DNA of 64,000 bases, taken from assembly GCF_000015825.1 (NCBI RefSeq), contig NC_009051.1, positions 1,730,695-1,794,694 of the forward strand, given 5' to 3'. Origin of the DNA: Methanoculleus marisnigri JR1 (GTDB lineage: Archaea > Halobacteriota > Methanomicrobia > Methanomicrobiales > Methanoculleaceae). Positions 1 to 64,000 of the stretch are shown here, piece by piece. Under the pieces are notes generated by a model. It was given only the letters and a program-made list of their open reading frames with translations. It was not told where the DNA came from and did not search any database. Position 1 is the stretch's first letter, and every line of letters begins with the position of its first letter. The translations under genes and the position numbers were made by a program.

Positions 1-549
1 CCCCGCCTTCCAGACGGTGCGGGCGAGAACTGCGTCGTCGGCAGCGACACCGGCACGGATCTTCACCGAGACGGTCACGTCCTCGGCTTTCAAAGCCCGG
101 ATGATCTCGGCGAGTTTTGCCGGGTTTCGGAGGAGATGCTCGCCGCACCCGGCCTCGAGCATCGCCGGCTGCCTGCAGTGGGCGTCGATCTCGTAGACCA
201 CGGCGTCCTCGAACGCCCGGGCGACCTCGGCGTAGGAGGCAGGGGTGCTCCCGCGAAGGTTGATGCCCATGACGACGTCACTCTCTTTCAGGGCGTCGAT
301 CTCGCGGCCCAGCGCTTCGAGCGGGTCGTCGTACAAAAACTCTTTGCGACCCTCCTCTGCCATCCGCCGGCTTGCCTCGATGGTGGGGGCGTCGATCGAG
401 TAGCCCCCGATGAAAGCCGCCCCGACATGGTCGGCCCGCTCGAGAACGTATGCCGCATCCACGATCCCGGCCATGGATGCTATTGCCACCGGTGTTTTCA
501 CGATCCGATCGTTTATGAGGAGTTCAAAACGATCATATGCTTCCATCAT
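1..549 (-). CDS. TIM-barrel FMN enzyme, dihydrouridine-synthase-like (3' end outside window)
   Basis: Read on the minus strand, an open frame starts with two consecutive ATG codons and runs off the left edge after about 182 codons. The N-terminus reads as the first strands of a TIM barrel. It carries 'VAIASMAGI', 'GAAFIGGYSID', 'VVMGINLRG', 'YEIDAHCRQPAM' and 'VSVKIRAG', which resemble the flavin-binding barrel of dihydrouridine synthases and the methanogen MJ0144-type relatives. The start overlaps the stop of the upstream nuclease-like gene (TGATG), so the two are probably co-transcribed. The exact substrate cannot be told from this fragment, and a dihydroorotate-dehydrogenase-like role is possible. 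Confidence 0.7.
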   Translation of the reverse strand, partial: MMEAYDRFELLINDRIVKTPVAIASMAGIVDAAYVLERADHVGAAFIGGYSIDAPTIEASRRMAEEGRKEFLYDDPLEALGREIDALKESDVVMGINLRGSTPASYAEVARAFEDAVVYEIDAHCRQPAMLEAGCGEHLLRNPAKLAEIIRALKAEDVTVSVKIRAGVAADDAVLARTVWKAG

Positions 550-1043
550 ACTTCTCCATCAGTTGGCGGTGAGAGAGGATATTGATTTGTGTCGAGTCCC
601 GGCAGGTCGTACTCCTCACCGGAGCGGTCGAGCGCGCAGCAGAGCCGGAAATCGTCTATCGAGATGCCGGGGACGTTGCCGTAATACCGGAGCACCACGT
701 CCCAGGGCATGAGGTATGCCTCCTTCGCCCTCCCCGCACCGAACCGGAACTCCACGGCAAGGAACCCCCGGCGACCGGTTTTTTTTATGAAGTCGCTGAT
801 CGCGTCGACCTGGTGGACGTTGTTTTTGTCGGAGTGGAAGTGCTGGGAGAAGTAGAGTTTCTTGCCCGATATCGACTTGCACTCGATGGCCAGGTAGTAG
901 CGGGGGTCGAGGGAGTCCACGAGGACATCGACGTACTGGGTATTGAATTTGCTCTGCTTGAGCCGGTAGGCGAACCCGTGAATCTGCCGGTGAGTGAAGA
1001 ATCGGTTGATGCAATAGGTGATCTCCCGTTCGAAGTTTGCCAT
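546..1043 (-). CDS. PD-(D/E)XK nuclease-like protein, similar to archaeal Holliday junction resolvases
   Basis: The 165-residue protein has an N-terminal 'NFERE' glutamate. It is followed by 'VDVLV' with an acidic residue and 'AIECKS', the E-x-K catalytic pattern of PD-(D/E)XK nucleases, and then a hydrophobic strand 'GFLAVEF'. This order resembles archaeal Hjc. However, the loop after the first glutamate differs from classical Hjc, so the assignment is to the fold rather than firmly to Hjc. I chose the ATG giving MANFERE; an upstream in-frame ATG adds 11 poorly supported residues inside the promoter region. The gene is divergent from cfbA across about 75 bp and overlaps the TIM-barrel gene downstream. 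Confidence 0.6.
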   Translation of the reverse strand: MANFEREITYCINRFFTHRQIHGFAYRLKQSKFNTQYVDVLVDSLDPRYYLAIECKSISGKKLYFSQHFHSDKNNVHQVDAISDFIKKTGRRGFLAVEFRFGAGRAKEAYLMPWDVVLRYYGNVPGISIDDFRLCCALDRSGEEYDLPGLDTNQYPLSPPTDGEV

Positions 1044-1118
1044 CAGATAAGTTTTGGATCGGGGCCTTAAAAACAATCGGTAATTATTTTAATATAGCAT
1101 CGTAGTACCTTGTAATAT

Positions 1119-1526
1119 ATGGCACTTAAAGGCATGTTACTGGTCGGACACGGGAGCAAGCTCCCCTACAATAAGGAACTTATCGAGACCACCGCCAGGC
1201 TCATCGCCGAAAAGACGGGCGATTACATCATAAAACCCGGATTCATGAGCCTCAACACCCCTACGGTGGAGGAGCAGCTCGAAGCGTTCCGGCGTGAGGA
1301 TATCGAGATGCTGGTTGTCGTCCCGCTCTTCCTCGCAAAAGGCGTCCACATCAACCAGGACATTCCCGAACTCCTCGGCCTCCCGAAAGGAGAGCGGTGC
1401 GGAACGTTCCAGCTGAACGGAAAGGCGGTGCCGCTCGTCTACGCGAACCCCATCGGCAGCGACCCGCTCCTTGCCGAACTGATGCTGAAGAACGCGTCCG
1501 ACGCGATCGCCGAACTGAAACCCTGA
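1119..1526 (+). CDS. cfbA: sirohydrochlorin nickelochelatase
   Basis: This is a 135-residue single-domain class II chelatase of the CbiX-short type. It inserts Ni2+ into sirohydrochlorin, the first committed step of coenzyme F430 synthesis. The sequence shows 'GHGSK' with His11 and 'GVHINQDIP' with His77, the two metal-binding histidines of the small archaeal chelatases, which act as homodimers. The start lies after an AT-rich promoter region. It is followed after 5 bp by cfbE and then cfbD and cfbB in the same direction. That context selects nickel/F430 over the cobalt (B12) role this family can also play. Confidence 0.93.
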   Translation: MALKGMLLVGHGSKLPYNKELIETTARLIAEKTGDYIIKPGFMSLNTPTVEEQLEAFRREDIEMLVVVPLFLAKGVHINQDIPELLGLPKGERCGTFQLNGKAVPLVYANPIGSDPLLAELMLKNASDAIAELKP

Positions 1527-1531
1527 ACAAT

Positions 1532-2689
1532 ATGCGAATCCTGGTGCTGGATACCATCCACGGCGGGGCGGAGCTCGCCGGGGCACTCCGTGGTGCCGGC
1601 CACCAGGTGGACGAGGTGGACGTCTACCGGGGGCTGGCCGGCATCTCCATCGAGGAGGCGCTCGTCCGGACCTACGATCTCGTCACCGCACCGGTCCATC
1701 TCGATCCCGATCACCCTCTTCTCCGGCGGCACGGCCCCGCAGTCTCGCACCATGAGGCGGTGAAGAGGATTCTCGACGACGACCGGCTCCCACACCCCTT
1801 CATCGAGATCACCGGAGCGCGGGGGAAGACCACGACCGCCCACGCCCTCGCAATGCTGCTGCCGGGGCCCGGAATCCTGCACACCTCGACCGGAACCTAC
1901 CGCTACCCGGAGCGGGAACTGCTCTGGAAGAAGAGCATCACGCCTGCCTCCCTCATCCCGGCGGGGCGCGAGGCCGAACGGATCGGCGGCTGGCTGGTCG
2001 CCGAGGAGTCGCTCGGAGTCGCCGCCGCCGGGGACGTGGCGGTGCTGACCTCGCCGGACGACTATCCGGTCGCGGCGAGAAAGAAGCACGCGATCGCGGA
2101 GAAGTGCCGGCTGCTCTCCCGGGCGCGGACGGTCGTGCTCCCGCCGGGGATCGACCTCCCCGGAGCGGTCGCGGCCGACAGTATGGTATCCTTCGAGGGG
2201 CAGACCTGCCGCTACTCCGGGAACGGGATCGCCGGATCGTTTGAGAACCCGCTCTGCACCCTTCCGGGCTACCGGATGCCGCTCGCGCTCGCGACCGCGA
2301 CCGCATGCGTGCTCGGGGTCGACCCTTCCCCGCTCGGGGGGTTTGCCGCCCTGCCCGGCCGGATGGCGGCCCGGCGGGAGGGAGGTATCCTGATCGTCGA
2401 CAATGCAAACAGCGGGACGAACATGATGAACACCATTGAAGCCGCCCGCTACGCAAGGGAACTCTCCGGGAACGCACCCCTGACCATAGTCATCGGCGAG
2501 GAGGGCAGGGCGGTCTGCGAGGGGTTCTCCAGGAACGAGATCCTGCGGACGGTATCGACCGTCGCTCCTGCGGAGACGGTCTACGTCGGGGAAGGGCACC
2601 CAGCGGCGACGCTTGAGGAGGGGCTCGATGCCGCCAGAGAGATCACCCCGACGGGCGCGATCGTCCTCGCGGTAAAGACGTGGAGATAA
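1532..2689 (+). CDS. cfbE: coenzyme F430 synthetase (Mur-ligase-like)
   Basis: The 385-residue protein has a Mur-ligase-type ATP-binding loop 'TGARGKTT' (Lys99) and a downstream 'VDNANSG' segment typical of the ligase core. CfbE catalyses the last step of F430 synthesis, converting seco-F430 to F430 with ATP. I chose the ATG five bases after the cfbA stop. A longer in-frame reading exists inside cfbA, but those extra residues are arginine-rich and out of character. It sits between cfbA and cfbD in one transcription unit. Confidence 0.9.
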   Translation: MRILVLDTIHGGAELAGALRGAGHQVDEVDVYRGLAGISIEEALVRTYDLVTAPVHLDPDHPLLRRHGPAVSHHEAVKRILDDDRLPHPFIEITGARGKTTTAHALAMLLPGPGILHTSTGTYRYPERELLWKKSITPASLIPAGREAERIGGWLVAEESLGVAAAGDVAVLTSPDDYPVAARKKHAIAEKCRLLSRARTVVLPPGIDLPGAVAADSMVSFEGQTCRYSGNGIAGSFENPLCTLPGYRMPLALATATACVLGVDPSPLGGFAALPGRMAARREGGILIVDNANSGTNMMNTIEAARYARELSGNAPLTIVIGEEGRAVCEGFSRNEILRTVSTVAPAETVYVGEGHPAATLEEGLDAAREITPTGAIVLAVKTWR

Positions 2690-2691
2690 GT

Positions 2692-3756
2692 ATGGACTAC
2701 ATTCAACCAAGACCGAGTTCTATCGTCGCGGCGCTGTATACCGCCCGCGACCTGGGGGTGGACGTGGCGATCCTCCACGGCCCGTCGGGATGCTCGTTCA
2801 AGCACGCCCGTCTCCTCGAAGAGGACGGCATGCGGGTGCTGACGACGTCGCTTGCCGACAACGAGTTCATCTTCGGCGGGCACGATCCGCTGATGCGGGT
2901 GCTCCGCTACGCGGAGGAGATGTTCTCGCCCCGCCGGATGGCGGTCGTCGGGACGTGTGTCTCGATGATCATCGGCGAGGATCTCCAGTCGGCGATCCAC
3001 GACGCGGGGGTAGCGACCCCGGCGATCGCCGTCGACATCCATGCCGGGTTCCGGGAGAACATCGACGGGGTGCTTGCGACGCTCGAGCCCGCCGCTGCCG
3101 CAGGCTGGATCAGCGCCGACGAACTGGAACGCCAGCGATACCTTTTAGCGAAGGCAAACGAGGTGGAGCGGCTGCGGGGAGCGGCATCCCGGGCCTACAT
3201 CGAGCCGTCCCGCGGCGACCTCAAGCACGTCGCAGCAGAGCGGCTCGTCGAACTCGCCGACTCGGGTGCTACCGGGGTTGCGGTCATGAACGCGAAGAAA
3301 GAGACCGCCTACATGTTCGCCGACGAGCTCATCGCGCTCCATGACGCCTGCCCGGACACCGCGGTCACCTACGTCGCGAATCTCGAAGACCGCGGCCTCC
3401 CGAAGGTCAGGGAGGACGCCGGGCGGATCCTCGCCGGGATGCGGGAGCGCGGGGTCGATCCCGAACTCCTCGGGGCGCTCGACGAGTACGGGGCAAACGG
3501 CCCTGCGATCGGGGAGCGGCTCCGGGAGATTGCTCCGGACTTCGCCCTCATGGTCGGGGTTCCGCACGCCGTTCCGCCGGAGTACACGGAAGGCATCGAG
3601 GTCTTCTCGATCACGAACGGCCCCCGGCAGGTGGCGCCGCTCCGGGAGATGGGGCACCGGCACGTCATGGTCGAGATCGACCTGCACCCGAAGACCCTCG
3701 GCGTCCGGGATATCGTCGCAAGCGAGTTCGGGGAAGTCCTCCGGAGCATGCGATGA
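2692..3756 (+). CDS. cfbD: Ni-sirohydrochlorin a,c-diamide reductive cyclase, subunit CfbD
   Basis: The 354-residue protein is a nitrogenase/protochlorophyllide-reductase-like catalytic subunit (NifD fold). With the ATPase CfbC it reduces and cyclises the nickel tetrapyrrole to seco-F430. The N-terminus reads 'DYIQPRPSSIVAAL' and 'HGPSGCSFKH', with Cys34. A second candidate iron-sulfur ligand, Cys89, lies in 'VVGTCVSMIIGEDL'. I preferred the ATG after a GGAG ribosome-binding site over the ATG four codons upstream, which falls inside the end of cfbE. The stop overlaps the cfbB start (ATGA). The partner gene cfbC is not in this window. Confidence 0.92.
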   Translation: MDYIQPRPSSIVAALYTARDLGVDVAILHGPSGCSFKHARLLEEDGMRVLTTSLADNEFIFGGHDPLMRVLRYAEEMFSPRRMAVVGTCVSMIIGEDLQSAIHDAGVATPAIAVDIHAGFRENIDGVLATLEPAAAAGWISADELERQRYLLAKANEVERLRGAASRAYIEPSRGDLKHVAAERLVELADSGATGVAVMNAKKETAYMFADELIALHDACPDTAVTYVANLEDRGLPKVREDAGRILAGMRERGVDPELLGALDEYGANGPAIGERLREIAPDFALMVGVPHAVPPEYTEGIEVFSITNGPRQVAPLREMGHRHVMVEIDLHPKTLGVRDIVASEFGEVLRSMR

Positions 3757-5120
3757 AGTCCTTCCTCGTCGCCGGCGACCGTTCCGGGAGCGGGAAGACG
3801 AGCATCACGCTCGCGCTCTCGGCCCTCCTCTCGACCGACCGGGCCGTCCAGACCTTCAAGGTGGGGATGGACTACATCGACCCTTCCTACCTTGCCGGGG
3901 TGACCGGGCGGCCCTGCCGGAACCTGGACGGCTACGTGATGAGCCAAGAAGAGGTCCGGGCGGTCTTTGCGCACGGGTGCCGGGGAGCGGATGTCGCCGT
4001 CGTCGAGGGAGTGCGGGGGCTCTTCGAGGGCGCAGAAGCGCTCACCGACCTCGGGAGCACGGCCGCTATCGCGAAACAACTCGACCTGCCGGTCGTTTTA
4101 GTCGTCAACGCCCGGAGCATCACCCGGAGCGCGGCGGCGATCGTGAAGGGCTTTTTGGCCTTCGACCCGGACGTCGACATCCGGGGGGTCATCTTAAACA
4201 ACGTCACCGGAACCCGGCACCGGGAGAAGGCTGTCCGTGCGATCGAGCACTACTGCGGTATCCCCGTCGTCGGGGTCATCCCCCGCACGGAGGAGATGGA
4301 ACTTGCCATGCGCCACCTCGGCCTCGTCCCCTACCGCGAAGGGCAGGAGCACGGGGAGTTCCTCACCCGGATCGAGACGGTGAAGCGGATGATCGCCGAT
4401 CACGTCGATGCGGACGCCCTGCTCGCGCTCGCCCGGGAGGGCGAGCCGCCGGCGGTGGAAGGTTCCGTCTACGCGGCGGCCGACCCGGATGTCAGGATCG
4501 GCGTCGCGCTCGACGAAGCGTTCAACTTCTACTACGCCGATCTCTTCGATATCCTTGCGTCATGCGGGGCCGAAACGGTTCCGTTCTCCCCGATCCACGA
4601 TCCATTGCCGGAGGCCGACGGCTACGTCCTCGGCGGCGGCTACCCGGAACTCTTCGGCGCGGAACTCGAGGCGAACACCGCGATGCGGGAGGGGCTCAGG
4701 GAGGTCTCCCGGAACGGCACGCCGATCTACGCGGAGTGCGGGGGGCTGATCTACCTCACCGACCGGATGGTTCTTGCTCCCGGCTTCATGGACGCGGGCG
4801 AGGAGCGATCTTACGACCTCGCCGGAGTCTTTGCCGGCGAGACCCGGATGCCCGCACGCCGGATGCTCGGCTATGTCGTCGGGACGAGCGCGGCAGGGAG
4901 CCCGATGGGCGAGGCGGCGTTCCGCGGCCACGAATTCCACTACAGCAGCGTCGACCTCGCGCCGGAGACGCGGTTCGCCTACCGGCTGAGCCGGGGGAGC
5001 GGGATCCGGGGGGGGTTCGACGGTGCGGTCCGGGACCGGACGATCGGGAGTTACACGCACCTCCACCCGGTGGCGAGCAGGGGGATGCTCGCGCACTTCA
5101 CGGACTGCTGCCGGGGCTGA
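3753..5120 (+). CDS. cfbB: Ni-sirohydrochlorin a,c-diamide synthase
   Basis: The 455-residue, two-domain enzyme resembles cobyrinic acid a,c-diamide synthase (CbiA). The N-terminal ATP-binding domain carries the loop 'GDRSGSGKTS' (Lys15). The C-terminal glutamine amidotransferase domain carries the nucleophile Cys329 in 'YAECGGLIYL' and late histidines in 'GHEFHYS' and 'YTHLHP'. It amidates the a and c acetate side chains of Ni-sirohydrochlorin. Its start overlaps the cfbD stop by four bases. Position in the cfb cluster separates it from its B12-pathway homologue. Confidence 0.92.
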   Translation: MKSFLVAGDRSGSGKTSITLALSALLSTDRAVQTFKVGMDYIDPSYLAGVTGRPCRNLDGYVMSQEEVRAVFAHGCRGADVAVVEGVRGLFEGAEALTDLGSTAAIAKQLDLPVVLVVNARSITRSAAAIVKGFLAFDPDVDIRGVILNNVTGTRHREKAVRAIEHYCGIPVVGVIPRTEEMELAMRHLGLVPYREGQEHGEFLTRIETVKRMIADHVDADALLALAREGEPPAVEGSVYAAADPDVRIGVALDEAFNFYYADLFDILASCGAETVPFSPIHDPLPEADGYVLGGGYPELFGAELEANTAMREGLREVSRNGTPIYAECGGLIYLTDRMVLAPGFMDAGEERSYDLAGVFAGETRMPARRMLGYVVGTSAAGSPMGEAAFRGHEFHYSSVDLAPETRFAYRLSRGSGIRGGFDGAVRDRTIGSYTHLHPVASRGMLAHFTDCCRG

Positions 5121-5134
5121 CGGGCCGCAGGCGA

Positions 5135-5143
5135 TATTTTTTT
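5135..5143 (+). terminator. oligo-T terminator after cfbB
   Basis: A run of seven T residues lies about 17 bases after the cfbB stop, which fits archaeal T-tract termination. No strong hairpin immediately precedes it. Confidence 0.45.
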
Positions 5144-5156
5144 GAGACTTCGCATT

Positions 5157-5441
5157 CTTCGTGGCTCGCACCTTCGGTGCTCATGCTCGCTTCACTCGCA
5201 CACCGCGTGAGTTTTTCGGTACAGAGGGGCAGTACAACCTCACGCGAAGAGCGCGAAGCCGCGAAGTGCGACCTCCCCCGCGGGGAGGGAGCATGAGCAC
5301 CGTCAGGTGCGAAGTGCGAGTTTAGCGAGCATGAGAAGCCATCAGGCTTCGAAGGAGAGTTCCTCTCGGATAACCGATCTTCGCGTCCTTCGCGGCTCGC
5401 ACCTTCAGTGCTCAAGCTCGCTACGCTCGCACTTCGCGTGA
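5157..5441. repeat. palindromic intergenic repeat block with direct and inverted copies
   Basis: The spacer between cfbB and ilvE is filled by a repeat rather than a gene. A segment at 5157-5211 recurs at 5388-5441 with roughly 85% identity by eye; both contain 'CGCACCTTCGGTGCTC'-like sequence and end in a GCGTGA motif. An inverted relative lies between them near 5300-5340 ('GAGCACCGTCAGGTGCGA'). The core is a small palindrome GCACC-(2-4 nt)-GGTGC. The same core recurs near 33,940 and 60,300-60,910. Confidence 0.75.
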
Positions 5442-5598
5442 ACTAGCGGGTGCGGATAGCGATGCAGTAGTCGCACGCGAAATGCAACGTTCCATAGTAA
5501 CCGAGTTCAAGGGACATCACGCCTCCGGCCATCACGGTCGTCGCCGGACGGTGCACGAAACGCAAAACATACAAGCAAATCGATACTACACTACCCCC

Positions 5599-6468
5599 AT
5601 GATAATTTACCTTGACGGCAGATTCGTCCCGGAGGAGGAGGCGAAGGTTTCGGTCTTCGACCACGGGCTTCTCTACGGCGACGGCGTTTTCGAGGGGATA
5701 CGGGCCTACAACGGCAGGGTCTTCCGTCTCGACGAGCACATCGCACGGCTCTACGACTCGGCGAAGGCAATCGACCTTGCCGTCCCGATCACGAGGGAGG
5801 AGATGGCCGAGGCGATCAAGGAGACGCTCCGGAAGAACAACTTGAAGGACGCCTACATCCGCCCGATCGTGACGAGGGGCGTCGGCGACCTCGGTCTCGA
5901 CCCCCGGAAGTGCGAAAAGCCGACCGTCATCGTCATCGCCGTCACCTGGGGCGCGATGTACGGCGACCTCTACGAGAAGGGGCTCCGGGCGGTCTGCGTC
6001 TCGGTCCGCCGCACCCCGCCGGAGTCGATGCCGCCGAACGTCAAGAGCCTGAACTACTTAAACAACATCCTCGCGAAGATCGAGGCGAACTACCGCGGCG
6101 TCGACGAGGCGATCTTCTTCGACACCAAGGGCTACATCGCCGAGGGCTCGGGGGACAACATCTTCGTCGTCAAGGACGGCGCCATCGTCACCCCGCCGAC
6201 TTTAAACAACCTGCGCGGCATCACCCGGGCGGTCGTCCTCGAGATCGCGGAGTCGATGGGCATCACCCTCCTCGAGCGGAACCTCGGCTACTTCGACCTC
6301 TACACCGCCGACGAGGTCTTCGTCACCGGAACCGCGGCGGAAGTCGGCCCGATCCGCGAGATCGACGGCCGCGTCATCGGGAACGGCAAGCCCGGCCCCG
6401 TCACCCGGCAGCTGATGGCGGCCTTCAAGACCGTCACCCAGAAGGAAGGAAGCCCGATCGGCGAGTGA
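5599..6468 (+). CDS. ilvE: branched-chain amino acid aminotransferase
   Basis: The 289-residue protein is a fold-type IV PLP aminotransferase. It opens with '[18 protein letters not shown]' and '[12 protein letters not shown]', carries the PLP lysine in '[10 protein letters not shown]' (Lys149) and the phosphate-binding segment '[10 protein letters not shown]', and ends with '[12 protein letters not shown]'. It interconverts leucine, isoleucine and valine with their 2-oxo acids. The ATG follows the AT-rich stretch after the upstream repeat block; a longer in-frame extension lies in that non-coding spacer. It is a single gene followed by a hairpin terminator and tRNA-Glu. Confidence 0.93.
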
Positions 6469-6522
6469 GGAGAACCGGCCCGCCGACCGGGCCGGCCGGG
6501 ATTCTCCAGACATAACTTTTTT
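6469..6522 (+). terminator. hairpin plus T-tract after ilvE
   Basis: Directly after the ilvE stop, GGAGAA pairs with TTCTCC at 6502-6507 around an inner GGCCCG/CGGGCC stem. Six T residues follow at about 6517-6522. Confidence 0.6.
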
Positions 6523-6566
6523 ATCCGCTCACGCCCAAGTTGTATAGCACTTCGGTGCATAGATTC

Positions 6567-6639
6567 GCTGCTATAGTGTAGGGGCCAATCATGTCGGCCT
6601 TTCACGCCGACGACAGGGGTTCGAATCCCCTTAGCAGCA
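6567..6639 (+). tRNA. tRNA-Glu (anticodon TTC)
   Basis: The acceptor stem GCTGCTA (6567-6573) pairs with TAGCAGC (6632-6638), followed by discriminator A. The anticodon loop CTTTCAC places TTC at 6601-6603. The T arm reads GGGGTTCGAATCCCC. No CCA is encoded, as expected in archaea. It marks the left edge of the AT-rich island, although I found no duplicated tRNA 3' end further right. Confidence 0.95.
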
Positions 6640-6715
6640 TACTGTTCTGACGAGAGAGCGATAAACTTAAAATAATTTCTATTTGGTGGATTGACAGAAA
6701 TATTGCTCAAGCGCA
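6640..6715. other. start of AT-rich island, no gene seen
   Basis: Base composition drops sharply in GC just after tRNA-Glu. No open frame or structured RNA is evident in this short stretch. A similar empty AT-rich gap lies at 7148-7338, where 'TATATACTC' near 7287 could serve as a TATA box for the next gene. Confidence 0.5.
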
Positions 6716-7147
6716 TTAAGGAATGACATGAACGATTTGCTTACCTTTTAAGAATTCTTTGAGCGCATTAATCGACAGACAGTCACAGCGGTCACATCCT
6801 GTAGTGGATCTTTGAACAGTACAGTAGGAGTTGTTTACATTGTATGTATTGTAGTTACTAACCACAGTAATATTTGAAGGATCCTGGCTGTTCTCTTTAG
6901 AATCCTGAACATAGATGAAAGCAATACTCATAAAAATGATGTAAATTGCCAAAATGAATAGCGTGATTTTTTGAGGAGTGCGATAATTTTCCCCTGAGAA
7001 TAGATTGCTTGTACTTGCAGACGTGCCATTGTTTTGCGAAAGATTATGGTAGTATGCACTAATCCATCAATTTCCAAGTAGCGACGTGATTATTGCGACG
7101 ACAACAGCGGCAAAAAAAAGGAATGCTCCTTCTGGTGAAAAGGTCAT
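6716..7147 (-). pseudogene. small two-helix membrane protein gene interrupted by an in-frame TGA
   Basis: From an ATG at 7147 the frame encodes a hydrophobic N-terminus ('FLFFAAVVVAIITSLLGN'). It meets TGA at 7069-7067 and continues in exactly the same frame through 'WISAYYHNLSQNN', a second membrane helix ('TLFILAIYIIFMSIAFIYV') and a Cys-containing tail to a stop at 6716. The unbroken reading would be 143 codons. The codon after the TGA is TGG, so a single TGG-to-TGA change is the simplest explanation. Coding character on both sides argues for one gene. It resembles no family I know. It could instead be expressed from a downstream TTG near 6952 as a 78-residue protein. Confidence 0.55.
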
Positions 7148-7338
7148 AATAATTTATGGCATCAACCCCATGTAAATTCTTTCTCATCTTCATGAAACCG
7201 TTTTTAGTCTAGAAAGGGAATACAATAGTTTAGATTGTAGATTTAGTCCTTTTGGATATATTATTTTCACAACGCGCGGATCCAGCATATATACTCGGCC
7301 GAATTAAATAGAGATTATTTCAGTAATAAGAGGCAAAA

Positions 7339-7599
7339 ATGAAATTCCAAGGATCCATAATCAAAGAGCAAGGGGTGACCTTTGCTATCGTTATTGTAAA
7401 GAGACACATTGTTGATAACAGACACGAAGCCGAAAAAGTTATTGCGAGTTTTCAGCCCATCTTTCCAGGAATGCCCATTATACTCATGGCACAAGATTCA
7501 AGAGGAAGGCCCACGTATTTCGGGAGACACGACATTGCAAAATTCATGTCGAAAGTCCCTCTTCACGCAGTGCCGTGGAAGGAATATACACTCCATTAA
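7339..7599 (+). CDS. hypothetical 86-residue protein
   Basis: The frame starts with ATG after a purine-rich 'AAGAGGCAAAA' stretch and encodes a small basic protein. Its beta/alpha-like pattern includes 'GVTFAIVIVKRHIVDN', 'FPGMPIILMAQD' and 'RPTYFGRHDIAKFM'. Amino-acid composition and the TATA-like sequence upstream make it credible as a gene. I do not recognise the family. It lies alone in the AT-rich island between two damaged membrane-protein genes. Confidence 0.6.
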   Translation: MKFQGSIIKEQGVTFAIVIVKRHIVDNRHEAEKVIASFQPIFPGMPIILMAQDSRGRPTYFGRHDIAKFMSKVPLHAVPWKEYTLH

Positions 7600-7907
7600 C
7601 CCCATTTTGTGAGAGTATTCATATACGCCATAAAAATATTCAAATGCGAGCACAGGGACCGCAGGAACCACGCCCCCGCTAACGTCTCAGGGTTCAAAGC
7701 AATTCCATATCTTTAGCTCTCCCTCTCGTTTGCAAGCAGATAAAACGCCTCAGAATAAACTCGTCCCTGCACCAGCCTCAGACAGTCTGGTGGTAACGTT
7801 CAACATAAAAGGCGTTCTTATACTTGGGAAGCGCTCCAAAGTGGGGTTCACCTTAAAGATTATTAAAAGAGTATATTAAATGCTGTTAGGACGGCCAAGT
7901 AAGATGA
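7600..7907. other. intergenic, no convincing gene
   Basis: No ribosome-binding site with a sustained frame is visible. The minus strand contains a short coding-like tail ('HFGALPKYKNAFYVERYHQTV' ending at about 7790, here only an observation) bounded by a nearby upstream stop. It may be a fragment of a lost gene. Confidence 0.4.
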
Positions 7908-8198
7908 TCACTTTGATAGAATTGCCCTTTCCTTAAACCCAGTCCACAAGTATACTTTTTTCCGGAGAGTCACCATGAGACAGAATAGAGCGATCACTAG
8001 CAGGATAACAGTCCACAATAATCCGCTTAAAGCGACATCTTCAGCGTTAAAAGTCAGAATATCTAGGGGTTTAACGTAGGTCAAACCAGAAGCCACGAGT
8101 GTTGTGACAACGGAGAGTGCAACAAACCCGAAGCCAAGGACGACGCTAACATCTGTTAAAAGAGTTGTATATAAATTAATTCTATTATCACATATCTC

Positions 8199-9042
8199 GA
8201 GGTGATCCTATAATTATAAGTCTTCTCAGATAAAATTAGAGATCATGGCGTTCCGGGAAATTGACGATGATCTCTGGGACATTGTCCAGAAACACCTCCC
8301 CCCAACGAAGCCGCACATCGGTCGACCTCGCTGTGATCCCCGCGGGCTGATCAACGGCGTCCTGTACGTTCTGACCACCGGATGCTCCTGGCTCGATGTA
8401 CCGGCTAAATACGGCACCAAATCGACGGTTCACCGGTACCACCTCGAACTCTGCGAGAAAGGCGTGTACCAGGCGATCTTCCTCGACCTGCTCCGGTCGG
8501 GGTACGAGATCAAAAAAATCGATCTCTCGCACTGTTCCACCGATACTAAGGCTATTCCCGCTAAAAAAGGGGATCAACCGGCTATGATGGCTATAAAAAG
8601 GTAAACGGGAACAAAATGAGTGCTCTGGTCGATCGGAACGGTCTCCCGCTTGCCTGCACGGTTGTACCGGCAAATACCCATGATTCCCGACTCTACGAGC
8701 CAACCCTTGAAGGATTTGAGATTCCGGAGGTGTCGGTTCGTCCCACGATCATCTCCGCAGATGCGGCCTATGATGCCCGGGAGATTCGTCAGTACAACCG
8801 GAACCGGGGAATTAAGAGCAACATCCCGGTCAACCAGAGATCGCGGAAACAGCCGAAACGAGGGAGGCCATTCTGGTTTGATCCAGAACTCTACAAAAAG
8901 CGCAGTGCGGTAGAGCGGTTCTTCAGCTGGATTGAAGCGTTTAAGAAGATTGTTCCAAGATACGAGCGGTATGAGCACTCATTCCTCGGCCTGATCCACC
9001 TGGCATGCAGCGTCATGATTGCGAGAGTATTGGGATGAGCTC
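8199..9042 (+). mobile_element. IS5-family insertion sequence (844 bp)
   Basis: The element carries one transposase region. Its ends are imperfect inverted repeats: GAGGTGATCCTA on the left, and GAGCTCATCCCA read inward from the right, 9 of 12 matching. It is flanked by CTC on both sides (8196-8198 and 9043-9045), a likely 3-bp target duplication. Because CTCGAG is palindromic, the exact boundary could shift by a few bases. It interrupts a membrane-protein gene, and its GC content is higher than the island around it, so it is a separate arrival. Confidence 0.75.
8245..9038 (+). pseudogene. IS5-family DDE transposase, frameshifted between two frames
   Basis: The first frame (8245-8604) has the IS5 N-terminal helix-turn-helix region ('GRPRCDPRG', 'LYVLTTGCSWLDVP') and the first catalytic aspartate region 'STDTKA'. 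The second frame (8616-9038) continues with 'LVDRNGLPLACT', the second aspartate in 'ISADAAYD' and the glutamate in 'SAVERFFSW'. The family sequence 'GYDGYKKV' that should bridge them is present in the second frame upstream of its ATG, so the shift is -1 near 8565-8600. AAAAAAGGGG (8562-8571) or AAAAAGG could serve as slippage sites for a programmed fusion. A one-base deletion after 'KKGDQ' explains it equally well. Confidence 0.8.
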
Positions 9043-9210
9043 CTCAATAAACTGCTTTAATTCATCTGGATCATAGGTTTTCCTCGAAAAAGTGTCATCG
9101 ATATGTCGATGAACTTTGGAGAAATCAAGATCGAAACTCCAAAAGAACATGCGAAAAGGCTTTTTTGCTAAAGAATCACAGTCTTTAACCAGATCGTAGA
9201 CCTTGGACAT

Positions 9211-9558
9211 AGTCAAGCACTGTAACAAAAATCGGTAACGCGGTATATATGTGTTTGTGAAAATAGGTCCGAACAAAAACTGGAAAATTGGTAAACAATC
9301 CAGTATTATAACAGTCTTACGAATACTATCACAGTAACTCCCATCGCTCACGCTCTACATACCGATGCAAAGTATATCTCCAATGTGGCTAAGAGTAAAA
9401 CTGTAAGCAAATATACCCCCTAGAATCACCGCAGTACTCAACATATCGTTTTGAATTGCCGATACAGGAGCCAACCTGTTTCGACAGATTTATTTCAACT
9501 GGAAAGTTATGATTTGTAACTAACGAAAGAAGCAATCCAAGAAGAGAATTTATACCAG
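9211..9558. other. AT-rich spacer before the TIR gene
   Basis: This stretch holds no convincing complete gene. An in-frame coding-like extension of the TIR gene begins after a TAA near 9517 and lacks an ATG. On the minus strand a GTG-started extension of the split membrane protein is possible back to 9351. Confidence 0.4.
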
Positions 9559-9603
9559 TTGATTTTCGATCTTAAAGAATTAGTTGCTGATAAAGGGAAC
9601 AGA

Positions 9604-10512
9604 ATGGCTGATAGCAGAAAGTTTTCATCAGAGGAACTAAGAGCGCTATCGGAGAATTTGAGGGAGCAAAGAAACACAGCTGAAAAACTGTTAAAGGATA
9701 GACATGGTGAAGACTTTAATCGACCCCTTGCAAAACAATTTGTTCGTGATTTATTTGGAGGAGCAACCTGCGGAATAGAGGACGCAGAGGTACGCGAGTG
9801 GTACAATGAGACACTAGCATTAGTGGACCACGTATTTGGTACGCAAAATTTGTATGTTCGAAGATTCATCAAACTCCAAAAGGAGCATGATGTTGATATT
9901 TTCGGTTTTAATTCGTTTTCTACAGGCCGATTACTTAAAGACTCATTCAATATTTTAGAGGATTGCATTAAGCAACTAGAAATGAAGATAAATATAACGA
10001 GTAAGCCGAAAAAGCAAGATAGGCGAGTTTTCATCGTTCACGGACATAATGAGCAAACAAAAGACGAAGTAGAAAAATTTCTCACTAAATATTCATTAGA
10101 GCCGATAATATTGCACAAACAGGCAAATCTAGGCAAAACAATTATTGAGAAAGTCGAGCACTATAGCAATTCGGTGCGTTTTGCAATAATATTATTGACC
10201 GGAGATGATATCGGCGCAAAGAAAAACACACCTCACAATCCCCCAAGTTTCCAAACTAAAAAAGGTACACTCATTGCAAATGACCAATGGAAAAATGCGA
10301 TCCTAGACAATTTAAAGAAAAGAGCAAGACAGAATGTTATTTTTGAATTCGGCTATTTCGTTGGATTGTTAGGTCGGGAAAACGTAATCATCCTTTATGA
10401 GGATGGCGTTGAACTTCCATCAGATACTCAGGGCCTCTTGTACATATCATTGAACAGTGATTGGCAAAACCAACTCGTGAATGAGATTAAAGCTGTTGGA
10501 ATAGATTGCTAA
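9604..10512 (+). CDS. TIR-like nucleotide-binding protein (Cap12/STING-type TIR domain)
   Basis: The 302-residue protein has an alpha-helical N-terminal region (about 1-135) with no recognised domain and a C-terminal TIR-like domain (about 141-302). The TIR part reads 'RVFIVHGHNEQTKDEV', 'LEPIILHKQANLGKTIIEK', 'AIILLTGDDIGA' and 'RARQNVIFEFGYFVGLLGR', followed by 'LPSD..GLLYI'. This is the layout of bacterial and archaeal TIR proteins related to CBASS/Pycsar effectors, which often degrade NAD+. Glu248 in 'IFEFGYF' and glutamates in 'IIEKVEH' are conserved-looking acidic candidates. I used the ATG at 9604; the frame stays open upstream (TTG at 9559, coding-like from about 9520). No cyclase or sensor gene lies beside it. 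Confidence 0.8.
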   Translation: MADSRKFSSEELRALSENLREQRNTAEKLLKDRHGEDFNRPLAKQFVRDLFGGATCGIEDAEVREWYNETLALVDHVFGTQNLYVRRFIKLQKEHDVDIFGFNSFSTGRLLKDSFNILEDCIKQLEMKINITSKPKKQDRRVFIVHGHNEQTKDEVEKFLTKYSLEPIILHKQANLGKTIIEKVEHYSNSVRFAIILLTGDDIGAKKNTPHNPPSFQTKKGTLIANDQWKNAILDNLKKRARQNVIFEFGYFVGLLGRENVIILYEDGVELPSDTQGLLYISLNSDWQNQLVNEIKAVGIDC

Positions 10513-10740
10513 TCGCACCATTATCTGTATAGCTACCTAGATCAATTAAATTAGGATGACCACTTCTCTACTTGAAAACAATACCGATACACGTAATTTT
10601 TCTGCGCCAAGCAGGAGATCATGACACCAGGAGAGCATCCGAGATCGAGTTTTGAGAAGACAGTCTTCAAATCGATCTACAGTTGTCGCTTGAACAATCC
10701 AAATTACCTTACTCTATTCCTCCCAAGCCTCCTGTTCGAC
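10513..10740. other. transition from AT-rich island to GC-rich chromosome
   Basis: No supported gene is present. Base composition rises through this segment, and the duplicated GC-rich segment begins at its right edge. Confidence 0.5.
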
Positions 10741-11018
10741 TCCCCTTCGTTACACCCCGGGGTCTACCCACAACCAAAGCCTTCCTCGATGCCGCGATCC
10801 TTGGGCCGCCCAACGCGCCTCCACCGTATCCCCGGCTCCGCAACACTCCCCGGTGTTGTCACCCCAGGTTCCCGCGCGTAACTTCCCCGGACTCCCGTAT
10901 CCCGTCTCGTCCCCATGCCGGCAGCCGATCCCGCCTCTACCCCAACCCGCGACTCCCGAAGCCCCTGTCCCCCGGGAATGCAACGTCGTTCAGCACCCGA
11001 AATAGCCGGAGCCCCAAA
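10741..11018 (-). repeat. copy 1 of a duplicated ~270-bp segment with the tail of a winged-helix gene
   Basis: This segment matches 12457-12732 over its length, at roughly three quarters identity by eye. Shared blocks include 'CCCGGGGTCTACC', 'AGCCTTCCTCGATGCCGC' and 'GTAACTTCCCCGGACT'. Read on the minus strand it starts with a 14-codon remnant 'LRLFRVLNDVAFP' matching the end of the intact wHTH gene at 12423-13004. After that the frame is disrupted by a missing base. It is therefore a partial gene duplication, or a repeat that carries the gene's 3' end. Confidence 0.75.
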
Positions 11019-11067
11019 TAGAACATTGATAAAACCATAACGTCAATATCCCATACGGTGCCGCCCA

Positions 11068-11376
11068 ATGAGAGAACGCAACCATCCTACGCCGGAGGGG
11101 CCTGACCCGGAAGAGAGAGGAGCTACCTTCCTTGGATGGTTAAAGAAACGCGGCGGCATGAGGAAGGTGCAGGACTGCCAGCGGAAGTGCAGAGAGAACG
11201 GCTTTGAGGCGAAATATTTTGTCGATTCAATGGGATCGGATTACATTCGCCTCTACCGTGCCGGCGGAGGGGACAAAGTCATCAAACTTGAAAAGCCCGT
11301 GTGGGCGGACCAATGGATGACCTACTACGATCTCGAAGTGCCTCACCACCGGCACTGGACCAAACTGAAAGAATAG
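11068..11376 (+). CDS. hypothetical 102-residue protein
   Basis: The protein is small, basic and soluble. It begins with a charged N-terminus, followed by 'TFLGWLKKRGGMRKVQDC', 'FEAKYFVDSMGSDYIRLYR' and 'KVIKLEKPVWADQWMTYYD'. No signal peptide or membrane helix is visible. A TATA-like stretch near 11030-11040 precedes it. I do not recognise the family. It is followed, after a gap, by two small regulator-type genes in the same direction. Confidence 0.6.
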   Translation: MRERNHPTPEGPDPEERGATFLGWLKKRGGMRKVQDCQRKCRENGFEAKYFVDSMGSDYIRLYRAGGGDKVIKLEKPVWADQWMTYYDLEVPHHRHWTKLKE

Positions 11377-11511
11377 ATCCTGTATCAGAATATTTTTTTA
11401 CTATTACTGGCCATTACTCACCACGGGCTACTACGTACTCCCGGTTAGAGTACCAGTAGTGACACGATCGTGGTAGAAATGCAGATACCATAGTTACGCG
11501 GAGGAATGATT

Positions 11512-12012
11512 ATGTCAGGACAAGAACTGCCGGAGCTTCCTGGAGAACTCGAAGAATTCCTGGACAAACCCTATGGTGGTCTATTCGGGAATACCGTTCT
11601 CGCTCAGGTTGTTGAAGAGATCGTCGCCGATCCGACGATGGATTATCGGCCCGGGTACCTTGAGGAGATGACGGGCAAAAAGGCCCCCAGCATCAGAGAG
11701 GCGCTCAAGACGCTCGTCAAACTCGGACTGATCGAGAACGTATCAAGTGACGTCCAGCATCCGGTCTATCGAGTTGTCGTCGAGTCGAAGAAGTTCATTG
11801 CGCTCTCTCTGCTGGCCTATGCCGTGCTCGACGACCGGGACGGGACGGACTGCATGAACACGGCAATCCTGGATTACTACAATAGATCGCTCAGAGCAAA
11901 AGTGGAGCCGCTTGCAGTCGCGACGAACTATGCCGGCGAATGGACTACCGGAGAAGATTGCTCTGCACGGGAAGCAGAGTCAGAATATTCGATCTTCTCT
12001 GTGGGGGCGTAA
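11512..12012 (+). CDS. winged-helix DNA-binding protein
   Basis: The 166-residue protein has a winged-helix segment at about residues 25-85 ('GNTVLAQVVEEIVADP', 'APSIREALKTLVKLGLIENV', 'PVYRVV'), followed by a helical region and an acidic tail. It is probably a transcriptional regulator. I chose the second ATG (MSGQELPELP) because GGAGG lies about 7 bases upstream of it, whereas it abuts the first ATG at 11506. It is followed 2 bp later by a DUF3467 protein, suggesting one operon. Confidence 0.7.
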   Translation: MSGQELPELPGELEEFLDKPYGGLFGNTVLAQVVEEIVADPTMDYRPGYLEEMTGKKAPSIREALKTLVKLGLIENVSSDVQHPVYRVVVESKKFIALSLLAYAVLDDRDGTDCMNTAILDYYNRSLRAKVEPLAVATNYAGEWTTGEDCSAREAESEYSIFSVGA

Positions 12013-12014
12013 CC

Positions 12015-12392
12015 ATGGAGGAGGAGCAGAAAGAGAAGAAAGATGGAGCAATAGCCGTCGATCTCCGCAAACTCTATCGGTTCGAGCCGGGGGAACTGCA
12101 GCTGGATATCGCGCACAGTTCCTACTCAAACCTTGCGTACGTGCAGGTAGCGCACAGAGATGTCTGCATCGACTTTCTGGAGATGCCCGGCGTCCGCCGG
12201 GACGGTAGAGCGCGAATAAACGGAACACGCGTCTACATGTCGCACGCCGCCGCACAGAAACTCGCTGAAGCACTCAGTGGAATTCTTGAGAGGGTGCATA
12301 CGGAGGAAGGCATGGAGAAGTACGTCCCCGGAGGTCTGAGGAGACGACCCTCAACAGAAGTTGAGCGGGAGCAAGAAGACAGACCCGTATAG
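12015..12392 (+). CDS. DUF3467 domain protein
   Basis: The 125-residue protein has the DUF3467 pattern: 'HSSYSNLAYVQVAHRDVCI', 'FLEMPGV', 'TRVYMSHAAAQKLAEALSG'. The family's function is unknown. The C-terminal 25 residues are charged and probably disordered. The ATG follows the upstream wHTH stop by two bases, so the pair is likely co-translated. That pairing suggests a shared regulatory role, which is inference. Confidence 0.75.
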   Translation: MEEEQKEKKDGAIAVDLRKLYRFEPGELQLDIAHSSYSNLAYVQVAHRDVCIDFLEMPGVRRDGRARINGTRVYMSHAAAQKLAEALSGILERVHTEEGMEKYVPGGLRRRPSTEVEREQEDRPV

Positions 12393-12422
12393 AGTTCCCA
12401 CATGCTGCCGATTGGTTGCGGT

Positions 12423-13004
12423 TCACACTCGATCGCGTAGAAGCCTCCTGTCCCGGCCCCGCTTCACTGCTTCCCGGGGTCTACCACCCGCCGAAGCCTT
12501 CCTCGATGCCGCAATCCTCGGCCGCCCCACACGCCTCCACCGTATTCCCGGTTCTGCAACACTTCGCGATGTCATCTCCGGTTCCCTTGGGTAACTTCCC
12601 CGGACTTCCGTATCCCTTCCCGTGCCGGCAGCCGATCCCGCGTCCACCGCGACGCGCGATCCCCGGGGCGCCCGTCCCCCGGGAATGGCGACATCGTTCA
12701 GAACCCGAAATAACCTCAGACCCAGAGCGGTCGGCTCGTAGAACACCTTCCGCTTATCGGCAAAATCCTCGAGTTTGGCGATCCTCCTTGCCACAAGCCC
12801 GCCGTCGACAAGACCTTTCAGAACCGGGCCGATGGTGTTCGGGTTCGCTTTGAACTCCTCTTTAATCTCATTGAAGTACTTCCTGCCCTCGAGCACCAGG
12901 GCAATGTACACGGCCCACCGGAGATCGCTATTCAGTTCCGTCACGGCAGCCCGGGCCTCGTAGGGGACTTCGTTCAGGAATTCTTCAACGACTGCCTGCT
13001 CCAT
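12423..13004 (-). CDS. winged-helix transcriptional regulator with an anomalous Arg/Gly/Ser-rich tail
   Basis: Residues 1-110 form an ArsR/MarR-like winged helix ('LRWAVYIALVLEGRKYFNEIKEEF', 'NPNTIGPVLKGLVDGGLVARR', 'KVFYEPTALGLRLFRVLND'). The remaining ~80 residues are low-complexity and arginine-rich and are encoded by the duplicated segment 12457-12732. In copy 1 the equivalent frame hits a stop soon after 'LND'. The tail may therefore be read-through caused by a frame change rather than a real domain. The ATG at 13004 follows a GAGGTG site, preferred to the ATG at 13025. Confidence 0.7.
   Translation of the reverse strand: MEQAVVEEFLNEVPYEARAAVTELNSDLRWAVYIALVLEGRKYFNEIKEEFKANPNTIGPVLKGLVDGGLVARRIAKLEDFADKRKVFYEPTALGLRLFRVLNDVAIPGGRAPRGSRVAVDAGSAAGTGRDTEVRGSYPREPEMTSRSVAEPGIRWRRVGRPRIAASRKASAGGRPREAVKRGRDRRLLRDRV
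12457..12732 (-). repeat. copy 2 of the duplicated ~270-bp segment
   Basis: This is the partner of 10741-11018. It overlaps the last 14 or so codons of the winged-helix domain and all of that gene's arginine-rich tail. Confidence 0.75.
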
Positions 13005-13182
13005 ACCACACCTCAACACGGACATCGGTTACATCCGACTAACTGTTATTAATCCTACCGCCAATATAAGTTAGCATTCTGTAACTAATAGTTATAATAT
13101 CGCGATGATAATACTTTCTTAATGGCACTCCCGGGGGGGACGCTCGACCAGAGAGAATACAACTCGCATTCGTTTCGAGAGA

Positions 13183-13704
13183 TTGAAGCGAGAACTCCCC
13201 ATCGGCATTTACGGCTCGTTTTACCGGGAAAGAAAGAACGACCTGCTCAGACTGAAGGATGCTGTCAGGCAGTATGGTTACCACAATGCATGCATATCGG
13301 AAGATTTAGACGACAGACCTCAAGAAGCGCGAGATCCACCTGACCCCATCTATGATCGTCACTTGAGCGTACAACTGATCGATCGGAGTGTGGCTCATAT
13401 CTTCGTCCTCGCAATGCCCGGGGACAGCGAACCGGCTAACCTGATACAATCCGTCTCGATGGAACTGGAACGACTCACCGCTCTCATGGACCATGGAATA
13501 AAAGACCATCAGGAGGTCATGCTTCTTGTCCAGAAAGGGCTTATGGACTGCATCGCAGGGAGCGCCGGAAACGTGTGCAAAGGACTGATTGCCGAAAAGG
13601 AGTACGAATGGGATATCGAATACTATACACAAATAGATACCACCTTCAAACCGACGATCAACTTCTGTTATCGGTGTATTGAAGAGCGATGGGACCGATT
13701 ATAG
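13183..13704 (+). CDS. unknown Rossmann-like protein (nucleoside-deoxyribosyltransferase/TIR-like pattern)
   Basis: The 173-residue protein begins with a strand and loop 'IGIYGSFYRERKNDLLRLKDAV', then 'YDRHLSVQLIDRSVAHIFVLAMPGDSE' and 'QSVSMELERL'. This is the order expected in deoxyribosyltransferase or TIR-like folds that detect or cleave nucleotides, but identity is uncertain. The listed start is TTG. An ATG at 13122 with good upstream AT-rich promoter sequence lies in another frame, and losing one G from the seven-G run at 13133-13139 would join them in frame. The true start may therefore be 13122 with a frame disruption. Confidence 0.55.
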   Translation: MKRELPIGIYGSFYRERKNDLLRLKDAVRQYGYHNACISEDLDDRPQEARDPPDPIYDRHLSVQLIDRSVAHIFVLAMPGDSEPANLIQSVSMELERLTALMDHGIKDHQEVMLLVQKGLMDCIAGSAGNVCKGLIAEKEYEWDIEYYTQIDTTFKPTINFCYRCIEERWDRL

Positions 13705-13837
13705 CGAACCCATCCGGGATGATCTGAGGGGCGTTGACGAGGCCAAGGCCCGCCGCGTAGCAGGCCTTCAAACCCTCCGGTTACCGATGCTATCGACTGG
13801 TGGAACAGGACGGCCCCCCGACCGGAGAAGACAATCT

Positions 13838-14737
13838 TTAAGCAAAACCCCCCTCTTCCATCAGCCGGGCGGCATTCCTCAACCCGTACGCGTCCAGAAT
13901 CATGAAAGCGCCTGCCATGAGCACGATCCCGGCGAGCAGAATGACGAGGAGATCGACCAGTTCCTCAGGCAGGGTAACGGCGAGAATCCCGAGAACCAGC
14001 GAACTCAGGCCCAGCCCGAGTGTATACCAGAAGCCGTTCGGTAAATTCCCTCTCTCCCGAAACACCCGGAGCAACGTGACGATGGCACTGGAAAAGAACC
14101 AGATCACGAGTGCGAGCAGAATGAGAACGAGATACAGTTCCCAGAAGACGAATAAAACGATCCCTGCGCCCGCCACGAGACTCCCCCGGATTACGTCCTT
14201 GTTCGCATGCTCCTGCCTCTTCCTCTGCCGGAGGCCCCTGACGATCGTGAGGAAGCCGAGAAAGAGAACAAGGGAGGGCAGGATCACGGCGAAGACGGAT
14301 GTAACGTCGTAGAACGCCAGGATGAGAAGGATCGTGGCTATCGCCCACAGGAGCGCTCCAAAGCCCATCCGGAGCTTCCAGCTCATATGCTGATCCGCAA
14401 GACGTTGCAGAGGGTCTTTCCGTGTTGCGTCTTTCGCCGTTACGAGAATGGTATCCATAGTCTCGTAAACCATGAGCACCAGGGGGGCATCGTCGATCAG
14501 GTGCATGAGAGGGTTCTTCTCGGGATCGTACCGGTCCATGTGGACACGGTACTCCGATACCGTCTCGTGGGCATGGTACTGCCCTCTCCGGTAACTCGCG
14601 AGGGTCCCGGGGCTCGGCACGTTGATGGCCGACCGTTTCCAGTCCGGTTCGAGCGGCTCGGTCACCACGGCCTTCGGAACGACTACCTGGTAAACCCCCT
14701 GGTGCAGTGCATCGAGATACGACTCAAGCGTGCTCAA
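13838..14737 (-). CDS. HdeD/DUF308-type membrane protein
   Basis: The 299-residue protein has a soluble N-terminal half (about 1-115), then about six hydrophobic segments, including 'GALLWAIATILLILAFYDV', 'VFAVILPSLVLFLGFLTIV', 'AGAGIVLFVFWELYLVL' and 'LGILAVTLPEELVDLLVI'. The membrane part resembles the HdeD family of short repeated-helix proteins linked to stress in bacteria. The N-terminal domain ('VHMDRYDPEKNPLMHLIDDAP') is not recognised. It is followed (upstream on this strand) by a PsiE-like gene in the same direction. Its function is not known. Confidence 0.7.
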   Translation of the reverse strand: MSTLESYLDALHQGVYQVVVPKAVVTEPLEPDWKRSAINVPSPGTLASYRRGQYHAHETVSEYRVHMDRYDPEKNPLMHLIDDAPLVLMVYETMDTILVTAKDATRKDPLQRLADQHMSWKLRMGFGALLWAIATILLILAFYDVTSVFAVILPSLVLFLGFLTIVRGLRQRKRQEHANKDVIRGSLVAGAGIVLFVFWELYLVLILLALVIWFFSSAIVTLLRVFRERGNLPNGFWYTLGLGLSSLVLGILAVTLPEELVDLLVILLAGIVLMAGAFMILDAYGLRNAARLMEEGGFA

Positions 14738-14805
14738 CCCCTCTCCCCCTCACCACCCCGTCCCGATGACGACACCGGAGCAGCAGTGATCCGGGTAACT
14801 CCGAA

Positions 14806-15258
14806 TCACGGCTCCTCCGTGTCCCGGGATGGGGGCGTGCAGTTGTCCGACAGGAAAGAATGCGGCCTTCCTGCCCGGCGTATAAGGTAGTAACCGCAAC
14901 AAAGAGCGATGATGATCAGCGCGATACCGATGAGCTCGCCTGCAGTCGACGTATCGAGGAGGATGACTTTCCTTGCGATGGCGATGATCGCGACAAGGAG
15001 GATGACTTCGACGTGGAACTCTCTCCTGTCCAAGTATGCTTTTATCGTCTCCAGGAGTTCCAGGCCAATGAGAACCAGGAGGAAGTACCCCAGAAGGTTG
15101 AACAACTCGTGGCTGCCCAGCCGGTAAACGGACTCCTCGAACAGCCCTGTGGAGACCGTCCACCCCAATTCGACGAGGGTAAAGAACAGCAGCACGATCA
15201 GGAATATAATGAGCACGATATAGGTGAAATGCTCAAACCGCCCCACGAAACGGCGCAT
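14806..15258 (-). CDS. PsiE-like small membrane protein
   Basis: The 150-residue protein has four hydrophobic segments: 'YIVLIIFLIVLLFFTLVELG', 'ELFNLLGYFLLVLIGLELLE', 'EVILLVAIIAIARKVI' and 'LIGIALIIIALCCGYYLI'. The spacing and the 'LELLETIKAYL' turn match the phosphate-starvation-inducible PsiE family, whose function is unknown. The tail is polar. It precedes the HdeD-like gene by about 70 bp on the same strand. Confidence 0.75.
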   Translation of the reverse strand: MRRFVGRFEHFTYIVLIIFLIVLLFFTLVELGWTVSTGLFEESVYRLGSHELFNLLGYFLLVLIGLELLETIKAYLDRREFHVEVILLVAIIAIARKVILLDTSTAGELIGIALIIIALCCGYYLIRRAGRPHSFLSDNCTPPSRDTEEP

Positions 15259-15458
15259 GAATAGAATTTCATGCGGTTCTGTATAAATAAATGTCGGAGA
15301 TAGCGCTGTTTCATCCAGACCCAGAGCAGTTAGCCCTAATTGCTTATATTCGGTTCAGGCGGGCCGGTTCTGTCCGGAATACCGGGCCAGGTTCTGCACC
15401 CGGATGACCCGAAAGCCGGGATCGCGATGGAAAAAGGGGTTATACTAGACATCCTTTC

Positions 15459-15672
15459 TCACCCCGCACCGGGATCGATCATCGCATCGATCGCCGCGCC
15501 GGGAGGGCCATGGGGAAGACGGCCTCCTCCCGCTCGATCCTGAAATCGGCGAGATATGGGCCGGAGTGCTCGAGTGCGTTCGAGAGCGCACTTCTCACGT
15601 CCTCGCCGGCCAGAACGGTCTCGCCCTCGATACCGTAGGCCCGGGCAATTGCCCGTGGAACGGTGCAAAGAA
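15459..15672 (-). pseudogene. remnant of acetolactate-synthase-type enzyme (C-terminus only)
   Basis: On the minus strand the frame reads 'AIARAYGIEGETV', 'DVRSALSNALEHSGPYLADF', 'RIEREEAVFPMALP'. This is the hallmark C-terminus of acetolactate synthase and related thiamine-diphosphate enzymes. The frame then goes wrong, while the next frame supplies the expected continuation 'PGAAIDAMIDPG' before a stop at 15459. One missing C in the CCC run explains the shift. Sequence further upstream no longer resembles the enzyme, so only the last ~60 codons survive. Confidence 0.65.
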
Positions 15673-16140
15673 CCATCGTCACGCTATCCAGGATCAGGCC
15701 CGCTGTTCCCGAACGATCGAGATGCCTGCCCCGCCACCTCCATCCTAAAGGAATGCCGAAGCCGATAAGGATAGCCGTGAACACGGCCTGTTCTGCCGTC
15801 GACGCGTCGTGGTTTCCAGGGGTGCCGCTGCTGGTGCCGAAAAACCGCCATCCGCCATTGATAACCGCACAATATTACCATTTATCGCAAAAACGGCGAT
15901 ATCTTCAAAATGACAAATAGAAAAGATTATTGTTAGGCAGGTCAGAGTGTTGTTGGCCTGTAGGCACGGTGTTCACTGTTAGACCGGGTAACGTCCATTA
16001 ACATTCTCATCGCGGCCCTTCAGGCGATCATTGCAAACTTACCTAATAACAATATCAGATCATGTCTCATTCCATCATAGAACTGGTGTCCAATTACTAA
16101 TTCGGTTCAATCCACAACGTTACCCCATTTTTAACCTTGC
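15673..16140. other. intergenic, no supported gene
   Basis: No coding frame convinces. The part from about 15860 to 16130 is AT-rich compared with its surroundings and may hold promoters. The part nearest the acetolactate-synthase remnant may be its unrecognisable upstream sequence. Confidence 0.4.
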
Positions 16141-16345
16141 GGGGGGCGGAGCAGGATCTCACCGGTCTCCAGGGCAGGGGACGACACGGCACAATCCAAA
16201 AGGTTGTGCCTGACAGGAAGATGTTTCACATCTTCCGTGCCGTGGAGACAGGTTCTCTACATCACGGCGATGCAGGTTGTCAGGCAGGAAGCCATGCCCT
16301 TCGTGCGGTAGTCCACACTTCCGTAGCAGCCGCGCCGGATACATC
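16141..16345 (+). other. highly structured segment, possible IS200/IS605-type end
   Basis: Three overlapping inverted repeats occur within 120 bases. GGCACAA pairs with TTGTGCC around 16188-16210. GGAAGATGT pairs with ACATCTTCC (16217-16237). CACGGCAC pairs with GTGCCGTG and competes with the first. CCTGACA/TGTCAGG adds an outer pair. It is followed by 'GAAGCCATGCCCTTCGTG' and 'CGGTAGTCCAC', similar to the conserved right ends (omega-RNA region) of IS605/TnpB elements. No tnpA or tnpB is present. It could be a scar of such an element or an unrelated structured RNA. Confidence 0.4.
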
Positions 16346-16402
16346 GCTGCCCCGCGATTGAGAAGAAGCGGCCGCCGGGATCATGCCGGAGCCGGCGCAG
16401 CC

Positions 16403-17491
16403 CTACACCCCCACCGATTCCGCCATCCGCACGAGTTCATCTTTGCCGAGCATGTCGGCCGTGAGTAGGCAGGTGTATCCCCCGGCACTCCAGCAGAACT
16501 GATCCCGCCCATCGGCGGAGAGGTATTCGGCCTCCCGCCCATCGGCGAGGAGGACGGGCTCGGGCGTGCCAGGCAGCCCCGCTTCCTCCCGGTAGGGGTC
16601 GTGCAGCCGCCGCTCAAACGTAAGTTCATTGCTCCCGTCCGTGAACCGGAGTGTAGTATAGGCCCCGGGAAGATGCACCCCTTCTTTGAAGACATAACCT
16701 TCCGGGAGGTAGGACGGCATCTCCACACCATAGCGCCGGGCGTCTTGGATGCTCCAGAGGAAGAGCGGTGTGATCGCGGCCGTCGGCATCGGCCGGACCT
16801 CGACGCCTGCCGGCGGGTCGAAGACGAAGATGTCGTCCGGGAGCCCGGTGTTCGCCGAGGGATCGGTGTATTCGGCAGAGAGGATCAGGTTCCCCTCGTT
16901 GCCGTACATCTCCAGGCCGAGGAGGAGCCAGGTTTCGGCGTCGATCCATACCCTGAAGCGGTGAACCGCCTCCCGGTAGCGGGTGGGCGCCTCGAAGATC
17001 TTCGAGTCACCCGTGACCTCAAGGATATAGGCGGTCCGGCCGCCTATGGTCTCGCTGCCCAGGTAGGAGGCGTTCTGCTCGGAAAGCGATCCGGCGACCG
17101 TCTCCGCATACCCCCGGACCCCCTCCGCCCAGCCGGGGTAGGGCGGCCCGGAGAAGGCAGCATTCATATACGGCCCCGCGACCGTCAGCGCCGTCCGGGT
17201 TGCCGGGTCGTAGCGCCACTTCCGGGTGCCGTTCGAGACGACGACCGTCCCCGCGAGGTCCGCGGGCTCGAGGAACTCCAGCCGGTAGTTCTCGGGGGCT
17301 TTCCGGAACAGCCTGACGGTGACGTTCTCGGAACCGGCCGTTACCGCCACGGTGGCGGTGAAGTCCGTCGCCTGCTCCTCTGCCGCGATGAACCGGGCGG
17401 CAATCTCGTCCGCCGGCGGCGGATCCGCAGCGGTGTCGAGGCACCCGGCGGTGCAGGCGAGGAGGAGGAGCACGAGTGCTAAATGCTTCAT
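16403..17491 (-). CDS. LolA-like secreted lipoprotein
   Basis: The 362-residue protein has a signal peptide ending in a lipobox ('LLACTAGC', Cys17). It is followed by a LolA/DUF-type beta-sheet domain (about 30-230: 'FTATVAVTAGSENVTVRLF', 'KWRYDP', 'VWIDAETWLLLGLEMYG') and a C-terminal domain (about 240-362) resembling DUF4367 ('YLPEGYVF', 'LADGREAEYL'). It is likely anchored outside the cell membrane, possibly handling lipids or cell-surface ligands. Its start overlaps the stop of the upstream membrane-protein gene (ATGA). Confidence 0.75.
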   Translation of the reverse strand: MKHLALVLLLLACTAGCLDTAADPPPADEIAARFIAAEEQATDFTATVAVTAGSENVTVRLFRKAPENYRLEFLEPADLAGTVVVSNGTRKWRYDPATRTALTVAGPYMNAAFSGPPYPGWAEGVRGYAETVAGSLSEQNASYLGSETIGGRTAYILEVTGDSKIFEAPTRYREAVHRFRVWIDAETWLLLGLEMYGNEGNLILSAEYTDPSANTGLPDDIFVFDPPAGVEVRPMPTAAITPLFLWSIQDARRYGVEMPSYLPEGYVFKEGVHLPGAYTTLRFTDGSNELTFERRLHDPYREEAGLPGTPEPVLLADGREAEYLSADGRDQFCWSAGGYTCLLTADMLGKDELVRMAESVGV

Positions 17492-18030
17492 TTACAGGCC
17501 GCCCCCGTCACGATGAAGAGCAGTCCGACGAGCGGCATGAGGAGGAGGGTATACAAGACCGCGGCAACCGCCATGAAACCCGGCACAGGTGTCCCGGGAA
17601 CAAGGGCGCAGAACGCGTTAGCGGCCAGGATGAGAGACAGGACGCTGACAAGGGCGGAGACGGCGATCGGCATCCGCACCCCGTTCCGGCAGTCATCCGG
17701 GAAAGAGTAGAAGAACAATGCTGCCGCCGGAGGAAGCAGGAATAGGAATACATGGTTCCCGATATCAGGAACCGTCACGACCCACCTGGTGATTCCCGTC
17801 CAGAGCGCAAGAGCGGTGCAGACGGCCGCGAACGGGATGCCCCAGAACCACCGGGGCGACTCGTGCCGCATCGCCCGCAGGAACTGAACCGACCCGGCGA
17901 GCGAGACGAGCGAGAGCAGAATTATCACACTCCCGGAACCGATGGATCCATGGGATGCGAGCGTCACCGGCATGACTGCCCAGAGGAAGAAGAAGACCGC
18001 GCTCGCGGCGATGAGCGGGGCGAGTTTCAT
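17488..18030 (-). CDS. hypothetical membrane protein, five to six helices
   Basis: The 180-residue protein is almost entirely hydrophobic ('LIAASAVFFFLWAVMPVTL', 'VIILLSLVSLAGSVQFL', 'PFAAVCTALALWTGI', 'LLPPAAALFFYSF'). The ATG at 18030 overlaps the upstream propeller gene's stop (ATGA). A longer in-frame reading would run through that gene and is rejected. The family is unknown. Tight overlaps on both sides place it in one operon with the propeller protein and the lipoprotein. Confidence 0.7.
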   Translation of the reverse strand: MKLAPLIAASAVFFFLWAVMPVTLASHGSIGSGSVIILLSLVSLAGSVQFLRAMRHESPRWFWGIPFAAVCTALALWTGITRWVVTVPDIGNHVFLFLLPPAAALFFYSFPDDCRNGVRMPIAVSALVSVLSLILAANAFCALVPGTPVPGFMAVAAVLYTLLLMPLVGLLFIVTGAACK

Positions 18031-19643
18031 CCCCGCCTCACCCCCCGGCGCAGGAGCGCGATACCGCAGGCGGCCGTCGCCGCGAGCGCCCCGAACCCCG
18101 GAGCGCGGGCGGGCGCCGTCCACCCGTTCTCCCCGAACGACCGGGTCGTCCCGGCAAGGACGTAACCGCCGTCGGCCGTCGCAGCGAGGGCCGAGATATC
18201 GTCGGTCGCATCGCCGCCGAAGGAACGGGCGGCGGTGACGTCACCCCTATGGTCCACGAGCACCAGCCACCCGTCGTGCGGCCCCCCGGCGTAGACCGTG
18301 CCGGTGAAGGCATACTCCCCCGGAGACGGTGCGACCGCCGACGTGATCGGGAAGACGCCGGGAATCTCGGGCGTCACGGCCCAGGCGACATCCCCGGTCC
18401 CGCCGAGTCTGGTGAGACAGGGGCCGGGGAGATCGCTTCCGGGGCAGAACGCCCCGCCGGCGACGAGGTAACCGACGGCACCTCCGCCGAGCGGCTCAAG
18501 AAGAGTCGCGCCGGTGCCGCCGTCCATCTCATCAAGCGTCTTCGTCCAGAGAACCTCCCCCGTCGGATCGGTCTTGAACAGTCGGATGGTCGCGGCGGTT
18601 CCGGAACGTGCCGCTTCCCAGGGGTTCCTCACCGCGGCGAGGTAGCCCCCGTCGACCGGGGTCGATATGACGCTGTCCACAATCCCGGAGTCGTTGCCGC
18701 CGATGGTTCGGTTCCACTCCTCTCTCCCGTCGCGGTCGACCCGGACCAGCCAGGCGTTGTTGGTCCCGGTATTCCTCTTCCCGCCGAGGATGAACCCGCC
18801 GTCACCGGTCAGGTCGACCGTCGTGAAGAGTCCGTCCCCCGGGAACGTCCGGCTCCAGACCTCCCGGCCGTCCGGCGTGACCTTGAAGAGCCAGGCACTC
18901 CGCGTATCCTTCTCCGGCGTCCAGCCGGTGCTCCCGGCGACGACGTAGTTTCCATCACCGGTCGCGACCACGGCACGCACGGTATCCCAGTCCGGCCCGC
19001 CGTAGGTCTTCCTCCAGACCTCGTTGCCGTCGGCATCCGTCCTGAGCAGCAGGGCGTCCCGGAACCCCGTGTTCGCGGCGATCAGGTATCCCCCGTCGTC
19101 CGCCTGGAGCACCGACGCGACGTCCGCACTATCCCCGCCGGGGTAGGTCCGGTTCCAGGCCTCGTTCCCCTGCCCGTCCGTCTTGACGAGCCAGATGGAG
19201 AGGTCGTACCAGGTTGCCTGCGTGCCCGTGGCCGGGGTGGCGAACTCCTCCGCCATCGCCCGGGAGATATCAGCGAGGACGGTGTTCTCCTCGTCGGTCA
19301 GGACCGGGTTCTCCCCCGCCGCCGGGTCGAACGCGATCCGGGTCACCGCACCCTCGGTCTCGTGCACCACCGGGTATTTTTCCCAGATCTCGCGGAGAGA
19401 CTCCTTTAATGCCTTCTTCTCTTCGTTGGAGCGGGGAGAGCGGTCGATGTAGCCGAGCAGGTTTTCCTGCTCGTCATCGGTTCCGACGAGCATGACGTAG
19501 TGGGGCGATGCCTGCTTCACCGCATCGTCGATCTCAAGCCGGTCGACGGGGGCCTCCACCGGGCTCTCGGCCGGGCGGGGGGTTTCGGCAGCCGCCGGGA
19601 GGATGAGCAGGCAGAGGATGAGAATAACGTGAAGATACTTCAT
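18027..19643 (-). CDS. secreted beta-propeller protein with PGF-CTERM sorting tail
   Basis: The 538-residue protein has a signal peptide ('YLHVILILCLLILPAAA') and an N-terminal segment of about 100 residues. At least six repeats follow with the pattern 'DGGY..AG......WL.K.D..G...W.R..GG', typical of a beta-propeller. The C-terminus 'APGFGALAATAACGIALLRRG' matches the archaeal PGF-CTERM signal (PGF, hydrophobic helix, basic end), which is cut by archaeosortase A and attached to membrane lipid. It is therefore a surface protein. Its promoter carries the shared motif at 19736-19766. I used the ATG giving MKYLHV. Confidence 0.8.
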   Translation of the reverse strand: MKYLHVILILCLLILPAAAETPRPAESPVEAPVDRLEIDDAVKQASPHYVMLVGTDDEQENLLGYIDRSPRSNEEKKALKESLREIWEKYPVVHETEGAVTRIAFDPAAGENPVLTDEENTVLADISRAMAEEFATPATGTQATWYDLSIWLVKTDGQGNEAWNRTYPGGDSADVASVLQADDGGYLIAANTGFRDALLLRTDADGNEVWRKTYGGPDWDTVRAVVATGDGNYVVAGSTGWTPEKDTRSAWLFKVTPDGREVWSRTFPGDGLFTTVDLTGDGGFILGGKRNTGTNNAWLVRVDRDGREEWNRTIGGNDSGIVDSVISTPVDGGYLAAVRNPWEAARSGTAATIRLFKTDPTGEVLWTKTLDEMDGGTGATLLEPLGGGAVGYLVAGGAFCPGSDLPGPCLTRLGGTGDVAWAVTPEIPGVFPITSAVAPSPGEYAFTGTVYAGGPHDGWLVLVDHRGDVTAARSFGGDATDDISALAATADGGYVLAGTTRSFGENGWTAPARAPGFGALAATAACGIALLRRGVRRG

Positions 19644-19735
19644 GGGAACACTCCGGCCTCCCGATTTCGTCAAACATCGGTCCGGCACGTCTGCCGGCAG
19701 AACGGAAGGCCTATTAATGAGCGATGGGGGAGGGC

Positions 19736-19766
19736 GCTATATATCTTTTCTGTGCGGATCGTCTAT
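19736..19766 (-). promoter_or_regulatory. shared promoter motif plus TATA, copy 1
   Basis: Read on the minus strand: ATAGACGATCCGCACAGAAA followed by AGATATATAGCG. The 'AGACGRYCSGCACAGAAA' block directly upstream of a TATA box recurs at 20681-20707 and 23028-23059, each before a surface or membrane-protein gene. Confidence 0.7.
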
Positions 19767-19891
19767 CGTATAGAGCAGCGGTCAGACTTCGAATCTGTGC
19801 CGGGCCTCGTAGCGGCGCCACGGGAAACCCATCTCCGAAAGCCCCGCCGCAACGACTGCCAGAGCAGCCGCGCCGAAGAGGTGTGCGCGGT

Positions 19892-20644
19892 TCACCTCTC
19901 CCGCCCTCGTGCCGCTCGAACAGCGAGCAGCCCTCCCGCGAGCGCAAGGATGCCCATCGCGGCGGAGAACCCGGGCGCGGTCCGGGCCTGCGGCGGCCCC
20001 GGCTCCAGTTCCAGGTCGAGCTGGTTGGTGGTGTTCTCAAAGACGACATCCCGGTGCAGGGGGAGGTAGCCCTCCTTCTCGACCGATATGTTCTGGGCGT
20101 AACCGAACGCGTTCTCGATCAGGTAGCCGCCGTCGCCGGCGGTTTCGGTCGTCACGGGATGGGGTCCCCAGGCGAGCGGGAGGACTGACTCGAACTTCAC
20201 CGTTGCGTCCGGGACCGGACGGCCGTCGATGTCCCTCACCGTCCCGATCACGTAGATCCGGGGCGGCGGCGGGATATCGACGTTGACGCAGACGTGCAGC
20301 ACCGCACTCGATCTCGTCCCCAGGCTGTCGATCAGGGTCACGGTGATCGTCTCGTTGCCCTCCGCGACCGGGACGGTGCAGGCGAAATTGGTTGCGTTCC
20401 CGCACGAGACCATACCTGCGCTGCTCTCGACCACCACGTCCCGTATCCCGTTCGAGGCCTCGGCCCTGCCGGTGACCGTGACCTCGGGCGGGACAAGATC
20501 GCTCCATACCGTCTCGTACTGCTTCGGTGAGATGACCGAGAGGAACGTCGAGGTCTCGACCGGTTCCTCCCCGGCGCTCGCCGGGGCTATAGCCGCAGAA
20601 AACAGCACGAGAATACTAAAGATCGTCAGAAGGGTTCGTCTCAT
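19892..20644 (-). CDS. secreted protein with carboxypeptidase-regulatory-like domain and PGF-CTERM tail
   Basis: The 250-residue protein has a signal peptide ('LLTIFSILVLFSAAIAPASA'). It has an Ig-like region (about 40-130, with 'NETITVTLIDSLGT') and a carboxypeptidase-regulatory or Cna-B-like domain (about 140-215: 'IGTVRDIDGRPVPDATVKF', 'GGYLIENAFGY', 'ISVEKEGYLP'). The tail 'TAPGFSAAMGILALAGG' with basic residues is a PGF-CTERM signal. It is probably a lipid-anchored surface adhesin. The promoter motif at 20681-20707 lies about 45 bases upstream. The long upstream in-frame extension is rejected because it has no signal and overlaps the next gene. Confidence 0.8.
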   Translation of the reverse strand: MRRTLLTIFSILVLFSAAIAPASAGEEPVETSTFLSVISPKQYETVWSDLVPPEVTVTGRAEASNGIRDVVVESSAGMVSCGNATNFACTVPVAEGNETITVTLIDSLGTRSSAVLHVCVNVDIPPPPRIYVIGTVRDIDGRPVPDATVKFESVLPLAWGPHPVTTETAGDGGYLIENAFGYAQNISVEKEGYLPLHRDVVFENTTNQLDLELEPGPPQARTAPGFSAAMGILALAGGLLAVRAARGRER

Positions 20645-20680
20645 TGCCTCGCTCCTTGAAAGAGCGATTGGGGAGGGGGG

Positions 20681-20707
20681 TTTATATCCTTTCTGTGCCG
20701 ACCGTCT
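20681..20707 (-). promoter_or_regulatory. shared promoter motif plus TATA, copy 2
   Basis: Read on the minus strand: AGACGGTCGGCACAGAAAGG followed by ATATAAACC. It overlaps the last codons of the gene at 20682-21422, so that gene's 3' end also serves as promoter for the PGF-CTERM gene. Confidence 0.7.
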
Positions 20708-21422
20708 CCACGTACACAACCCTCTCCGCCAGGGCGATCTCCCGCGGGGCAAAGATGACCAGCGCTTCCGGGATTTCGTCGATCCGGCGAGAAGTCCGGT
20801 TATCGTTCGGATCGATCTCCGCAGGCTCGGGGAACGGGTAGATCTCGACGGTGTGCCAGACCTCGGGGGTTGCAAAGGAGATCTCCTTCAAGGGGCGGAG
20901 CGTGCCGTCGAGGGCGGCGTAGATGTTCCCGTAGGTGTCGTTGTAGGTCCGGTTCTCCTCGTGACAGAAGATATTCAGGTTCACCCCCCTCTTGCCGTAG
21001 GGGACCTCGTCGAACGGGATGCTGTCGACGGCAGTGAGAGCCCCCAGCGGGTGCGGACCGGAAGCGGAGAAATCGATCCGCTGCGATGAGAGGTAGGTGC
21101 TCCCGTTTCTGAGGACGAACGCGGAGTGAGCCCAGGGTTCCCCCTCCATATCGGCGGTGAAACTGAACTGGATCACGTTGAGCGACCCATTTGCGTCAAA
21201 GCGCATATCAAACAGCATCAACCTCGCCGTTTGGTTATCGAACGGGATCTGCTCTTCCATCGCCTCCCAGATCTCTATGAGCGGGGGGCTGTACTGTTCC
21301 ACCGGAAGGACGGGGACGGTCTCGTACTTGATCGTCTCGTAGCCGGGCGGGACGTAGGAGGCACGCCAGAGGACGAACACCACCACGATAACGATGCCGA
21401 GGATAAGCCACCGGTCTCTCAT
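20682..21422 (-). CDS. membrane-anchored extracytoplasmic protein, unknown
   Basis: The 246-residue protein has one N-terminal membrane helix ('WLILGIVIVVVFVLW'), followed by a soluble domain with several N-glycosylation-type motifs (NQT, NGS, NRT, NDT). The motifs suggest exposure outside the cell. No known domain is recognised. Its start overlaps the stop of the upstream propeller gene (ATGA), implying a joint function with that protein. Confidence 0.7.
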   Translation of the reverse strand: MRDRWLILGIVIVVVFVLWRASYVPPGYETIKYETVPVLPVEQYSPPLIEIWEAMEEQIPFDNQTARLMLFDMRFDANGSLNVIQFSFTADMEGEPWAHSAFVLRNGSTYLSSQRIDFSASGPHPLGALTAVDSIPFDEVPYGKRGVNLNIFCHEENRTYNDTYGNIYAALDGTLRPLKEISFATPEVWHTVEIYPFPEPAEIDPNDNRTSRRIDEIPEALVIFAPREIALAERVVYVETVGTERI

Positions 21423-23008
21423 GCGATCGTGCTCCCGGCAATGAGGTAGCCGCCGTCCGCCGTGCCGATGCCCCGGAACGAGTAGAGGTCGATCGGCTGC
21501 GCCTGCCGCCAGACCTCGCTGCCCGCAATGTCCCTGCCGACGAGCGTGACACCCTCATCTGCTGGGGCTACCGAGAGGTAACCGTTCTGCGACGCGACCA
21601 CAGCACCGCCGTCGTCATCGACGGTATGGTAGTCCGTCACCTCCCCGTTCTCGTCGAGCGTAAAGAGGTAGCCGTGGTTGACCCGTTCGACACCGCCCCA
21701 GAAGTTTTCGGGGAAGGTCGTCGACCGGTAGAGGACGGCGAACCGTCCCGGAGCCGTCTCCCGGACACCCAGGAGTTCGTCGAGCCCGTCGCTGCCGAAG
21801 TCCCGCTTCCAGAGGACGGTGCCGTTCTCGTCCAGGCGGACAGCCTGCAGGTAGGTCTCGAAGTGATCCCCGGAGAAGACGTGCTGCCCCTCCGCAAAGA
21901 CAAGGACGCCGCCCTCAGGGGCCGGGTAGATCGGGTGGTACTCGATGCCGCCCGCGGGGTCGAGCGAGGTCTGCCAGAGCCGGGTGCCGTTCGCGCCGAA
22001 GCAGGCGACCCTGTCCTCCCACGCCGCGACGTAGCAACCATTTTGAGCAATCAGGGAGACCGGCACCATTCCCCGGCTCTCGTCGACGAACGGCCGTTCC
22101 CAGAGCACCTCCCCCCCGGCACCGACCCGGACGAGCCCGGGGGTCTCCGTTGCCGCGAGGAACTCCCCGCCGGACGCCGGGACGAGCGCGGTCACGCGCC
22201 CATATCCGGCTTCGGCGATCACCCGGCCGCGGGCGTCCCCGTCTTCATCGTAGGTGAGGATATGCGCCGTGCTCCCTTCCCGGCCGTAATCCGTGACGGC
22301 GAGAGCGTAGCCGCCCGGGAGTTCGGCGAGGACGTCGGGACGGTCGTAGGCGGCGATATCCGCCCGCGCCTCCCACTCGACATCCCCGGAGGCGGAGATC
22401 TTGAGGACCAGGATATCGGTCTCCGGCGCGGGCTCGCCGCCGGAGTAGGGCGCAGGGGGGATGGCGCCCGCAGCGATTCCGGCCGTCGCAAGGAGCGGCG
22501 GGGCGACGATGAACGCGACGGCAACCGCCGCAACCGGGAGAAGGTCGCGGTACGGCCGCTCCGGATCGAGGAGCGACGCAACCAGCCCCCCGAGACCGGC
22601 GACCAGCATCGCGCCGCCGACGAGGAGGAGAACCTGCCCCGGGGCCGCGACGAGCGACTGGACGAGATAGGCAGGATCGCCCGCGAACAGCAGCGTCCGG
22701 GCGACGATTCCGGCGACCGCACCGGTAAGGAGGGCGGAGAGGAGCCGGGTGCGGCGCGAGGCGGTGCCGCTCGCGCACGCCGTAAGATACCCGGCAAAGA
22801 AGAGAACCAGCAGGATCGAGACGAACGTCTGCGTGATCCCCACCCCCAGGAGACCCTGGTTGTAGGCGGAAGGAGAACTCCAGCAGCGCGAGAGCGCCTC
22901 CACCACCCCGAGGAAGGCCGCCCCGGCAAGGAGCCCGATGCCGACCGAGACGGCGGCGATCCGTCGCCGCGGCACCGGCGCAGGCGTTTCTTCTCCCGGA
23001 TCCATCAT
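21419..23008 (-). CDS. polytopic membrane protein with beta-propeller domain
   Basis: In this 529-residue protein, residues 1-185 contain about five membrane helices ('IAAVSVGIGLLAGAAFLGVV', 'FVSILLVLFFAGYL', 'LLVGGAMLVAGLGGLVASL', 'DLLPVAAVAVAFIVAPPLL'). From residue 190 a PQQ/beta-propeller-like domain follows with repeated 'D..G...W......' blades ('SASGDVEWEARAD', 'GAGGEVLWERPF', 'DENGTVLWKRDF', 'IAGSEVWRQAQ'). It is the first gene after promoter copy 3. The second of two tandem ATG codons (23005) is an equally good start. Confidence 0.75.
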   Translation of the reverse strand: MMDPGEETPAPVPRRRIAAVSVGIGLLAGAAFLGVVEALSRCWSSPSAYNQGLLGVGITQTFVSILLVLFFAGYLTACASGTASRRTRLLSALLTGAVAGIVARTLLFAGDPAYLVQSLVAAPGQVLLLVGGAMLVAGLGGLVASLLDPERPYRDLLPVAAVAVAFIVAPPLLATAGIAAGAIPPAPYSGGEPAPETDILVLKISASGDVEWEARADIAAYDRPDVLAELPGGYALAVTDYGREGSTAHILTYDEDGDARGRVIAEAGYGRVTALVPASGGEFLAATETPGLVRVGAGGEVLWERPFVDESRGMVPVSLIAQNGCYVAAWEDRVACFGANGTRLWQTSLDPAGGIEYHPIYPAPEGGVLVFAEGQHVFSGDHFETYLQAVRLDENGTVLWKRDFGSDGLDELLGVRETAPGRFAVLYRSTTFPENFWGGVERVNHGYLFTLDENGEVTDYHTVDDDGGAVVASQNGYLSVAPADEGVTLVGRDIAGSEVWRQAQPIDLYSFRGIGTADGGYLIAGSTIA

Positions 23009-23027
23009 AATGGGATCTGGGACGCTA

Positions 23028-23059
23028 AATTATATACGGTTTCTGTGCCGGCCGTCTAT
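23028..23059 (-). promoter_or_regulatory. shared promoter motif plus TATA, copy 3
   Basis: Read on the minus strand: ATAGACGGCCGGCACAGAAA, then CCGTATATAATTTAGCG. It lies in the 138-bp gap between the divergent propeller gene and the membrane-anchored winged-helix gene at 23147, so it could serve or control both. Confidence 0.7.
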
Positions 23060-23146
23060 TCGCAAGCCCCGGTTTCCCTGAAGCCGGGTAGGAAAGGCTG
23101 CCGTCAAAGCGCAAAGGTCAAGAGCCCGCACCCCTATTCCTGTAGC

Positions 23147-23950
23147 ATGCGACGCCGGACGGCTGCCGTACTCCTGATCATCCTTCTCGCCGCTCTCCCC
23201 GCCTCTGCGGCCGCAACGGGGTATACGGTCAGCCCTGCCGGGAATTACGTACCCGACCGTCCGCCACAGGATATGACGCCCATCGAGTGGTGGCAGGTTC
23301 CGCCTCAGATCCTGATCTCTGAATTCCTCATCGGAACCGCCCCCGAACTCCTGGTCGTCGTCAACGTCCTCTTTCTCTTAAACGTCTGGCTCTTCTTCGG
23401 CTACCGCCGGATTGCAAAACGCGCCGCACTCGAACACGAGACCCGGACGGCGATCTACGACCACATCCGCGCCCACCCGGGCATCCGGCTCGGCACCCTC
23501 GCCGAGGACCTCGGGATAAACCGGGGAACGCTGCGATACCACCTCGGGAAACTGCAGGAGTTCGGGATGATCGCCAGCACCGCCGTCGGAGGGCAGACTG
23601 GATACTTCGAGAACCGGCAGAAGTACTCCCCCCTCGAAGAGAAGGTGCTCATCCACCTCAAAAACCCGAACACGCGGGAGATCCTCTTCACGCTGCTGGA
23701 GAGCCCGGAAGCGTCGCGGCCGGAACTTGCCGAACGGCTCGGGATAACCGCGTCGTCGGTCTCGTGGCACCTCCGAAGGCTGAAGAACGACGGGGTCGTG
23801 CTCCGGGAGAAGGAGAGAGGAGACGTCCGGTATACCCTCTCGGGAGAGGCTGCGGCGTTTTTCGGGGAGCGGACGGGGGGCGGGGCGGCGAAGTCCGGGG
23901 ATTGCCGGGACACCAGGCATGAGGGAGCGGGTGCCGGGAGCGGTGGATGA
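23147..23950 (+). CDS. membrane-anchored double winged-helix transcriptional regulator
   Basis: The 267-residue protein begins with a signal-like segment ('AAVLLIILLAALPASAAA'), a short external loop and one membrane helix ('LLVVVNVLFLLNVWLFFGY'). Two winged helices follow: about 100-150 ('TRTAIYDHIRAHPGIRLG', 'INRGTLRYHLGKLQEFGMI') and about 180-230 ('REILFTLLESPEASRPEL', 'ITASSVSWHLRRLKNDGVV'). The layout suggests a regulator held at the membrane. It is divergent from the surface-protein cluster and is the obvious candidate to bind the shared motif, which is inference. A huge spurious frame extends upstream across the opposite gene and was not used. Confidence 0.8.
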   Translation: MRRRTAAVLLIILLAALPASAAATGYTVSPAGNYVPDRPPQDMTPIEWWQVPPQILISEFLIGTAPELLVVVNVLFLLNVWLFFGYRRIAKRAALEHETRTAIYDHIRAHPGIRLGTLAEDLGINRGTLRYHLGKLQEFGMIASTAVGGQTGYFENRQKYSPLEEKVLIHLKNPNTREILFTLLESPEASRPELAERLGITASSVSWHLRRLKNDGVVLREKERGDVRYTLSGEAAAFFGERTGGGAAKSGDCRDTRHEGAGAGSGG

Positions 23951-24014
23951 AGGACGGAGAAGCTGTTTTTTTTACCGCATCTGCTGCCACCTTATTTTTA
24001 ATCAAAACACATTC

Positions 24015-24583
24015 ATGGCAGTGACCCCGATGAACCCCACCGCATCCGCACCGAACGCCTCGACCTGACCCCTGCCACGCTCGAGATCCTCGAGGCCGAC
24101 CGGGACGACCGTCAAAAACTCGCCCGCCTCCTCTCCGCCGCCGTCCCGGGTTCGTGGCCGCCGCCGCTGCTCGACGACGAGACACTCGGGGAGTTCATCC
24201 GGATAACGGCAGAGAACACCGACCCCTGCTTCATAACCTGGTACTGGGTGCGGGACGACCCCGCCGAGGGCGGCCGGGTTCTCGTCGGCAGCGGCGGGCT
24301 TGCCTCGTCACCGCTTACCGGTACGGTCTTCATCGGCTACTCGGTGCTCGAGGAGTTCCAGTGCCGCGGGTATGCGACCGAGGCGGTTCGCCACATCATC
24401 CCCGCGGCCTTCTCCCTCCCCGGCGTCCGGCGGATCATGGCGACGACCTACCCGGGACTCATTGCATCCATCCGGGTGCTCGAGAAGAACGGGTTTGTCT
24501 ACGCCGGCGAGGGACCCGCCGGCAGAGGGTTCGAAGAAGGAACCGTCGCCTACGTGCTGGAGAAGCCCGGCGCATCTCTCTGA
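24015..24583 (+). CDS. GNAT-family N-acetyltransferase, start region frame-disrupted
   Basis: The frame encodes a full RimJ/RimL-like GNAT domain: 'RIRTERLDLTPAT', then 'FIGYSVLEEFQCRGYATEAV' (acetyl-CoA loop), 'IMATTYPGLIASIRVLEKNGF' and 'FEEGTVAYVLEKP'. No ATG, GTG or TTG begins this frame near its natural start. The ATG at 24015 lies in another frame and joins it if one C were added to the CCCC run at 24025-24028. Either the gene is broken, or the sequence has a one-base error, or translation starts internally at GTG 24248 and gives a truncated protein. Confidence 0.65.
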
Positions 24584-24689
24584 GGGCAGAGAGAGCGTAG
24601 CTGCCGTCCCGCACAGGAACGTATATGATGTGCTCGCACCCTGTGAGCCTGCCGATACCGACAGAAGCGTGAGGCAGGAAGTGGGAACC

Positions 24690-25361
24690 ATGGCATGGAG
24701 AAGACCGTCGCGCGAGATCTGGGGCGAATTCGACCAGATGATAGGGGATATGCAGAAACAGTTTTCCGAGGTGATGGAGCGGCTCTCGGGAGCCGCACAG
24801 CAGGTGCCTGGAGGAGCCGGAACGGTGGTCGACGTCCTGGAGCACGATACGGACGTCGTGGTCGTTGCCGACCTCCCCGGCGTCGCGAGGGAGGGGATAT
24901 CCGTCCGGCTCCTTGATGCGAGAACGCTCAGGATCACCGCCCGGCGGGAGGAGGCAAAGGAGGAAAGGCAGGCCGGCTACCACGTGCGGGAGCGGAGGTT
25001 CGGCGCGATCTCCCGGACGGTCTCCCTCCCCACCGACGTCCGCGACGAGGGGGCGACCGCCACGTTCAAGAACGGCGTCCTCGAGGTGCGGCTGAAGAAG
25101 GTGGCCGAGACCCGCGGAAAAGAGATCTCGGTGAGCGAAGAGGCCGCGAAGCAGCACAGAGAACAGGTGGAGGAAGGATACCGGGAGGCGCGGGAGAGGA
25201 TCGAGCCGTCCGGGTACCCGCGATCCCGGGACGTGATGGAAGCGGCGGAGGGGATCGAACTCGAGGAGCGAGGGACCCCCAAAGAACAGGAGACGGCCGC
25301 GAAGCTCCGCAAGCAGAAGGAGAAACTCTACGAGGAGGGGAAGAGGAAACTCGAGGAGTAA
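24690..25361 (+). CDS. Hsp20 small heat-shock protein with long charged C-terminal extension
   Basis: In this 223-residue protein the alpha-crystallin domain spans about 45-145 ('VVDVLEHDTDVVVVADLPGV', 'LRITARREE', 'RRFGAISRTVSLPTDV', 'FKNGVLEVRLKK'). It acts as an ATP-independent holdase. Residues 150-223 form a very charged helical tail (KEQ/EER rich) longer than in typical Hsp20. An upstream GTG at about 24669 could add seven residues; ATG was chosen. Confidence 0.85.
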   Translation: MAWRRPSREIWGEFDQMIGDMQKQFSEVMERLSGAAQQVPGGAGTVVDVLEHDTDVVVVADLPGVAREGISVRLLDARTLRITARREEAKEERQAGYHVRERRFGAISRTVSLPTDVRDEGATATFKNGVLEVRLKKVAETRGKEISVSEEAAKQHREQVEEGYREARERIEPSGYPRSRDVMEAAEGIELEERGTPKEQETAAKLRKQKEKLYEEGKRKLEE

Positions 25362-25366
25362 ACCGG

Positions 25367-26089
25367 TCATCCCGTGAGATCCCGGAGGAGCTCGAACCCC
25401 GACTCGATGACATCCAGGTACCGCCGGTTGCGTCCGCCCGGGTAGGGCAGACAGAGAAGCCGGCTCTCTTCGAAGATCGCCTCCCGGGAGAGCCCGGTGA
25501 TCGTTCCGGCACCGGAAAGAACGCTCGCGTAGGGCTCGATATGGCGGAGGCCGGCCAGCGCCGTATTCCCTAGGGCGACAACGAATTCCGGGGCGAGGGC
25601 GGCGAGCTCGGGCGCGAGGGTCTTTCTGGCGCTCATCCGGATGAGATCGGCCGGGATGACCGGTTTGCGGTTCTTCCGAAAGACGCACCTGACCGTATCG
25701 ACGAGGAAGAGACCCTTCGCCGCAAAGATGTCCAGGTTCTCCCGGCGCGAGTTGCCGTCGAGCCCGAGCAGCGAGAAGAGGTTCTCCGCGAGCCCTCGGG
25801 AGAGGGGCGCGGCGTCGGGACGGCACGGCGCGTCGTAGCGGTCGTTCCAGAAGTAGGGGTAGCCGGGGCTCCGGCAGTCGGCCGGTTCCGCGACCTCCCG
25901 CCGCCCGGCGGTCCAGGGCGGGGACTCGGCGACGAAGAGCACCTTCACGCGGCCGGGTCGCCGGGATGCGGCGTCGCAGGCGTCGTGGGGCAGGAGCCCC
26001 GGCAGGAGGATGCCGCACAGATCCGGGCGATCGAGCGCGTAGCGGCGGTAAGCCTCCCGCATCGCCGCTGGAGCATGTCGGGGATCCAT
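25367..26089 (-). CDS. uracil-DNA-glycosylase-superfamily protein
   Basis: The 240-residue protein carries 'KVLFVAESPPW' near residue 50, the position of the glycosylase water-activating loop, then 'LFSLLGLDGN', 'GLFLVDTVRCVFRKN', 'LAPEFVVALGNTAL' and a late 'LLCLPYPGGRN', where family members carry the DNA-intercalation motif. This order fits the UDG superfamily, although the residues differ from families 1, 4 and 5, so its substrate is unclear. The ATG at 26089 was chosen. A giant in-frame extension across the helicase gene on the other strand is spurious. Confidence 0.6.
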   Translation of the reverse strand: MDPRHAPAAMREAYRRYALDRPDLCGILLPGLLPHDACDAASRRPGRVKVLFVAESPPWTAGRREVAEPADCRSPGYPYFWNDRYDAPCRPDAAPLSRGLAENLFSLLGLDGNSRRENLDIFAAKGLFLVDTVRCVFRKNRKPVIPADLIRMSARKTLAPELAALAPEFVVALGNTALAGLRHIEPYASVLSGAGTITGLSREAIFEESRLLCLPYPGGRNRRYLDVIESGFELLRDLTG

Positions 26090-26185
26090 CACTGCAGGTT
26101 CGCCGCGATGACGGATATGTTTCGCGGGCGGATCCCGGCATGAGATGCGACATATAAAGAGGTCTCGGAACCAAGAATTGGAAGA

Positions 26186-27769
26186 ATGGAGAAGAATATT
26201 ACCTTCCAGGAACTCAATATCTCGCCAAAGACACTCCGCGCAATAGAAGATATGGGATTTGAAGAGCCCACGCCCATCCAGGTCAGCACCATACCGGCGA
26301 TACTCGACGGACGCGACGTGACCGGCCAGGCACAGACAGGAACAGGGAAGACAGCGGCGTTCGGCGTCCCGGCGATCGAGCGCGTCGACACCGGCAGCCG
26401 GGAGACGCAGGTGCTCGTCCTCTCCCCCACCCGGGAACTCGCCATCCAGACTGCTGAAGAGTTTTCCCGTCTGGCGAAACACCACCAGGGCATCAACATC
26501 CTCCCGATCTACGGCGGCCAGCCGATCGACCGGCAGTTCCGGGCGCTGCAACGCGGCGTCCAGATCGTCGTCGGGACGCCCGGCCGGGTGCTCGACCACC
26601 TCGACCGGGGGACGCTCTCGTTTGGCGCGGTGAAGGTCGTCGTCCTCGATGAGGCCGACCAGATGCTGGATATGGGATTCCGGGAAGACATCGAAAAGAT
26701 CCTCGACGATACCCCGCGGGACCGCCAGACGATTCTCTTCTCGGCAACCCTCCCAAAACCCATCCTCGAGATCTCGAAAAAGTTCCAGAAAAACCCCGAG
26801 TTCATCTCGGTCGCGCGCAAGGAAGTGACCGTCCCGCAGATCGAGCAGCTCTACCTCGAGGTGCGCAGCAGGGACAGGCTCGAGATCCTCACCCGGCTGC
26901 TCGACATGTACGATCCCGACCTGACCCTGATCTTCTCGAACACCAAGAGGGGTGTCGACGACCTGACCACTCACCTTCAGGCCCGCGGCTACTTCGCCGA
27001 AGGGCTTCACGGGGACATGAAGCAGACCCTGCGCGACCGGGTGATGGCGAAATTCCGGGCGGGGTCGATCGATATCCTGGTTGCGACGGACGTCGCCGCA
27101 CGGGGCATCGATGTCGAGGACGTCGACCTGGTCATCAATTACGACGTCCCGCAGGATATCGAGTACTACATCCACCGTATCGGCAGGACGGCACGAGCCG
27201 GGCGCACCGGGCGGGCCGTCACGTTCGTGGGCCCCAAGGAGTATTTCAAGCTCCGGACGATCCAGAACTATACAAAAATTAAGATCGCCCGGATCCCGCT
27301 CCCGACCCAGGGAGACGTCGAGGAGAGCCGGACGCGCAAACTCATCGACCGGGTACACCAGACCATCGACGAGGGCAATCTTGACCAGTACGCGAACCTC
27401 GTCGAGCGGATCATCGCCGAGGATTATACCTCGCTCGAGGTCGCCGCCGCCCTCCTGAAACTGGAACTCGGCGGGGTCGGCCAGGGCCAGCCGCAGGATA
27501 TCAGGCCTGCCCAGGGGCAGGCTCTTCTCAGGATCCCGGTCGGAAGAGAGCACCAGATCAGGCCGAAGGATATCGTCGGAGCGCTCGCGGGCGAGACCGG
27601 GATTCCCGGCAGCGCCATCGGCGCGATCAACATCTACGACACCTACTCCACCGTCGACGTGCCCCTTGACGCCGCCGAGCGGGTCATCGAGGGGATGAAA
27701 GGAAAAACCATCGCACGGGTCCGGCTGACCCGGCCGATCGAGATCGTCGAGGCGGCCGGCGGGCGGTAA
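26186..27769 (+). CDS. deaD: DEAD-box RNA helicase with DbpA-type RNA-binding tail
   Basis: In this 527-residue protein the helicase core shows the Q motif, 'AQTGTGKTAA', 'PTRELAIQ', 'VLDEADQML', 'LFSATLP', 'IFSNTKRGVDDL', 'VATDVAARGIDV' and 'HRIGRTARAG'. The last 75 residues ('LLRIPVGREHQIRPKDIVGA', 'INIYDTYSTVDVPL') match the DbpA RNA-recognition domain found in CsdA/DeaD-type helicases. It is likely used in ribosome assembly, RNA unwinding or cold adaptation. It is monocistronic, with its start just after a TATA-like stretch divergent from the UDG-like gene. Confidence 0.92.
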   Translation: MEKNITFQELNISPKTLRAIEDMGFEEPTPIQVSTIPAILDGRDVTGQAQTGTGKTAAFGVPAIERVDTGSRETQVLVLSPTRELAIQTAEEFSRLAKHHQGINILPIYGGQPIDRQFRALQRGVQIVVGTPGRVLDHLDRGTLSFGAVKVVVLDEADQMLDMGFREDIEKILDDTPRDRQTILFSATLPKPILEISKKFQKNPEFISVARKEVTVPQIEQLYLEVRSRDRLEILTRLLDMYDPDLTLIFSNTKRGVDDLTTHLQARGYFAEGLHGDMKQTLRDRVMAKFRAGSIDILVATDVAARGIDVEDVDLVINYDVPQDIEYYIHRIGRTARAGRTGRAVTFVGPKEYFKLRTIQNYTKIKIARIPLPTQGDVEESRTRKLIDRVHQTIDEGNLDQYANLVERIIAEDYTSLEVAAALLKLELGGVGQGQPQDIRPAQGQALLRIPVGREHQIRPKDIVGALAGETGIPGSAIGAINIYDTYSTVDVPLDAAERVIEGMKGKTIARVRLTRPIEIVEAAGGR

Positions 27770-28062
27770 GAATGCATGGGCCGGCGGCGTGCGGATCCGG
27801 AATCCAGAAAACCTTTTTTTCTACCGGGCAGGCGCAGCACGCCGGCATGCTTGAGGCGCACCGGAAGACCTGCAGAGCAGAATGGTCATCGACCCGGAAC
27901 GTTTTTCCCGAAGCCGAAGCATCGTCCGGTATGAACCGGCGGGATCACCGCATGGCAACCCGGAGGTGCGGGGGGATTCTCCGGGGTAGCGGCACCGGTC
28001 CCGTCCGGGGAAACGATTATATATCCTGATGCGTATTCTAGACCGTCTGGGGGGTGGTGGCG
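27770..28062. other. intergenic with a plus-strand TATA-like element
   Basis: No supported gene. 'GATTATATATCC' at about 28016-28027 looks like a TATA box pointing right, but nothing on the plus strand downstream is convincingly coding. An unannotated RNA or a relic is possible. Confidence 0.4.
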
Positions 28063-28356
28063 TCAATAGGTACGGTACAATCTCTTATCTTCCGGAGTCT
28101 CATCGCCATCGAAATAATCGAGAATTATCTGCCCTAAGACCCGCATATTAGTAAATAGCATATTTGCAAGATGGTGTGCTGCAAACTCCTGCTCGGGTTC
28201 GGCCGGCCATCTCTGCCACCTGCCCTGCATCGGGGAGCGCAACGGGCCGGGTTGCCCGTCGCGCCCCCTCCGGAAAAATCGGATCCCCGGAAAATTCCAC
28301 ACGAATCTGCCGGACGGGAGCGGTCGTGGAACCGCTTTCACGGCCCGCCCGCCCAT
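28063..28356 (-). CDS. hypothetical 97-residue protein
   Basis: The C-terminal half is protein-like ('PEQEFAAHHLANMLFTNMRV', 'GQIILDYFDGDETPEDKRL'), while the N-terminal half is arginine/proline-rich. A start at the internal ATG (28230) giving 55 residues is an alternative. An AT-rich element at 28375-28387 on the minus strand would fit a leaderless transcript from 28356. The family is unknown. Confidence 0.4.
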   Translation of the reverse strand: MGGRAVKAVPRPLPSGRFVWNFPGIRFFRRGRDGQPGPLRSPMQGRWQRWPAEPEQEFAAHHLANMLFTNMRVLGQIILDYFDGDETPEDKRLYRTY

Positions 28357-28399
28357 AGGTGTATTGGGGGATTGAATTCTTTTTTACGTCCCCCTGCCT

Positions 28400-29659
28400 T
28401 CAGGTATTCAGAACGCCAAGTTCCGTGTTCAGCATGTCCAGATAGTCTGAGAGGAGGCGGGTGATCAGGAAGTTCTGCCGGACGTGCTCCTTGCCGGCCC
28501 GGCCGAGCCGCTCCCCGAGTTCCGGGTTCTCGAGGACCTGCCGGATCCTCCAGGCAAACCCATCGGTATCGGTCGGGTCGAGGAGGAAACCGGTCTCGCC
28601 ATCCTCGATCTGGAGCGGTATGCCCCCGATCCGGGACGCGATGACCGGCCGCCCCTTCCAGAGCCCTTCGGTGACGGTCAGGCCGAACCCTTCGCGGAGC
28701 GACTTCTGGAGGATGACGCATGAAACCCGTTGCAGGGCGTTGACCAGCAGGTGGTCTTCGGCGGTGATCAGGATGACGTCACCGGCATCGATGAACTCCC
28801 GCGCCTTCTCCTCGACACGGCGGTAGATCGCCCAGCCTTCTGGGTCGTCGGGGGCCATGCTCCCGCAGAGCACCAGTCTGCAGTCGACGTGCTCGCGCAC
28901 CCGGGCAAAGACGTCGATGACGCCTTCGGGGTCCTTCCACTTGTCGAACCGCGAAATCTGGGTGATCAGCGGCTTGTCGATCGGCACGCCGTACTTCTCA
29001 AGAAGGCCTGCGATCTCCGCGTCGGTGAGATCGCGGTTCTTCTCCGAAAGGGGATCGATCGCCGGACGGCAGATCCACTGCTCCATCGACATCCCTTTGC
29101 GGTGGTACTCCTCGTGCGAGATAACCATCCGGTCGTAATCAAGAATGAAGTCCTTGAGGAACTCCCAGAGTTCCGTATCAGGGTTCGAGAGATCGACGTG
29201 GCACCGCCAGACCCAGGGCTGGGTCTTTTCGTAGAACCGGATAAGGGGCAGGGGCTGCGGGTCGTGGATGACCACCAGGTCGTGGTCGATCTTCATCTGC
29301 CCGGAGAAGCATTCGTTCGTCCGGAGATAGAGCCCTTTCTCGTCGTCCGAGAACGATATCGTCTGCCCCTGCAGTGCGTTGTGGAAGTTCTTGGTGATGG
29401 TGAAGAAATCACCCTCGCCATTCAGGATATTCCACTGCGTCCTGACCCCGACGTCGTTCATGAGCGGAACGAGCGAGAGGATCATCTCCGCTACGCCGCC
29501 GCTCTGGTATGTCGAGTTCACGTGAAGGACCCGCTTCCCCTGGAGGGCCGCCGCCTTGCGGTAGATCCCGGAGATGACATCGTCGCCGACGATGGGCCGG
29601 TGGTCCTCGAGCGTCCGGCCGTTGTCGCAGATGCAGGTTATTCCGTCCATATAGGCCAT
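28400..29659 (-). CDS. treT: trehalose synthase, glycosyltransferring (TreT-like, GT4)
   Basis: The 419-residue protein has a GT-B fold. The N-terminal half shows 'RVLHVNSTYQSGGVAEMILS' and 'VVIHDPQPLPL'. The C-terminal half shows 'ITQISRFDKWKDPEGVI', 'LCGSMAPDDPEG' and the nucleotide-sugar motif 'SLREGFGLTVTEGLWKGRPV', with 'GLTVTEG' matching the E-x7-E region. These match archaeal TreT, which joins NDP-glucose and glucose into trehalose, here probably an osmolyte. The start MAYMDG follows a GGGGGAG site 7 bases upstream. Confidence 0.85.
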   Translation of the reverse strand: MAYMDGITCICDNGRTLEDHRPIVGDDVISGIYRKAAALQGKRVLHVNSTYQSGGVAEMILSLVPLMNDVGVRTQWNILNGEGDFFTITKNFHNALQGQTISFSDDEKGLYLRTNECFSGQMKIDHDLVVIHDPQPLPLIRFYEKTQPWVWRCHVDLSNPDTELWEFLKDFILDYDRMVISHEEYHRKGMSMEQWICRPAIDPLSEKNRDLTDAEIAGLLEKYGVPIDKPLITQISRFDKWKDPEGVIDVFARVREHVDCRLVLCGSMAPDDPEGWAIYRRVEEKAREFIDAGDVILITAEDHLLVNALQRVSCVILQKSLREGFGLTVTEGLWKGRPVIASRIGGIPLQIEDGETGFLLDPTDTDGFAWRIRQVLENPELGERLGRAGKEHVRQNFLITRLLSDYLDMLNTELGVLNT

Positions 29660-29974
29660 CGCAAATCTCCCCCTCAAAGACAGTCCAGAGACTTATTGCA
29701 CACAGCATCTGTGCCCTTGGATTAATAAACATATGCATGTGAAAATAATCCATTTTAAGCCATATTTTACCGATAACATGTATCATAGTGACAAAATATG
29801 AATTTACGTGATGCAAAACAATGACAACCAGGACGAAAAAAGTTAATAAGGTGAAAAATTTCGGGCCCCGGAACGATGCGGATCTGAAGAGCGCAAGGAT
29901 CGGGTGGAGCGGCGCGCCACCAAAAAAAAGAAGAAATACCCATATAGAGAGGATTCCCAACACTATACGGTGCG
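29660..29974. other. AT-rich intergenic region between divergent genes
   Basis: This stretch holds the divergent promoters of treT and the FkbM-type gene and no gene that I can support. Apparent frames here lack coding character. Confidence 0.5.
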
Positions 29975-30616
29975 ATGTATCGAAAGCACGTCGGGAAAAA
30001 CGGCATTGAACCCGGGCACACGCCCCTCTTTACCACCTCCGACGGCGTGACCTTCAGGAGGATGGCACACGGGGCCGACGCCGTCTACGTCGTCGGCGAG
30101 TACCGCTTCGACGACATCCGGCCGGACGACATCGTCCTCGATATCGGGGCCAACGTGGGCGCCTTCTGCATCCGGGCCGCCCGCCGCTCGAGACACGTGC
30201 TGGCCGTCGAACCCATCCTTACGGAGGCACTCCGGGAGAACGTCGAGAGAAACGGCGGAGGGGTCACCGTGGTCGACGGGGCGCTCGGCACGGGGGAGAG
30301 CGTCCGGATCGCCTGGGGGGAGAGAACACTCGCCGTGGCGACCCGCACTCTCGGTGAGTTTGCCGCCATGGCCGGAGGATGCGACTTCTTAAAGTGCGAC
30401 TGCGAGGGGGCGGAATGGTCCATCAGGCCACGAGACCTCGATGGGGTGCACCGGATCGAGATGGAACTCCACATGCCCCCGATCGGGGGGCCGGTGAACA
30501 GGACGCTTCTCGACTACATCGGGGAGCATTACGATTTCGAGATAGAGCGGACACCCGGCTACGACGTGAAGGGCGTGATAGGGGTTCTGCACGCCGTCCG
30601 GAAGAACGGCAGGTGA
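29975..30616 (+). CDS. FkbM-family SAM methyltransferase
   Basis: The 213-residue protein has motif I 'DIVLDIGANVGAFCIRAAR' and motif II 'VLAVEPILTEALRENVERN'. The post-II segment 'FLKCDCEGAEW' is the FkbM hallmark (DxEGxE-like). FkbM enzymes O-methylate sugars or small molecules, so a role in surface glycan or lipid-linked sugar modification is plausible. It stands alone, divergent from treT. Confidence 0.8.
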   Translation: MYRKHVGKNGIEPGHTPLFTTSDGVTFRRMAHGADAVYVVGEYRFDDIRPDDIVLDIGANVGAFCIRAARRSRHVLAVEPILTEALRENVERNGGGVTVVDGALGTGESVRIAWGERTLAVATRTLGEFAAMAGGCDFLKCDCEGAEWSIRPRDLDGVHRIEMELHMPPIGGPVNRTLLDYIGEHYDFEIERTPGYDVKGVIGVLHAVRKNGR

Positions 30617-30763
30617 ATGTCCGGCGGCCGTCGCGGGACGGGAAGATTCAGGTAATCCCGGCCGGGATAAAAGGGCAGGTAAATTCCCCGAGATTCGGCT
30701 AACCGCGACCCACCGGCATGCATAAATAGGGATCGGCAACAACGCTCCCGGTGGTGATGCAGT

Positions 30764-31219
30764 ATGGCGCAGGCTAAAGAAGGCGACACCGTAAAGGTGC
30801 ATTATACAGGAAAACTGGAAGACGGGACGGTCTTTGATACCTCCGAAGAGCGGGCCCCACTGGAGTTCACCATCGGCAGCGGTCAGATCATCCCGGGGTT
30901 CGAGCGCGCCGTGGTCGGCATGGAGCCGGGAGAGGCAAAGACAGCCACGATCCCGCCCGAAGAGGCATACGGTCCCCGCCGTGATGAGATGACCATTACG
31001 GTGGACAGGGAACAGTTTCCCGAGGATATCAATCCCGAACCGGGCCAGCAACTCCAGGTTCAGCAGCCGGACGGCAGGGCGGCCATCGTCGTCGTCAGCG
31101 ACGTCTCGGAGTCGAGCGTGACGCTGGACGCGAACCACCCGCTGGCCGGACAACCCCTGACATTCGATATCGAACTCGTGGATATCATCAGCGCTGCGCA
31201 GGAGCAGGTAGTCGGGTAA
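30764..31219 (+). CDS. FKBP-type peptidyl-prolyl isomerase (SlyD-like)
   Basis: The 151-residue protein shows 'GDTVKVHYTGKLEDGTVFDT', 'LEFTIGSGQIIPGFERAVVG' and 'IPPEEAYG', followed by an inserted chaperone-flap domain (about 85-125) and the closing strand 'FDIELVDII'. This is the archaeal short FKBP layout. It speeds proline isomerisation and holds unfolded chains in the cytoplasm. It is monocistronic and convergent with polX. Confidence 0.92.
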   Translation: MAQAKEGDTVKVHYTGKLEDGTVFDTSEERAPLEFTIGSGQIIPGFERAVVGMEPGEAKTATIPPEEAYGPRRDEMTITVDREQFPEDINPEPGQQLQVQQPDGRAAIVVVSDVSESSVTLDANHPLAGQPLTFDIELVDIISAAQEQVVG

Positions 31220-31223
31220 CTCC

Positions 31224-32954
31224 CTACCGCAGCAACCTTCTTAACTCCGGAAGCGGCCGGGTGTTGGCGATATCTTCCGCCGAGAGCCATCCACGGCGGG
31301 CGGTCGCGACACCCAGCTCCATATACCGGAGATTCTCCCGGCGATGGGCGTCCGAGGCGAGCGAGAACCGGACGCCTGCCCCGCGGGCCGAACGGGCGTT
31401 GACGTCGGAGAGGTCCAGCCGGGCCGGGAACGCGTTGATCTCCATAAGAACCCCGAGCGCTGCTGCGGCATCGAAGACCGCGGCGAGGTCGATCCGGTAG
31501 GGTTCGCGGGAGAGAAGTATCCGTCCCGTCGGGTGGCCGATGATCTTGACGTGATCGTTGTGCATCGCCGTGAGCACCCGTTCCGTCATCTCTTTCTCGG
31601 ACTGCTTGAACCCCGAGTGGACGCTCGCCACCACCACGTCGAGGTCGGCGAGGGTACCATCCGGGAGATCGATCGTGCCGTCCATGCCGATGTTGCACTC
31701 GGTACCGGAGAGGAGAGTGAATTCGCCGTCGCTCTCCCGGTTGATCCGCTCGATATCGCGTATCTGATCGGCAAGACGCCCGGGAGAGAGGCCGCGGGCG
31801 ATACGGAGTCCCTCCGCATGGTCGCAGATGGCGACGTACTCGTAGCCGAGCGTCCGGGCAGCTTTTGCCATCTCCTCTATGGAATGAGCGCCCTCGCTCC
31901 AGCGGGTGTGGACGTGGAGGTCGCCTCTGATCGCATCGTAGCCGACGAGGTCGGGCAGTGTCCCGGCCCGGGCGGCCTCGATCTCGCCCCGGTCCTCCCG
32001 GAGTTCCGGCTCGATCCAGGCGAGACCGAGGGCACGGTAGATCCCGGCCTCGTCCTCTCCCGCGACCGTCCGGCCGGTTGCAAGATCGGCGAGCCCGTAC
32101 TCGTTCAGCCGCCAGTTCCTCGCGATCGCGAGCTTCCGCAGGGTGATGTTGTGCTCTTTCGAACCCGTGAAGTACTGGAGGGCGGCCCCGAAATGCCCGT
32201 CCTCCACGACCCGGAGGTCGACCTGGATCCCGGTCGAGAGCACCACCGAGGTCTTCGTCATCCCCCGAACGAGGACACGCTCGACCCCCGGGAGGGTGGC
32301 GAAGACCTCCATCACCTCCTCCGGACGTGTTGAGGTCGCGAGGATGTCGACGTCCCCGATCGTCTCTTTTCTCCGGCGGATCGACCCGGCGAGGCTCACC
32401 TGCCGGACCGAGGCGAGCGAGGCAAGCCGCCGCTCGATCTCCCGGGCGACGGGAAGGATCTGCCCGAGAAGGCGGCGCTCCGTTGCCGTCCGGCTCGCCC
32501 GGACGCTCGCGAGGATGTTCGCTTCGGTCTTCTCCCCGAATCCGGGGAGGTCGCGGATCCGGCCGGCCAACGCCTTCGCCTCCAGGTCGTCGACGGTCCG
32601 GATGCCGAGTTCCCGGGAGAGGGCGATCGCCTTCTTCGGCCCAATCCCCTCGAGCCGGGTAAGGTGCTGCACGCCCTCCGGGAGTTCTTCGCGGAGAGAG
32701 GAGAGGTACCCGAGGCTCCCGGTCTCGAGGATCTCGCGGATCTTTTTGGCGATCCCCTTGCCCACCCCGGGGATCTCGTCGAGATCGCCTTCCCGTGCGA
32801 CGTCGGCGACATTCTCCGGCAGGGTCTCGATCGCCAGCGCCGCCCGCCGGTACGCCTGCGGCTTGAACCGGACGCCCTTGAGTTCCAGGAGATCGGCGAC
32901 CTCGTGGAGGATCGTTGCGACCTCGATGTTCGTCACCCGCAAATGGTTCTCCAT
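31224..32954 (-). CDS. polX: PolX: family X DNA polymerase with PHP exonuclease domain
   Basis: The 576-residue protein has N-terminal helix-hairpin-helix domains ('IPGVGKGIAKKI', 'LEGIGPKKAIAL', 'LPGFGEKTEANI'). The palm has intact catalytic acids ('SIRRRKETIGDVDILA' and 'GIQVDLRVV'). The C-terminal PHP domain has its metal-binding histidines ('RGDLHVHTRWSEG', 'ICDHAEG', 'ASVHSGF', 'IIGHPTGR', 'SDAHR'). The enzyme fills gaps and trims 3' ends in base-excision repair. I used the ATG at MENHLRV; ten residues earlier is another ATG. A second, decayed paralogue lies at 48922-50553. Confidence 0.92.
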   Translation of the reverse strand: MENHLRVTNIEVATILHEVADLLELKGVRFKPQAYRRAALAIETLPENVADVAREGDLDEIPGVGKGIAKKIREILETGSLGYLSSLREELPEGVQHLTRLEGIGPKKAIALSRELGIRTVDDLEAKALAGRIRDLPGFGEKTEANILASVRASRTATERRLLGQILPVAREIERRLASLASVRQVSLAGSIRRRKETIGDVDILATSTRPEEVMEVFATLPGVERVLVRGMTKTSVVLSTGIQVDLRVVEDGHFGAALQYFTGSKEHNITLRKLAIARNWRLNEYGLADLATGRTVAGEDEAGIYRALGLAWIEPELREDRGEIEAARAGTLPDLVGYDAIRGDLHVHTRWSEGAHSIEEMAKAARTLGYEYVAICDHAEGLRIARGLSPGRLADQIRDIERINRESDGEFTLLSGTECNIGMDGTIDLPDGTLADLDVVVASVHSGFKQSEKEMTERVLTAMHNDHVKIIGHPTGRILLSREPYRIDLAAVFDAAAALGVLMEINAFPARLDLSDVNARSARGAGVRFSLASDAHRRENLRYMELGVATARRGWLSAEDIANTRPLPELRRLLR

Positions 32955-33106
32955 GACGCTCACCGGAAGGCAGAGATTACGCACTCTGCGATTCAGAATT
33001 TATTCATCGCCGGTGCCTACATGAAGGTTGCGGTCTCCGGGCGGTGGAAGAAGTCCCGGCCGGTAAATCCATATGGTCGGAAGGTCTTCCCTTCTCCAGG
33101 GATCGG

Positions 33107-33553
33107 ATGGATATGCACAGGAAGGGATCGGTCGCCGAAGTCCTCTTCTCAGGAGTCATCGGGATCGTCGTCTTCCTGATCGTGCTCGGGGTACTCAATA
33201 TCCTCGCGGACGCCTACGTCCGGATACCGATCTTCCTGCAGGTCGTCGAGTTCCTCAACGCCAACCTCGGGCTGCTCATCATGATATCGGTCCTCTTCCT
33301 CGTCGGCGACCTCTTCGGGGCCCTTCCATTCCCCCTGAACCTCCCCGGCCCGATCTTCGGCGCATTCGGTGCCGTATTCCTGATCATGTTCCTCCTTCGG
33401 CTCTTTACGCTCGTCGGCGAGATCACCGGCGTCGGGCTTTTCTCAGTCTTCGAGAGGGCGCTTGCGCTCCCGATCTATCTGATCGTCTTCATCATCGCGC
33501 TCATCGCAGGGTATATCGGGCTCTTTGCGGACCCGCCGCCAGGCCGGGCATGA
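33107..33553 (+). CDS. hypothetical four-helix membrane protein
   Basis: In this 148-residue protein four hydrophobic segments ('VLFSGVIGIVVFLIVLGVLN', 'LLIMISVLFLVGDLF', 'GAFGAVFLIMFLLRLF', 'LPIYLIVFIIALIAGYIGLF') occupy most of the length, after a short basic N-terminus that favours a cytoplasmic start. The family is unknown. I chose the ATG giving MDMHRKG; an ATG two codons on is equally possible. Confidence 0.65.
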   Translation: MDMHRKGSVAEVLFSGVIGIVVFLIVLGVLNILADAYVRIPIFLQVVEFLNANLGLLIMISVLFLVGDLFGALPFPLNLPGPIFGAFGAVFLIMFLLRLFTLVGEITGVGLFSVFERALALPIYLIVFIIALIAGYIGLFADPPPGRA

Positions 33554-33560
33554 TCCGGGA

Positions 33561-33827
33561 CTACTCGAACCCTTCCGTCTCCTCGAAGGTGCTCACCATG
33601 TGGTCCCGCAGCCTGCCGGTCTTCGGATCGATATGAACCAGCACAAGGAGTTCGTGCTCGCCGTTTTCCCAGAGAGCAAGGGCAGGCCTGTCCTCCTTTG
33701 CCCGGAACCCGAGCGCCTCGAGGGCCTCACGAACTTCGGCGTAGGCGGGGTTTGCGGCGAGCGTCTCCCTGATCCGGGCCTTCATGGCCTCCTGCGCATC
33801 CCGGTCGATGGGTACCTGTTCCGGCAT
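33561..33827 (-). CDS. small soluble protein, paralogue of 33968-34240
   Basis: In this 88-residue protein the core 'IRETLAANPAYAEVREALEALGF', then 'PALALW' and 'HELLVLVHID', matches the neighbour at 33968-34240 ('IEEIIQSTPDYTDVREALRSLNF', 'DVAIW', 'IFVLLQMNL'). Helix-strand order suggests a compact alpha/beta domain. Function and family are unknown to me. The two copies lie in the same direction, separated by a palindromic repeat. Confidence 0.65.
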   Translation of the reverse strand: MPEQVPIDRDAQEAMKARIRETLAANPAYAEVREALEALGFRAKEDRPALALWENGEHELLVLVHIDPKTGRLRDHMVSTFEETEGFE

Positions 33828-33934
33828 ACAGGACCCATACCGCGTACCCCCGGATAAATCTGACGCGGCGGAGGCGATCGGAACAGCCGGGTTTCGAAGG
33901 GTGGACTCCTTTACCAGGCAGTGAAGCCGGCAGA

Positions 33935-34012
33935 CTCTCCTCGCACCTAACGGTGCTCAAACTCCTGTCATTCTGGCAGTCGCACTTCACGGCCTTCCAG
34001 GCCGTCGTAGGC
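33935..34012. repeat. GCACC/GGTGC palindromic repeat module
   Basis: The module contains 'CTCGCACCTAACGGTGCTCA', then 'AACTCCTGTC', and GGCCTTCCAGGCC as a second small palindrome. It shares its core with the blocks at 5157-5441 and 60250-60975. It overlaps the end of the coding region at 33968, whose last codons are made from the repeat. Confidence 0.7.
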
Positions 34013-34240
34013 GGCCACCCGGTAGCCTGCGTACCCGCCCCCGAGATTCATCTGCAGGAGGACGAAGATCCCGAGATCGGGCTGCACCCATATCGCGACG
34101 TCGGCATCGTCCTGCTCCGGTATGAAGTTCAACGAACGAAGCGCCTCCCTGACATCGGTATAATCGGGCGTCGACTGGATTATCTCCTCGATCTCCACCA
34201 TCACGGCCCGTCGCTGCAGATTCTCGATCTCTCCAAGCAT
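33968..34240 (-). CDS. small soluble protein, paralogue of 33561-33827
   Basis: The approximately 90-residue protein shares the motif 'YTDVREALRSLNF' and a strand 'IFVLLQMNL' with its neighbour. The last ten residues lie in the palindromic repeat. Several in-frame ATGs exist; I chose the one at 34240, which has GAGGG just upstream, over starts at 34273 and 34201. The longest reading (from 34351) adds an unlikely cysteine/arginine-rich leader. Function unknown. Confidence 0.6.
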   Translation of the reverse strand: MLGEIENLQRRAVMVEIEEIIQSTPDYTDVREALRSLNFIPEQDDADVAIWVQPDLGIFVLLQMNLGGGYAGYRVAAYDGLEGREVRLPE

Positions 34241-34406
34241 GCCGCCCTCGATCGCCCCCCTCGTATAAAACATGATCCGGGGTACGGTCGCGCATCGGGG
34301 TGTGTCGTTGCGGATGTGCCGGCACGGTGCGCCGCCCGTTGAGGGGCACAACCTTCATCAGAGACCTCGTTAAAACATACAGCAACGGAGTCCCGCACGA
34401 GAGCCT

Positions 34407-35204
34407 ATGACCGACGAAGACTCAAGGACGCTTATCCTCGATATCGACAACGACGACCTGCAGGAACTCTCCGAATACCTGGACGTGCTGAGCAGCAGCA
34501 CGCGTTTGAAGATCCTGAAAGTCATCGAACGAAGCCCGAAAGACGTCCGGCAGATATCGGCCGCGATCGAGACGAGTTACGAGAACACGAAAAAGCACCT
34601 CGACAAACTGATGAGCATCGGGGTCGTCCGCAAAGAGGCAGGTCTCTCGCGCCCGACCGCAAAGGGAGTACACCCGGTCTGGAAATACTCGCTCGTACCC
34701 GGCGGACTCGAAGCGATCACGAGGAGCCTCGGGCTCTTCTCGAACCTGAAACTGACCCTCACGGACTCCGTGCTCGCGAAAAAACTCGCCGGCGTCCGGG
34801 AGACGTTCTCGGGAGAGTTCTCCGGGCAGCCCCCGGTCGTCATCCTCCTCGGGGGCGCGGAGGACGGCAGAGTCTTTGCGCTCGCCGGGGACAGCATAGC
34901 CGTAGGCCGGGCGGATCCGGGAGTTCCCGGGCGGGCCGCGCAGGCAATCGTCCTCGGCGAGGAGTACGCAGCGGTCACCCGCGTCTCGAAGCCGCACGCC
35001 CGGCTCACCCACCGCCGGGACGGCGCCTGGTTCATCGAGGACTGCGGCAGCACGGGCGGCACCTTCGTGAACGGCACGCCGCTTGAAGCGGGCACGCGGC
35101 GGGAACTTCACGACGGGGACCTCATCGAACTCGCGAAAGGCGCGCCGGGGGCAACCCTCGTCTTCGTCGTTCCCGGGGGGGTGCCGGTGTCGGATGCCGC
35201 CTGA
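34407..35204 (+). CDS. ArsR-type winged helix fused to FHA domain
   Basis: In this 265-residue protein residues 20-95 form a winged helix ('LSSSTRLKILKVIERSPKDV', 'SAAIETSYENTKKHLDKLM', 'IGVVRKE'). Residues about 155-255 form an FHA domain with 'VGRADPG', 'VSKPHARLTHR' and 'DCGSTGGTFVNGTPL', the Arg/Ser/Asn signature that binds phosphothreonine. This suggests a transcription factor whose activity or recruitment depends on a Thr-phosphorylated partner. The kinase gene starts inside its last codons (11-base overlap), followed by a K+ channel. Confidence 0.88.
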   Translation: MTDEDSRTLILDIDNDDLQELSEYLDVLSSSTRLKILKVIERSPKDVRQISAAIETSYENTKKHLDKLMSIGVVRKEAGLSRPTAKGVHPVWKYSLVPGGLEAITRSLGLFSNLKLTLTDSVLAKKLAGVRETFSGEFSGQPPVVILLGGAEDGRVFALAGDSIAVGRADPGVPGRAAQAIVLGEEYAAVTRVSKPHARLTHRRDGAWFIEDCGSTGGTFVNGTPLEAGTRRELHDGDLIELAKGAPGATLVFVVPGGVPVSDAA

Positions 35205-36471
35205 CCGGGCCGGGCGGGCTGCCGTCCTGCTCCTCGTCGCCGCGCTCCTTCTCGCAGCCGTCGCTCCAATCGTCTCGGGCGCCGGAGGGCCGCCCGAGCA
35301 CGCAAACGCCTCCCCCCAGGGCATCGAATCCGCCGGAAAGAACCCGGACGAGGATAAGGATGCCGGCCCAGGTCAGAACAAGGGCAAGGCTACGCCGGAA
35401 GAGACCGTCACGCCCGAAAATACCCCGACGGTGGCGACGCCGGGTGCAACGGCAACCCCGACCGCCGGGGGTATGCCCGAAGAGAAGAACAACGCGACCG
35501 ACGCCGACCCGTTCCCCTGGGCCATTCTGGTTCTCGTCCTCCTCGCAGGGGCCGTCGTTTTCGGCGCCCGGTACCTGACGGGACCGCCCAGAAAGGAGGC
35601 GGAGCCCGCCGCGACCATCCTTGCCGATGCATACCAGACAGTGCTCTCCCGCCCGGCAGGGTTCCCGCCCGAACTTGCGGAGCGCTACGACCGGATTGCC
35701 TTTGTCGGAAGAGGAGGGCTCGGGCAGGTCTTTTCGGCGGTCAGACGCGATGACCGTCGAACCGTAGCGGTGAAGATCCCGGCCGCCTACGACGAGGCGA
35801 CGGGAAAGACCTTCATGAAGGAGATGCGGTTCTGGGAAGATCTGGCTCACCCGAACATCGTGACGGTTCACTCGGTCAATATCCTCCCGGTACCGTTCGT
35901 TGAGATGGAGTACCTCCCCCGGACGCTGGATGACCTTGAAAAACCCCTCCCGGTGGAGACCGCCGCCCGCATCGCCGCGGGCATCGCCGCCGGGCTTGCC
36001 TACGCCCACGAAAAGGGCGTGATTCACCGGGACATCAAGCCGAGGAACATCCTTCTCGACGACGGCCTGACGCCGAAGATCACCGACTGGGGGATGAGCA
36101 CGACAGTGGCGGCGAGCGGGGATACCGGTGTCGCCGGATTCACCCTCGCCTACGCGGCCCCGGAGCAGATCGCCCCGGAACGGTTCGGCAGGGCCGATGC
36201 ACGGACGGACATCTACCAGCTCGGCGCCGTCTTCTACGAACTGGTGACGGGGAAGGCGCCCTTTGCCCGCGAGAGTCTCGCCGGGCTGGCCGAAGCGGTC
36301 ATCCGCGAGCAGCCCGCCCCTCCCTCAGAGATAGACCCCACGCTTGCAGCACTCGACCCGATCATCCTCCGGTGCCTTGCAAAAGACCCTGCCGACCGCT
36401 ACCAGTCCGCCGGAGAAGTGCTCGAGGCGATCGAGGCCGTGTTCGGCGACGCGGAAGAGGGGAGAGCGTGA
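35194..36471 (+). CDS. membrane Hanks-type Ser/Thr protein kinase
   Basis: The 425-residue protein has an N-terminal hydrophobic signal/anchor (10-30) and a Thr/Pro/Glu-rich linker (31-105). A membrane helix (108-127) and a kinase domain (165-425) follow. The kinase shows the Gly-loop 'GRGGLGQVF', Lys194 in 'VAVKI', 'HRDIKPRNILL' (Asp280), 'TDWG' in place of DFG (Asp298) and 'AAPEQ'. All key catalytic residues are present. The linker should lie outside, acting as a sensor or anchor. It overlaps the HTH-FHA gene and is followed by a K+ channel starting at GTGA. Confidence 0.9.
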   Translation: MPPDRAGRAAVLLLVAALLLAAVAPIVSGAGGPPEHANASPQGIESAGKNPDEDKDAGPGQNKGKATPEETVTPENTPTVATPGATATPTAGGMPEEKNNATDADPFPWAILVLVLLAGAVVFGARYLTGPPRKEAEPAATILADAYQTVLSRPAGFPPELAERYDRIAFVGRGGLGQVFSAVRRDDRRTVAVKIPAAYDEATGKTFMKEMRFWEDLAHPNIVTVHSVNILPVPFVEMEYLPRTLDDLEKPLPVETAARIAAGIAAGLAYAHEKGVIHRDIKPRNILLDDGLTPKITDWGMSTTVAASGDTGVAGFTLAYAAPEQIAPERFGRADARTDIYQLGAVFYELVTGKAPFARESLAGLAEAVIREQPAPPSEIDPTLAALDPIILRCLAKDPADRYQSAGEVLEAIEAVFGDAEEGRA

Positions 36472-37145
36472 AGAACCTTCTCGCCCGGTACCTTGCTCGC
36501 GCCAGGGCGATGCAGTTCCACTACCTGCTCGCGTCGCTCGTCCTCCTGCTCGCCGTCTACCCCTACGTGAGTGCAGGGCCGACCGGACCGGCCGCCCTGA
36601 AGGTGCTCTCGTCCTTCGTCCTGATCACCGGCGTCTACGCCGTGAGCAACCGGCGGCGGCAGGTCGTGATCGCCGTCCTCCTTGCAGTGCCCGCCTTCGG
36701 CCTCGGCTGGCTCCACATCATCACCGGCGACCCGGCACTCGGCAGCGCCGAGAGCGTCTTCACGCTCCTCTTCTACGCCTTCACCGCGCTTGTCGGCCTG
36801 TCAAGGGTGCTCGGGACGCGCCGGATCACCACCGACACCATCTACGGCGCGGTCTCCGTCTACCTCCTCATGGGCCTCACCTGGGCGACGGCCTACAACC
36901 TTGTCGAGGGTATCACTCCCGGATCGTTCTCGGCAGAGTCAGGAGCGGGTTTCACCTTTCCTGCGTTCATCTACTTCAGTTTCGTCACCCTTGCAACGCT
37001 CGGCTACGGCGACATCACGCCGGTCACCGACCAGGCCAGATCACTCGCCCTGCTCGAGACCGTGAGCGGGACACTCTACATCGCCGTCCTGATCGCCCGC
37101 CTGGTGGCGGCCGCCGGATGGCGAACCGATGCCGCAGACGAGTGA
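36468..37145 (+). CDS. potassium channel with six membrane segments
   Basis: In this 225-residue protein segments 1-5 lead to a pore region with the selectivity filter 'TLATLGYGDITPV' (about residues 176-188), then a final helix. There is no C-terminal RCK domain and no obvious arginine-rich voltage sensor. The start GTG overlaps the kinase stop (GTGA). Placement after a kinase and an FHA regulator suggests phospho-control of K+ flux or co-expression with it. A frame extending upstream inside the kinase gene is rejected. Confidence 0.88.
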   Translation: MKNLLARYLARARAMQFHYLLASLVLLLAVYPYVSAGPTGPAALKVLSSFVLITGVYAVSNRRRQVVIAVLLAVPAFGLGWLHIITGDPALGSAESVFTLLFYAFTALVGLSRVLGTRRITTDTIYGAVSVYLLMGLTWATAYNLVEGITPGSFSAESGAGFTFPAFIYFSFVTLATLGYGDITPVTDQARSLALLETVSGTLYIAVLIARLVAAAGWRTDAADE

Positions 37146-37198
37146 CCGGTGCAGGAATTCCAGAGATAAATGCCGGGTTTCTCGATCCGTCCGGTTAA

Positions 37199-37220
37199 AG
37201 CTACGAAAAATCTCGTAGCT
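37199..37220. promoter_or_regulatory. perfect 8-bp inverted repeat upstream of the SIMPL gene TATA
   Basis: AGCTACGA (37199-37206) and TCGTAGCT (37213-37220) are separated by six bases. It lies about 10 bases before an AT-rich TATA-like stretch (37230) and 47 bases before the start at 37267. That fits an operator or a hairpin at the end of the preceding operon. Confidence 0.5.
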
Positions 37221-37266
37221 AAAGCAAGATATTTATTTTGACCCAATCAAGAGATGATTGATACTT

Positions 37267-38004
37267 ATGCGAGGAAAAGCAGCACTTCTGGGGATCGCTC
37301 TCATGGTCCTCTGCGCCGCGGTGATCGGCAACGTCACCGCACAGTTGCCGGAGGAATCAAAAGACAAGCTGATCCACGTGTCCGGGACGGGCAAGGTGAC
37401 GACCACGCCTGATGAGGCCGTCGTCGTCTTCGCGGTCGAGACCGAGAACACCGACGTCAAGACAGCACAGCAGCAGAACGCAGAGAGAATGGACGCCGTG
37501 GTCAACGCACTGAAGAGGGCCGGCATTCCGGAGAAGGACATCAGGACCGCCGGCTACAACATCATCCCGATAACCGAGACCGACAGCAGGGGCCTGACAA
37601 CCGCCAGGGTCAAGTACTACCGGGTCATCAATAGCCTCGAGGTCACGTTAAACGACGTGAACCGTGCAGGCGAGATCGTCGATCTCGCGGTAGAGAACGG
37701 TGCGAACAAGGTCAACCGGTTCTCGTTCACCTTGAGCGACGCGAAGCAGCAGGAGTTCCGGTCGCAGGCCCTGACCGCCGCGGTGGCGCAGGCACGGGGC
37801 GACGCTGATGCCGTCGCCGCAGCCATCGGCAAGACCATCGTCGACGTCAAAGAGGTCAACGTCGGGAACAGCTACATCCCGCTGGTCTACGACAGCCGCC
37901 TCATGGGCATGGAGAAGGCAGCCAGCGGAGCGGCCCCGACCCCGCTCGAGGTCGGCGAGATTGATGTGACCGCCACCGTCTCCATCTCGTACATCATCTC
38001 GTAA
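37267..38004 (+). CDS. secreted SIMPL (DUF541) domain protein
   Basis: The 245-residue protein has a signal peptide ('ALLGIALMVLCAAVIGNVTA'), followed by a SIMPL domain ('ISHVSGTGKVTTTPDEA'-like start, 'QQQNAERMDAVVNALKRAGI', 'DIRTAGYNIIPI', 'VDLAVENGANKVN', 'ALTAAVAQARGDADAVAAAI'). SIMPL proteins form large ring assemblies outside or between membranes and their function is poorly known. The ATG at 37267 was preferred to a TTG three codons upstream. Confidence 0.85.
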   Translation: MRGKAALLGIALMVLCAAVIGNVTAQLPEESKDKLIHVSGTGKVTTTPDEAVVVFAVETENTDVKTAQQQNAERMDAVVNALKRAGIPEKDIRTAGYNIIPITETDSRGLTTARVKYYRVINSLEVTLNDVNRAGEIVDLAVENGANKVNRFSFTLSDAKQQEFRSQALTAAVAQARGDADAVAAAIGKTIVDVKEVNVGNSYIPLVYDSRLMGMEKAASGAAPTPLEVGEIDVTATVSISYIIS

Positions 38005-38136
38005 CCACACCTCTACCACCTCTTTTCGTCTGCACGTCCGGGGGCTCCGAACCCCGGACCATCACCTCACCTCCCGGTCTGCCTCATCGGGAAGCATAAT
38101 CTTCGGGGAAGAGAGACCGGAATACCGGAGTCTCTC

Positions 38137-38802
38137 ATGCTTACGATAACCGAAGTCTACAACAACATCCCCTGCCGGGAAGGGCTCACGACGGATTGGG
38201 GGTTCTCCTGCCAGATAGAGGAGGCGGGGCTGCTTTTTGATACCGGAGAACGCGGCGACGTCCTTCTTGCAAACATGCAGGCGCTCGGCATCGATCCTCT
38301 GTCCATCAGGCATCTCGTCCTCTCCCACGACCACCACGACCATATCGGCGGCATCGCGGCGATCCTGGCCCGAAATCCATCGATGGAAGTATTCGTCCAC
38401 GACGCCTTCTCCGTGCATACGCTCGCGCTGATCCGGGAATACACCGAACCGCGGATTATCGGGGAATGGACGGAGGTCACGGACGGCATCGCCGTGACCG
38501 GCCCGCTCGGGACCGATATCCGGGAGCAGGCGCTCGCGATAACCGTTCCGGACGGCTACCTGGTCGTCACCGGGTGCGCACATCCCCACATCGGCCGGAT
38601 CGTCGAGAGGGTATCCCGGGAAGGCAGGGTATGGGGCGTTATCGGCGGGTTCCATACCGTCTCCGGCGAAGATATCGACGCCCTTGCCGCGGTGGCGTAC
38701 CTCTCGGCGTCGCACTGCACCGATAAGATAGCGGAACTCAGAGAGCGCTACCCGGGCTCGTTCCGGCCGGGAGGCGTCGGGAAGGTGCACAGGATAGGCT
38801 AA
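38137..38802 (+). CDS. metallo-beta-lactamase-fold hydrolase (COG1237-like)
   Basis: The 221-residue protein shows 'LLFDTGERGDVLLANM' and the metal motif 'LSHDHHDHIGGI', then 'VTGCAHPHIGRIVE' and 'GVIGGFHTV'. The fuller HDHHDH form and the late 'GCAHPHIGR' resemble the subgroup that includes methanopterin-pathway RFA-P synthase relatives. Since methanogens need methanopterin, a role there is possible but unproven. It is followed by a convergent MscS gene. Confidence 0.8.
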   Translation: MLTITEVYNNIPCREGLTTDWGFSCQIEEAGLLFDTGERGDVLLANMQALGIDPLSIRHLVLSHDHHDHIGGIAAILARNPSMEVFVHDAFSVHTLALIREYTEPRIIGEWTEVTDGIAVTGPLGTDIREQALAITVPDGYLVVTGCAHPHIGRIVERVSREGRVWGVIGGFHTVSGEDIDALAAVAYLSASHCTDKIAELRERYPGSFRPGGVGKVHRIG

Positions 38803-38809
38803 AAAAAAG

Positions 38810-39661
38810 TTATTCTTTCCTCTCTCCAGAGCCGCCCTTCACCTCGAGCCCGTCCGCAAACCAGACAGTGCGCTGCGGGAAGGGTATCTCGATGCCGTTC
38901 TCTTCGAGCGCCCGCTTGATCTTCCAGAGGAGATCCGTCCGGACCTCCCACCAGTTCCGGGCCGGCGCCCAGATGTAGGCGGTCAGGTTGACGCTGTTGT
39001 CTCCCAGATTATCGACGAAGACCGACGGCGCCGGGCTCTTGAGCGCGAAGGGGTGGGTCTCGATGACCTCCTTTGCGATCCGGATCGCCTCGTTCGCGTC
39101 ATCCTGATGCCGGATACGGATCTCGTATGTGAACCTCCGGGCCGCGTTGTGGACGTAGTTCGTGATGTTCGAGGTGAAGACCTTCTCGTTCGGGATCCGG
39201 ATGTAGATCCCGTCGTAGGTCTTGATGACGGTCGAGAGGACACGGATATCCTCGACACTCCCGCTGACATCGGCGACGTTGATATTGTCGCCGATCCGGA
39301 TCGGGTGTTCGAACATCAGGAAGAGCCCGGAGATCAGGTTCGAGACGACACTCTGGCTCGCAAAACCGATGACGAGACCGGCGATTCCCCCGGCCACCAG
39401 GAGACCGGAGAGGTCGAATTCGAGCTGCGGGAGAGCGACGACGAACGCCCAGATAATGATGGCGTAGTAGACCAGTTTCGCGAGCAGTTCGCGCTCGTTC
39501 ACGGGCAACCGTTCCGAGAGAGCCCTCCGGACGTTCGTCGCGACAACCTTCGCGAATATAACGCCGACCGTGAGGATAACGGCGAAGTACAGGAGGCGCT
39601 CGACGGTGATATCGCCGACGCCGAGGGGTATCTCCAGGACCTCCGTCACGTTGAACGTCAT
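38810..39661 (-). CDS. mscS: MscS-family mechanosensitive ion channel
   Basis: The 283-residue protein has N-terminal membrane helices and the pore helix region 'GLLVAGGIAGLVIGFASQSV'. The beta-domain follows ('DNINVADVSGSVEDIRVLST', 'IYIRIPNEKVFTSNI'), then the C-terminal 'IEIPFPQRTV'. It relieves osmotic pressure. The ATG overlaps the stop of the DUF432 gene upstream (ATGA), a pairing that makes the two likely to act together. Confidence 0.9.
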   Translation of the reverse strand: MTFNVTEVLEIPLGVGDITVERLLYFAVILTVGVIFAKVVATNVRRALSERLPVNERELLAKLVYYAIIIWAFVVALPQLEFDLSGLLVAGGIAGLVIGFASQSVVSNLISGLFLMFEHPIRIGDNINVADVSGSVEDIRVLSTVIKTYDGIYIRIPNEKVFTSNITNYVHNAARRFTYEIRIRHQDDANEAIRIAKEVIETHPFALKSPAPSVFVDNLGDNSVNLTAYIWAPARNWWEVRTDLLWKIKRALEENGIEIPFPQRTVWFADGLEVKGGSGERKE

Positions 39662-40362
39662 GAGAAACCCCACTCCATCAGGTATCCGCGGTCGATAGCC
39701 GGGATCTTGCGGGCCGTGTAGAGCTCGATGGATTTTACCATCCCGGGTCGGAGCGGTGCGTCGACGAAGTCCGTCTCCGCCATAGTCTTGGTGAGAAGTT
39801 TCATCGTGGCGGTGGCCGCCACGAAGTCACCGTAGTAGATCTTCATATCGGTACTCTCAAAGACAACCCGGGACACCTCCACCCATTCGCGGCAGGTATT
39901 GTGGATGGAGAGTTCCATCACCCCCTCACGGAAGGGATCGACCTGAGGGATCTCCGGGTAGACCGCGCTCTCGTAGTACCGGGCGATGACCCCATTCGTC
40001 GGCGAACCGTAGAGCGTGTACTTCTGGGTGCCGAAAGCAAAGACGTCCAGCACCTCGATATCCCGCGCAGACTCCACGAAAACACCGATCTCGACGGGGA
40101 ACTTCAGGTAGACCGTCCGGGAGGCGCCGGGCTCGATCATCATCGGTGAGAACTCCACCAGCAGGAAGTCCGTGATCTCCTTGGGAAGGTTGACCGGCTC
40201 AACCGGATTGATGACCACCTCGCCCGTATTCGAGACCAGGATCCGCTCGAACGTCTGACCTGCGCACCTGCGCCGGTAGGTCACGAGACCGTCGACACTC
40301 TCGGCTTCTACCAGAATATCACCGCATTCACGGCGAAAAGTGCCCCTGTAACGTCCGAACAT
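39658..40362 (-). CDS. DUF432 protein
   Basis: The 234-residue soluble protein has beta-rich segments ('GTFRRECGDILVEAESVD', 'FERILVSNTGEVVINPVEPV', 'TVYLKFPVEIGVF', 'FAFGTQKYTLYG'), matching my memory of DUF432, which is often found next to MscS genes in methanogens. No membrane helix. Translational coupling to mscS suggests a regulatory partner for the channel. Start: the ATG one codon after a TTG. Confidence 0.75.
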   Translation of the reverse strand: MFGRYRGTFRRECGDILVEAESVDGLVTYRRRCAGQTFERILVSNTGEVVINPVEPVNLPKEITDFLLVEFSPMMIEPGASRTVYLKFPVEIGVFVESARDIEVLDVFAFGTQKYTLYGSPTNGVIARYYESAVYPEIPQVDPFREGVMELSIHNTCREWVEVSRVVFESTDMKIYYGDFVAATATMKLLTKTMAETDFVDAPLRPGMVKSIELYTARKIPAIDRGYLMEWGFS

Positions 40363-40746
40363 CAACTATGATCTGCAAATACTCAAATATTAACCTACGC
40401 GATAGACACGATCCGCCGGGTTCGCGTCCCGGCGCCAGATCCCTGAAGACGAACCAATACGGGCATTTATGCAGATGCTCAAACGAAATAGAGTCGTTGT
40501 GGGAAACCGGTCAGATTTAAAAGGGAACGGACTGGGAAAGTATAAATAATAAATCTCTTCGAAAGTATATATCGCAGGAGATAAATGGACACTCTTTTAA
40601 GCGGCCGCCCCAGACCTTTTTCCTGTGCGTTCGCCCCAATGGTACTAAGCAGGGGGCATCGTATCGGCCGGCACGAAGGACCAGCCCGGAGATCCGGGTG
40701 AGAGGGCCTTCTCGCGGCATTGCGGGACGAGAACCGTTCCCGGGTG
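40363..40746. other. intergenic and leader of the PAS sensor gene
   Basis: No supported gene. TATA-like stretches occur near 40540-40575 ('AAGTATAAATAATAAATC', 'AAGTATATATCGC'). A 38-codon frame from ATG 40584 with a GGAG site has no coding resemblance. Apparent long minus-strand frames here are shadows of the sensor gene. Confidence 0.5.
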
Positions 40747-42219
40747 ATGCGTGTGAAAACAGAGCAGAAACGAGTCAGGGAGTCCATGAATCGCAGCCAG
40801 ATACCCATGAGCATCTTCAACCACCTCCAGCAGCCGGCGCTCATCCTCGACTGCGAGGGACGGGTGATCGTCTGGAACGACAGCATGGAGCGGTACACCG
40901 GCGTTCCGGCAGAAGAGGTCGTTGGAAAAGGCGAGTATGCCCATGGAAAAGCGCTGTTCGGCGAGTTGTGTCCCACACTGGCAAACTGTATCCTGACTCA
41001 CGGCAAAGCCGGGAGCGGCCATTACCGCCTGCTGCACCACGAAGGCGAAGAGTTACTCGCCGAGTCGCACATCCCAACGAGATCCGGGAGAACGGTCGTC
41101 TGCATGGCTGCCCCCCTCTACGATACCGGCGGCCGACAGATCGGTGCGGTCGAGACCATCCGCGACGTCCCATCGGAGAGGACAGCCGAGGAGTCCGGTG
41201 GAGTGCCGGAGGAGCAGGTGCGGATCCTGGCGAACTCTCTTCCCGACATGATCTTCACGCTCGATAGGGACGGCATCTTCACCCAGTTTTTCTGGACCGG
41301 CGGCTGGAATCAGGGCGTAAACCCGGAAGAAGTCGTGGGCAGGACACCTCACGTTCTATTGCCGCAGGAGGAGGCCGACTTCCTGGCCGGGACCGCACAA
41401 CGGGTCATCGAGACGGGGGAGGCCATATCGGAGACCCGGTCGTTCCCGTGGCACGGTGAGAAGCGGTCGTTCCAGGTCGCCATCCACCCCCTGCACAACG
41501 TTTCCGGGAGGATCGTGGCCGCGACCGGGGTTAGCCGGGAGATCACCCGGGACATCGCCTGCGAACAGGTCAGCCGGCTCTCCAGCCTCTACCTCGACCT
41601 GCTCGGCACCGATATCTACAACACCAGCATGGTTGCGGCAACGATCATCGAGATGCTCCGCGACCGCCTCTCCGGCGAGGAGGCAGAACTCGCTCAGAGG
41701 GTCAAGATCACGATCGAGCAGGGGATCAACGTCATCAAGAACGTCGAACTTCTGACCGCGCTCAACAAACACAGCATCCGCCTGGAACCAGCCGACCTCT
41801 CCGCCGCCATTCGCGACCAGATGCAGCGGTACGCAGGCATCGACATCCGATATGAAGGGGGAACCTGCATGGTCTGGGCGAACCCCCTTCTTGAGCATAT
41901 CATATCCAACCTGATCAGCAACAGCATCAAGTTCGGCGGCATGAAGGTCAGGATCGACGTATCCGTCATGGAGACCGCAGATACCGTGGTGCTCTCCGTA
42001 GCCGATACCGGCATCGGCATACCGGATCACCTAAAGCCGAACATCTTCGATCGTTTCAGCAGTGAGGGCAGCAAAACCGCCTCCGGAAGCAGGGGTCTCG
42101 GCCTTCACATCGTCAAGACCCTCGTGAACCGGTACGGCGGACGCGTCTGGGCGGCCGACCGGGTTCCCGGCAAGCCGGAGGAAGGTGTGGCAATAAAGAT
42201 TATCCTGCAGAAGTGCTAG
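40747..42219 (+). CDS. PAS-PAS sensor with histidine-kinase-like ATPase but no phospho-acceptor histidine
   Basis: In this 490-residue protein two PAS domains (about 20-140 and 150-265: 'QQPALILDCEGRVIVWNDSM', 'LPDMIFTLDRDGIFTQFFW') precede a dimerisation helix region. An HATPase_c domain follows ('NPLLEHIISNLISNSIKFG', 'VADTGIGIPDHLKPNIFDRF', 'GSRGLGLHIVKTLVNRYGG'). Where related methanogen kinases have 'LLSHDI.N', this one reads 'LLGTDIYNTS', so the histidine is replaced by threonine. Soluble, no membrane helix. Starts at TTG 40720 or ATG 40786 are also possible. Confidence 0.8.
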   Translation: MRVKTEQKRVRESMNRSQIPMSIFNHLQQPALILDCEGRVIVWNDSMERYTGVPAEEVVGKGEYAHGKALFGELCPTLANCILTHGKAGSGHYRLLHHEGEELLAESHIPTRSGRTVVCMAAPLYDTGGRQIGAVETIRDVPSERTAEESGGVPEEQVRILANSLPDMIFTLDRDGIFTQFFWTGGWNQGVNPEEVVGRTPHVLLPQEEADFLAGTAQRVIETGEAISETRSFPWHGEKRSFQVAIHPLHNVSGRIVAATGVSREITRDIACEQVSRLSSLYLDLLGTDIYNTSMVAATIIEMLRDRLSGEEAELAQRVKITIEQGINVIKNVELLTALNKHSIRLEPADLSAAIRDQMQRYAGIDIRYEGGTCMVWANPLLEHIISNLISNSIKFGGMKVRIDVSVMETADTVVLSVADTGIGIPDHLKPNIFDRFSSEGSKTASGSRGLGLHIVKTLVNRYGGRVWAADRVPGKPEEGVAIKIILQKC

Positions 42220-42308
42220 ACTCCCCTCCCCAACGCCCACGGGTACTCAGGTATATATCCCGCGAGCGACTATATCATACCGCATCATTCCCATTGGGGA
42301 CCGCTTCA

Positions 42309-42749
42309 ATGATACGAACCATATGCTTTAAAGAACGAAGATATATCGAAGAGTTGAGAATTCTAACCCGGGCGACCGCGCTGGACTGCATCATCGACGA
42401 GCGCTTCGACCGCATAGTATACCTCATAAAAGAAGGAGACATGGGTCTCGCCATCGGTCGGAAGGGAAGCAATATCCGGAAGATGCAGAGGGTTCTCGGA
42501 AAACGCATCGAGATGGTCGAATATTCCCCCCAGATCGAGCAATTCGCGAAGAACGTCTTCAAGCCTGCCGACGTCGTCGGCGTCGCGAAAGGAGACAACG
42601 GGAAACTCGCAGTATATATTAACCAGAACGACCTCGGCATCGCCATAGGGAAAGGCGGATGCACCATCGAGAAGGCGCGGCTCTTCCTTGCCCGGTACTT
42701 CGATACCGAACTCGGCGAGGTGCTCGCAGGAGTTGATACCCATGCGTGA
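42309..42749 (+). CDS. nusA: NusA-like KH-domain transcription/RNA-binding protein
   Basis: The 146-residue protein has two KH domains, each with the GxxG loop: 'GLAIGRKGSNIRKMQRVLG' and 'GIAIGKGGCTIEKARLF'. It lacks the N-terminal and S1 parts of bacterial NusA, as usual in archaea. Probable role: transcription elongation/termination or rRNA processing. The ATG at MIRTICF fits the family start. It overlaps the next gene hisE by 8 bases. Confidence 0.88.
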   Translation: MIRTICFKERRYIEELRILTRATALDCIIDERFDRIVYLIKEGDMGLAIGRKGSNIRKMQRVLGKRIEMVEYSPQIEQFAKNVFKPADVVGVAKGDNGKLAVYINQNDLGIAIGKGGCTIEKARLFLARYFDTELGEVLAGVDTHA

Positions 42750-43035
42750 TTGGAACATCCTCGAAGAAGTCTGGCAGGTCATCCAGGAGCGGGCGGAGCA
42801 TCCGTCTGCCGGGAGTTACGTCAGTTCCGTCCTGACTCACCGGAAAGGAATCGACAAATCCCTCGAAAAGGTCGGTGAAGAGGCGGTCGAGTTCATCCTT
42901 GCCGCCAAGAACCAGGTGCCGGAGAGGACGGTCTCCGAAGCCGCCGATCTCCTCTTCCACCTTCTGGTAGCGCTCCAGGCATCGGGCACCGATGTCGGGG
43001 ACGTGCTCGATGAACTCGCAGCACGCCGGAAGTAA
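42742..43035 (+). CDS. hisE: phosphoribosyl-ATP pyrophosphatase
   Basis: The 97-residue protein is an all-helical MazG-like fold with 'RKGIDKSLEKVGEEAVEFILA' and 'VSEAADLLFHLLVAL', the E-E-D metal-binding set of HisE. It catalyses the second step of histidine synthesis. It stands apart from other his genes here and overlaps the NusA-like gene, so it is probably co-transcribed with it. Confidence 0.92.
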   Translation: MRDWNILEEVWQVIQERAEHPSAGSYVSSVLTHRKGIDKSLEKVGEEAVEFILAAKNQVPERTVSEAADLLFHLLVALQASGTDVGDVLDELAARRK

Positions 43036-43482
43036 TCAGAGGTACTCCTTCAGGTCGACCATCCTCGGGAGATCGTCCTTCTTTACCGCCGCCGTCTCCA
43101 CGACCGCATCCTCGATCATGATCGGCGCACGGTAGCGCAGAGCGATGGCTATCCCGTCGCTCGGCCGGCAGTCCATGATCTCCGTTCGCGATCCCTGCCG
43201 CAGAAGGAGTTTGGCGTAGAAGACCCCCTCCTCCAGGGAATCGATGTGCAGGGCATCGAGAGCGATATCAAAATTCCGAAACACCTCGACGATGAGGTCG
43301 TGGGTGATGGGGCGGGGAAGCATTTCACTATTGAGCGCGTTGCTGATCGAGATCGCTTCCCAGAGTCCGACATAGATGGGTATCGTGCTGTCGCTCCCGG
43401 CATCCAGGACAACCGTTGGTGCTGCTCCCATCTCGCTCACCGACATGAACACACCCTGCACCCTGCAACTTTGCGCCGTCAT
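43036..43482 (-). CDS. bifunctional-nuclease-domain protein (DUF151)
   Basis: The 148-residue protein shows 'TVVLDAGSDSTIPIYVGLWEA', 'RPITHDLIVEVFRNFDI', 'YAKLLLRQG' and 'MDCRPSDGIAIALRYRAPI', the DUF151/BFN signature ('D.RPSDAI.LA'). Plant homologues have nuclease activity, but the archaeal role is unknown. I chose the ATG at MTAQSCRV with AGGTGA upstream over ATGs at 43497 and 43578. It is convergent with hisE, the two stops abutting. Confidence 0.85.
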   Translation of the reverse strand: MTAQSCRVQGVFMSVSEMGAAPTVVLDAGSDSTIPIYVGLWEAISISNALNSEMLPRPITHDLIVEVFRNFDIALDALHIDSLEEGVFYAKLLLRQGSRTEIMDCRPSDGIAIALRYRAPIMIEDAVVETAAVKKDDLPRMVDLKEYL

Positions 43483-43528
43483 GTGATCACCTGACATCAG
43501 CCTTCTGATTTTTAAACCTTGGGGTGTA

Positions 43529-44569
43529 TCACCGCTGCTTTTTGACGCGGGCGAGAAACTCACGCCGGACAATGACAAGACTCGAAAGAAGACCGAGAAG
43601 GATGTTCAGGTAGTAGAAGATCAGCCGCCAGAGGAGGACGAAAACACCCACGATCGCAGACGGGACGAAGAGGCTGTAGAGCGACGTGGCGCCGATCTCC
43701 GCAACGCCCGAGCCCCCGGGGGTGAGCGGGATCATCATGATGATGGCGATGACGAGCTGGACGACGAACGACTCGATGAGATGCGGAGGCTGCCCGAGGC
43801 CCACGAGGAGCAGCGATGCAATGACGAACTCCGATATCCAGAAGAGCAGGGTGAAGAGCATCCCCCACACGAGGCCGCTTTTGCCGTGGTTCACGAACTT
43901 GACGAGCCCCCGGTTGAAGTTGTCCACCTCGCGGTCGATCGTCTCCAGCAGGTTTTCGAGCCGCTTTAAGTGCCAGCGGCGGTCAATCCACCGCGAGACC
44001 CATTTGAGCACCCGCTTGAGATGGTCCGGGTTCCTGACGGAGTAGACGAAGACCAGTACGAAGAAGGTGACGAAGATCCAGGCGACGTACATCATGACGC
44101 TCACCCCGCTGAACCCCGAGGTGAGGCTGCTCCAGTAGTTGCCGAGGAAGAGCATGGCGAAGGCCCCGAGTGCCCCGAGAACGATCCCGTCGAGGATCCG
44201 CTCCATAATGACGACGGCGGTGGCGTCCCCGACCGGAACGCCCGCCCGGTAGAGTTCATGAACTCTGACCGGTTCCCCGCCCGCCTGGGACGGAGTTACC
44301 GCCGCAACGAGCATGTTCGCCAGTACCAGGTTCAGGCAGTGCCGCAGGCGCACCCGGTACCCGAGCGACGCCGACATCTTCTGGATGCGGAGCGCCCAGA
44401 ACCCGAGCGAGAGGATGTGTAAGAGGACGGCAAGAACCAGGTAGAACGGGTTTATCCGGCTGAGGTACTCGATCGTCGACTCGTCGACGGTGAAATACAG
44501 AACGCCCGCCATGACAAGAGCGCTAAAACTTAACGAGACGATCAGCCACTTCCACTGAGACCTCTTCAT
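43529..44569 (-). CDS. flippase-like integral membrane protein (LPG synthase TM / UPF0104)
   Basis: The 346-residue protein has about eight membrane helices and the family motifs 'MLVAAVTPSQAGGEPVRVHEL' (first part) and 'VVIMERILDGIVLG', then 'MMIPLTPGGSGVAEIGATSLY'. Members include the transmembrane part of lysyl-phosphatidylglycerol synthase and putative lipid flippases. It is probably involved in membrane-lipid or polyprenyl-lipid handling. It is near cis-prenyltransferase genes only at a distance, so no functional link is claimed. Confidence 0.85.
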   Translation of the reverse strand: MKRSQWKWLIVSLSFSALVMAGVLYFTVDESTIEYLSRINPFYLVLAVLLHILSLGFWALRIQKMSASLGYRVRLRHCLNLVLANMLVAAVTPSQAGGEPVRVHELYRAGVPVGDATAVVIMERILDGIVLGALGAFAMLFLGNYWSSLTSGFSGVSVMMYVAWIFVTFFVLVFVYSVRNPDHLKRVLKWVSRWIDRRWHLKRLENLLETIDREVDNFNRGLVKFVNHGKSGLVWGMLFTLLFWISEFVIASLLLVGLGQPPHLIESFVVQLVIAIIMMIPLTPGGSGVAEIGATSLYSLFVPSAIVGVFVLLWRLIFYYLNILLGLLSSLVIVRREFLARVKKQR

Positions 44570-44785
44570 CCTCTACACTCCCGGGCACGAGGGCGGCACG
44601 CAGACAGTCCACCTCACCCCCTGTTGCCGCAGCCGTTTGCGCTCGGCCGGGCAACACGGGGGAGAAACACCCGAATTTTTATTAATAAAATATCGTGCGG
44701 CTACTATTTAACGATGGGTTTATCGAAAAATCGATAGAAGCGGGAATCCACGCGATACAGACCAATGGAGCGGGATAACCGGATC
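44570..44785. other. intergenic with AT-rich promoter-like sequence
   Basis: 'TTTTTATTAATAAAATATCG' at about 44677-44696 resembles an archaeal promoter, for the minus-strand flippase-like gene. No gene seen. Confidence 0.5.
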
Positions 44786-45355
44786 CTAGACGGTGAAGAG
44801 ACCCCGTTCCCCGGTTATCCGAAACAGCCCCGCGCGGATGCCGGCATCGAGCCAGGCATAGCCGTAACTGAACCGGGCGAGGGCGGCGGCAAAGTCGCCC
44901 GCATCGAGGTATTCCGTGCCTTCCGCATACCAGGTGCGTGCCGCCGAATAGAACTCCCCCGCCCCTGCGTGAAGCGGGCTCGCCTCGTCCGCTGCCGCCT
45001 CGACCATCCCGAGGGCCGCATCGAGCATCCGCCGGTAGCGGTGCGTTTTCTCGTCCAGGTGGGCAGCCTGCGATTCCGGTATGCACGCATCCAATCCAAC
45101 CGGAGGGTGGGCGATAGAGGGGTCGAGCAGCCCGAGGCACGAGCCCGCGTCGAGCCAGCCGAGCCCGTAGGCAAACGCGGCGAGCGCGTTGACCGGGTCG
45201 CCCCCCCGGAGAAACGCGAGCCCGTCGCTGTGGTAGGCGATAGCCATCTCGATCACCTCCCGGGCCGCCCGGTGGAGGAGGGTGCCCTCCGGGACGGCGG
45301 TCCTGACCGGGGAAAGGGCCTCTCCACAGAGAGCGCCGTAATCGTCGAGGTTCAT
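44786..45355 (-). CDS. DUF357 protein with two similar helical repeats
   Basis: The 189-residue protein contains two copies of a helical unit: '[21 protein letters not shown]' with '[13 protein letters not shown]', and '[21 protein letters not shown]' with '[18 protein letters not shown]'. This is the DUF357 pattern seen in archaea, with function unknown. The start overlaps the dphB stop (ATGA), so it is co-transcribed with diphthamide synthesis. Confidence 0.8.
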
Positions 45356-46104
45356 AGGCCGGCGAAGGTCTCCAGGTACTCGCGCTCCATCGGGTGGAGG
45401 TCCGCCGGAACGGCGAGGATATGGAGCGGAGGACCGAAATCCATCTCTTTGAGGTTCGCACCGGCCCCGGCGGCAACCACCGGGCGCTCCGAACCCGCCC
45501 GGGCGATCCCCACGTAGAGCGCAGGCGGTTCGATGCCGCGTTTCTCCGCCATCTCCTCAAGAACGGCGATCGCCTCCGGGACGCGCATGTAGCGGTCGTT
45601 CTGGATATCGAGGAAGACAAGCGTATGGAGGTTGAGCGCAAGATTCGCCGCGATCGTCTCGATGGGAGCCGTCGGGAACCAGCCCTTCGCGGGGAACGGC
45701 ACCGAGCAGGACCTCCCGAACCGGTAGTTCTGCAGGCCCGAGAGACCCGAGACCGCGCTCGATATGGATGAAGCGTGGATGATGGAGGTCTCGATCCCGG
45801 CGGCGGCCGCCCGCATCCGGAGATCGGCATGCGTCGTCGAGACCATGGGATCTCCCCCGGTCAGGAACGCCACCCGGCCGGCAGCGGCACACTCGAGGAT
45901 CTCGCGGGGGGTCTGCTCGACGTCCTCCCGGCCGAGAACCCGGATATCCTTCTCAAAGAACGCTTCCATCGCGGCGGTATCCGTTCCCATCAGCCGCGAA
46001 GTATACGCTTCAAGGAAAACGGTATCGGCGTTTCTGACGTACTCGAGGCCTTTGACCGATATATCTCCGAGATCGTAGAGCCCGAGGCCCACGAACGTCA
46101 GCAT
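45352..46104 (-). CDS. dphB: diphthine synthase
   Basis: The 250-residue, SAM-dependent tetrapyrrole-methylase-fold enzyme opens with '[18 protein letters not shown]' and carries 'YTSRLMG', '[16 protein letters not shown]', '[16 protein letters not shown]' and '[13 protein letters not shown]'. It methylates the modified histidine of elongation factor 2 on the way to diphthamide. The ATG at MLTFVG is the family start; the longer reading is rejected. It overlaps the DUF357 gene. Confidence 0.93.
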
Positions 46105-46249
46105 GGGTAACTCACTCCAGGGACAGGGGGCACGGCGCAGCCGCGATACCTCTGCAGAAGTCGCATCGTCATCTCTCAACTATCGGTGCTCCCCCCTCGT
46201 AGAGGTAACGGATCGGGGTGAGGCGCCGCTCCCTCCGGGATCCGGCTCC

Positions 46250-48100
46250 CTACCCCAGAAGATGGAAGAGAAGGCTCCCGATCAGGAGACCGAGGGCAAC
46301 CGTGTAGGCCGTGATCGCGAGCGTGATCTTTGAACCGACCTCGCGCAGGAGGACCGTGATCGTCGCGAGGCAGGGGACGAAGAGGACGGTCACGACCGCG
46401 AATATGTAGAGCTGGAGCGACGAGAGCACCGCCCCGAGGTCGGCGGTGCCCGCGAGGATGGCAAGGGTCTCGAACGCCATCTCTTTACGGAGGATCCCGA
46501 AGGCGAGCGCCGTCGCCGAGTAGCCGGGAAGGCCAAGGAGGGCCATGGTATACGGCTCCACGAGCCCCTCGAAGAACGTCATGACGCCGAAGAATTCCAG
46601 GAGCCCGAGGACGACACTTCCCGCGAGGAGCAGGGGCATCGCAATGAAGAGGAACTCCGAGAGGCGCGACCATGCCTTCTTCATCACCAGTTTCGGGTCG
46701 GGCCAGCGGAGCGGAACCATCTCCATGATCATCCCGAACCGCTCGCCGGGCGTCACGCGGGAGAGGACGAGCCCCGTCGCAAGGATCAGGAGAAAGACGA
46801 TGGCGTATACACTGAACGCCGCCGCGATGCCGACGAAACTCGCCACGATCCCGGCGATGATGACCGTCCGGGCCGAGCAGGGGACCATCGTGACCAGGAA
46901 CGAGGCGATGATCCGCTCACGCCGGGAGCGCAGGAGCCGGATGCTCATGATGGCCGGCACGTTGCACCCGAACGCCAAGGTGAGAGGGATGACCGCACCG
47001 CCGTGCATCCCGACCCGGTGCATCGCGTTGTCGGCGAGGAATGCCGCCCGGGTCATGTATCCGGAGTCCTCGAGGACGGAGATGATGATGTAGAAGAGGA
47101 AGACGTACGGGAACGCTATCCCGAGACCCGCCTGAAGCGCGAGCAGGACGGATACCCCCAGTTCTTCGGCGAGCGGGGGCAGCCCGAGCGCGACGAACGG
47201 CTGCATCGCATACACCTCGAAGAACCCCACGATCATCTCTTCAAGAAACGATCCCGCGATGAAGACGAAGAGGAGCATCCCGACGAGGATACCGATGAGG
47301 ATCGGCATCCCGGGGATGAGCCGCGTCAGGATGCTGTCCGGATCGGTCTGGGGGAGTTCCGTCTCCTCTTTTACGGTGAGGTCGGCGATCTTGTGCGCGA
47401 AGTTGTGCCGGTTGGCCGCGATGATCTGGGCGACCGTCATCCGGTGCCGGGACTCGATCTCGTCGGAGATCGTCCGCGCCGCCTCGAGCTGTTCCGGGTT
47501 ATCGCCGAACCCGAGGAGCGCACGGACGCTCTCCTTCCGATCGACATCGAACATCTTCCCGAGGCTCCGGACGGCCGCCTCGATGTGGTGGTCGTACGGG
47601 ATCTCGACCATCGACGGGCTCGAGGCGGCGAGCGCCGCCGGGATGATCCGGTCGATGTTCTTCCCCAGCGACGCCGCCGTCAGGATCACCTCGACACCGA
47701 GAAGGTCCCGGATCGGGCCGGGATCGATCTCAAGCCCCCGTTTTGCGGCTTCGTCGGCCATGTTCAGCACGACGACCATCGGGAGGCCGTACTCCGCCAC
47801 CTGGAGGAGAAGGTAGAGGTTGCGTTCAAGGCGGGTGACGTTCGCCACCACGATGACCGCATCGACGTCCTGCTGCTCCAGGAACCGGCGGACCAGGCCT
47901 TCCTCGTCCGAATTTCCTTCCAGCGAGTAGACGCCGGGCAGGTCCACGAGTTCGAAGATCTCCCGCTGGAAACAGGTGTTGCCCCGCTGCAGCTCGACGG
48001 TGGTTCCGGGGTAGTTGCTCACCTCCACCCCGAGGCCGGTGAGCTGGTTGAAGATCAGCGATTTGCCGACGCTGGGGTTGCCGATCAGCGCGAACCTCAT
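46250..48100 (-). CDS. feoB: ferrous iron transporter FeoB
   Basis: The 616-residue protein has an N-terminal G domain with 'GNPSVGKS', 'VDLPGVYSL', 'VLNMADE' and a helical insert. About ten membrane helices follow with FeoB gate motifs ('GCNVPAIMSIR' and 'MVPCSARTVII' with the conserved cysteines). It imports Fe2+. The ATG (48100) overlaps the stop of the DtxR-FeoA gene. Extra N-terminal codons in the open frame are shadows of that gene. Confidence 0.93.
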   Translation of the reverse strand: MRFALIGNPSVGKSLIFNQLTGLGVEVSNYPGTTVELQRGNTCFQREIFELVDLPGVYSLEGNSDEEGLVRRFLEQQDVDAVIVVANVTRLERNLYLLLQVAEYGLPMVVVLNMADEAAKRGLEIDPGPIRDLLGVEVILTAASLGKNIDRIIPAALAASSPSMVEIPYDHHIEAAVRSLGKMFDVDRKESVRALLGFGDNPEQLEAARTISDEIESRHRMTVAQIIAANRHNFAHKIADLTVKEETELPQTDPDSILTRLIPGMPILIGILVGMLLFVFIAGSFLEEMIVGFFEVYAMQPFVALGLPPLAEELGVSVLLALQAGLGIAFPYVFLFYIIISVLEDSGYMTRAAFLADNAMHRVGMHGGAVIPLTLAFGCNVPAIMSIRLLRSRRERIIASFLVTMVPCSARTVIIAGIVASFVGIAAAFSVYAIVFLLILATGLVLSRVTPGERFGMIMEMVPLRWPDPKLVMKKAWSRLSEFLFIAMPLLLAGSVVLGLLEFFGVMTFFEGLVEPYTMALLGLPGYSATALAFGILRKEMAFETLAILAGTADLGAVLSSLQLYIFAVVTVLFVPCLATITVLLREVGSKITLAITAYTVALGLLIGSLLFHLLG

Positions 48101-48729
48101 GGACACGACTCCACGACGATTGATCTCGCGATCTCGGGGCTGATGGCAATATCGCAGCCTTTCACCCTGACGACGACCGACTCGTTCGGGAGCTTGCGCC
48201 GGATCTGCACGATCTCGCCGGGGAAGATGCCGAGGTCGAGCAGCCTCCGGTGCCGCCGATGACCGCGCATCATCGCCACCCGGACAGTATCGCCTTCCTT
48301 GCAGTCGAGCAGCGTGCAGACATCGTGCCCCCGGCAACGTCCCATACGTCCCGGCGGGGACTGGGCGCCGTCCATGTAGGAGGAGAGCCGCTCGATGGTC
48401 TCGTCGGATATCCCGTGCTCGAGCGTGCAGGCCTCCCTGCTTGCCGCGTCCTCATCGACGCCGAGCATCTCCGTCAAAAAACACTGGAGAACGCGGTGTT
48501 TCCGCGCCACCACCGACGCCACCGACGCACCCTTCCCGGTAAGCCTGACAGCGTCTCCGTCCGCCCGCTCCAGGTATCCTTCCTCGACCAGAGCGGCGAC
48601 GGTCGTCCCGGCGGCCTCCTTCCCGGTATCGAGGGCTGCCGTTATCTCGTCCAGCGTCGCCGACTGCCCGCCGTTTTCCGTGATCGTGAGGATCGCTTCG
48701 AGGTAATCCTCAAACGTGGAAGGAAGCAT
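48097..48729 (-). CDS. DtxR-family metalloregulator fused to FeoA domain
   Basis: In this 210-residue protein residues 1-60 form a DtxR winged helix ('FEDYLEAILTITENGGQ', 'GTTVAALVEEGYLER'). Residues 65-125 form the metal-binding/dimerisation region ('RKHRVLQCFLTEMLGVDE', 'CTLEHGISDETIERL'). Residues 140-210 are a FeoA SH3-like domain ('CKEGDTVRVAMMRG', 'RLLDLGIFPGEIVQI', 'VKGCDIAISPEIARSI'). One protein thus joins iron sensing with the FeoB partner domain, and it overlaps feoB by four bases. It likely represses its own operon when iron is plentiful. Confidence 0.9.
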   Translation of the reverse strand: MLPSTFEDYLEAILTITENGGQSATLDEITAALDTGKEAAGTTVAALVEEGYLERADGDAVRLTGKGASVASVVARKHRVLQCFLTEMLGVDEDAASREACTLEHGISDETIERLSSYMDGAQSPPGRMGRCRGHDVCTLLDCKEGDTVRVAMMRGHRRHRRLLDLGIFPGEIVQIRRKLPNESVVVRVKGCDIAISPEIARSIVVESCP

Positions 48730-48921
48730 GCTACATTTTCTTTTACTTCTACAAGTTTATGGATTTGGGTTGTGCTATCGGGATCGGGGTGCAATAAGAA
48801 GGAGAACCACGCCACCGCGTGACGGAGACCGGGACCCAGGACAGTGCTTCGCGCGGCGGATATCCTGCACATGTACCCGCCGAGCATCAACGCCTATATG
48901 GTTCGGGGACGATCGGTGATC

Positions 48922-50553
48922 ATGGAACCCCCGCAGAGCCAGATCACGAACAGGGATGTTGCCGAACGGCTCGCGTTCATGGCCCGCCTGCTCGGGATCG
49001 CGGGGGAGGATCGGTACCGGATCGCTGCCTACGAACGGGCGGCGCGGCAGATCGACCGTCTTTCTTTCCCGGTCGCCGGGCTCGACGAGGAAGAACTCAC
49101 CCGTATCCCGGGGATCGGAGACCGGATTGCCGGACAGATCCGGGAGATCGCCGCCACCGGAACGTTTGGAGAATTAAAAGACCTCCAGGCGACCATACCA
49201 GGATCGGTCGTCGAAATGCTCGGCGTTGCCGGATTGGGGCCCAGGACATTGCACATCCTCTACAAGAGGCTCGGCATCCGGAGCCTGGACGACCTGGAGC
49301 GGGCGGTGAAGGGGCACCGGCTCAGGGTGCTCTCCGGATTCGGATCAAAGAAGGAGGAGGCGATCAAGAGAGGCATCGCGCAGTTCCGGCAGAGGTCGAA
49401 CCGGATGACCCGCCCGCAGGCAGAAGCCGTGCTCGCGTACGTGGCGGCCGCCCTGCCGGATGGCCGGTACACGGTTGCGGGGAGTTACCGGCGGGGGTCG
49501 AGCACCGTGGGCAGGCTTGAGATCGTCGTTGCCGGGAATGGAAGCGCCGTCGCTGACCGCATACCCCCCGACGCCGGAGTGAACGTCCGGTCCACCGGAA
49601 AAGACCGGTACGGCACGGCGCTCCTCTGCGCCACCGGCTCGGCCGGGTTCCTGGCCGGGCTCGGGCATGTGGCGGCCGCACGCGGCTACCGGCTCACGCC
49701 CGACGGCCTCACGGACTCGGCGAACGGGCGGCTGCAGGAGTTCGCAAGCGAGGAGGAGGTCTTTTCGTTCCTCGGGATGGAGACGGTTCCGCCGGAACTG
49801 CGCGAGAACAGGGGCGAGATCGAACTCGCCCTCCGGCACGCCCTCCCCGATCTCGTCGATCTATCCGACGTGCGGGGCGACCTCCACGCCCACACCACGT
49901 GGAGCGACGGCCGCCAGTCGCTCGAAGACGTGGCGGAGGCGGGGGACAGAAGGGGCTACGAGTACATCGTGATCACCGACCACTCCTCGAAGGTGCGGGC
50001 CGAGGCCCTTGCAAAGCAGCAGGCCGAGATCGAGCGTATCAACCGGCGGCACGACTGCCGGCTCCTTGCCGGGAGCGAGGTGGATATCAGGAGCGACGGC
50101 ACCCTCGGGTACGAGAACAGAATCCTTGCCGACCTCGACCTGGTCATCGCCTCGGTCCACTCGGGGTTCTCCCAGGACCGGGACGTCCTGACCCGGCGCA
50201 TCCTCACCGCGATGGAGAACGAGCACGTCGATATCATCGGCCACCCCACCGGCCGCCTGCTCGGCCGCAGACCGGCGTATGCCGTCGACCTCGAGCGGAT
50301 TATAGCGCATGCGGCGGCGACGGGGACGGCCCTCGAGATCAACGCATCGCCCCACAGGCTCGACCTTGAGGATATTTATATCTGGCATGCCAAGAAGGAA
50401 GGAGTGAAACTGGCTGCAGGAACGGATGCCCATAGAATCGGCGAATTTGCAAACATGCGCAACGGAATTCAACTGGCGCGCCGGGGCTGGTGCGCTCCGG
50501 ACGACATCTTAAACACCCTCTCTCTATCCGCGCTGCTGGAGTGGACGTCATGA
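48922..50553 (+). CDS. PolX paralogue with degenerate polymerase site and intact PHP domain
   Basis: The 543-residue protein has the PolX layout: helix-hairpin-helix units ('IPGIGDRIAGQI', 'VAGLGPRTLHIL', 'LSGFGSKKEEAI'), palm, PHP. In the palm the catalytic 'GDVD' of active PolX reads 'VGRLEIVV', and the segment carrying the third acid ('VDLR') is not found. The PHP domain keeps its metal ligands ('RGDLHAHTTWSDG', 'ITDHSS', 'ASVHSGF', 'IIGHPTGR', 'GTDAHR'). It may be a PHP nuclease or phosphatase with a DNA-binding scaffold. Start: ATG after GGTGATC. Its stop overlaps the next gene (ATGA). Confidence 0.85.
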   Translation: MEPPQSQITNRDVAERLAFMARLLGIAGEDRYRIAAYERAARQIDRLSFPVAGLDEEELTRIPGIGDRIAGQIREIAATGTFGELKDLQATIPGSVVEMLGVAGLGPRTLHILYKRLGIRSLDDLERAVKGHRLRVLSGFGSKKEEAIKRGIAQFRQRSNRMTRPQAEAVLAYVAAALPDGRYTVAGSYRRGSSTVGRLEIVVAGNGSAVADRIPPDAGVNVRSTGKDRYGTALLCATGSAGFLAGLGHVAAARGYRLTPDGLTDSANGRLQEFASEEEVFSFLGMETVPPELRENRGEIELALRHALPDLVDLSDVRGDLHAHTTWSDGRQSLEDVAEAGDRRGYEYIVITDHSSKVRAEALAKQQAEIERINRRHDCRLLAGSEVDIRSDGTLGYENRILADLDLVIASVHSGFSQDRDVLTRRILTAMENEHVDIIGHPTGRLLGRRPAYAVDLERIIAHAAATGTALEINASPHRLDLEDIYIWHAKKEGVKLAAGTDAHRIGEFANMRNGIQLARRGWCAPDDILNTLSLSALLEWTS

Positions 50554-51140
50554 TCTACCGGTTCTACGAGAAGATCCTCCTTCGAGACCTCCAGACGCTG
50601 CCGGAGCATATCTGTTTCATGATCACCGGGCAGGATATGCTCGACGCCCCGGGCAACCTCTACCGTGCCGCCCAGTGGTGCCGCGACCTCGGGATCAAAA
50701 GTGCCATGTTCCACATCAGCACCCCCGACCCCGCCCGGCTGGAGCGGTGCCTCCCCCGGATCCGCGAGGTCGCCTCGATCGCGCACCTGACCCTGCACTA
50801 CCGCGACGAAAAGGAGGTCGGCGGCGAAGGCATGGACGTGACGGTGGCGATCGGCAAGAGCGGCAGGGAGGAGATCGCCGGGTGCGTGAGAAGGATGGCC
50901 GAGGACGGGGTGGACCCGGAACTGGTCGACGAAGACCTGCTGGAGTCATACCTCACCTTCAACTACGAGCCCGATCTCGTCATCAAGACCGGCGGCGACC
51001 ACCTGACCGACTTCCTCATCTGGCAGTCGGTCTACTCCGAGCTCTTCTTCCTCGACGTCAACTGGGCGCTGCTCAGGAAAGTGGATTTCCTCCGGGCGCT
51101 CAGGGACTTCCAGTCGAGAGCCCGGCGGTTCGGACGGTAA
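50550..51140 (+). CDS. cis-prenyltransferase-like subunit lacking the catalytic N-terminus
   Basis: The 196-residue protein keeps the C-terminal half of an undecaprenyl-diphosphate-synthase-like fold, with 'DLVIKTGGDHLTDFLIWQS', 'YSELFFLDVNWALLRKVDF' and the terminal 'ARRFGR' (RxG-type end). It lacks the catalytic 'DGNRR' motif. The complementary gene at 51144-51923 has the motif. This resembles the two-subunit cis-prenyltransferases (NgBR/DHDDS-like) of eukaryotes and of Methanosarcina. It starts inside the PolX-paralogue stop (ATGA) and is convergent with the partner. Confidence 0.75.
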   Translation: MIYRFYEKILLRDLQTLPEHICFMITGQDMLDAPGNLYRAAQWCRDLGIKSAMFHISTPDPARLERCLPRIREVASIAHLTLHYRDEKEVGGEGMDVTVAIGKSGREEIAGCVRRMAEDGVDPELVDEDLLESYLTFNYEPDLVIKTGGDHLTDFLIWQSVYSELFFLDVNWALLRKVDFLRALRDFQSRARRFGR

Positions 51141-51143
51141 CCC

Positions 51144-51923
51144 TCACGAACCCCGGGCCACGCGCTCTTTCAGGCGCATGCGCTGGTCGTAGACTCGCAT
51201 CGCCCGCAACAGATCGATCTTCCTGAACGCCGGCCAGAAGGGGGCGCAGAAGTAGACGGCCGACTCGTGACCGTTCGCGAGCCAGGGGAGGAAGTTCGAG
51301 GTCCGGTAATCGTTGCCGGTACGGATGATCAGGTCGACGGGGGGTATGGGCGCTCCCCGGTTGAGGTGGGCTTCAACGGTCGCGGGATCGATGGCCGCCG
51401 GGTCGATGGCGCCCTGCCTGACCTCATCGAGGATCGACCGGGCGGCGTGGACGATCTCGTTCCGGCCGCCGTAGGCGAGCGCGATGTTGATAAAGTAATC
51501 GCTGTAGTCCCGGGTCGCCTCCTCCGCCGCATCGATGGTCGTGAGAAGTTCATCGGGGAGAAGGGATCGATCGCCGATCATCTGTACCCGGATACGGTTT
51601 CTATGCACCCGCTTGTCTCTCAGGATCGCCGCGAACTTCTCCCGGAAGAGGAGAAAGAGCGACTCGAGCTCGGCGCTGTCCCTCCGGAAGTTCTCGGTGG
51701 AGAAGGTGTAGAGCGTGATGTGCTGCACGCCGAGCTCGCACGCCCAGTCGAGAACCTGTTCCGTGGCGTCCGCCCCGAGCCGGTGGCCGATCGCCGTATC
51801 GAGCCCCTGCTCCCGGGCAAACCGGCGGTTTCCATCCTGGATCACCGCGACGTGCCGGGGAACGTGTTTCACCTGCCATTTCAGGTAACGCTCGTAAAGA
51901 GGCTCAACTCCCGATCGCAGCAT
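51144..51923 (-). CDS. uppS: cis-prenyltransferase catalytic subunit (UppS-like)
   Basis: The 259-residue protein carries the catalytic 'HVAVIQDGNRRFA' and 'ITLYTFSTENFRR', then 'INIALAYGGRNEI' and 'PVDLIIRTGNDYRTSNFLPW'. The C-terminus diverges from the canonical 'WQ.AYSEL.F' and ends without an RxG motif. It makes long polyprenyl diphosphate carriers for glycans. Its start overlaps the upstream radical-SAM gene (TGATG). The missing features are supplied by the neighbour at 50550-51140. Confidence 0.88.
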   Translation of the reverse strand: MLRSGVEPLYERYLKWQVKHVPRHVAVIQDGNRRFAREQGLDTAIGHRLGADATEQVLDWACELGVQHITLYTFSTENFRRDSAELESLFLLFREKFAAILRDKRVHRNRIRVQMIGDRSLLPDELLTTIDAAEEATRDYSDYFINIALAYGGRNEIVHAARSILDEVRQGAIDPAAIDPATVEAHLNRGAPIPPVDLIIRTGNDYRTSNFLPWLANGHESAVYFCAPFWPAFRKIDLLRAMRVYDQRMRLKERVARGS

Positions 51924-52948
51924 CAGAGCGGTGTCACCTCGACCACCATGCCGCCGTTCGGGTAACGCTCGACGACGTACTTCCTGCCCGGCAACCCGGC
52001 ACCGTGCTCGGCAAGCACCCACCACGCCATCTCGATCCGCCCCTCAGAGACTGCATACTCATCGTCATCTAAACCCTCCAGGAATCCGTCGGCGGCACCT
52101 TCCGGCTCGAGCACCCCGTATACGACGGTTCCGTCATCCGTCACCTCCTCGAACGGACGCGCAGTATTGGCAGCGATCCGCTTTAACCGTTCCCGTAGCT
52201 GGACAGAGTCCTTGAAGACCGACGAACAGAAGTGGACTTTCGGGTCGCCGGCAAGTTTCTCCGCCCACTGGCGGGCGCCCTTCACGGCGTTGTGCAGCCC
52301 GTCGTCGAGCTCGAGCCCGCGTTCGCGCATGGCGGCGGCGCAGGTCTCGCCCCACTCCAGCTCGTTGATGTTGAGGAAGTCGAGGAGCGGGAGGGCGGCG
52401 GCAAGATCCTCGATCCCCGGGAGCGCCGGCACCTCGATGCCGATCAGAAAGCCCAGCCGTCGGGCGAGGACGGCGGAGCGGGCGAAATCGGTCTCGAGGA
52501 TCTGCGGCCAGACCTCATGAGGCGGGTGCAGCCGGAGCTCGTCGACCAGCCCCTGCAGGCGCCGGAGCGCGGCTTCGTCCGGCGCAAGGCCGGTGTAGAG
52601 GTGGATCTGGTGATCCGGGCCGAAGTGCTCCTTGAGAGCCCTGCAATAGTCCACCACCCGCTCGATCTCAAGCAGCGGTTCGCCGCCGGTGACGCCGGTC
52701 CCGAGAGCGCTCATGCTCTCCGCAACCTCGATGGCTTCGGACGGCGACGAAACCTGCCGTTCGTTTGCAAACACCACGTCCCGGCCTTTTCGCTCACGCG
52801 AGAGCGGGCAGTACCAGCAGGTGCGGCGACACCGGCCGGTCACGAAAAGGACCATCTTTGCTCCCTGGTGGCAGAGGACGCACCCCGGAGAGAGGAACGG
52901 CCCGCCGGAGGATACTCCCGACTCCTGCGACATACCTGTAGTATTCAT
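51923..52948 (-). CDS. radical SAM protein (COG2108-like)
   Basis: The 341-residue protein shows the radical-SAM cluster motif 'CRRTCWYC' (Cys40, Cys44, Cys47) and an extra 'CVLC' at Cys23/Cys26 that could bind metal. The barrel is 'GTGVTGGEPLLEIERVV', with 'HLYTGLAP' and 'IGIEVPALPG'. Substrate unknown. It is translationally coupled to the cis-prenyltransferase gene (TGATG), so a role in polyprenyl or glycan-lipid modification is possible. I used the ATG at MNTTGMSQ; the longer reading is unlikely. Confidence 0.75.
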   Translation of the reverse strand: MNTTGMSQESGVSSGGPFLSPGCVLCHQGAKMVLFVTGRCRRTCWYCPLSRERKGRDVVFANERQVSSPSEAIEVAESMSALGTGVTGGEPLLEIERVVDYCRALKEHFGPDHQIHLYTGLAPDEAALRRLQGLVDELRLHPPHEVWPQILETDFARSAVLARRLGFLIGIEVPALPGIEDLAAALPLLDFLNINELEWGETCAAAMRERGLELDDGLHNAVKGARQWAEKLAGDPKVHFCSSVFKDSVQLRERLKRIAANTARPFEEVTDDGTVVYGVLEPEGAADGFLEGLDDDEYAVSEGRIEMAWWVLAEHGAGLPGRKYVVERYPNGGMVVEVTPL

Positions 52949-53098
52949 AGGATGGCGGAAGTGAAAAGGTTTGATGGTGACGCCGGGGACGGGAAGAGGC
53001 GTAGATGGCGGCAAAAGAGATTGCAGGATCCGCCGTAAAGAGAGGGGATGGCAGGGCAGGCGGTAACAGGGAAGAACAGGGTCGCTCCGAAATCCTGC

Positions 53099-54259
53099 CT
53101 ACGCCAGGTCCTGTGGCCCCCTCACCCTTCCTTCGTCCACCAGTTCCGTGTAGTCGTCGAACCAGTAGGCCTCCGGGTTGCTCTTATAGACCATGAACCG
53201 CCCGAGGTCCTCCGGGTTTGTCGCCTGGTTATACTTGAAGTAGGTGTACCTGTCCGTCTTCCCGAGCACCTCGATCTTCCCCGTCGCATGGGATATCACG
53301 AACCGGGCCCGCTTCGCAAGCCCCGAGCAGATCGACCGGGCTTGCTCGAATATCCGGTAGGACTCCTCCACCGGCACCGCGAACGTCCTGTTGCCGATCG
53401 CCGGACGGCACTGGAAGACGTAGTAGGGGTTCGCGCCGATGAACGAGAGTTTGTCGAAGAGCGCGGCAAGCACCTCGGGGTCGTCGTTGATGCCGCGGAT
53501 CAGGGGCGTCTGGTTCATGACGACCGCTCCGGCCTCCTGCAGGAGAGCGACCGCCCGGCATGCGGCATCGGTCAGTTCCCTCGGGTGGTTGAACTGCGCC
53601 ATGATGTAGATACGCTTCTCGTCCATACTGTAGTCCCGGATCATGTCGAGCAGCGCCGGATCGTTGATGATCCGGAACGGATTGTATGCAGGCATCTTCG
53701 TGCCGATCCGGATGATCCCGACGTGCTCGATCTCGCGGACCTGCCGGACGATGTCGAGCACCCGGCCGGTCTCGAGGAACAGGGGATCACCCCCGGTAAG
53801 CAGGACGTTCGTGATCTCCGGATGATCCCGGATGTAGGCAAGCCCCGCGGAGATGTCCTTATTCACCTCGCGTGCCTCCTCGATGAAGAGGCGCTTGCGG
53901 AAACAGTAGCGGCAGAGACCGCCGCAGAGGTCGCTGACCAGCAGGAGAGCGGTTTCACGGTATTTATGCTGCAGCCCCGGAGCCCGGGTATACCGGTGCT
54001 CCGACGACGGGTCGAGATGTCCCCAGGGCTCAAGCTCCTCAACGGTCGGCACGATCAGCCGACGGATAGGGTCGGCCGGGTCGTCCCAGTCGATCAGCGA
54101 GAGGTAGTAGTCGTTCGCACGGAACGCGAAGAGGTCGGTCACCTCTGCGAGGCGGGCGCGCTCCTCCGGATCGATACCGGGTACCGAATCGAGCGATGAA
54201 ACATAAATCGGCTTTTTGGTGCTCCCGATCGTTTTTCGGATATCGTATGTCGTGTTCAT
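53099..54259 (-). CDS. KamA-family radical SAM protein (lysine-2,3-aminomutase-like)
   Basis: The 386-residue protein shows 'CGGLCRYC' (Cys112, Cys116, Cys119), 'ITNVLLTGGDPLFLETGRV', 'MAQFNHPRELT', 'NQTPLIRGIND' and 'CRPAIGNRTFAVPV', which place it among KamA-like aminomutases. The PLP-lysine loop of true lysine aminomutase ('PGGGGK') is not evident; a 'HATGKIEVLG' segment sits there. No ablB acetyltransferase is adjacent. It may therefore be a KamA relative with another substrate. GGGAGG lies six bases before the ATG. Confidence 0.85.
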   Translation of the reverse strand: MNTTYDIRKTIGSTKKPIYVSSLDSVPGIDPEERARLAEVTDLFAFRANDYYLSLIDWDDPADPIRRLIVPTVEELEPWGHLDPSSEHRYTRAPGLQHKYRETALLLVSDLCGGLCRYCFRKRLFIEEAREVNKDISAGLAYIRDHPEITNVLLTGGDPLFLETGRVLDIVRQVREIEHVGIIRIGTKMPAYNPFRIINDPALLDMIRDYSMDEKRIYIMAQFNHPRELTDAACRAVALLQEAGAVVMNQTPLIRGINDDPEVLAALFDKLSFIGANPYYVFQCRPAIGNRTFAVPVEESYRIFEQARSICSGLAKRARFVISHATGKIEVLGKTDRYTYFKYNQATNPEDLGRFMVYKSNPEAYWFDDYTELVDEGRVRGPQDLA

Positions 54260-54535
54260 GGAGTACCTCCCAGACGACACTCTCCAGTGCAGGATACAAT
54301 CCGCTAACTGCCGGGGACAGGTGCATGAGAGATCGAGAATGAAATCCGATCTGCGCAAAGGGTTCATGAGAGTTTCATGTTCTCATGCAGGAAACCGTCG
54401 CTCCGACATGCGTCATTGAGTGTCGGATTACGTATTGTACCTCAAAAGGGTCCTAAGGATATTTATATCTTCGGTTGGGGGCGCAATGCTGCAAAAGCAG
54501 CGACCGCCCCCTTATTTAAAGCAATGGATATCGGA
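54260..54535. other. intergenic leader with strong nested hairpin at 54477-54511
   Basis: GGGGGCG (54477-54483) pairs with CGCCCCC (54505-54511), with an inner GCTGC/GCAGC stem and an AAAA loop. On the minus strand this sits just after the oapC gene (possible terminator). It is followed by 'GATATAAATATCC' (54456-54470), a TATA-like element that would give the KamA-family gene a leader of about 180 bases. No protein gene is seen. Confidence 0.5.
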
Positions 54536-54913
54536 TCACTTCTTTTTCTTGACCATGGAGAGGATATCCACAACGTATTTTCCTTCCTTTTCCAGTCCGA
54601 CGACGACCTCGTCCGACCGGGCCAGCTTCTCGATATTCAGTTCGTACGATCCGGGACCGAGGATACGGATGCTCTCTATACGCTCGAAGACCTCGATCTC
54701 CTCGGTTTTCCGTCGATCCTGCTGGACCTCAAGCACTTCCTCGCCCGTCTCCCGGGCGATCTCGTCGATGGTCTTCTCCTTCAGCACGTCGTCGTGCCGT
54801 TCAGCCTCACGGATGTAGAGAAACTTCTTCCCGCCGCAGCTCGGGCATCCTTTCAGTATCTTCGTCGAACCGTCTTCGAACTCTCTGCCGCATTGTGTAC
54901 ACTTGTGAGGCAT
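54536..54913 (-). CDS. oapC: Zn-ribbon protein OapC-like
   Basis: The 125-residue protein has an N-terminal zinc ribbon ('HKCTQCGRE', 'CPSCGGKKF'). A central acidic region ('EEVLEVQQDRRKTEEIEVF') and a C-terminal beta segment ending in lysines ('GKYVVDILSMVKKKK') follow. It lies directly downstream of DUF2073 and Era-like GTPase genes, the same trio described near an origin in haloarchaea (oapA-oapB-oapC). Function unknown. Confidence 0.8.
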   Translation of the reverse strand: MPHKCTQCGREFEDGSTKILKGCPSCGGKKFLYIREAERHDDVLKEKTIDEIARETGEEVLEVQQDRRKTEEIEVFERIESIRILGPGSYELNIEKLARSDEVVVGLEKEGKYVVDILSMVKKKK

Positions 54914-54933
54914 ATATCACCTCTGATACCCGT

Positions 54934-55308
54934 TCATCTCGACGAGGAGACCCATGCGCTGATGAGATCCTTCTCCTTCTTGAGTGTCTTGAGCTGGTTG
55001 GCGGGCCCAATCACGGTCAACCGGGTCTCGGAGCGTTTCCCCCCGAGAAGTTTCGCCAGGAACCCATTCTGGGCATCCCTGATCGGATAGGTCTCCATCT
55101 CGATCCCGGAGAATCCGTCCGGCGCGATCTCCCGCATCGTGATCTCGATGAGCTTGCTCTGCTCGTCCGGCGCGAGCCCCTTCTCCAGGATAACGATGTT
55201 TCCTTCCATGACGTCATCGAGGATCAGGCGGATCTTCTCCATCGCGGTGAGACGCTCGAGACGTTCCGCAGAAATCAGGTCGATTTGTACACCCTGTATC
55301 ATCTCCAT
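54934..55308 (-). CDS. oapB: DUF2073 protein OapB-like
   Basis: The 124-residue protein matches DUF2073: 'VQIDLISAERLERL', 'KIRLILDDVMEGNIVILEKG', 'DGFSGIEMETYPI', 'RLTVIGPANQLKTL'. The ATG overlaps the GTPase stop (TGATG); a GTG one base earlier is the alternative start. It probably binds or modulates the GTPase upstream, judging by coupling only. Confidence 0.82.
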   Translation of the reverse strand: MEMIQGVQIDLISAERLERLTAMEKIRLILDDVMEGNIVILEKGLAPDEQSKLIEITMREIAPDGFSGIEMETYPIRDAQNGFLAKLLGGKRSETRLTVIGPANQLKTLKKEKDLISAWVSSSR

Positions 55309-55949
55309 CACCCGAAATATGACGTCATCTGCTCGTATAACTCTTCCACGTTGTTTCCTTCGAGACCGGATATGGCAATCACGGGGTGCTGGGGAAACGC
55401 ACTCTTGATCCGCGCGGGAGACGCGTCGGGAAGATCGTTTTTGTTTGCAACGATCAGGACCGGGAGTTTCCGGCTCTCGATGATACCGACAAGCATGATG
55501 TTCACCTGCTGGAACGGGTCCAGCGTGGAGTCGAGCATGTAGATGACGCCATCGATATCCTCGCGGAGCCAGTGCATCGCCTCGGCAACACCCTCGGTCG
55601 CCTCCCGTGCCCGCTTGACCGCTTCCTCCTTATCGATGCCGTACTCGACGAACTCATTGTAGTCGATCTTGGTCGTCACGCCCGGCGTATCGACGATGTC
55701 GATGGTGATCGAACTGCCGTTCTGGCCCGTGATGGTGATATCCTCTTTGCGCCGGACACGCCGGGTTTCGTGAGGCACCTCACTGACCGGGCCGACCGCA
55801 TCGCCGACCCAATCCCGCACAATCCGGTTCGCAAGCGTTGTCTTGCCGGCATTGGGAGGGCCGTAGATCCCGATGCGGCAGGTCCGCTTCTTAAAGAGCA
55901 CCTTCAATAGCCCCGAGATCTTTCTTTTCGTACGAACTAAGAATGTCAT
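55308..55949 (-). CDS. oapA: Era-like GTPase OapA
   Basis: In this 213-residue protein, after a basic N-terminus, the G domain shows 'GIYGPPNAGKTTLANRIV' (G1), 'TIDIVDTPGVTT' (G3), 'VLIVANKNDLP' (G4) and 'IAISGLEGNNVEEL' (G5). It is first gene of the oapA-oapB-oapC unit. It is divergent from the CBS-domain operon across 210 bp, so the two units may share control. Confidence 0.87.
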   Translation of the reverse strand: MTFLVRTKRKISGLLKVLFKKRTCRIGIYGPPNAGKTTLANRIVRDWVGDAVGPVSEVPHETRRVRRKEDITITGQNGSSITIDIVDTPGVTTKIDYNEFVEYGIDKEEAVKRAREATEGVAEAMHWLREDIDGVIYMLDSTLDPFQQVNIMLVGIIESRKLPVLIVANKNDLPDASPARIKSAFPQHPVIAISGLEGNNVEELYEQMTSYFG

Positions 55950-56159
55950 TAAGCTCCCTCAGATAGGCCAATTTGCCTATACGTAAGTGAGTTGTGGCAC
56001 TCACAAATAAATATAATTATATGTTCCGTCCGGCACATTCTCCTCATTTTGAAGACAAACAACATTCCCGGAGTGAGAGAATTCTTTTATACTGCTGAAA
56101 CCTAGATAGACTTGCACCTGGAGAATTGGCTCTAATTGCGGCCAGATTAGGAGAATCCC

Positions 56160-56723
56160 ATGATGAATAATAGCGATGCCATCCGTTTCGAGACACGCAT
56201 ACCAGTCAGGGAGGTCATGCAGAGCCATCCGACAACAATCGATGTTGGTGAGACTGTCGCCCGGGCGGCGCAGATCATGTGCCGCGATGAGGTCGGCAGC
56301 TGCATTGTGCTGCAGAACAACCTGCCCACCGGGATCGTCACGGAGGAGGATATCAACTGCAAAGTCGTGGCTAAAGACTTGAAACCGGGTGATATTCGCG
56401 TCAGCGAGATCATGAGCACCCCCCTGATCACGATCGGTGCCGACAAGCTCGTCGGGGACGCCGCGGCAATGATGGTGAAACACCGTGTCCGCAGACTCCC
56501 CGTCGTTGAAGATCAGATGGTCATCGGGATCGTGACTGTTCGGGACATCCTCACCGTCGCGGCCGAAGTGAACGAGCTGCTGGCGGATCTCATAGAAATC
56601 AACCGCGAAGAGGAGTATGCCATGGGGGTCTGCGACCGGTGCGGGAACATCTCCGACGACTTATCAAGGGTCGACAACCTTATGCTCTGCCCCGCCTGTC
56701 GGGAAGAGGAGCAGTTGCTATGA
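56160..56723 (+). CDS. two-CBS protein with C-terminal zinc ribbon
   Basis: The 187-residue protein has CBS motifs at about 15-68 ('VREVMQSHPTTIDVG', 'GIVTEEDI') and 80-132 ('VSEIMSTPLITIGAD', 'RLPVVEDQMVIGIVTVRDI'). A zinc ribbon follows (Cys158, Cys161, Cys177, Cys180). CBS pairs bind adenosine nucleotides or SAM. The ribbon suggests binding of protein or nucleic acid. It is the first of five CBS genes, and its stop overlaps the next start (ATGA). Confidence 0.85.
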   Translation: MMNNSDAIRFETRIPVREVMQSHPTTIDVGETVARAAQIMCRDEVGSCIVLQNNLPTGIVTEEDINCKVVAKDLKPGDIRVSEIMSTPLITIGADKLVGDAAAMMVKHRVRRLPVVEDQMVIGIVTVRDILTVAAEVNELLADLIEINREEEYAMGVCDRCGNISDDLSRVDNLMLCPACREEEQLL

Positions 56724-57475
56724 AGGTGGCCTCAAACCTGATGGTGGAGATTCCCACCCTGCGCTACGACGATTACGTCACGAAAGCACGGAGCATCCTC
56801 CGGGACGACGTCTTTCGCGAACTCTACATCGTGGACGAAAAGAACCGTCTGAGAGGGTATCTCGACATCTCCGACGTCCTGCGAGTCATGGACACCAAGT
56901 CGAACGTCACGATCAAAGGGTTTGTTCGGGAGGCGGCCCGGGTCTCCCGGGACACCCCCCTTGCAGAGGCAGGCGTCGCTATAATGAACGCCCGTACAAA
57001 CAGCGCTGCGGTAGTCAACGAAGACGGTGTATACCAGGGAGGGGTGCTCTTCTCCGAACTCTTCCCCGTCCTGATCTCCCGTCGCACCATCCCCGGCAGG
57101 GTCGAGGACGCCATGTCGCGAGAACCCGTCACCAGCACGCCGGACGAACCCGTACACCGCATTTACAGCCTGATCGTCGCGAGCGGGTTTACCGCGTTTC
57201 CGGTGGTGCAGAAGAAAGAGACTATCGGCATAGTCTCCCGCCGGGATCTCCTGCGCGCCGGAAGTGTCCGCACATCGGTGAAGAACCAGGCGGACACCAC
57301 CGTTGAGCGGGTGATGACGACACCCGTCATCTCGGTGACGCCTGGCGACACGATAGCAACGGCGAGCCGGCTGATGGTCGAACACGACGTCAGCATGCTC
57401 CCGGTCATCGACGAGAAAAAGCAGCTCGTCGGCGTTATCGACCGTCATGACGTCCTCAGTGGCCGCTTGCCCTGA
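56720..57475 (+). CDS. four-CBS-domain protein
   Basis: In this 251-residue protein four CBS motifs fill the chain. The last two are the most canonical ('VEDAMSREPVTSTPDE' with 'IGIVSRRDLL'; 'VERVMTTPVISVTPGD' with 'VGVIDRHDVL'). The first pair is more diverged. There is no attached enzymatic domain. The frame extends upstream into the preceding gene but the ATG at 56720 gives the natural start. It is probably a nucleotide-sensing regulatory subunit. Confidence 0.82.
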   Translation: MKVASNLMVEIPTLRYDDYVTKARSILRDDVFRELYIVDEKNRLRGYLDISDVLRVMDTKSNVTIKGFVREAARVSRDTPLAEAGVAIMNARTNSAAVVNEDGVYQGGVLFSELFPVLISRRTIPGRVEDAMSREPVTSTPDEPVHRIYSLIVASGFTAFPVVQKKETIGIVSRRDLLRAGSVRTSVKNQADTTVERVMTTPVISVTPGDTIATASRLMVEHDVSMLPVIDEKKQLVGVIDRHDVLSGRLP

Positions 57476-57513
57476 GGAAGACTCCAAATACCACAATTTC
57501 AAAGGAGGATAGG

Positions 57514-58461
57514 ATGCAACCCAACTCGAATAACTCGGATAAGAAACCGGCCGACAGGCTCCTGAAGATGCCGGGCACACGCGAACGCGGGCCGGTCGAC
57601 TTCAAGACAAAGATCGCCGGGTATGAAGGCGAGATCATGGCAATCGCCACGAGAGACGTTGTTGTGGCGCAGCAGACGACCACGATCATCCAGGCAGTCG
57701 GGATCATGACCCGGGAAGGATTCCGCAGGCTGCCGGTCGTCGACGCGGGGACGCGCCATCTCCGGGGGATCGTGACCGTCGGCGACATCATCGACTTCAT
57801 GGGCGGCGGCGACAAGTTCAACCTTGTTCAGGTGAAGCATGGAGGGAACTTCCTCGCGGCCATCAACGAGGGGCTCCGCGAGATCATGACTCCGCACCTG
57901 GTCACCATGCCCATAACCGGAGCCATCGCCGACGCGGTCGAGATCATTGTCAACAAAAATATCGGCGGAATCCCCATCACCGACGCCGAAGGGGAACTGA
58001 AGGGCATCGTGACCGAGCGAGACGTGATGAAGGTGCTCGCCACCGAGCACTCGGGCCGCAAGGCGGAAGATATCATGAACGCTTCGGTACGCGTCACCGG
58101 TCCCGACACACCGATCGGCAATGTCTGCCGGGAGATGGTGAGATGCCGGTTCAGGCGCCTTCCGGTCGTCGCCGACGACGTTCTCTGCGGGATCGTTACC
58201 GCTACCGATATTATGAGTTATCTCGGGAAGGGCAAGGCGTTCGAGCAGTTGACGACCGGGGACTCCGCCGAGGTCATGGGGGCGCCGGTGCGGTCGCTTC
58301 TCTCCGGGGAGTTACACACCATCACACCCGACCGGAACATCCACGACATCGCTCTCGAGATGATCCGGCGGCGTGTCGGGGCGCTCCCGGTCATAGAAGA
58401 CTCGCACCTTGTCGGACTCGTGACGGAATACGACCTTGTAAAAGCATTTTCTGGGGAGTGA
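57514..58461 (+). CDS. four-CBS-domain protein with N-terminal extension
   Basis: In this 315-residue protein a polar N-terminal tail of about 40 residues precedes four CBS motifs ('IMAIATRDVVVAQQTTT', 'IMTPHLVTMPITG', 'IMNASVRVTGPDT', then a longer loop before 'LHTITPDRNIHDIAL'). AGGAGG lies 8 bases upstream of the ATG. The gap from the previous gene is 38 bp. The four motifs should fold into two Bateman modules. Confidence 0.83.
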   Translation: MQPNSNNSDKKPADRLLKMPGTRERGPVDFKTKIAGYEGEIMAIATRDVVVAQQTTTIIQAVGIMTREGFRRLPVVDAGTRHLRGIVTVGDIIDFMGGGDKFNLVQVKHGGNFLAAINEGLREIMTPHLVTMPITGAIADAVEIIVNKNIGGIPITDAEGELKGIVTERDVMKVLATEHSGRKAEDIMNASVRVTGPDTPIGNVCREMVRCRFRRLPVVADDVLCGIVTATDIMSYLGKGKAFEQLTTGDSAEVMGAPVRSLLSGELHTITPDRNIHDIALEMIRRRVGALPVIEDSHLVGLVTEYDLVKAFSGE

Positions 58462-58468
58462 TGTGAAG

Positions 58469-59308
58469 ATGCGTGCCATTGATGTGATGGCATCTCCGGT
58501 GTACGTCGTTGCACCGGAGGATAACGTCGCCTATGCGCGAAACCTCATGCTCAAACACCGGGTGTCGAGGCTGCCCGTCATGGAAGGGGACGAACTCCGG
58601 GGCATCCTCACCAAGAAGGATATCGCTTACCGGCTCAGGCAGACGGAACCGATGTGGCGGCGGCGCCCGATCGACCGGATTCCGGTCAGCATCCTGATGG
58701 CGCTGGAGCCGATCACGATCGCACCGGAGACCGGCATCCGCGATATCGCGGCTATCATGCTCGATCGAGACATCTCGGGGCTTCCGGTGGTCAACGAAGG
58801 CAAGGTGAGCGGCATCGTCACCAAACTGGATCTGATGCGTTCGGCCCATATCCGGGGACTCACCGCACAGGTCAGCGAGATCATGGAGGATGCGGCCACG
58901 GTCAACCGGTATCACTCGCTCGACCACGTCATCGACACGATAAAGGGAAAAAACGATAAACTTATTGTCGTTAACGACAATGGAAGCCTTGCCGGCATAA
59001 TTACGGAGAGTAACCTCGCATTTTACGAGTATCTGGACGAGCGGATGAACCTGCCCAAAAAGGATGTTACTCACCTCAGGAAAGAGGGGCCGGCGGGGCA
59101 GAAACGCTTCAGATACGTCGTCGAGGTATCGGCAGTTGCGGAAGACATCATGAGCCGCCCGGTCATCACCGTGTCCCCCGATGCATCCCTCCAGGATGCC
59201 GTCGGGCTGATGCTGGACCACCAGATCAACAGCCTCGTCGTCGTGAAGGACGGTGATATCCGCGGTATGCTCAAGAGAGATGATATCATCAAGGAAGTGG
59301 CAAAATGA
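58469..59308 (+). CDS. four-CBS-domain protein
   Basis: The 279-residue protein shows 'IDVMASPVYVVAPEDN' with 'RGILTKKDI', 'SILMALEPITIAPETG' with 'SGIVTKLDLM', 'VSEIMEDAATVNRYHS' with 'AGIITESNL', and 'EDIMSRPVITVSPDAS' with 'RGMLKRDDII'. The third motif is the most diverged. A GTG at 58463 is an alternative start close to GGGGAG; the ATG six bases later was chosen. The stop overlaps the next gene (ATGA). Confidence 0.83.
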   Translation: MRAIDVMASPVYVVAPEDNVAYARNLMLKHRVSRLPVMEGDELRGILTKKDIAYRLRQTEPMWRRRPIDRIPVSILMALEPITIAPETGIRDIAAIMLDRDISGLPVVNEGKVSGIVTKLDLMRSAHIRGLTAQVSEIMEDAATVNRYHSLDHVIDTIKGKNDKLIVVNDNGSLAGIITESNLAFYEYLDERMNLPKKDVTHLRKEGPAGQKRFRYVVEVSAVAEDIMSRPVITVSPDASLQDAVGLMLDHQINSLVVVKDGDIRGMLKRDDIIKEVAK

Positions 59309-60087
59309 GCGACAGATTTCAGGTACTCGTCAAAGACGTGATGGCAAAACCGATCACCATCGCGAAGTCCGCCTTTGTCAGCGAAGCGCTCGATAAGATG
59401 CTTGGCGAAGGCGTCGATCCGCTTATCGTGACCAACAACGGCACGGTCATCGGAACGACGTCCCGCGCGGCAATCGCTGAGACGCTCGGGAGCAGGAAGA
59501 CCCAGGCGCTGAAGGCCACATCCATTCATGTCGCGAACACGGTCGAGGAAGACTTCACCTCCGCGTATCCCGACCAGAGCATCGACATTCTGGTGCCGCT
59601 GCTCCAGCACTACAAGCTGGTCGTGGTCTTCGATGCCGAGCACCGCCTGATCGGGCAGGTGACGGCGGGCGACATCCTGAAGGTGCTCCGCCCGGCGGGC
59701 GGCATCCTCGACGTCATGGAGCCGGCGCACACCATTCAGGGCGAGGAACGCGCCGTCCACCTCCGCCGCAGGATGCTTGACGGCGAGATCGACCGGTTCA
59801 TCGTCGAGGACGGCGACAGAGTCCTCGGCATCGTCACGGAGACCGATGTCGCAAAAGCGCTCCATGCGTTCAAGGATCTCGTGGAGGGGACGCACCAGGA
59901 CTACCGGATCAGGAACCTCCTCGTGCGTGACATCATGACCGCGCCCCTGATCTCGATGGACGCGGATACGGATGTCTCCGACGTCATCGACCTGATGCTC
60001 AAGAAGAACATCAGTTCCGTCCCGATCAAACAGAACGGCAAGATCACGGGCGTCGCGACCCGGAACTCACTCATCCAGGCCCTGTGA
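59305..60087 (+). CDS. four-CBS-domain protein
   Basis: The 260-residue protein shows 'VKDVMAKPITIAKSAF', a diverged second unit ('YKLVVVFDAEHRLIGQVTAG'), a third ('RFIVEDGDRVLGIVTETDV') and a canonical fourth ('VRDIMTAPLISMDADT', 'ITGVATRNSLIQAL'). It is the last gene of the CBS operon, followed by the palindromic repeat region. Confidence 0.83.
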   Translation: MSDRFQVLVKDVMAKPITIAKSAFVSEALDKMLGEGVDPLIVTNNGTVIGTTSRAAIAETLGSRKTQALKATSIHVANTVEEDFTSAYPDQSIDILVPLLQHYKLVVVFDAEHRLIGQVTAGDILKVLRPAGGILDVMEPAHTIQGEERAVHLRRRMLDGEIDRFIVEDGDRVLGIVTETDVAKALHAFKDLVEGTHQDYRIRNLLVRDIMTAPLISMDADTDVSDVIDLMLKKNISSVPIKQNGKITGVATRNSLIQAL

Positions 60088-60249
60088 AGGAACCTGAAAC
60101 CAACTCTTTTTCGGCGGGGAGCTTGATGCTCCGGGTTTAAATCTCAAAGTGTAGACTTGCGGGAACTCATTGAAGGGCGACTCATTGGATGTCCTTCAGA
60201 CCATCGCTCATCGCGTACACGGATTCCCATCGGATATCGCCACGCACTG

Positions 60250-60975
60250 CCCCCGCCCCAAAGGGGCGGGGTGCGACTGCTGGAACAGCAGGAGTTTGAG
60301 CACCGTCAGGTGTGAGTTGCGACGGGCCACGGGGCCGGAGCATGAGCACCGAAGGTGCGATTGAGGAGCGCGAAGCGCGGGTGGGGTGGGGGGTTACAGG
60401 TATTGTTGTATCTGGTGGAGACAGGGGAGGGGGACAAGCCCCCCTCCCCGTCAGCCCCACCTCGCACCTTCGGTGCTCGAACTCCTGTCCGAAACCCTTT
60501 CGGGTTTCTCAAGCTCCGGCCCTGCGGGCCCTCGCATCCTGCGGACAGTCGTTCTTCGGAGCGTCGTTCCCCCAATGGCGATAGCCCCACGGTCCAGCGT
60601 ACGGGGCTTTGTCCTTACATCTTGAATATCCCTGCTTCTGCAAGACCATAACCACCTCTCATGCTCTCGCCGCGACCCGCCCCCTCCCCATCCTCACATA
60701 ATGCTAGTGCCGAAATCTCCATCCGCCCCGTTCGCTCGCACCTGACGGTGCTCGAACTCCTGCCGTTCGTAGGCGCATCTCCGGTGCTCCTGCTCCGCTC
60801 CTCGCACCTAACGGTGCTTACGTTCGCTATCGCTCACGCCTCGCACGTAACGGTGCTCACGCTCACTACGTTCGCGCCTCGCACGTAACGGTGCTCACGC
60901 TCACTACGTTCGCGCCTCGAAGACCTTCGGTCTTCTCGAACTCCTGCTCTACGGGCAGTCGTTCCGTCCCCCCGG
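60250..60975. repeat. palindrome-rich intergenic repeat region
   Basis: No gene is supported between 60088 and 61023. The region is a patchwork of small hairpins: CCCCGCCCC-AAA-GGGGCGGGG (60250-60271), CTGCTG-GAA-CAGCAG, GAAACCC-TTTC-GGGTTTC (near 60500), GGCCCTGCGGGCC, GAAGACC-TTC-GGTCTTC (60919-60935). These are interspersed with at least six copies of the CGCACC-NNN-GGTGCTC core also found at 5157-5441 and 33935-34012. Long frames on both strands here are repeat read-through. Confidence 0.8.
60800..60914 (+). repeat. short tandem repeat, two identical 38-bp units plus a diverged one
   Basis: The unit CCTCGCACGTAACGGTGCTC followed by ACGCTCACTACGTTCGCG occurs at 60839-60876 and is repeated exactly at 60877-60914. 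A diverged unit precedes them at 60800-60838. It is a recent tandem duplication inside the palindromic repeat. Confidence 0.85.
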
Positions 60976-61023
60976 TGCCAATTATTAATACACCATAGCC
61001 AGAAACGGTATCTCGATATTTCC

Positions 61024-61989
61024 ATGAAACCAACGCAGCCAGTCAAACCAAACAGCAATATAACGGCCCTCTTAGAGTCCATGAGCAGGACCGGTTTTCA
61101 GGGGAGAAAACTCGGGGAGTCGCTCGGCATCTGGACCAGGATGGTCAACGATCCCGACTGCACGATATTCATGGGACTGTCGGGCGCGATGATCCCGGCA
61201 GGTATGCAGAACGTGCTCATCGAACTCGTCAAACATCGCTACGTCGACGTCATCGTCTCGACGGGCGCGAACATCTTCCACGACACCTGCGAGCACCTCG
61301 GGGTCCGGCACTACCTCGGCCACCACCACGCGGACGACGAGGCGCTCTTTGCGGAAGGGATCGACCGCATCTATGACGTCTTTGCCTACGAGGAGGAGTT
61401 CCGCAGCATCGACGCGGAGATTTCGCGGTTCGCCGACACCATGGCGCCGTTCCAGGGTTCGTCGCGGGAGTTCATCCGGCTCCTCGGCAACTGGCTCCGC
61501 GAGCAGAAGCCACAAGGTCGGTCGCTCATCGCCACCTGCGCCGAGTACGGCGTCCCGATCTTCATCCCCGCCCTCTGCGACTCGTCGATCGGGATCGGTC
61601 TCGTGATGGCCCGCCGGCGCGGGGTCGACGTCGATGTCGACCAGCTCGCCGATACTGACGAGATCACCCGTATGGTCGAGGAAGCGAAGAAGACCGGCGT
61701 CATCTACGTCGGCGGCGGCGTCCCGAAGAACTTCATCCAGCAGACCCAGGTCATCGCGTCGATCCACGATCAGAACCTCGGCGGGCACGCCTACGCGATC
61801 CAGTACACCACCGACGCCCCCCACTGGGGCGGCCTCTCCGGGTGCACGTTTGAAGAGGCGATCAGCTGGGGCAAGGAAGCGCCGGCGTGCCCGCGGGTCC
61901 AGTGCTTCTGCGATGCCACGATCGCGCTTCCCATCGTCGCATCGGGGCTGATCGGGAGCGGTATCGAGCGCGCTCGCCGGTCACCCTGA
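61024..61989 (+). CDS. dys: deoxyhypusine synthase
   Basis: The 321-residue protein has NAD-binding and active-site segments 'FMGLSGAMIPAGMQNVLIE', 'VIVSTGANIFHDTCEHLG', 'IYVGGGVPKNFIQQTQ' and 'TFEEAISWGKE' with the conserved lysine that forms the imine with spermidine. It makes the deoxyhypusine side chain on translation factor aIF5A. It has an AT-rich promoter (60982-61020) directly after the repeats. Confidence 0.93.
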   Translation: MKPTQPVKPNSNITALLESMSRTGFQGRKLGESLGIWTRMVNDPDCTIFMGLSGAMIPAGMQNVLIELVKHRYVDVIVSTGANIFHDTCEHLGVRHYLGHHHADDEALFAEGIDRIYDVFAYEEEFRSIDAEISRFADTMAPFQGSSREFIRLLGNWLREQKPQGRSLIATCAEYGVPIFIPALCDSSIGIGLVMARRRGVDVDVDQLADTDEITRMVEEAKKTGVIYVGGGVPKNFIQQTQVIASIHDQNLGGHAYAIQYTTDAPHWGGLSGCTFEEAISWGKEAPACPRVQCFCDATIALPIVASGLIGSGIERARRSP

Positions 61990-62104
61990 CCACCACAATC
62001 ATTATTAGGCCATCATACCAAAATTAGTAGGCACAAGTCATAGAATGCTGTGTCTGGAGCAACACCATTGCGTGTTGCGAGTATCGAAAGATGCGAAGTT
62101 CTAT

Positions 62105-62189
62105 GTTGAGGTAGCCAAGCCTGGTATGGCGCAGGTTTGCTAAACCTGTGTCCCCCTGGGACTCGAGGGTTCAAATCCCTCCCTCAGCG
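62105..62189 (+). tRNA. tRNA-Ser (anticodon GCT)
   Basis: The acceptor stem GTTGAGG (62105-62111) pairs with CCTCAGC (62182-62188). The anticodon loop TTGCTAA puts GCT at 62139-62141. A long variable arm follows, then T arm GAGGGTTCAAATCCCTC. The length of 85 bases and extra arm fit tRNA-Ser. No CCA is encoded. It sits just upstream of the ribosomal protein operon and may share its promoter. Confidence 0.95.
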
Positions 62190-62223
62190 CTTTCACCGAC
62201 AAGGTCGATGATGAGGCGATCAC

Positions 62224-62673
62224 ATGGATGAAGAAGAGATAAAGTACTTTGTTCGAGTCAGAAACACTGATCTCGACGGCACCAAGGCAGTGCACATCGC
62301 ACTGACCGGGATCAAGGGCATCGGTCCGCACACGTCGCGCACCATCACCGCCCTTGCCGCCGTGGACCCGCATGCCATACTCGGCAAGCTGGACGACGAA
62401 TCCGTCGGACGGATCGCAAACGCCGTCGACACCTACACCGAACAGGTGCCCGACTGGATGGTAAACCGCCAAAAAGACGTCTACACCGGAGAGGTCCGCC
62501 ACCTCCTCGGAACCGATCTCACCATGATGAACGACGACGACGTCAACCGCATGAGAAAGATGCGGAGTTACCGCGGCATCAGGCACGAGACCGGGCAGAA
62601 GGTCCGCGGCCAGCGCACCAAGTCCACCGGAAGAACGGGCACGACCGTCGGCGTCAAGAGGAAGAAAGACTGA
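62224..62673 (+). CDS. rps13: 30S ribosomal protein uS13
   Basis: The 149-residue protein shows '[21 protein letters not shown]', '[13 protein letters not shown]', then '[20 protein letters not shown]' and the basic end '[12 protein letters not shown]', the archaeal uS13 layout. It binds 16S rRNA in the small-subunit head. It is the first protein gene of the uS13-uS4-uS11-rpoD operon. Confidence 0.97.
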
Positions 62674-62684
62674 ACGGTGATTGA

Positions 62685-63233
62685 ATGGGATATCCAGGAA
62701 AAAACCATAAACAGTACGCGACGCCCAAGCGGCGGTTCGAGAAGACCAGACTTGAGGACGAAAAGCGGCTCATCATCGATTACGGCCTGCGGAACAAGCG
62801 CGAACTCTGGAAAGCCCAGAGCGTGCTACGGAAATACCGCGCCGGCGCCCGTGAACTGGTGGCGCTGCGCTCGGGTGGGCTCAGCACGGAGGACTACCTG
62901 AAGAAGAGAGACCAGCTCGTCAACCACCTGTACCGCTACGGTCTCGTCGGCGAGAACGCCGATGTCGGTGACGTTCTCGCGCTCAAAGTCGAGCAGCAGC
63001 TCGACCGCCGGCTTCAGACGCTGGTTCTCCGCAGAGGGTTCGCACGATCCCCCAAGCAGGCGCGCCAGTTCATCACCCACGGCCACATCGCGATTAAAGG
63101 TCGCCGCGTGACCATCCCTGGTTACCGGGTCGAGAGAGCCGAAGAGGCCGAGATCAGTTACTACGGCCCCTCCCCGCTCACGAACGAGGTTCATCCCGAG
63201 AGAAGCCGCATCGCCCGCGCAGGAGTGAGGTAA
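62685..63233 (+). CDS. rps4: 30S ribosomal protein uS4
   Basis: The 182-residue protein has a central S4 RNA-binding domain: '[20 protein letters not shown]', '[19 protein letters not shown]', 'PGYRV'. The N-terminus begins [11 protein letters not shown]. It initiates small-subunit assembly. It starts 11 bases after rps13. Confidence 0.97.
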
Positions 63234-63237
63234 AACC

Positions 63238-63627
63238 ATGGCAGAAGAGAAATGGGGCATCGCGCACATCTTTGCCTCCTTTAACAACACCATCATCACC
63301 GTCACCGATCTCTCCGGAGCGGAGACTGTCACCAAGAGCAGCGGCGGAATGGTCGTAAAGCAGGACAGAAACGAGAGCTCGCCGTACGCAGCCATGCAGA
63401 TGGCGATCCAGGTCGCGCAGAACGCACGGGACAAAGGGATCACCGGCGTCCACGTGAAAGTCCGCGCACCCGGCCGCGGCAAACAGCGGAGCCCGGGGCC
63501 CGGAGCCCAGGCAGCGATCCGCGCCCTTGCCCGTGCAGGGATGAGGATCGGCCGCATCGAAGACGTCACCCCGGTGCCTCACGACAGCATCCGCGGCAAA
63601 GGCGGCCGGAGAGGAAGGAGAGTGTAA
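63238..63627 (+). CDS. rps11: 30S ribosomal protein uS11
   Basis: The 129-residue protein shows '[20 protein letters not shown]', '[15 protein letters not shown]', '[15 protein letters not shown]', '[20 protein letters not shown]' and '[20 protein letters not shown]', typical of archaeal uS11. The TAA stop overlaps the rpoD start by one base (TAATG). Confidence 0.97.
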
Positions 63628-64000
63628 TGGAGATAGCGTTTTCTCGACTGGACGAGAGAGTCGCCAAATTCACCCTGAGCGGCGTTTCGATGTCGTTTGC
63701 CAATATGTTACGGCGAGCGATGATCAGCGAAGTGCCGACACTCGCCATCGAAGATGTCCGCATCTACGACAATACAAGCGTTCTCTTCGATGAGATGCTG
63801 GCGCACCGCCTGGGGCTCATACCACTCCGAACCGACCTGAAACGCTATAAGCCGCGCAGCGAATGCACCTGCGAAGACGCAGGATGCCCGGTCTGCACTG
63901 CGACCTATACGCTCTCCGTCGAGGGGCCGAAGACCGTCTACTCAAGCGACCTGATTCCGCAGGATCCCGACGCCGCACCGGCGGATGAGAAGATCCCCAT
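63627..64000 (+). CDS. rpoD: DNA-directed RNA polymerase subunit D (3' end outside window)
   Basis: The 124 codons visible start '[19 protein letters not shown]', with 'FANMLRRAMISEVPTLAIED' and 'RLGLIPLRTDL', the archaeal homologue of bacterial alpha/eukaryotic RPB3. The 'CTCEDAGCPVC' segment provides cysteines for the iron-sulfur cluster found in many archaeal D subunits. The frame runs off the right edge. Confidence 0.96.
   Translation, partial: MEIAFSRLDERVAKFTLSGVSMSFANMLRRAMISEVPTLAIEDVRIYDNTSVLFDEMLAHRLGLIPLRTDLKRYKPRSECTCEDAGCPVCTATYTLSVEGPKTVYSSDLIPQDPDAAPADEKIP

What the first reader, a model, noticed from the sequence alone, without database searches (positions are those of the whole stretch)
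7908..9210. IS5-family insertion splits a membrane-protein gene that can be rejoined in frame
Deleting 8199-9042 and one CTC duplication restores an unbroken ~151-residue frame with two membrane helices. The precise in-frame rejoining supports both the element boundaries and the reality of the broken gene, and indicates that the insertion is recent.
Basis: seen in the sequence. Interest (0 to 1): 0.55.

Follow-up and report, generated by a model that had tools for sequence, protein, structure and literature searches.

The report
Jumping gene breaks archaeal membrane-protein gene
A small, apparently recently moved transposable element (IS5 family) sits inside and breaks a gene for a two-helix membrane protein in a methane-producing archaeon; this is an ordinary kind of event, here documented precisely.

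Summary
Confirmed, and ordinary. The chromosome has the published size of Methanoculleus marisnigri JR1. At 8199-9042 lies an 844-bp IS5-family element flanked by a 3-bp CTC duplication. A second copy, identical over 844 of 844 bases, lies elsewhere with the same ends and a CAT duplication. It too breaks a small membrane-protein gene, and relatives hold that site empty: 160 bp align gaplessly across the junction. Of the 30 near-full-length copies listed for the family, 17 have matching 3-bp flanks at these ends; shuffled mean 1.1, maximum 6. The broken gene is real: uninterrupted homologues (39% and 35% identical) span the insertion point, one beside the same kind of tRNA-Glu; nine other genomes in all hold stop-free relatives. 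No empty orthologous site was found for the window copy itself, and the broken protein matches no known family convincingly. Added: the transposase is split into two frames related by -1 in 19 of 25 scorable copies, and the gene lies in a low-GC, variable stretch beside tRNA-Glu.

The parts
8199..9042 (+). IS5-family insertion sequence, 844 bp; imperfect terminal inverted repeats GAGGTGATCC / GAGCTCATCC (8 of 10 alike)
   Evidence: Same ends in the second identical copy and in other copies
8196..8198 (.). target duplication CTC, left copy
9043..9045 (.). target duplication CTC, right copy
8245..8604 (+). transposase first open frame, 119 aa (PF13340; NF033580 positions 4-103 of 258)
8565..9038 (+). 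transposase second open frame, in the -1 frame, DDE domain (PF01609; NF033580 positions 111-256 of 258)
   Evidence: -1 relation in 19 of 25 scorable copies of 30
8563..8572 (+). AAAAAAGGGG run at the start of the frame overlap, candidate slippage site (inferred)
   Evidence: run of at least five A and three G in 27 of 30 copies; no in-phase heptamer here; folding downstream not better than shuffles
9043..9210 (-). 5' part of the broken gene, 56 codons from ATG
   Evidence: aligns to homologues
7908..8198 (-). 3' part of the broken gene, both hydrophobic segments and the stop
   Evidence: aligns to homologues
6567..6639 (+). tRNA-Glu(TTC) bordering the low-GC stretch that holds the broken gene

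Best explanation
An 844-bp IS5-family element moved recently within this chromosome into a small two-helix membrane-protein gene, duplicated a 3-bp target (CTC) and so disrupted the gene. Shown: the ends, the duplication, the second identical copy, the empty site of that second copy, intact homologues of the broken gene. Inferred: that the DDE transposase is made as a fusion of its two frames by -1 slippage near the A6G4 run; that the gene is now without function, since its 5' part reads 9 codons into the element and stops before both helices; and the age.
For: Second copy identical over 844 of 844 with CAT duplication; empty site of that copy, 160 bp without gap at 98.75% and 96.25% in two relatives; 17 of 30 copies with 3-bp duplications at these ends and none with a 4- or 5-bp match at these ends; IS5 transposase models; homologues that span the junction, with the conserved F-[IL]-x-ICD-x-RI stretch lying across it; truncated 65-residue product.
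Against: No empty orthologous site for the window copy: 3 of 40 genomes of the family have the gene, own included, and the two others are 35-39% identical. 13 of 30 copies show no 3-bp match, which decay, rearrangement or misplaced ends could explain. With one end moved by a base, 4-bp matches occur in up to 6 of 30. Identity of the two copies could also come from gene conversion. Slippage is not shown; downstream RNA folding is ordinary (z -0.77), and 6 of 25 scorable copies do not have the -1 relation.
Confidence: 0.96

Rival explanations
1. The two flanking frames are chance open frames in low-GC DNA and no gene was broken; the element sits between genes.
For: The rejoined protein matches no Pfam, NCBIfam, PADLOC or PHROGs family convincingly and is rare.
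Against: Both pieces match one uninterrupted protein in each of G039 and G026, with invariant residues on both sides of the junction and at it; seven more relatives in the phylum sample.
Confidence: 0.02
2. The gene was already without use before the element landed, so the insertion is a neutral passenger.
For: Low-GC, variable stretch by a tRNA; gene found in only 3 of 40 genomes of the family.
Against: Apart from the element the frame is whole over 151 codons.
Confidence: 0.15
3. The true duplication is 2 bp, as usual in the IS427 group, and the element is one base longer.
For: IS427 elements in one survey mostly have 2-bp duplications (PMC3281130, passages of its Table 2).
Against: In the 17 copies the third base matches too and differs from copy to copy (15 different triplets).
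Confidence: 0.02

Closest known systems
IS5 family insertion sequences (NCBIfam NF033580, transpos_IS5_3)
   Same: The two transposase halves together match positions 4-103 and 111-256 of the 258 of one model; 844 bp; short imperfect inverted repeats; short duplication
   Different: The reading frame is split in two; the first half alone stays below the model's cut-off (85.2 against 110 bits), the second passes it (121.3)
IS427 group of the IS5 family (Paracoccus elements, PMC3281130, passages seen)
   Same: 832-865 bp in the 11 rows seen; two overlapping frames with a frameshift motif, by that paper
   Different: Duplication there 2 bp in 10 of the 11 rows seen and 4 bp in one; here 3 bp
ISCaa2/ISCaa3, ISL2 group of the IS5 family (PMC3196728, passages seen)
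   Same: Two frames, marked -1 in that table
   Different: 914-916 bp; that table has a 0 where I take the duplication to stand (heading not seen). Its IS427 member, ISCaa13, is marked +1

Membership tests
IS5 family | IS5-type DDE transposase | tested here: met
   NF033580: second frame 121.3 bits (cut-off 110, positions 111-256 of 258), first frame 85.2 bits (below the cut-off alone, positions 4-103); PF13340 and PF01609 above their cut-offs
IS5 family | short terminal inverted repeats and short target duplication | tested here: met
   8 of the first 10 end bases alike; 3-bp duplication here and in 17 of 30 copies
IS427 group of IS5 | two overlapping frames | tested here: met
   here; -1 relation in 19 of 25 scorable copies of 30
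IS427 group of IS5 | 2-bp duplication (as in 10 of 11 rows seen of PMC3281130) | tested here: not met
   3 bp in 17 of 30 copies; so not filed in this group
a named ISfinder element | sequence identity to a reference entry | not testable with these tools
   ISfinder is not held
SLATT-type two-helix effectors (family recalled, from no call) | profile match of the broken protein | tested here: not met
   No SLATT model among the Pfam matches up to E 10 of the rejoined protein or of 7 homologues, although HMMER's filters drop most matches above about 0.1; nearest hint CyanoTRADDas_TM, 1 of 7, E 0.093

The most novel reading that the evidence does not exclude
The broken gene belongs to an undescribed, rare family of archaeal two-helix membrane proteins carried at variable sites, possibly a defence or stress effector next to a TIR-type gene, and the element inactivated it in JR1.
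Probability: 0.15. Interest if true: 0.4.

Novelty: new member of a known kind. Interest (0 to 1): 0.2.

Why it matters
It gives exact ends, a 3-bp duplication and a split-frame transposase for an IS5-type element spread through this genus and family, and indicates that it moved recently in this strain. It also flags a gene that an annotation of this genome should treat as interrupted.

Tried and rejected
Named relatives of the broken protein: the genome-contig scan found none, plasmids none at E 1e-5, solved structures none below E 0.8; viral contigs and the phage collection were not searched with it. Conserved neighbours: open frames around 9 relatives read by eye (sequences were cut at 260 residues) showed me no shared partner and no TIR gene, but the neighbours were not scanned against families. 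Repeats of the tRNA-Glu end in the window: only short matches, best E 1.0 apart from itself. The promoter scan covers sigma-70 types only; a TATA-like stretch upstream of 9210 was seen by eye. Classical A-AAA-AAG heptamer: in phase in 2 of 30 copies, not in this one; that script took the first ATG as the start, which gave a first frame under 110 residues, or none, in 10 of the 30, so the count is rough. A structure prediction of 7 homologues was not finished, so no fold is claimed and fold search was not run. Papers: searches, of which I saw the listings (in 33, 36, 39 and 56 only part of the papers found was listed), and passages only of PMC3281130, PMC7371123, PMC3035220 and PMC3196728. No listed title named this element. 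ISfinder was not available.

Full report
Identity. The window lies at 1,730,695-1,794,694 of a single contig of 2,478,101 bases. That is the size given for the chromosome of Methanoculleus marisnigri JR1 in PMC3035220 (passages seen); the name rests on this match alone.

The observation. The bases at 8196-8198 and 9043-9045 are CTC; 8199-9042 begins GAGGTGATCC and, read from the other end, GAGCTCATCC, eight of ten alike. Joining the flanks with one CTC gives 151 codons from the ATG at 9210 to the stop at 7908. Two hydrophobic segments, residues 72-90 and 115-133, both lie in the part left of the element. In the chromosome as it is, the 5' part reads nine codons into the element and stops at 65 residues, before either helix.

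The element. A search of the own chromosome found one more full copy, identical over 844 of 844 bases, and two shorter matches, 268 bases at 76% and 84 bases at 80%. The second copy has the same ends with CAT on both sides. It too splits a small gene: an intact orthologue in L067 has 113 residues and two hydrophobic segments. 23 of 40 genomes of the family, own included, have a match to that protein, the best at 97% identity. At DNA level the joined flanks of that site align over 160 bases without a gap to two relatives, at 98.75% and 96.25%: an empty site, which fixes the ends and the 3-bp duplication.

Across the family, 33 of 40 genomes have some match to the element (as a rule 12 candidates a genome were scored). 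I took all 30 listed matches that begin at or before position 14 and end at or after 835, the two own copies included, and left out the shorter ones. 17 of the 30 have identical 3-bp flanks at these ends, 15 different triplets, and none has a 4- or 5-bp match there; shuffling the right flanks gave a mean of 1.1 and a maximum of 6 in 10,000. With the ends moved by a base, 4-bp matches occur in up to 6 of 30. 13 of 30 show no 3-bp match. The best near-full-length copy in another genome is 90% identical; short pieces at contig ends reach 99% over 99 bases and 94% over 216. The identical pair here points to recent movement; gene conversion would look the same.

The transposase. The first frame (8245-8604) and the -1 frame open from 8565 to 9038 match positions 4-103 and 111-256 of the 258 of NF033580, IS5 family transposase, and PF13340 and PF01609. 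Both halves could be recognised in 25 of the 30 copies; in 19 of these 25 the second lies in the -1 frame relative to the first, in six not. So the split looks like a trait of the lineage and not damage to this copy. 27 of 30 copies carry a run of at least five A followed by at least three G at the start of the overlap. That slippage there makes the fusion is inference: this copy has no in-phase A-AAA-AAG heptamer and the RNA downstream folds no better than shuffles (z -0.77).

The broken gene. The 151-residue protein finds both its own pieces and two uninterrupted proteins, in G039 (39%, residues 1-151) and G026 (35%, residues 2-149): 3 of 40 genomes of the family, own included. A profile of the three found no more in 232 genomes of the order (3 of 232) and 9 of 392 sampled from the phylum, own and G026 included, so seven new. 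These nine other genomes' matches all cross the insertion point and hold no stop, though three begin only at profile position 48 and one at 47. The stretch F-[IL]-x-ICD-x-RI straddles the junction in the three aligned proteins; in seven homologues F, C and R of it are invariant. It matches no family convincingly: Pfam E 5, PADLOC CorA-like E 0.038, PHROGs E 0.31, NCBIfam E 0.21; among seven homologues the best Pfam are DUF2207_C (2 of 7, E 0.014) and SecG (1 of 7, E 0.018), both below their cut-offs where shown. I cannot name its function.

The setting. From about 6500 to 10500 the GC is 37-45%, apart from the windows over the element (46-55%); upstream, 4000-6499, it is 59-68%, downstream, 10500-13000, 50-62%. 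The low-GC stretch begins at tRNA-Glu. In G026 the homologue also lies just after a tRNA-Glu(TTC), downstream of a gene 91.8% identical in DNA to the one before the tRNA here (I take it for a branched-chain aminotransferase, a recalled label), with one further gene between. Of 30 loci fetched around this place in the genus, 24 had a tRNA and more than 200 bases beyond it, own included. GC after the tRNA is lower than before it in 24 of 24. Nine pairs share a stretch of more than 150 bases; the window's own matches none of the other 23. So the site is variable, which fits the rarity of the gene.

Verdict. It is an ordinary event with an ordinary element; what is added is the second copy with its empty site, the 3-bp duplication across copies, the conserved split frame and the variable tRNA-Glu site.

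Noticed in passing
window 9559-10512 (+): Gene with a CAP12/Pycsar-type TIR domain (PF10137, 133.7 bits; PADLOC candidate PDC-S35), facing away from the broken gene in the same low-GC stretch.
   Followed up: no
window 6567-6639 and downstream: tRNA-Glu followed by sequence that varies among genomes of the genus and is lower in GC than upstream in 24 of 24 loci; no repeat of the tRNA end found in the window.
   Followed up: partly
L002 (second copy of the element): The second identical copy also interrupts a small gene for a protein with two hydrophobic segments, intact in relatives.
   Followed up: yes
L003 and L004: Partial matches to the element, 268 bases at 76% and 84 bases at 80%, elsewhere in the chromosome.
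   Followed up: no
window 10737-10980 and 12454-12687: Two stretches about 1.7 kb apart that match each other at 76-83% in four adjoining pieces: an old repeat just beyond the low-GC stretch.
   Followed up: partly
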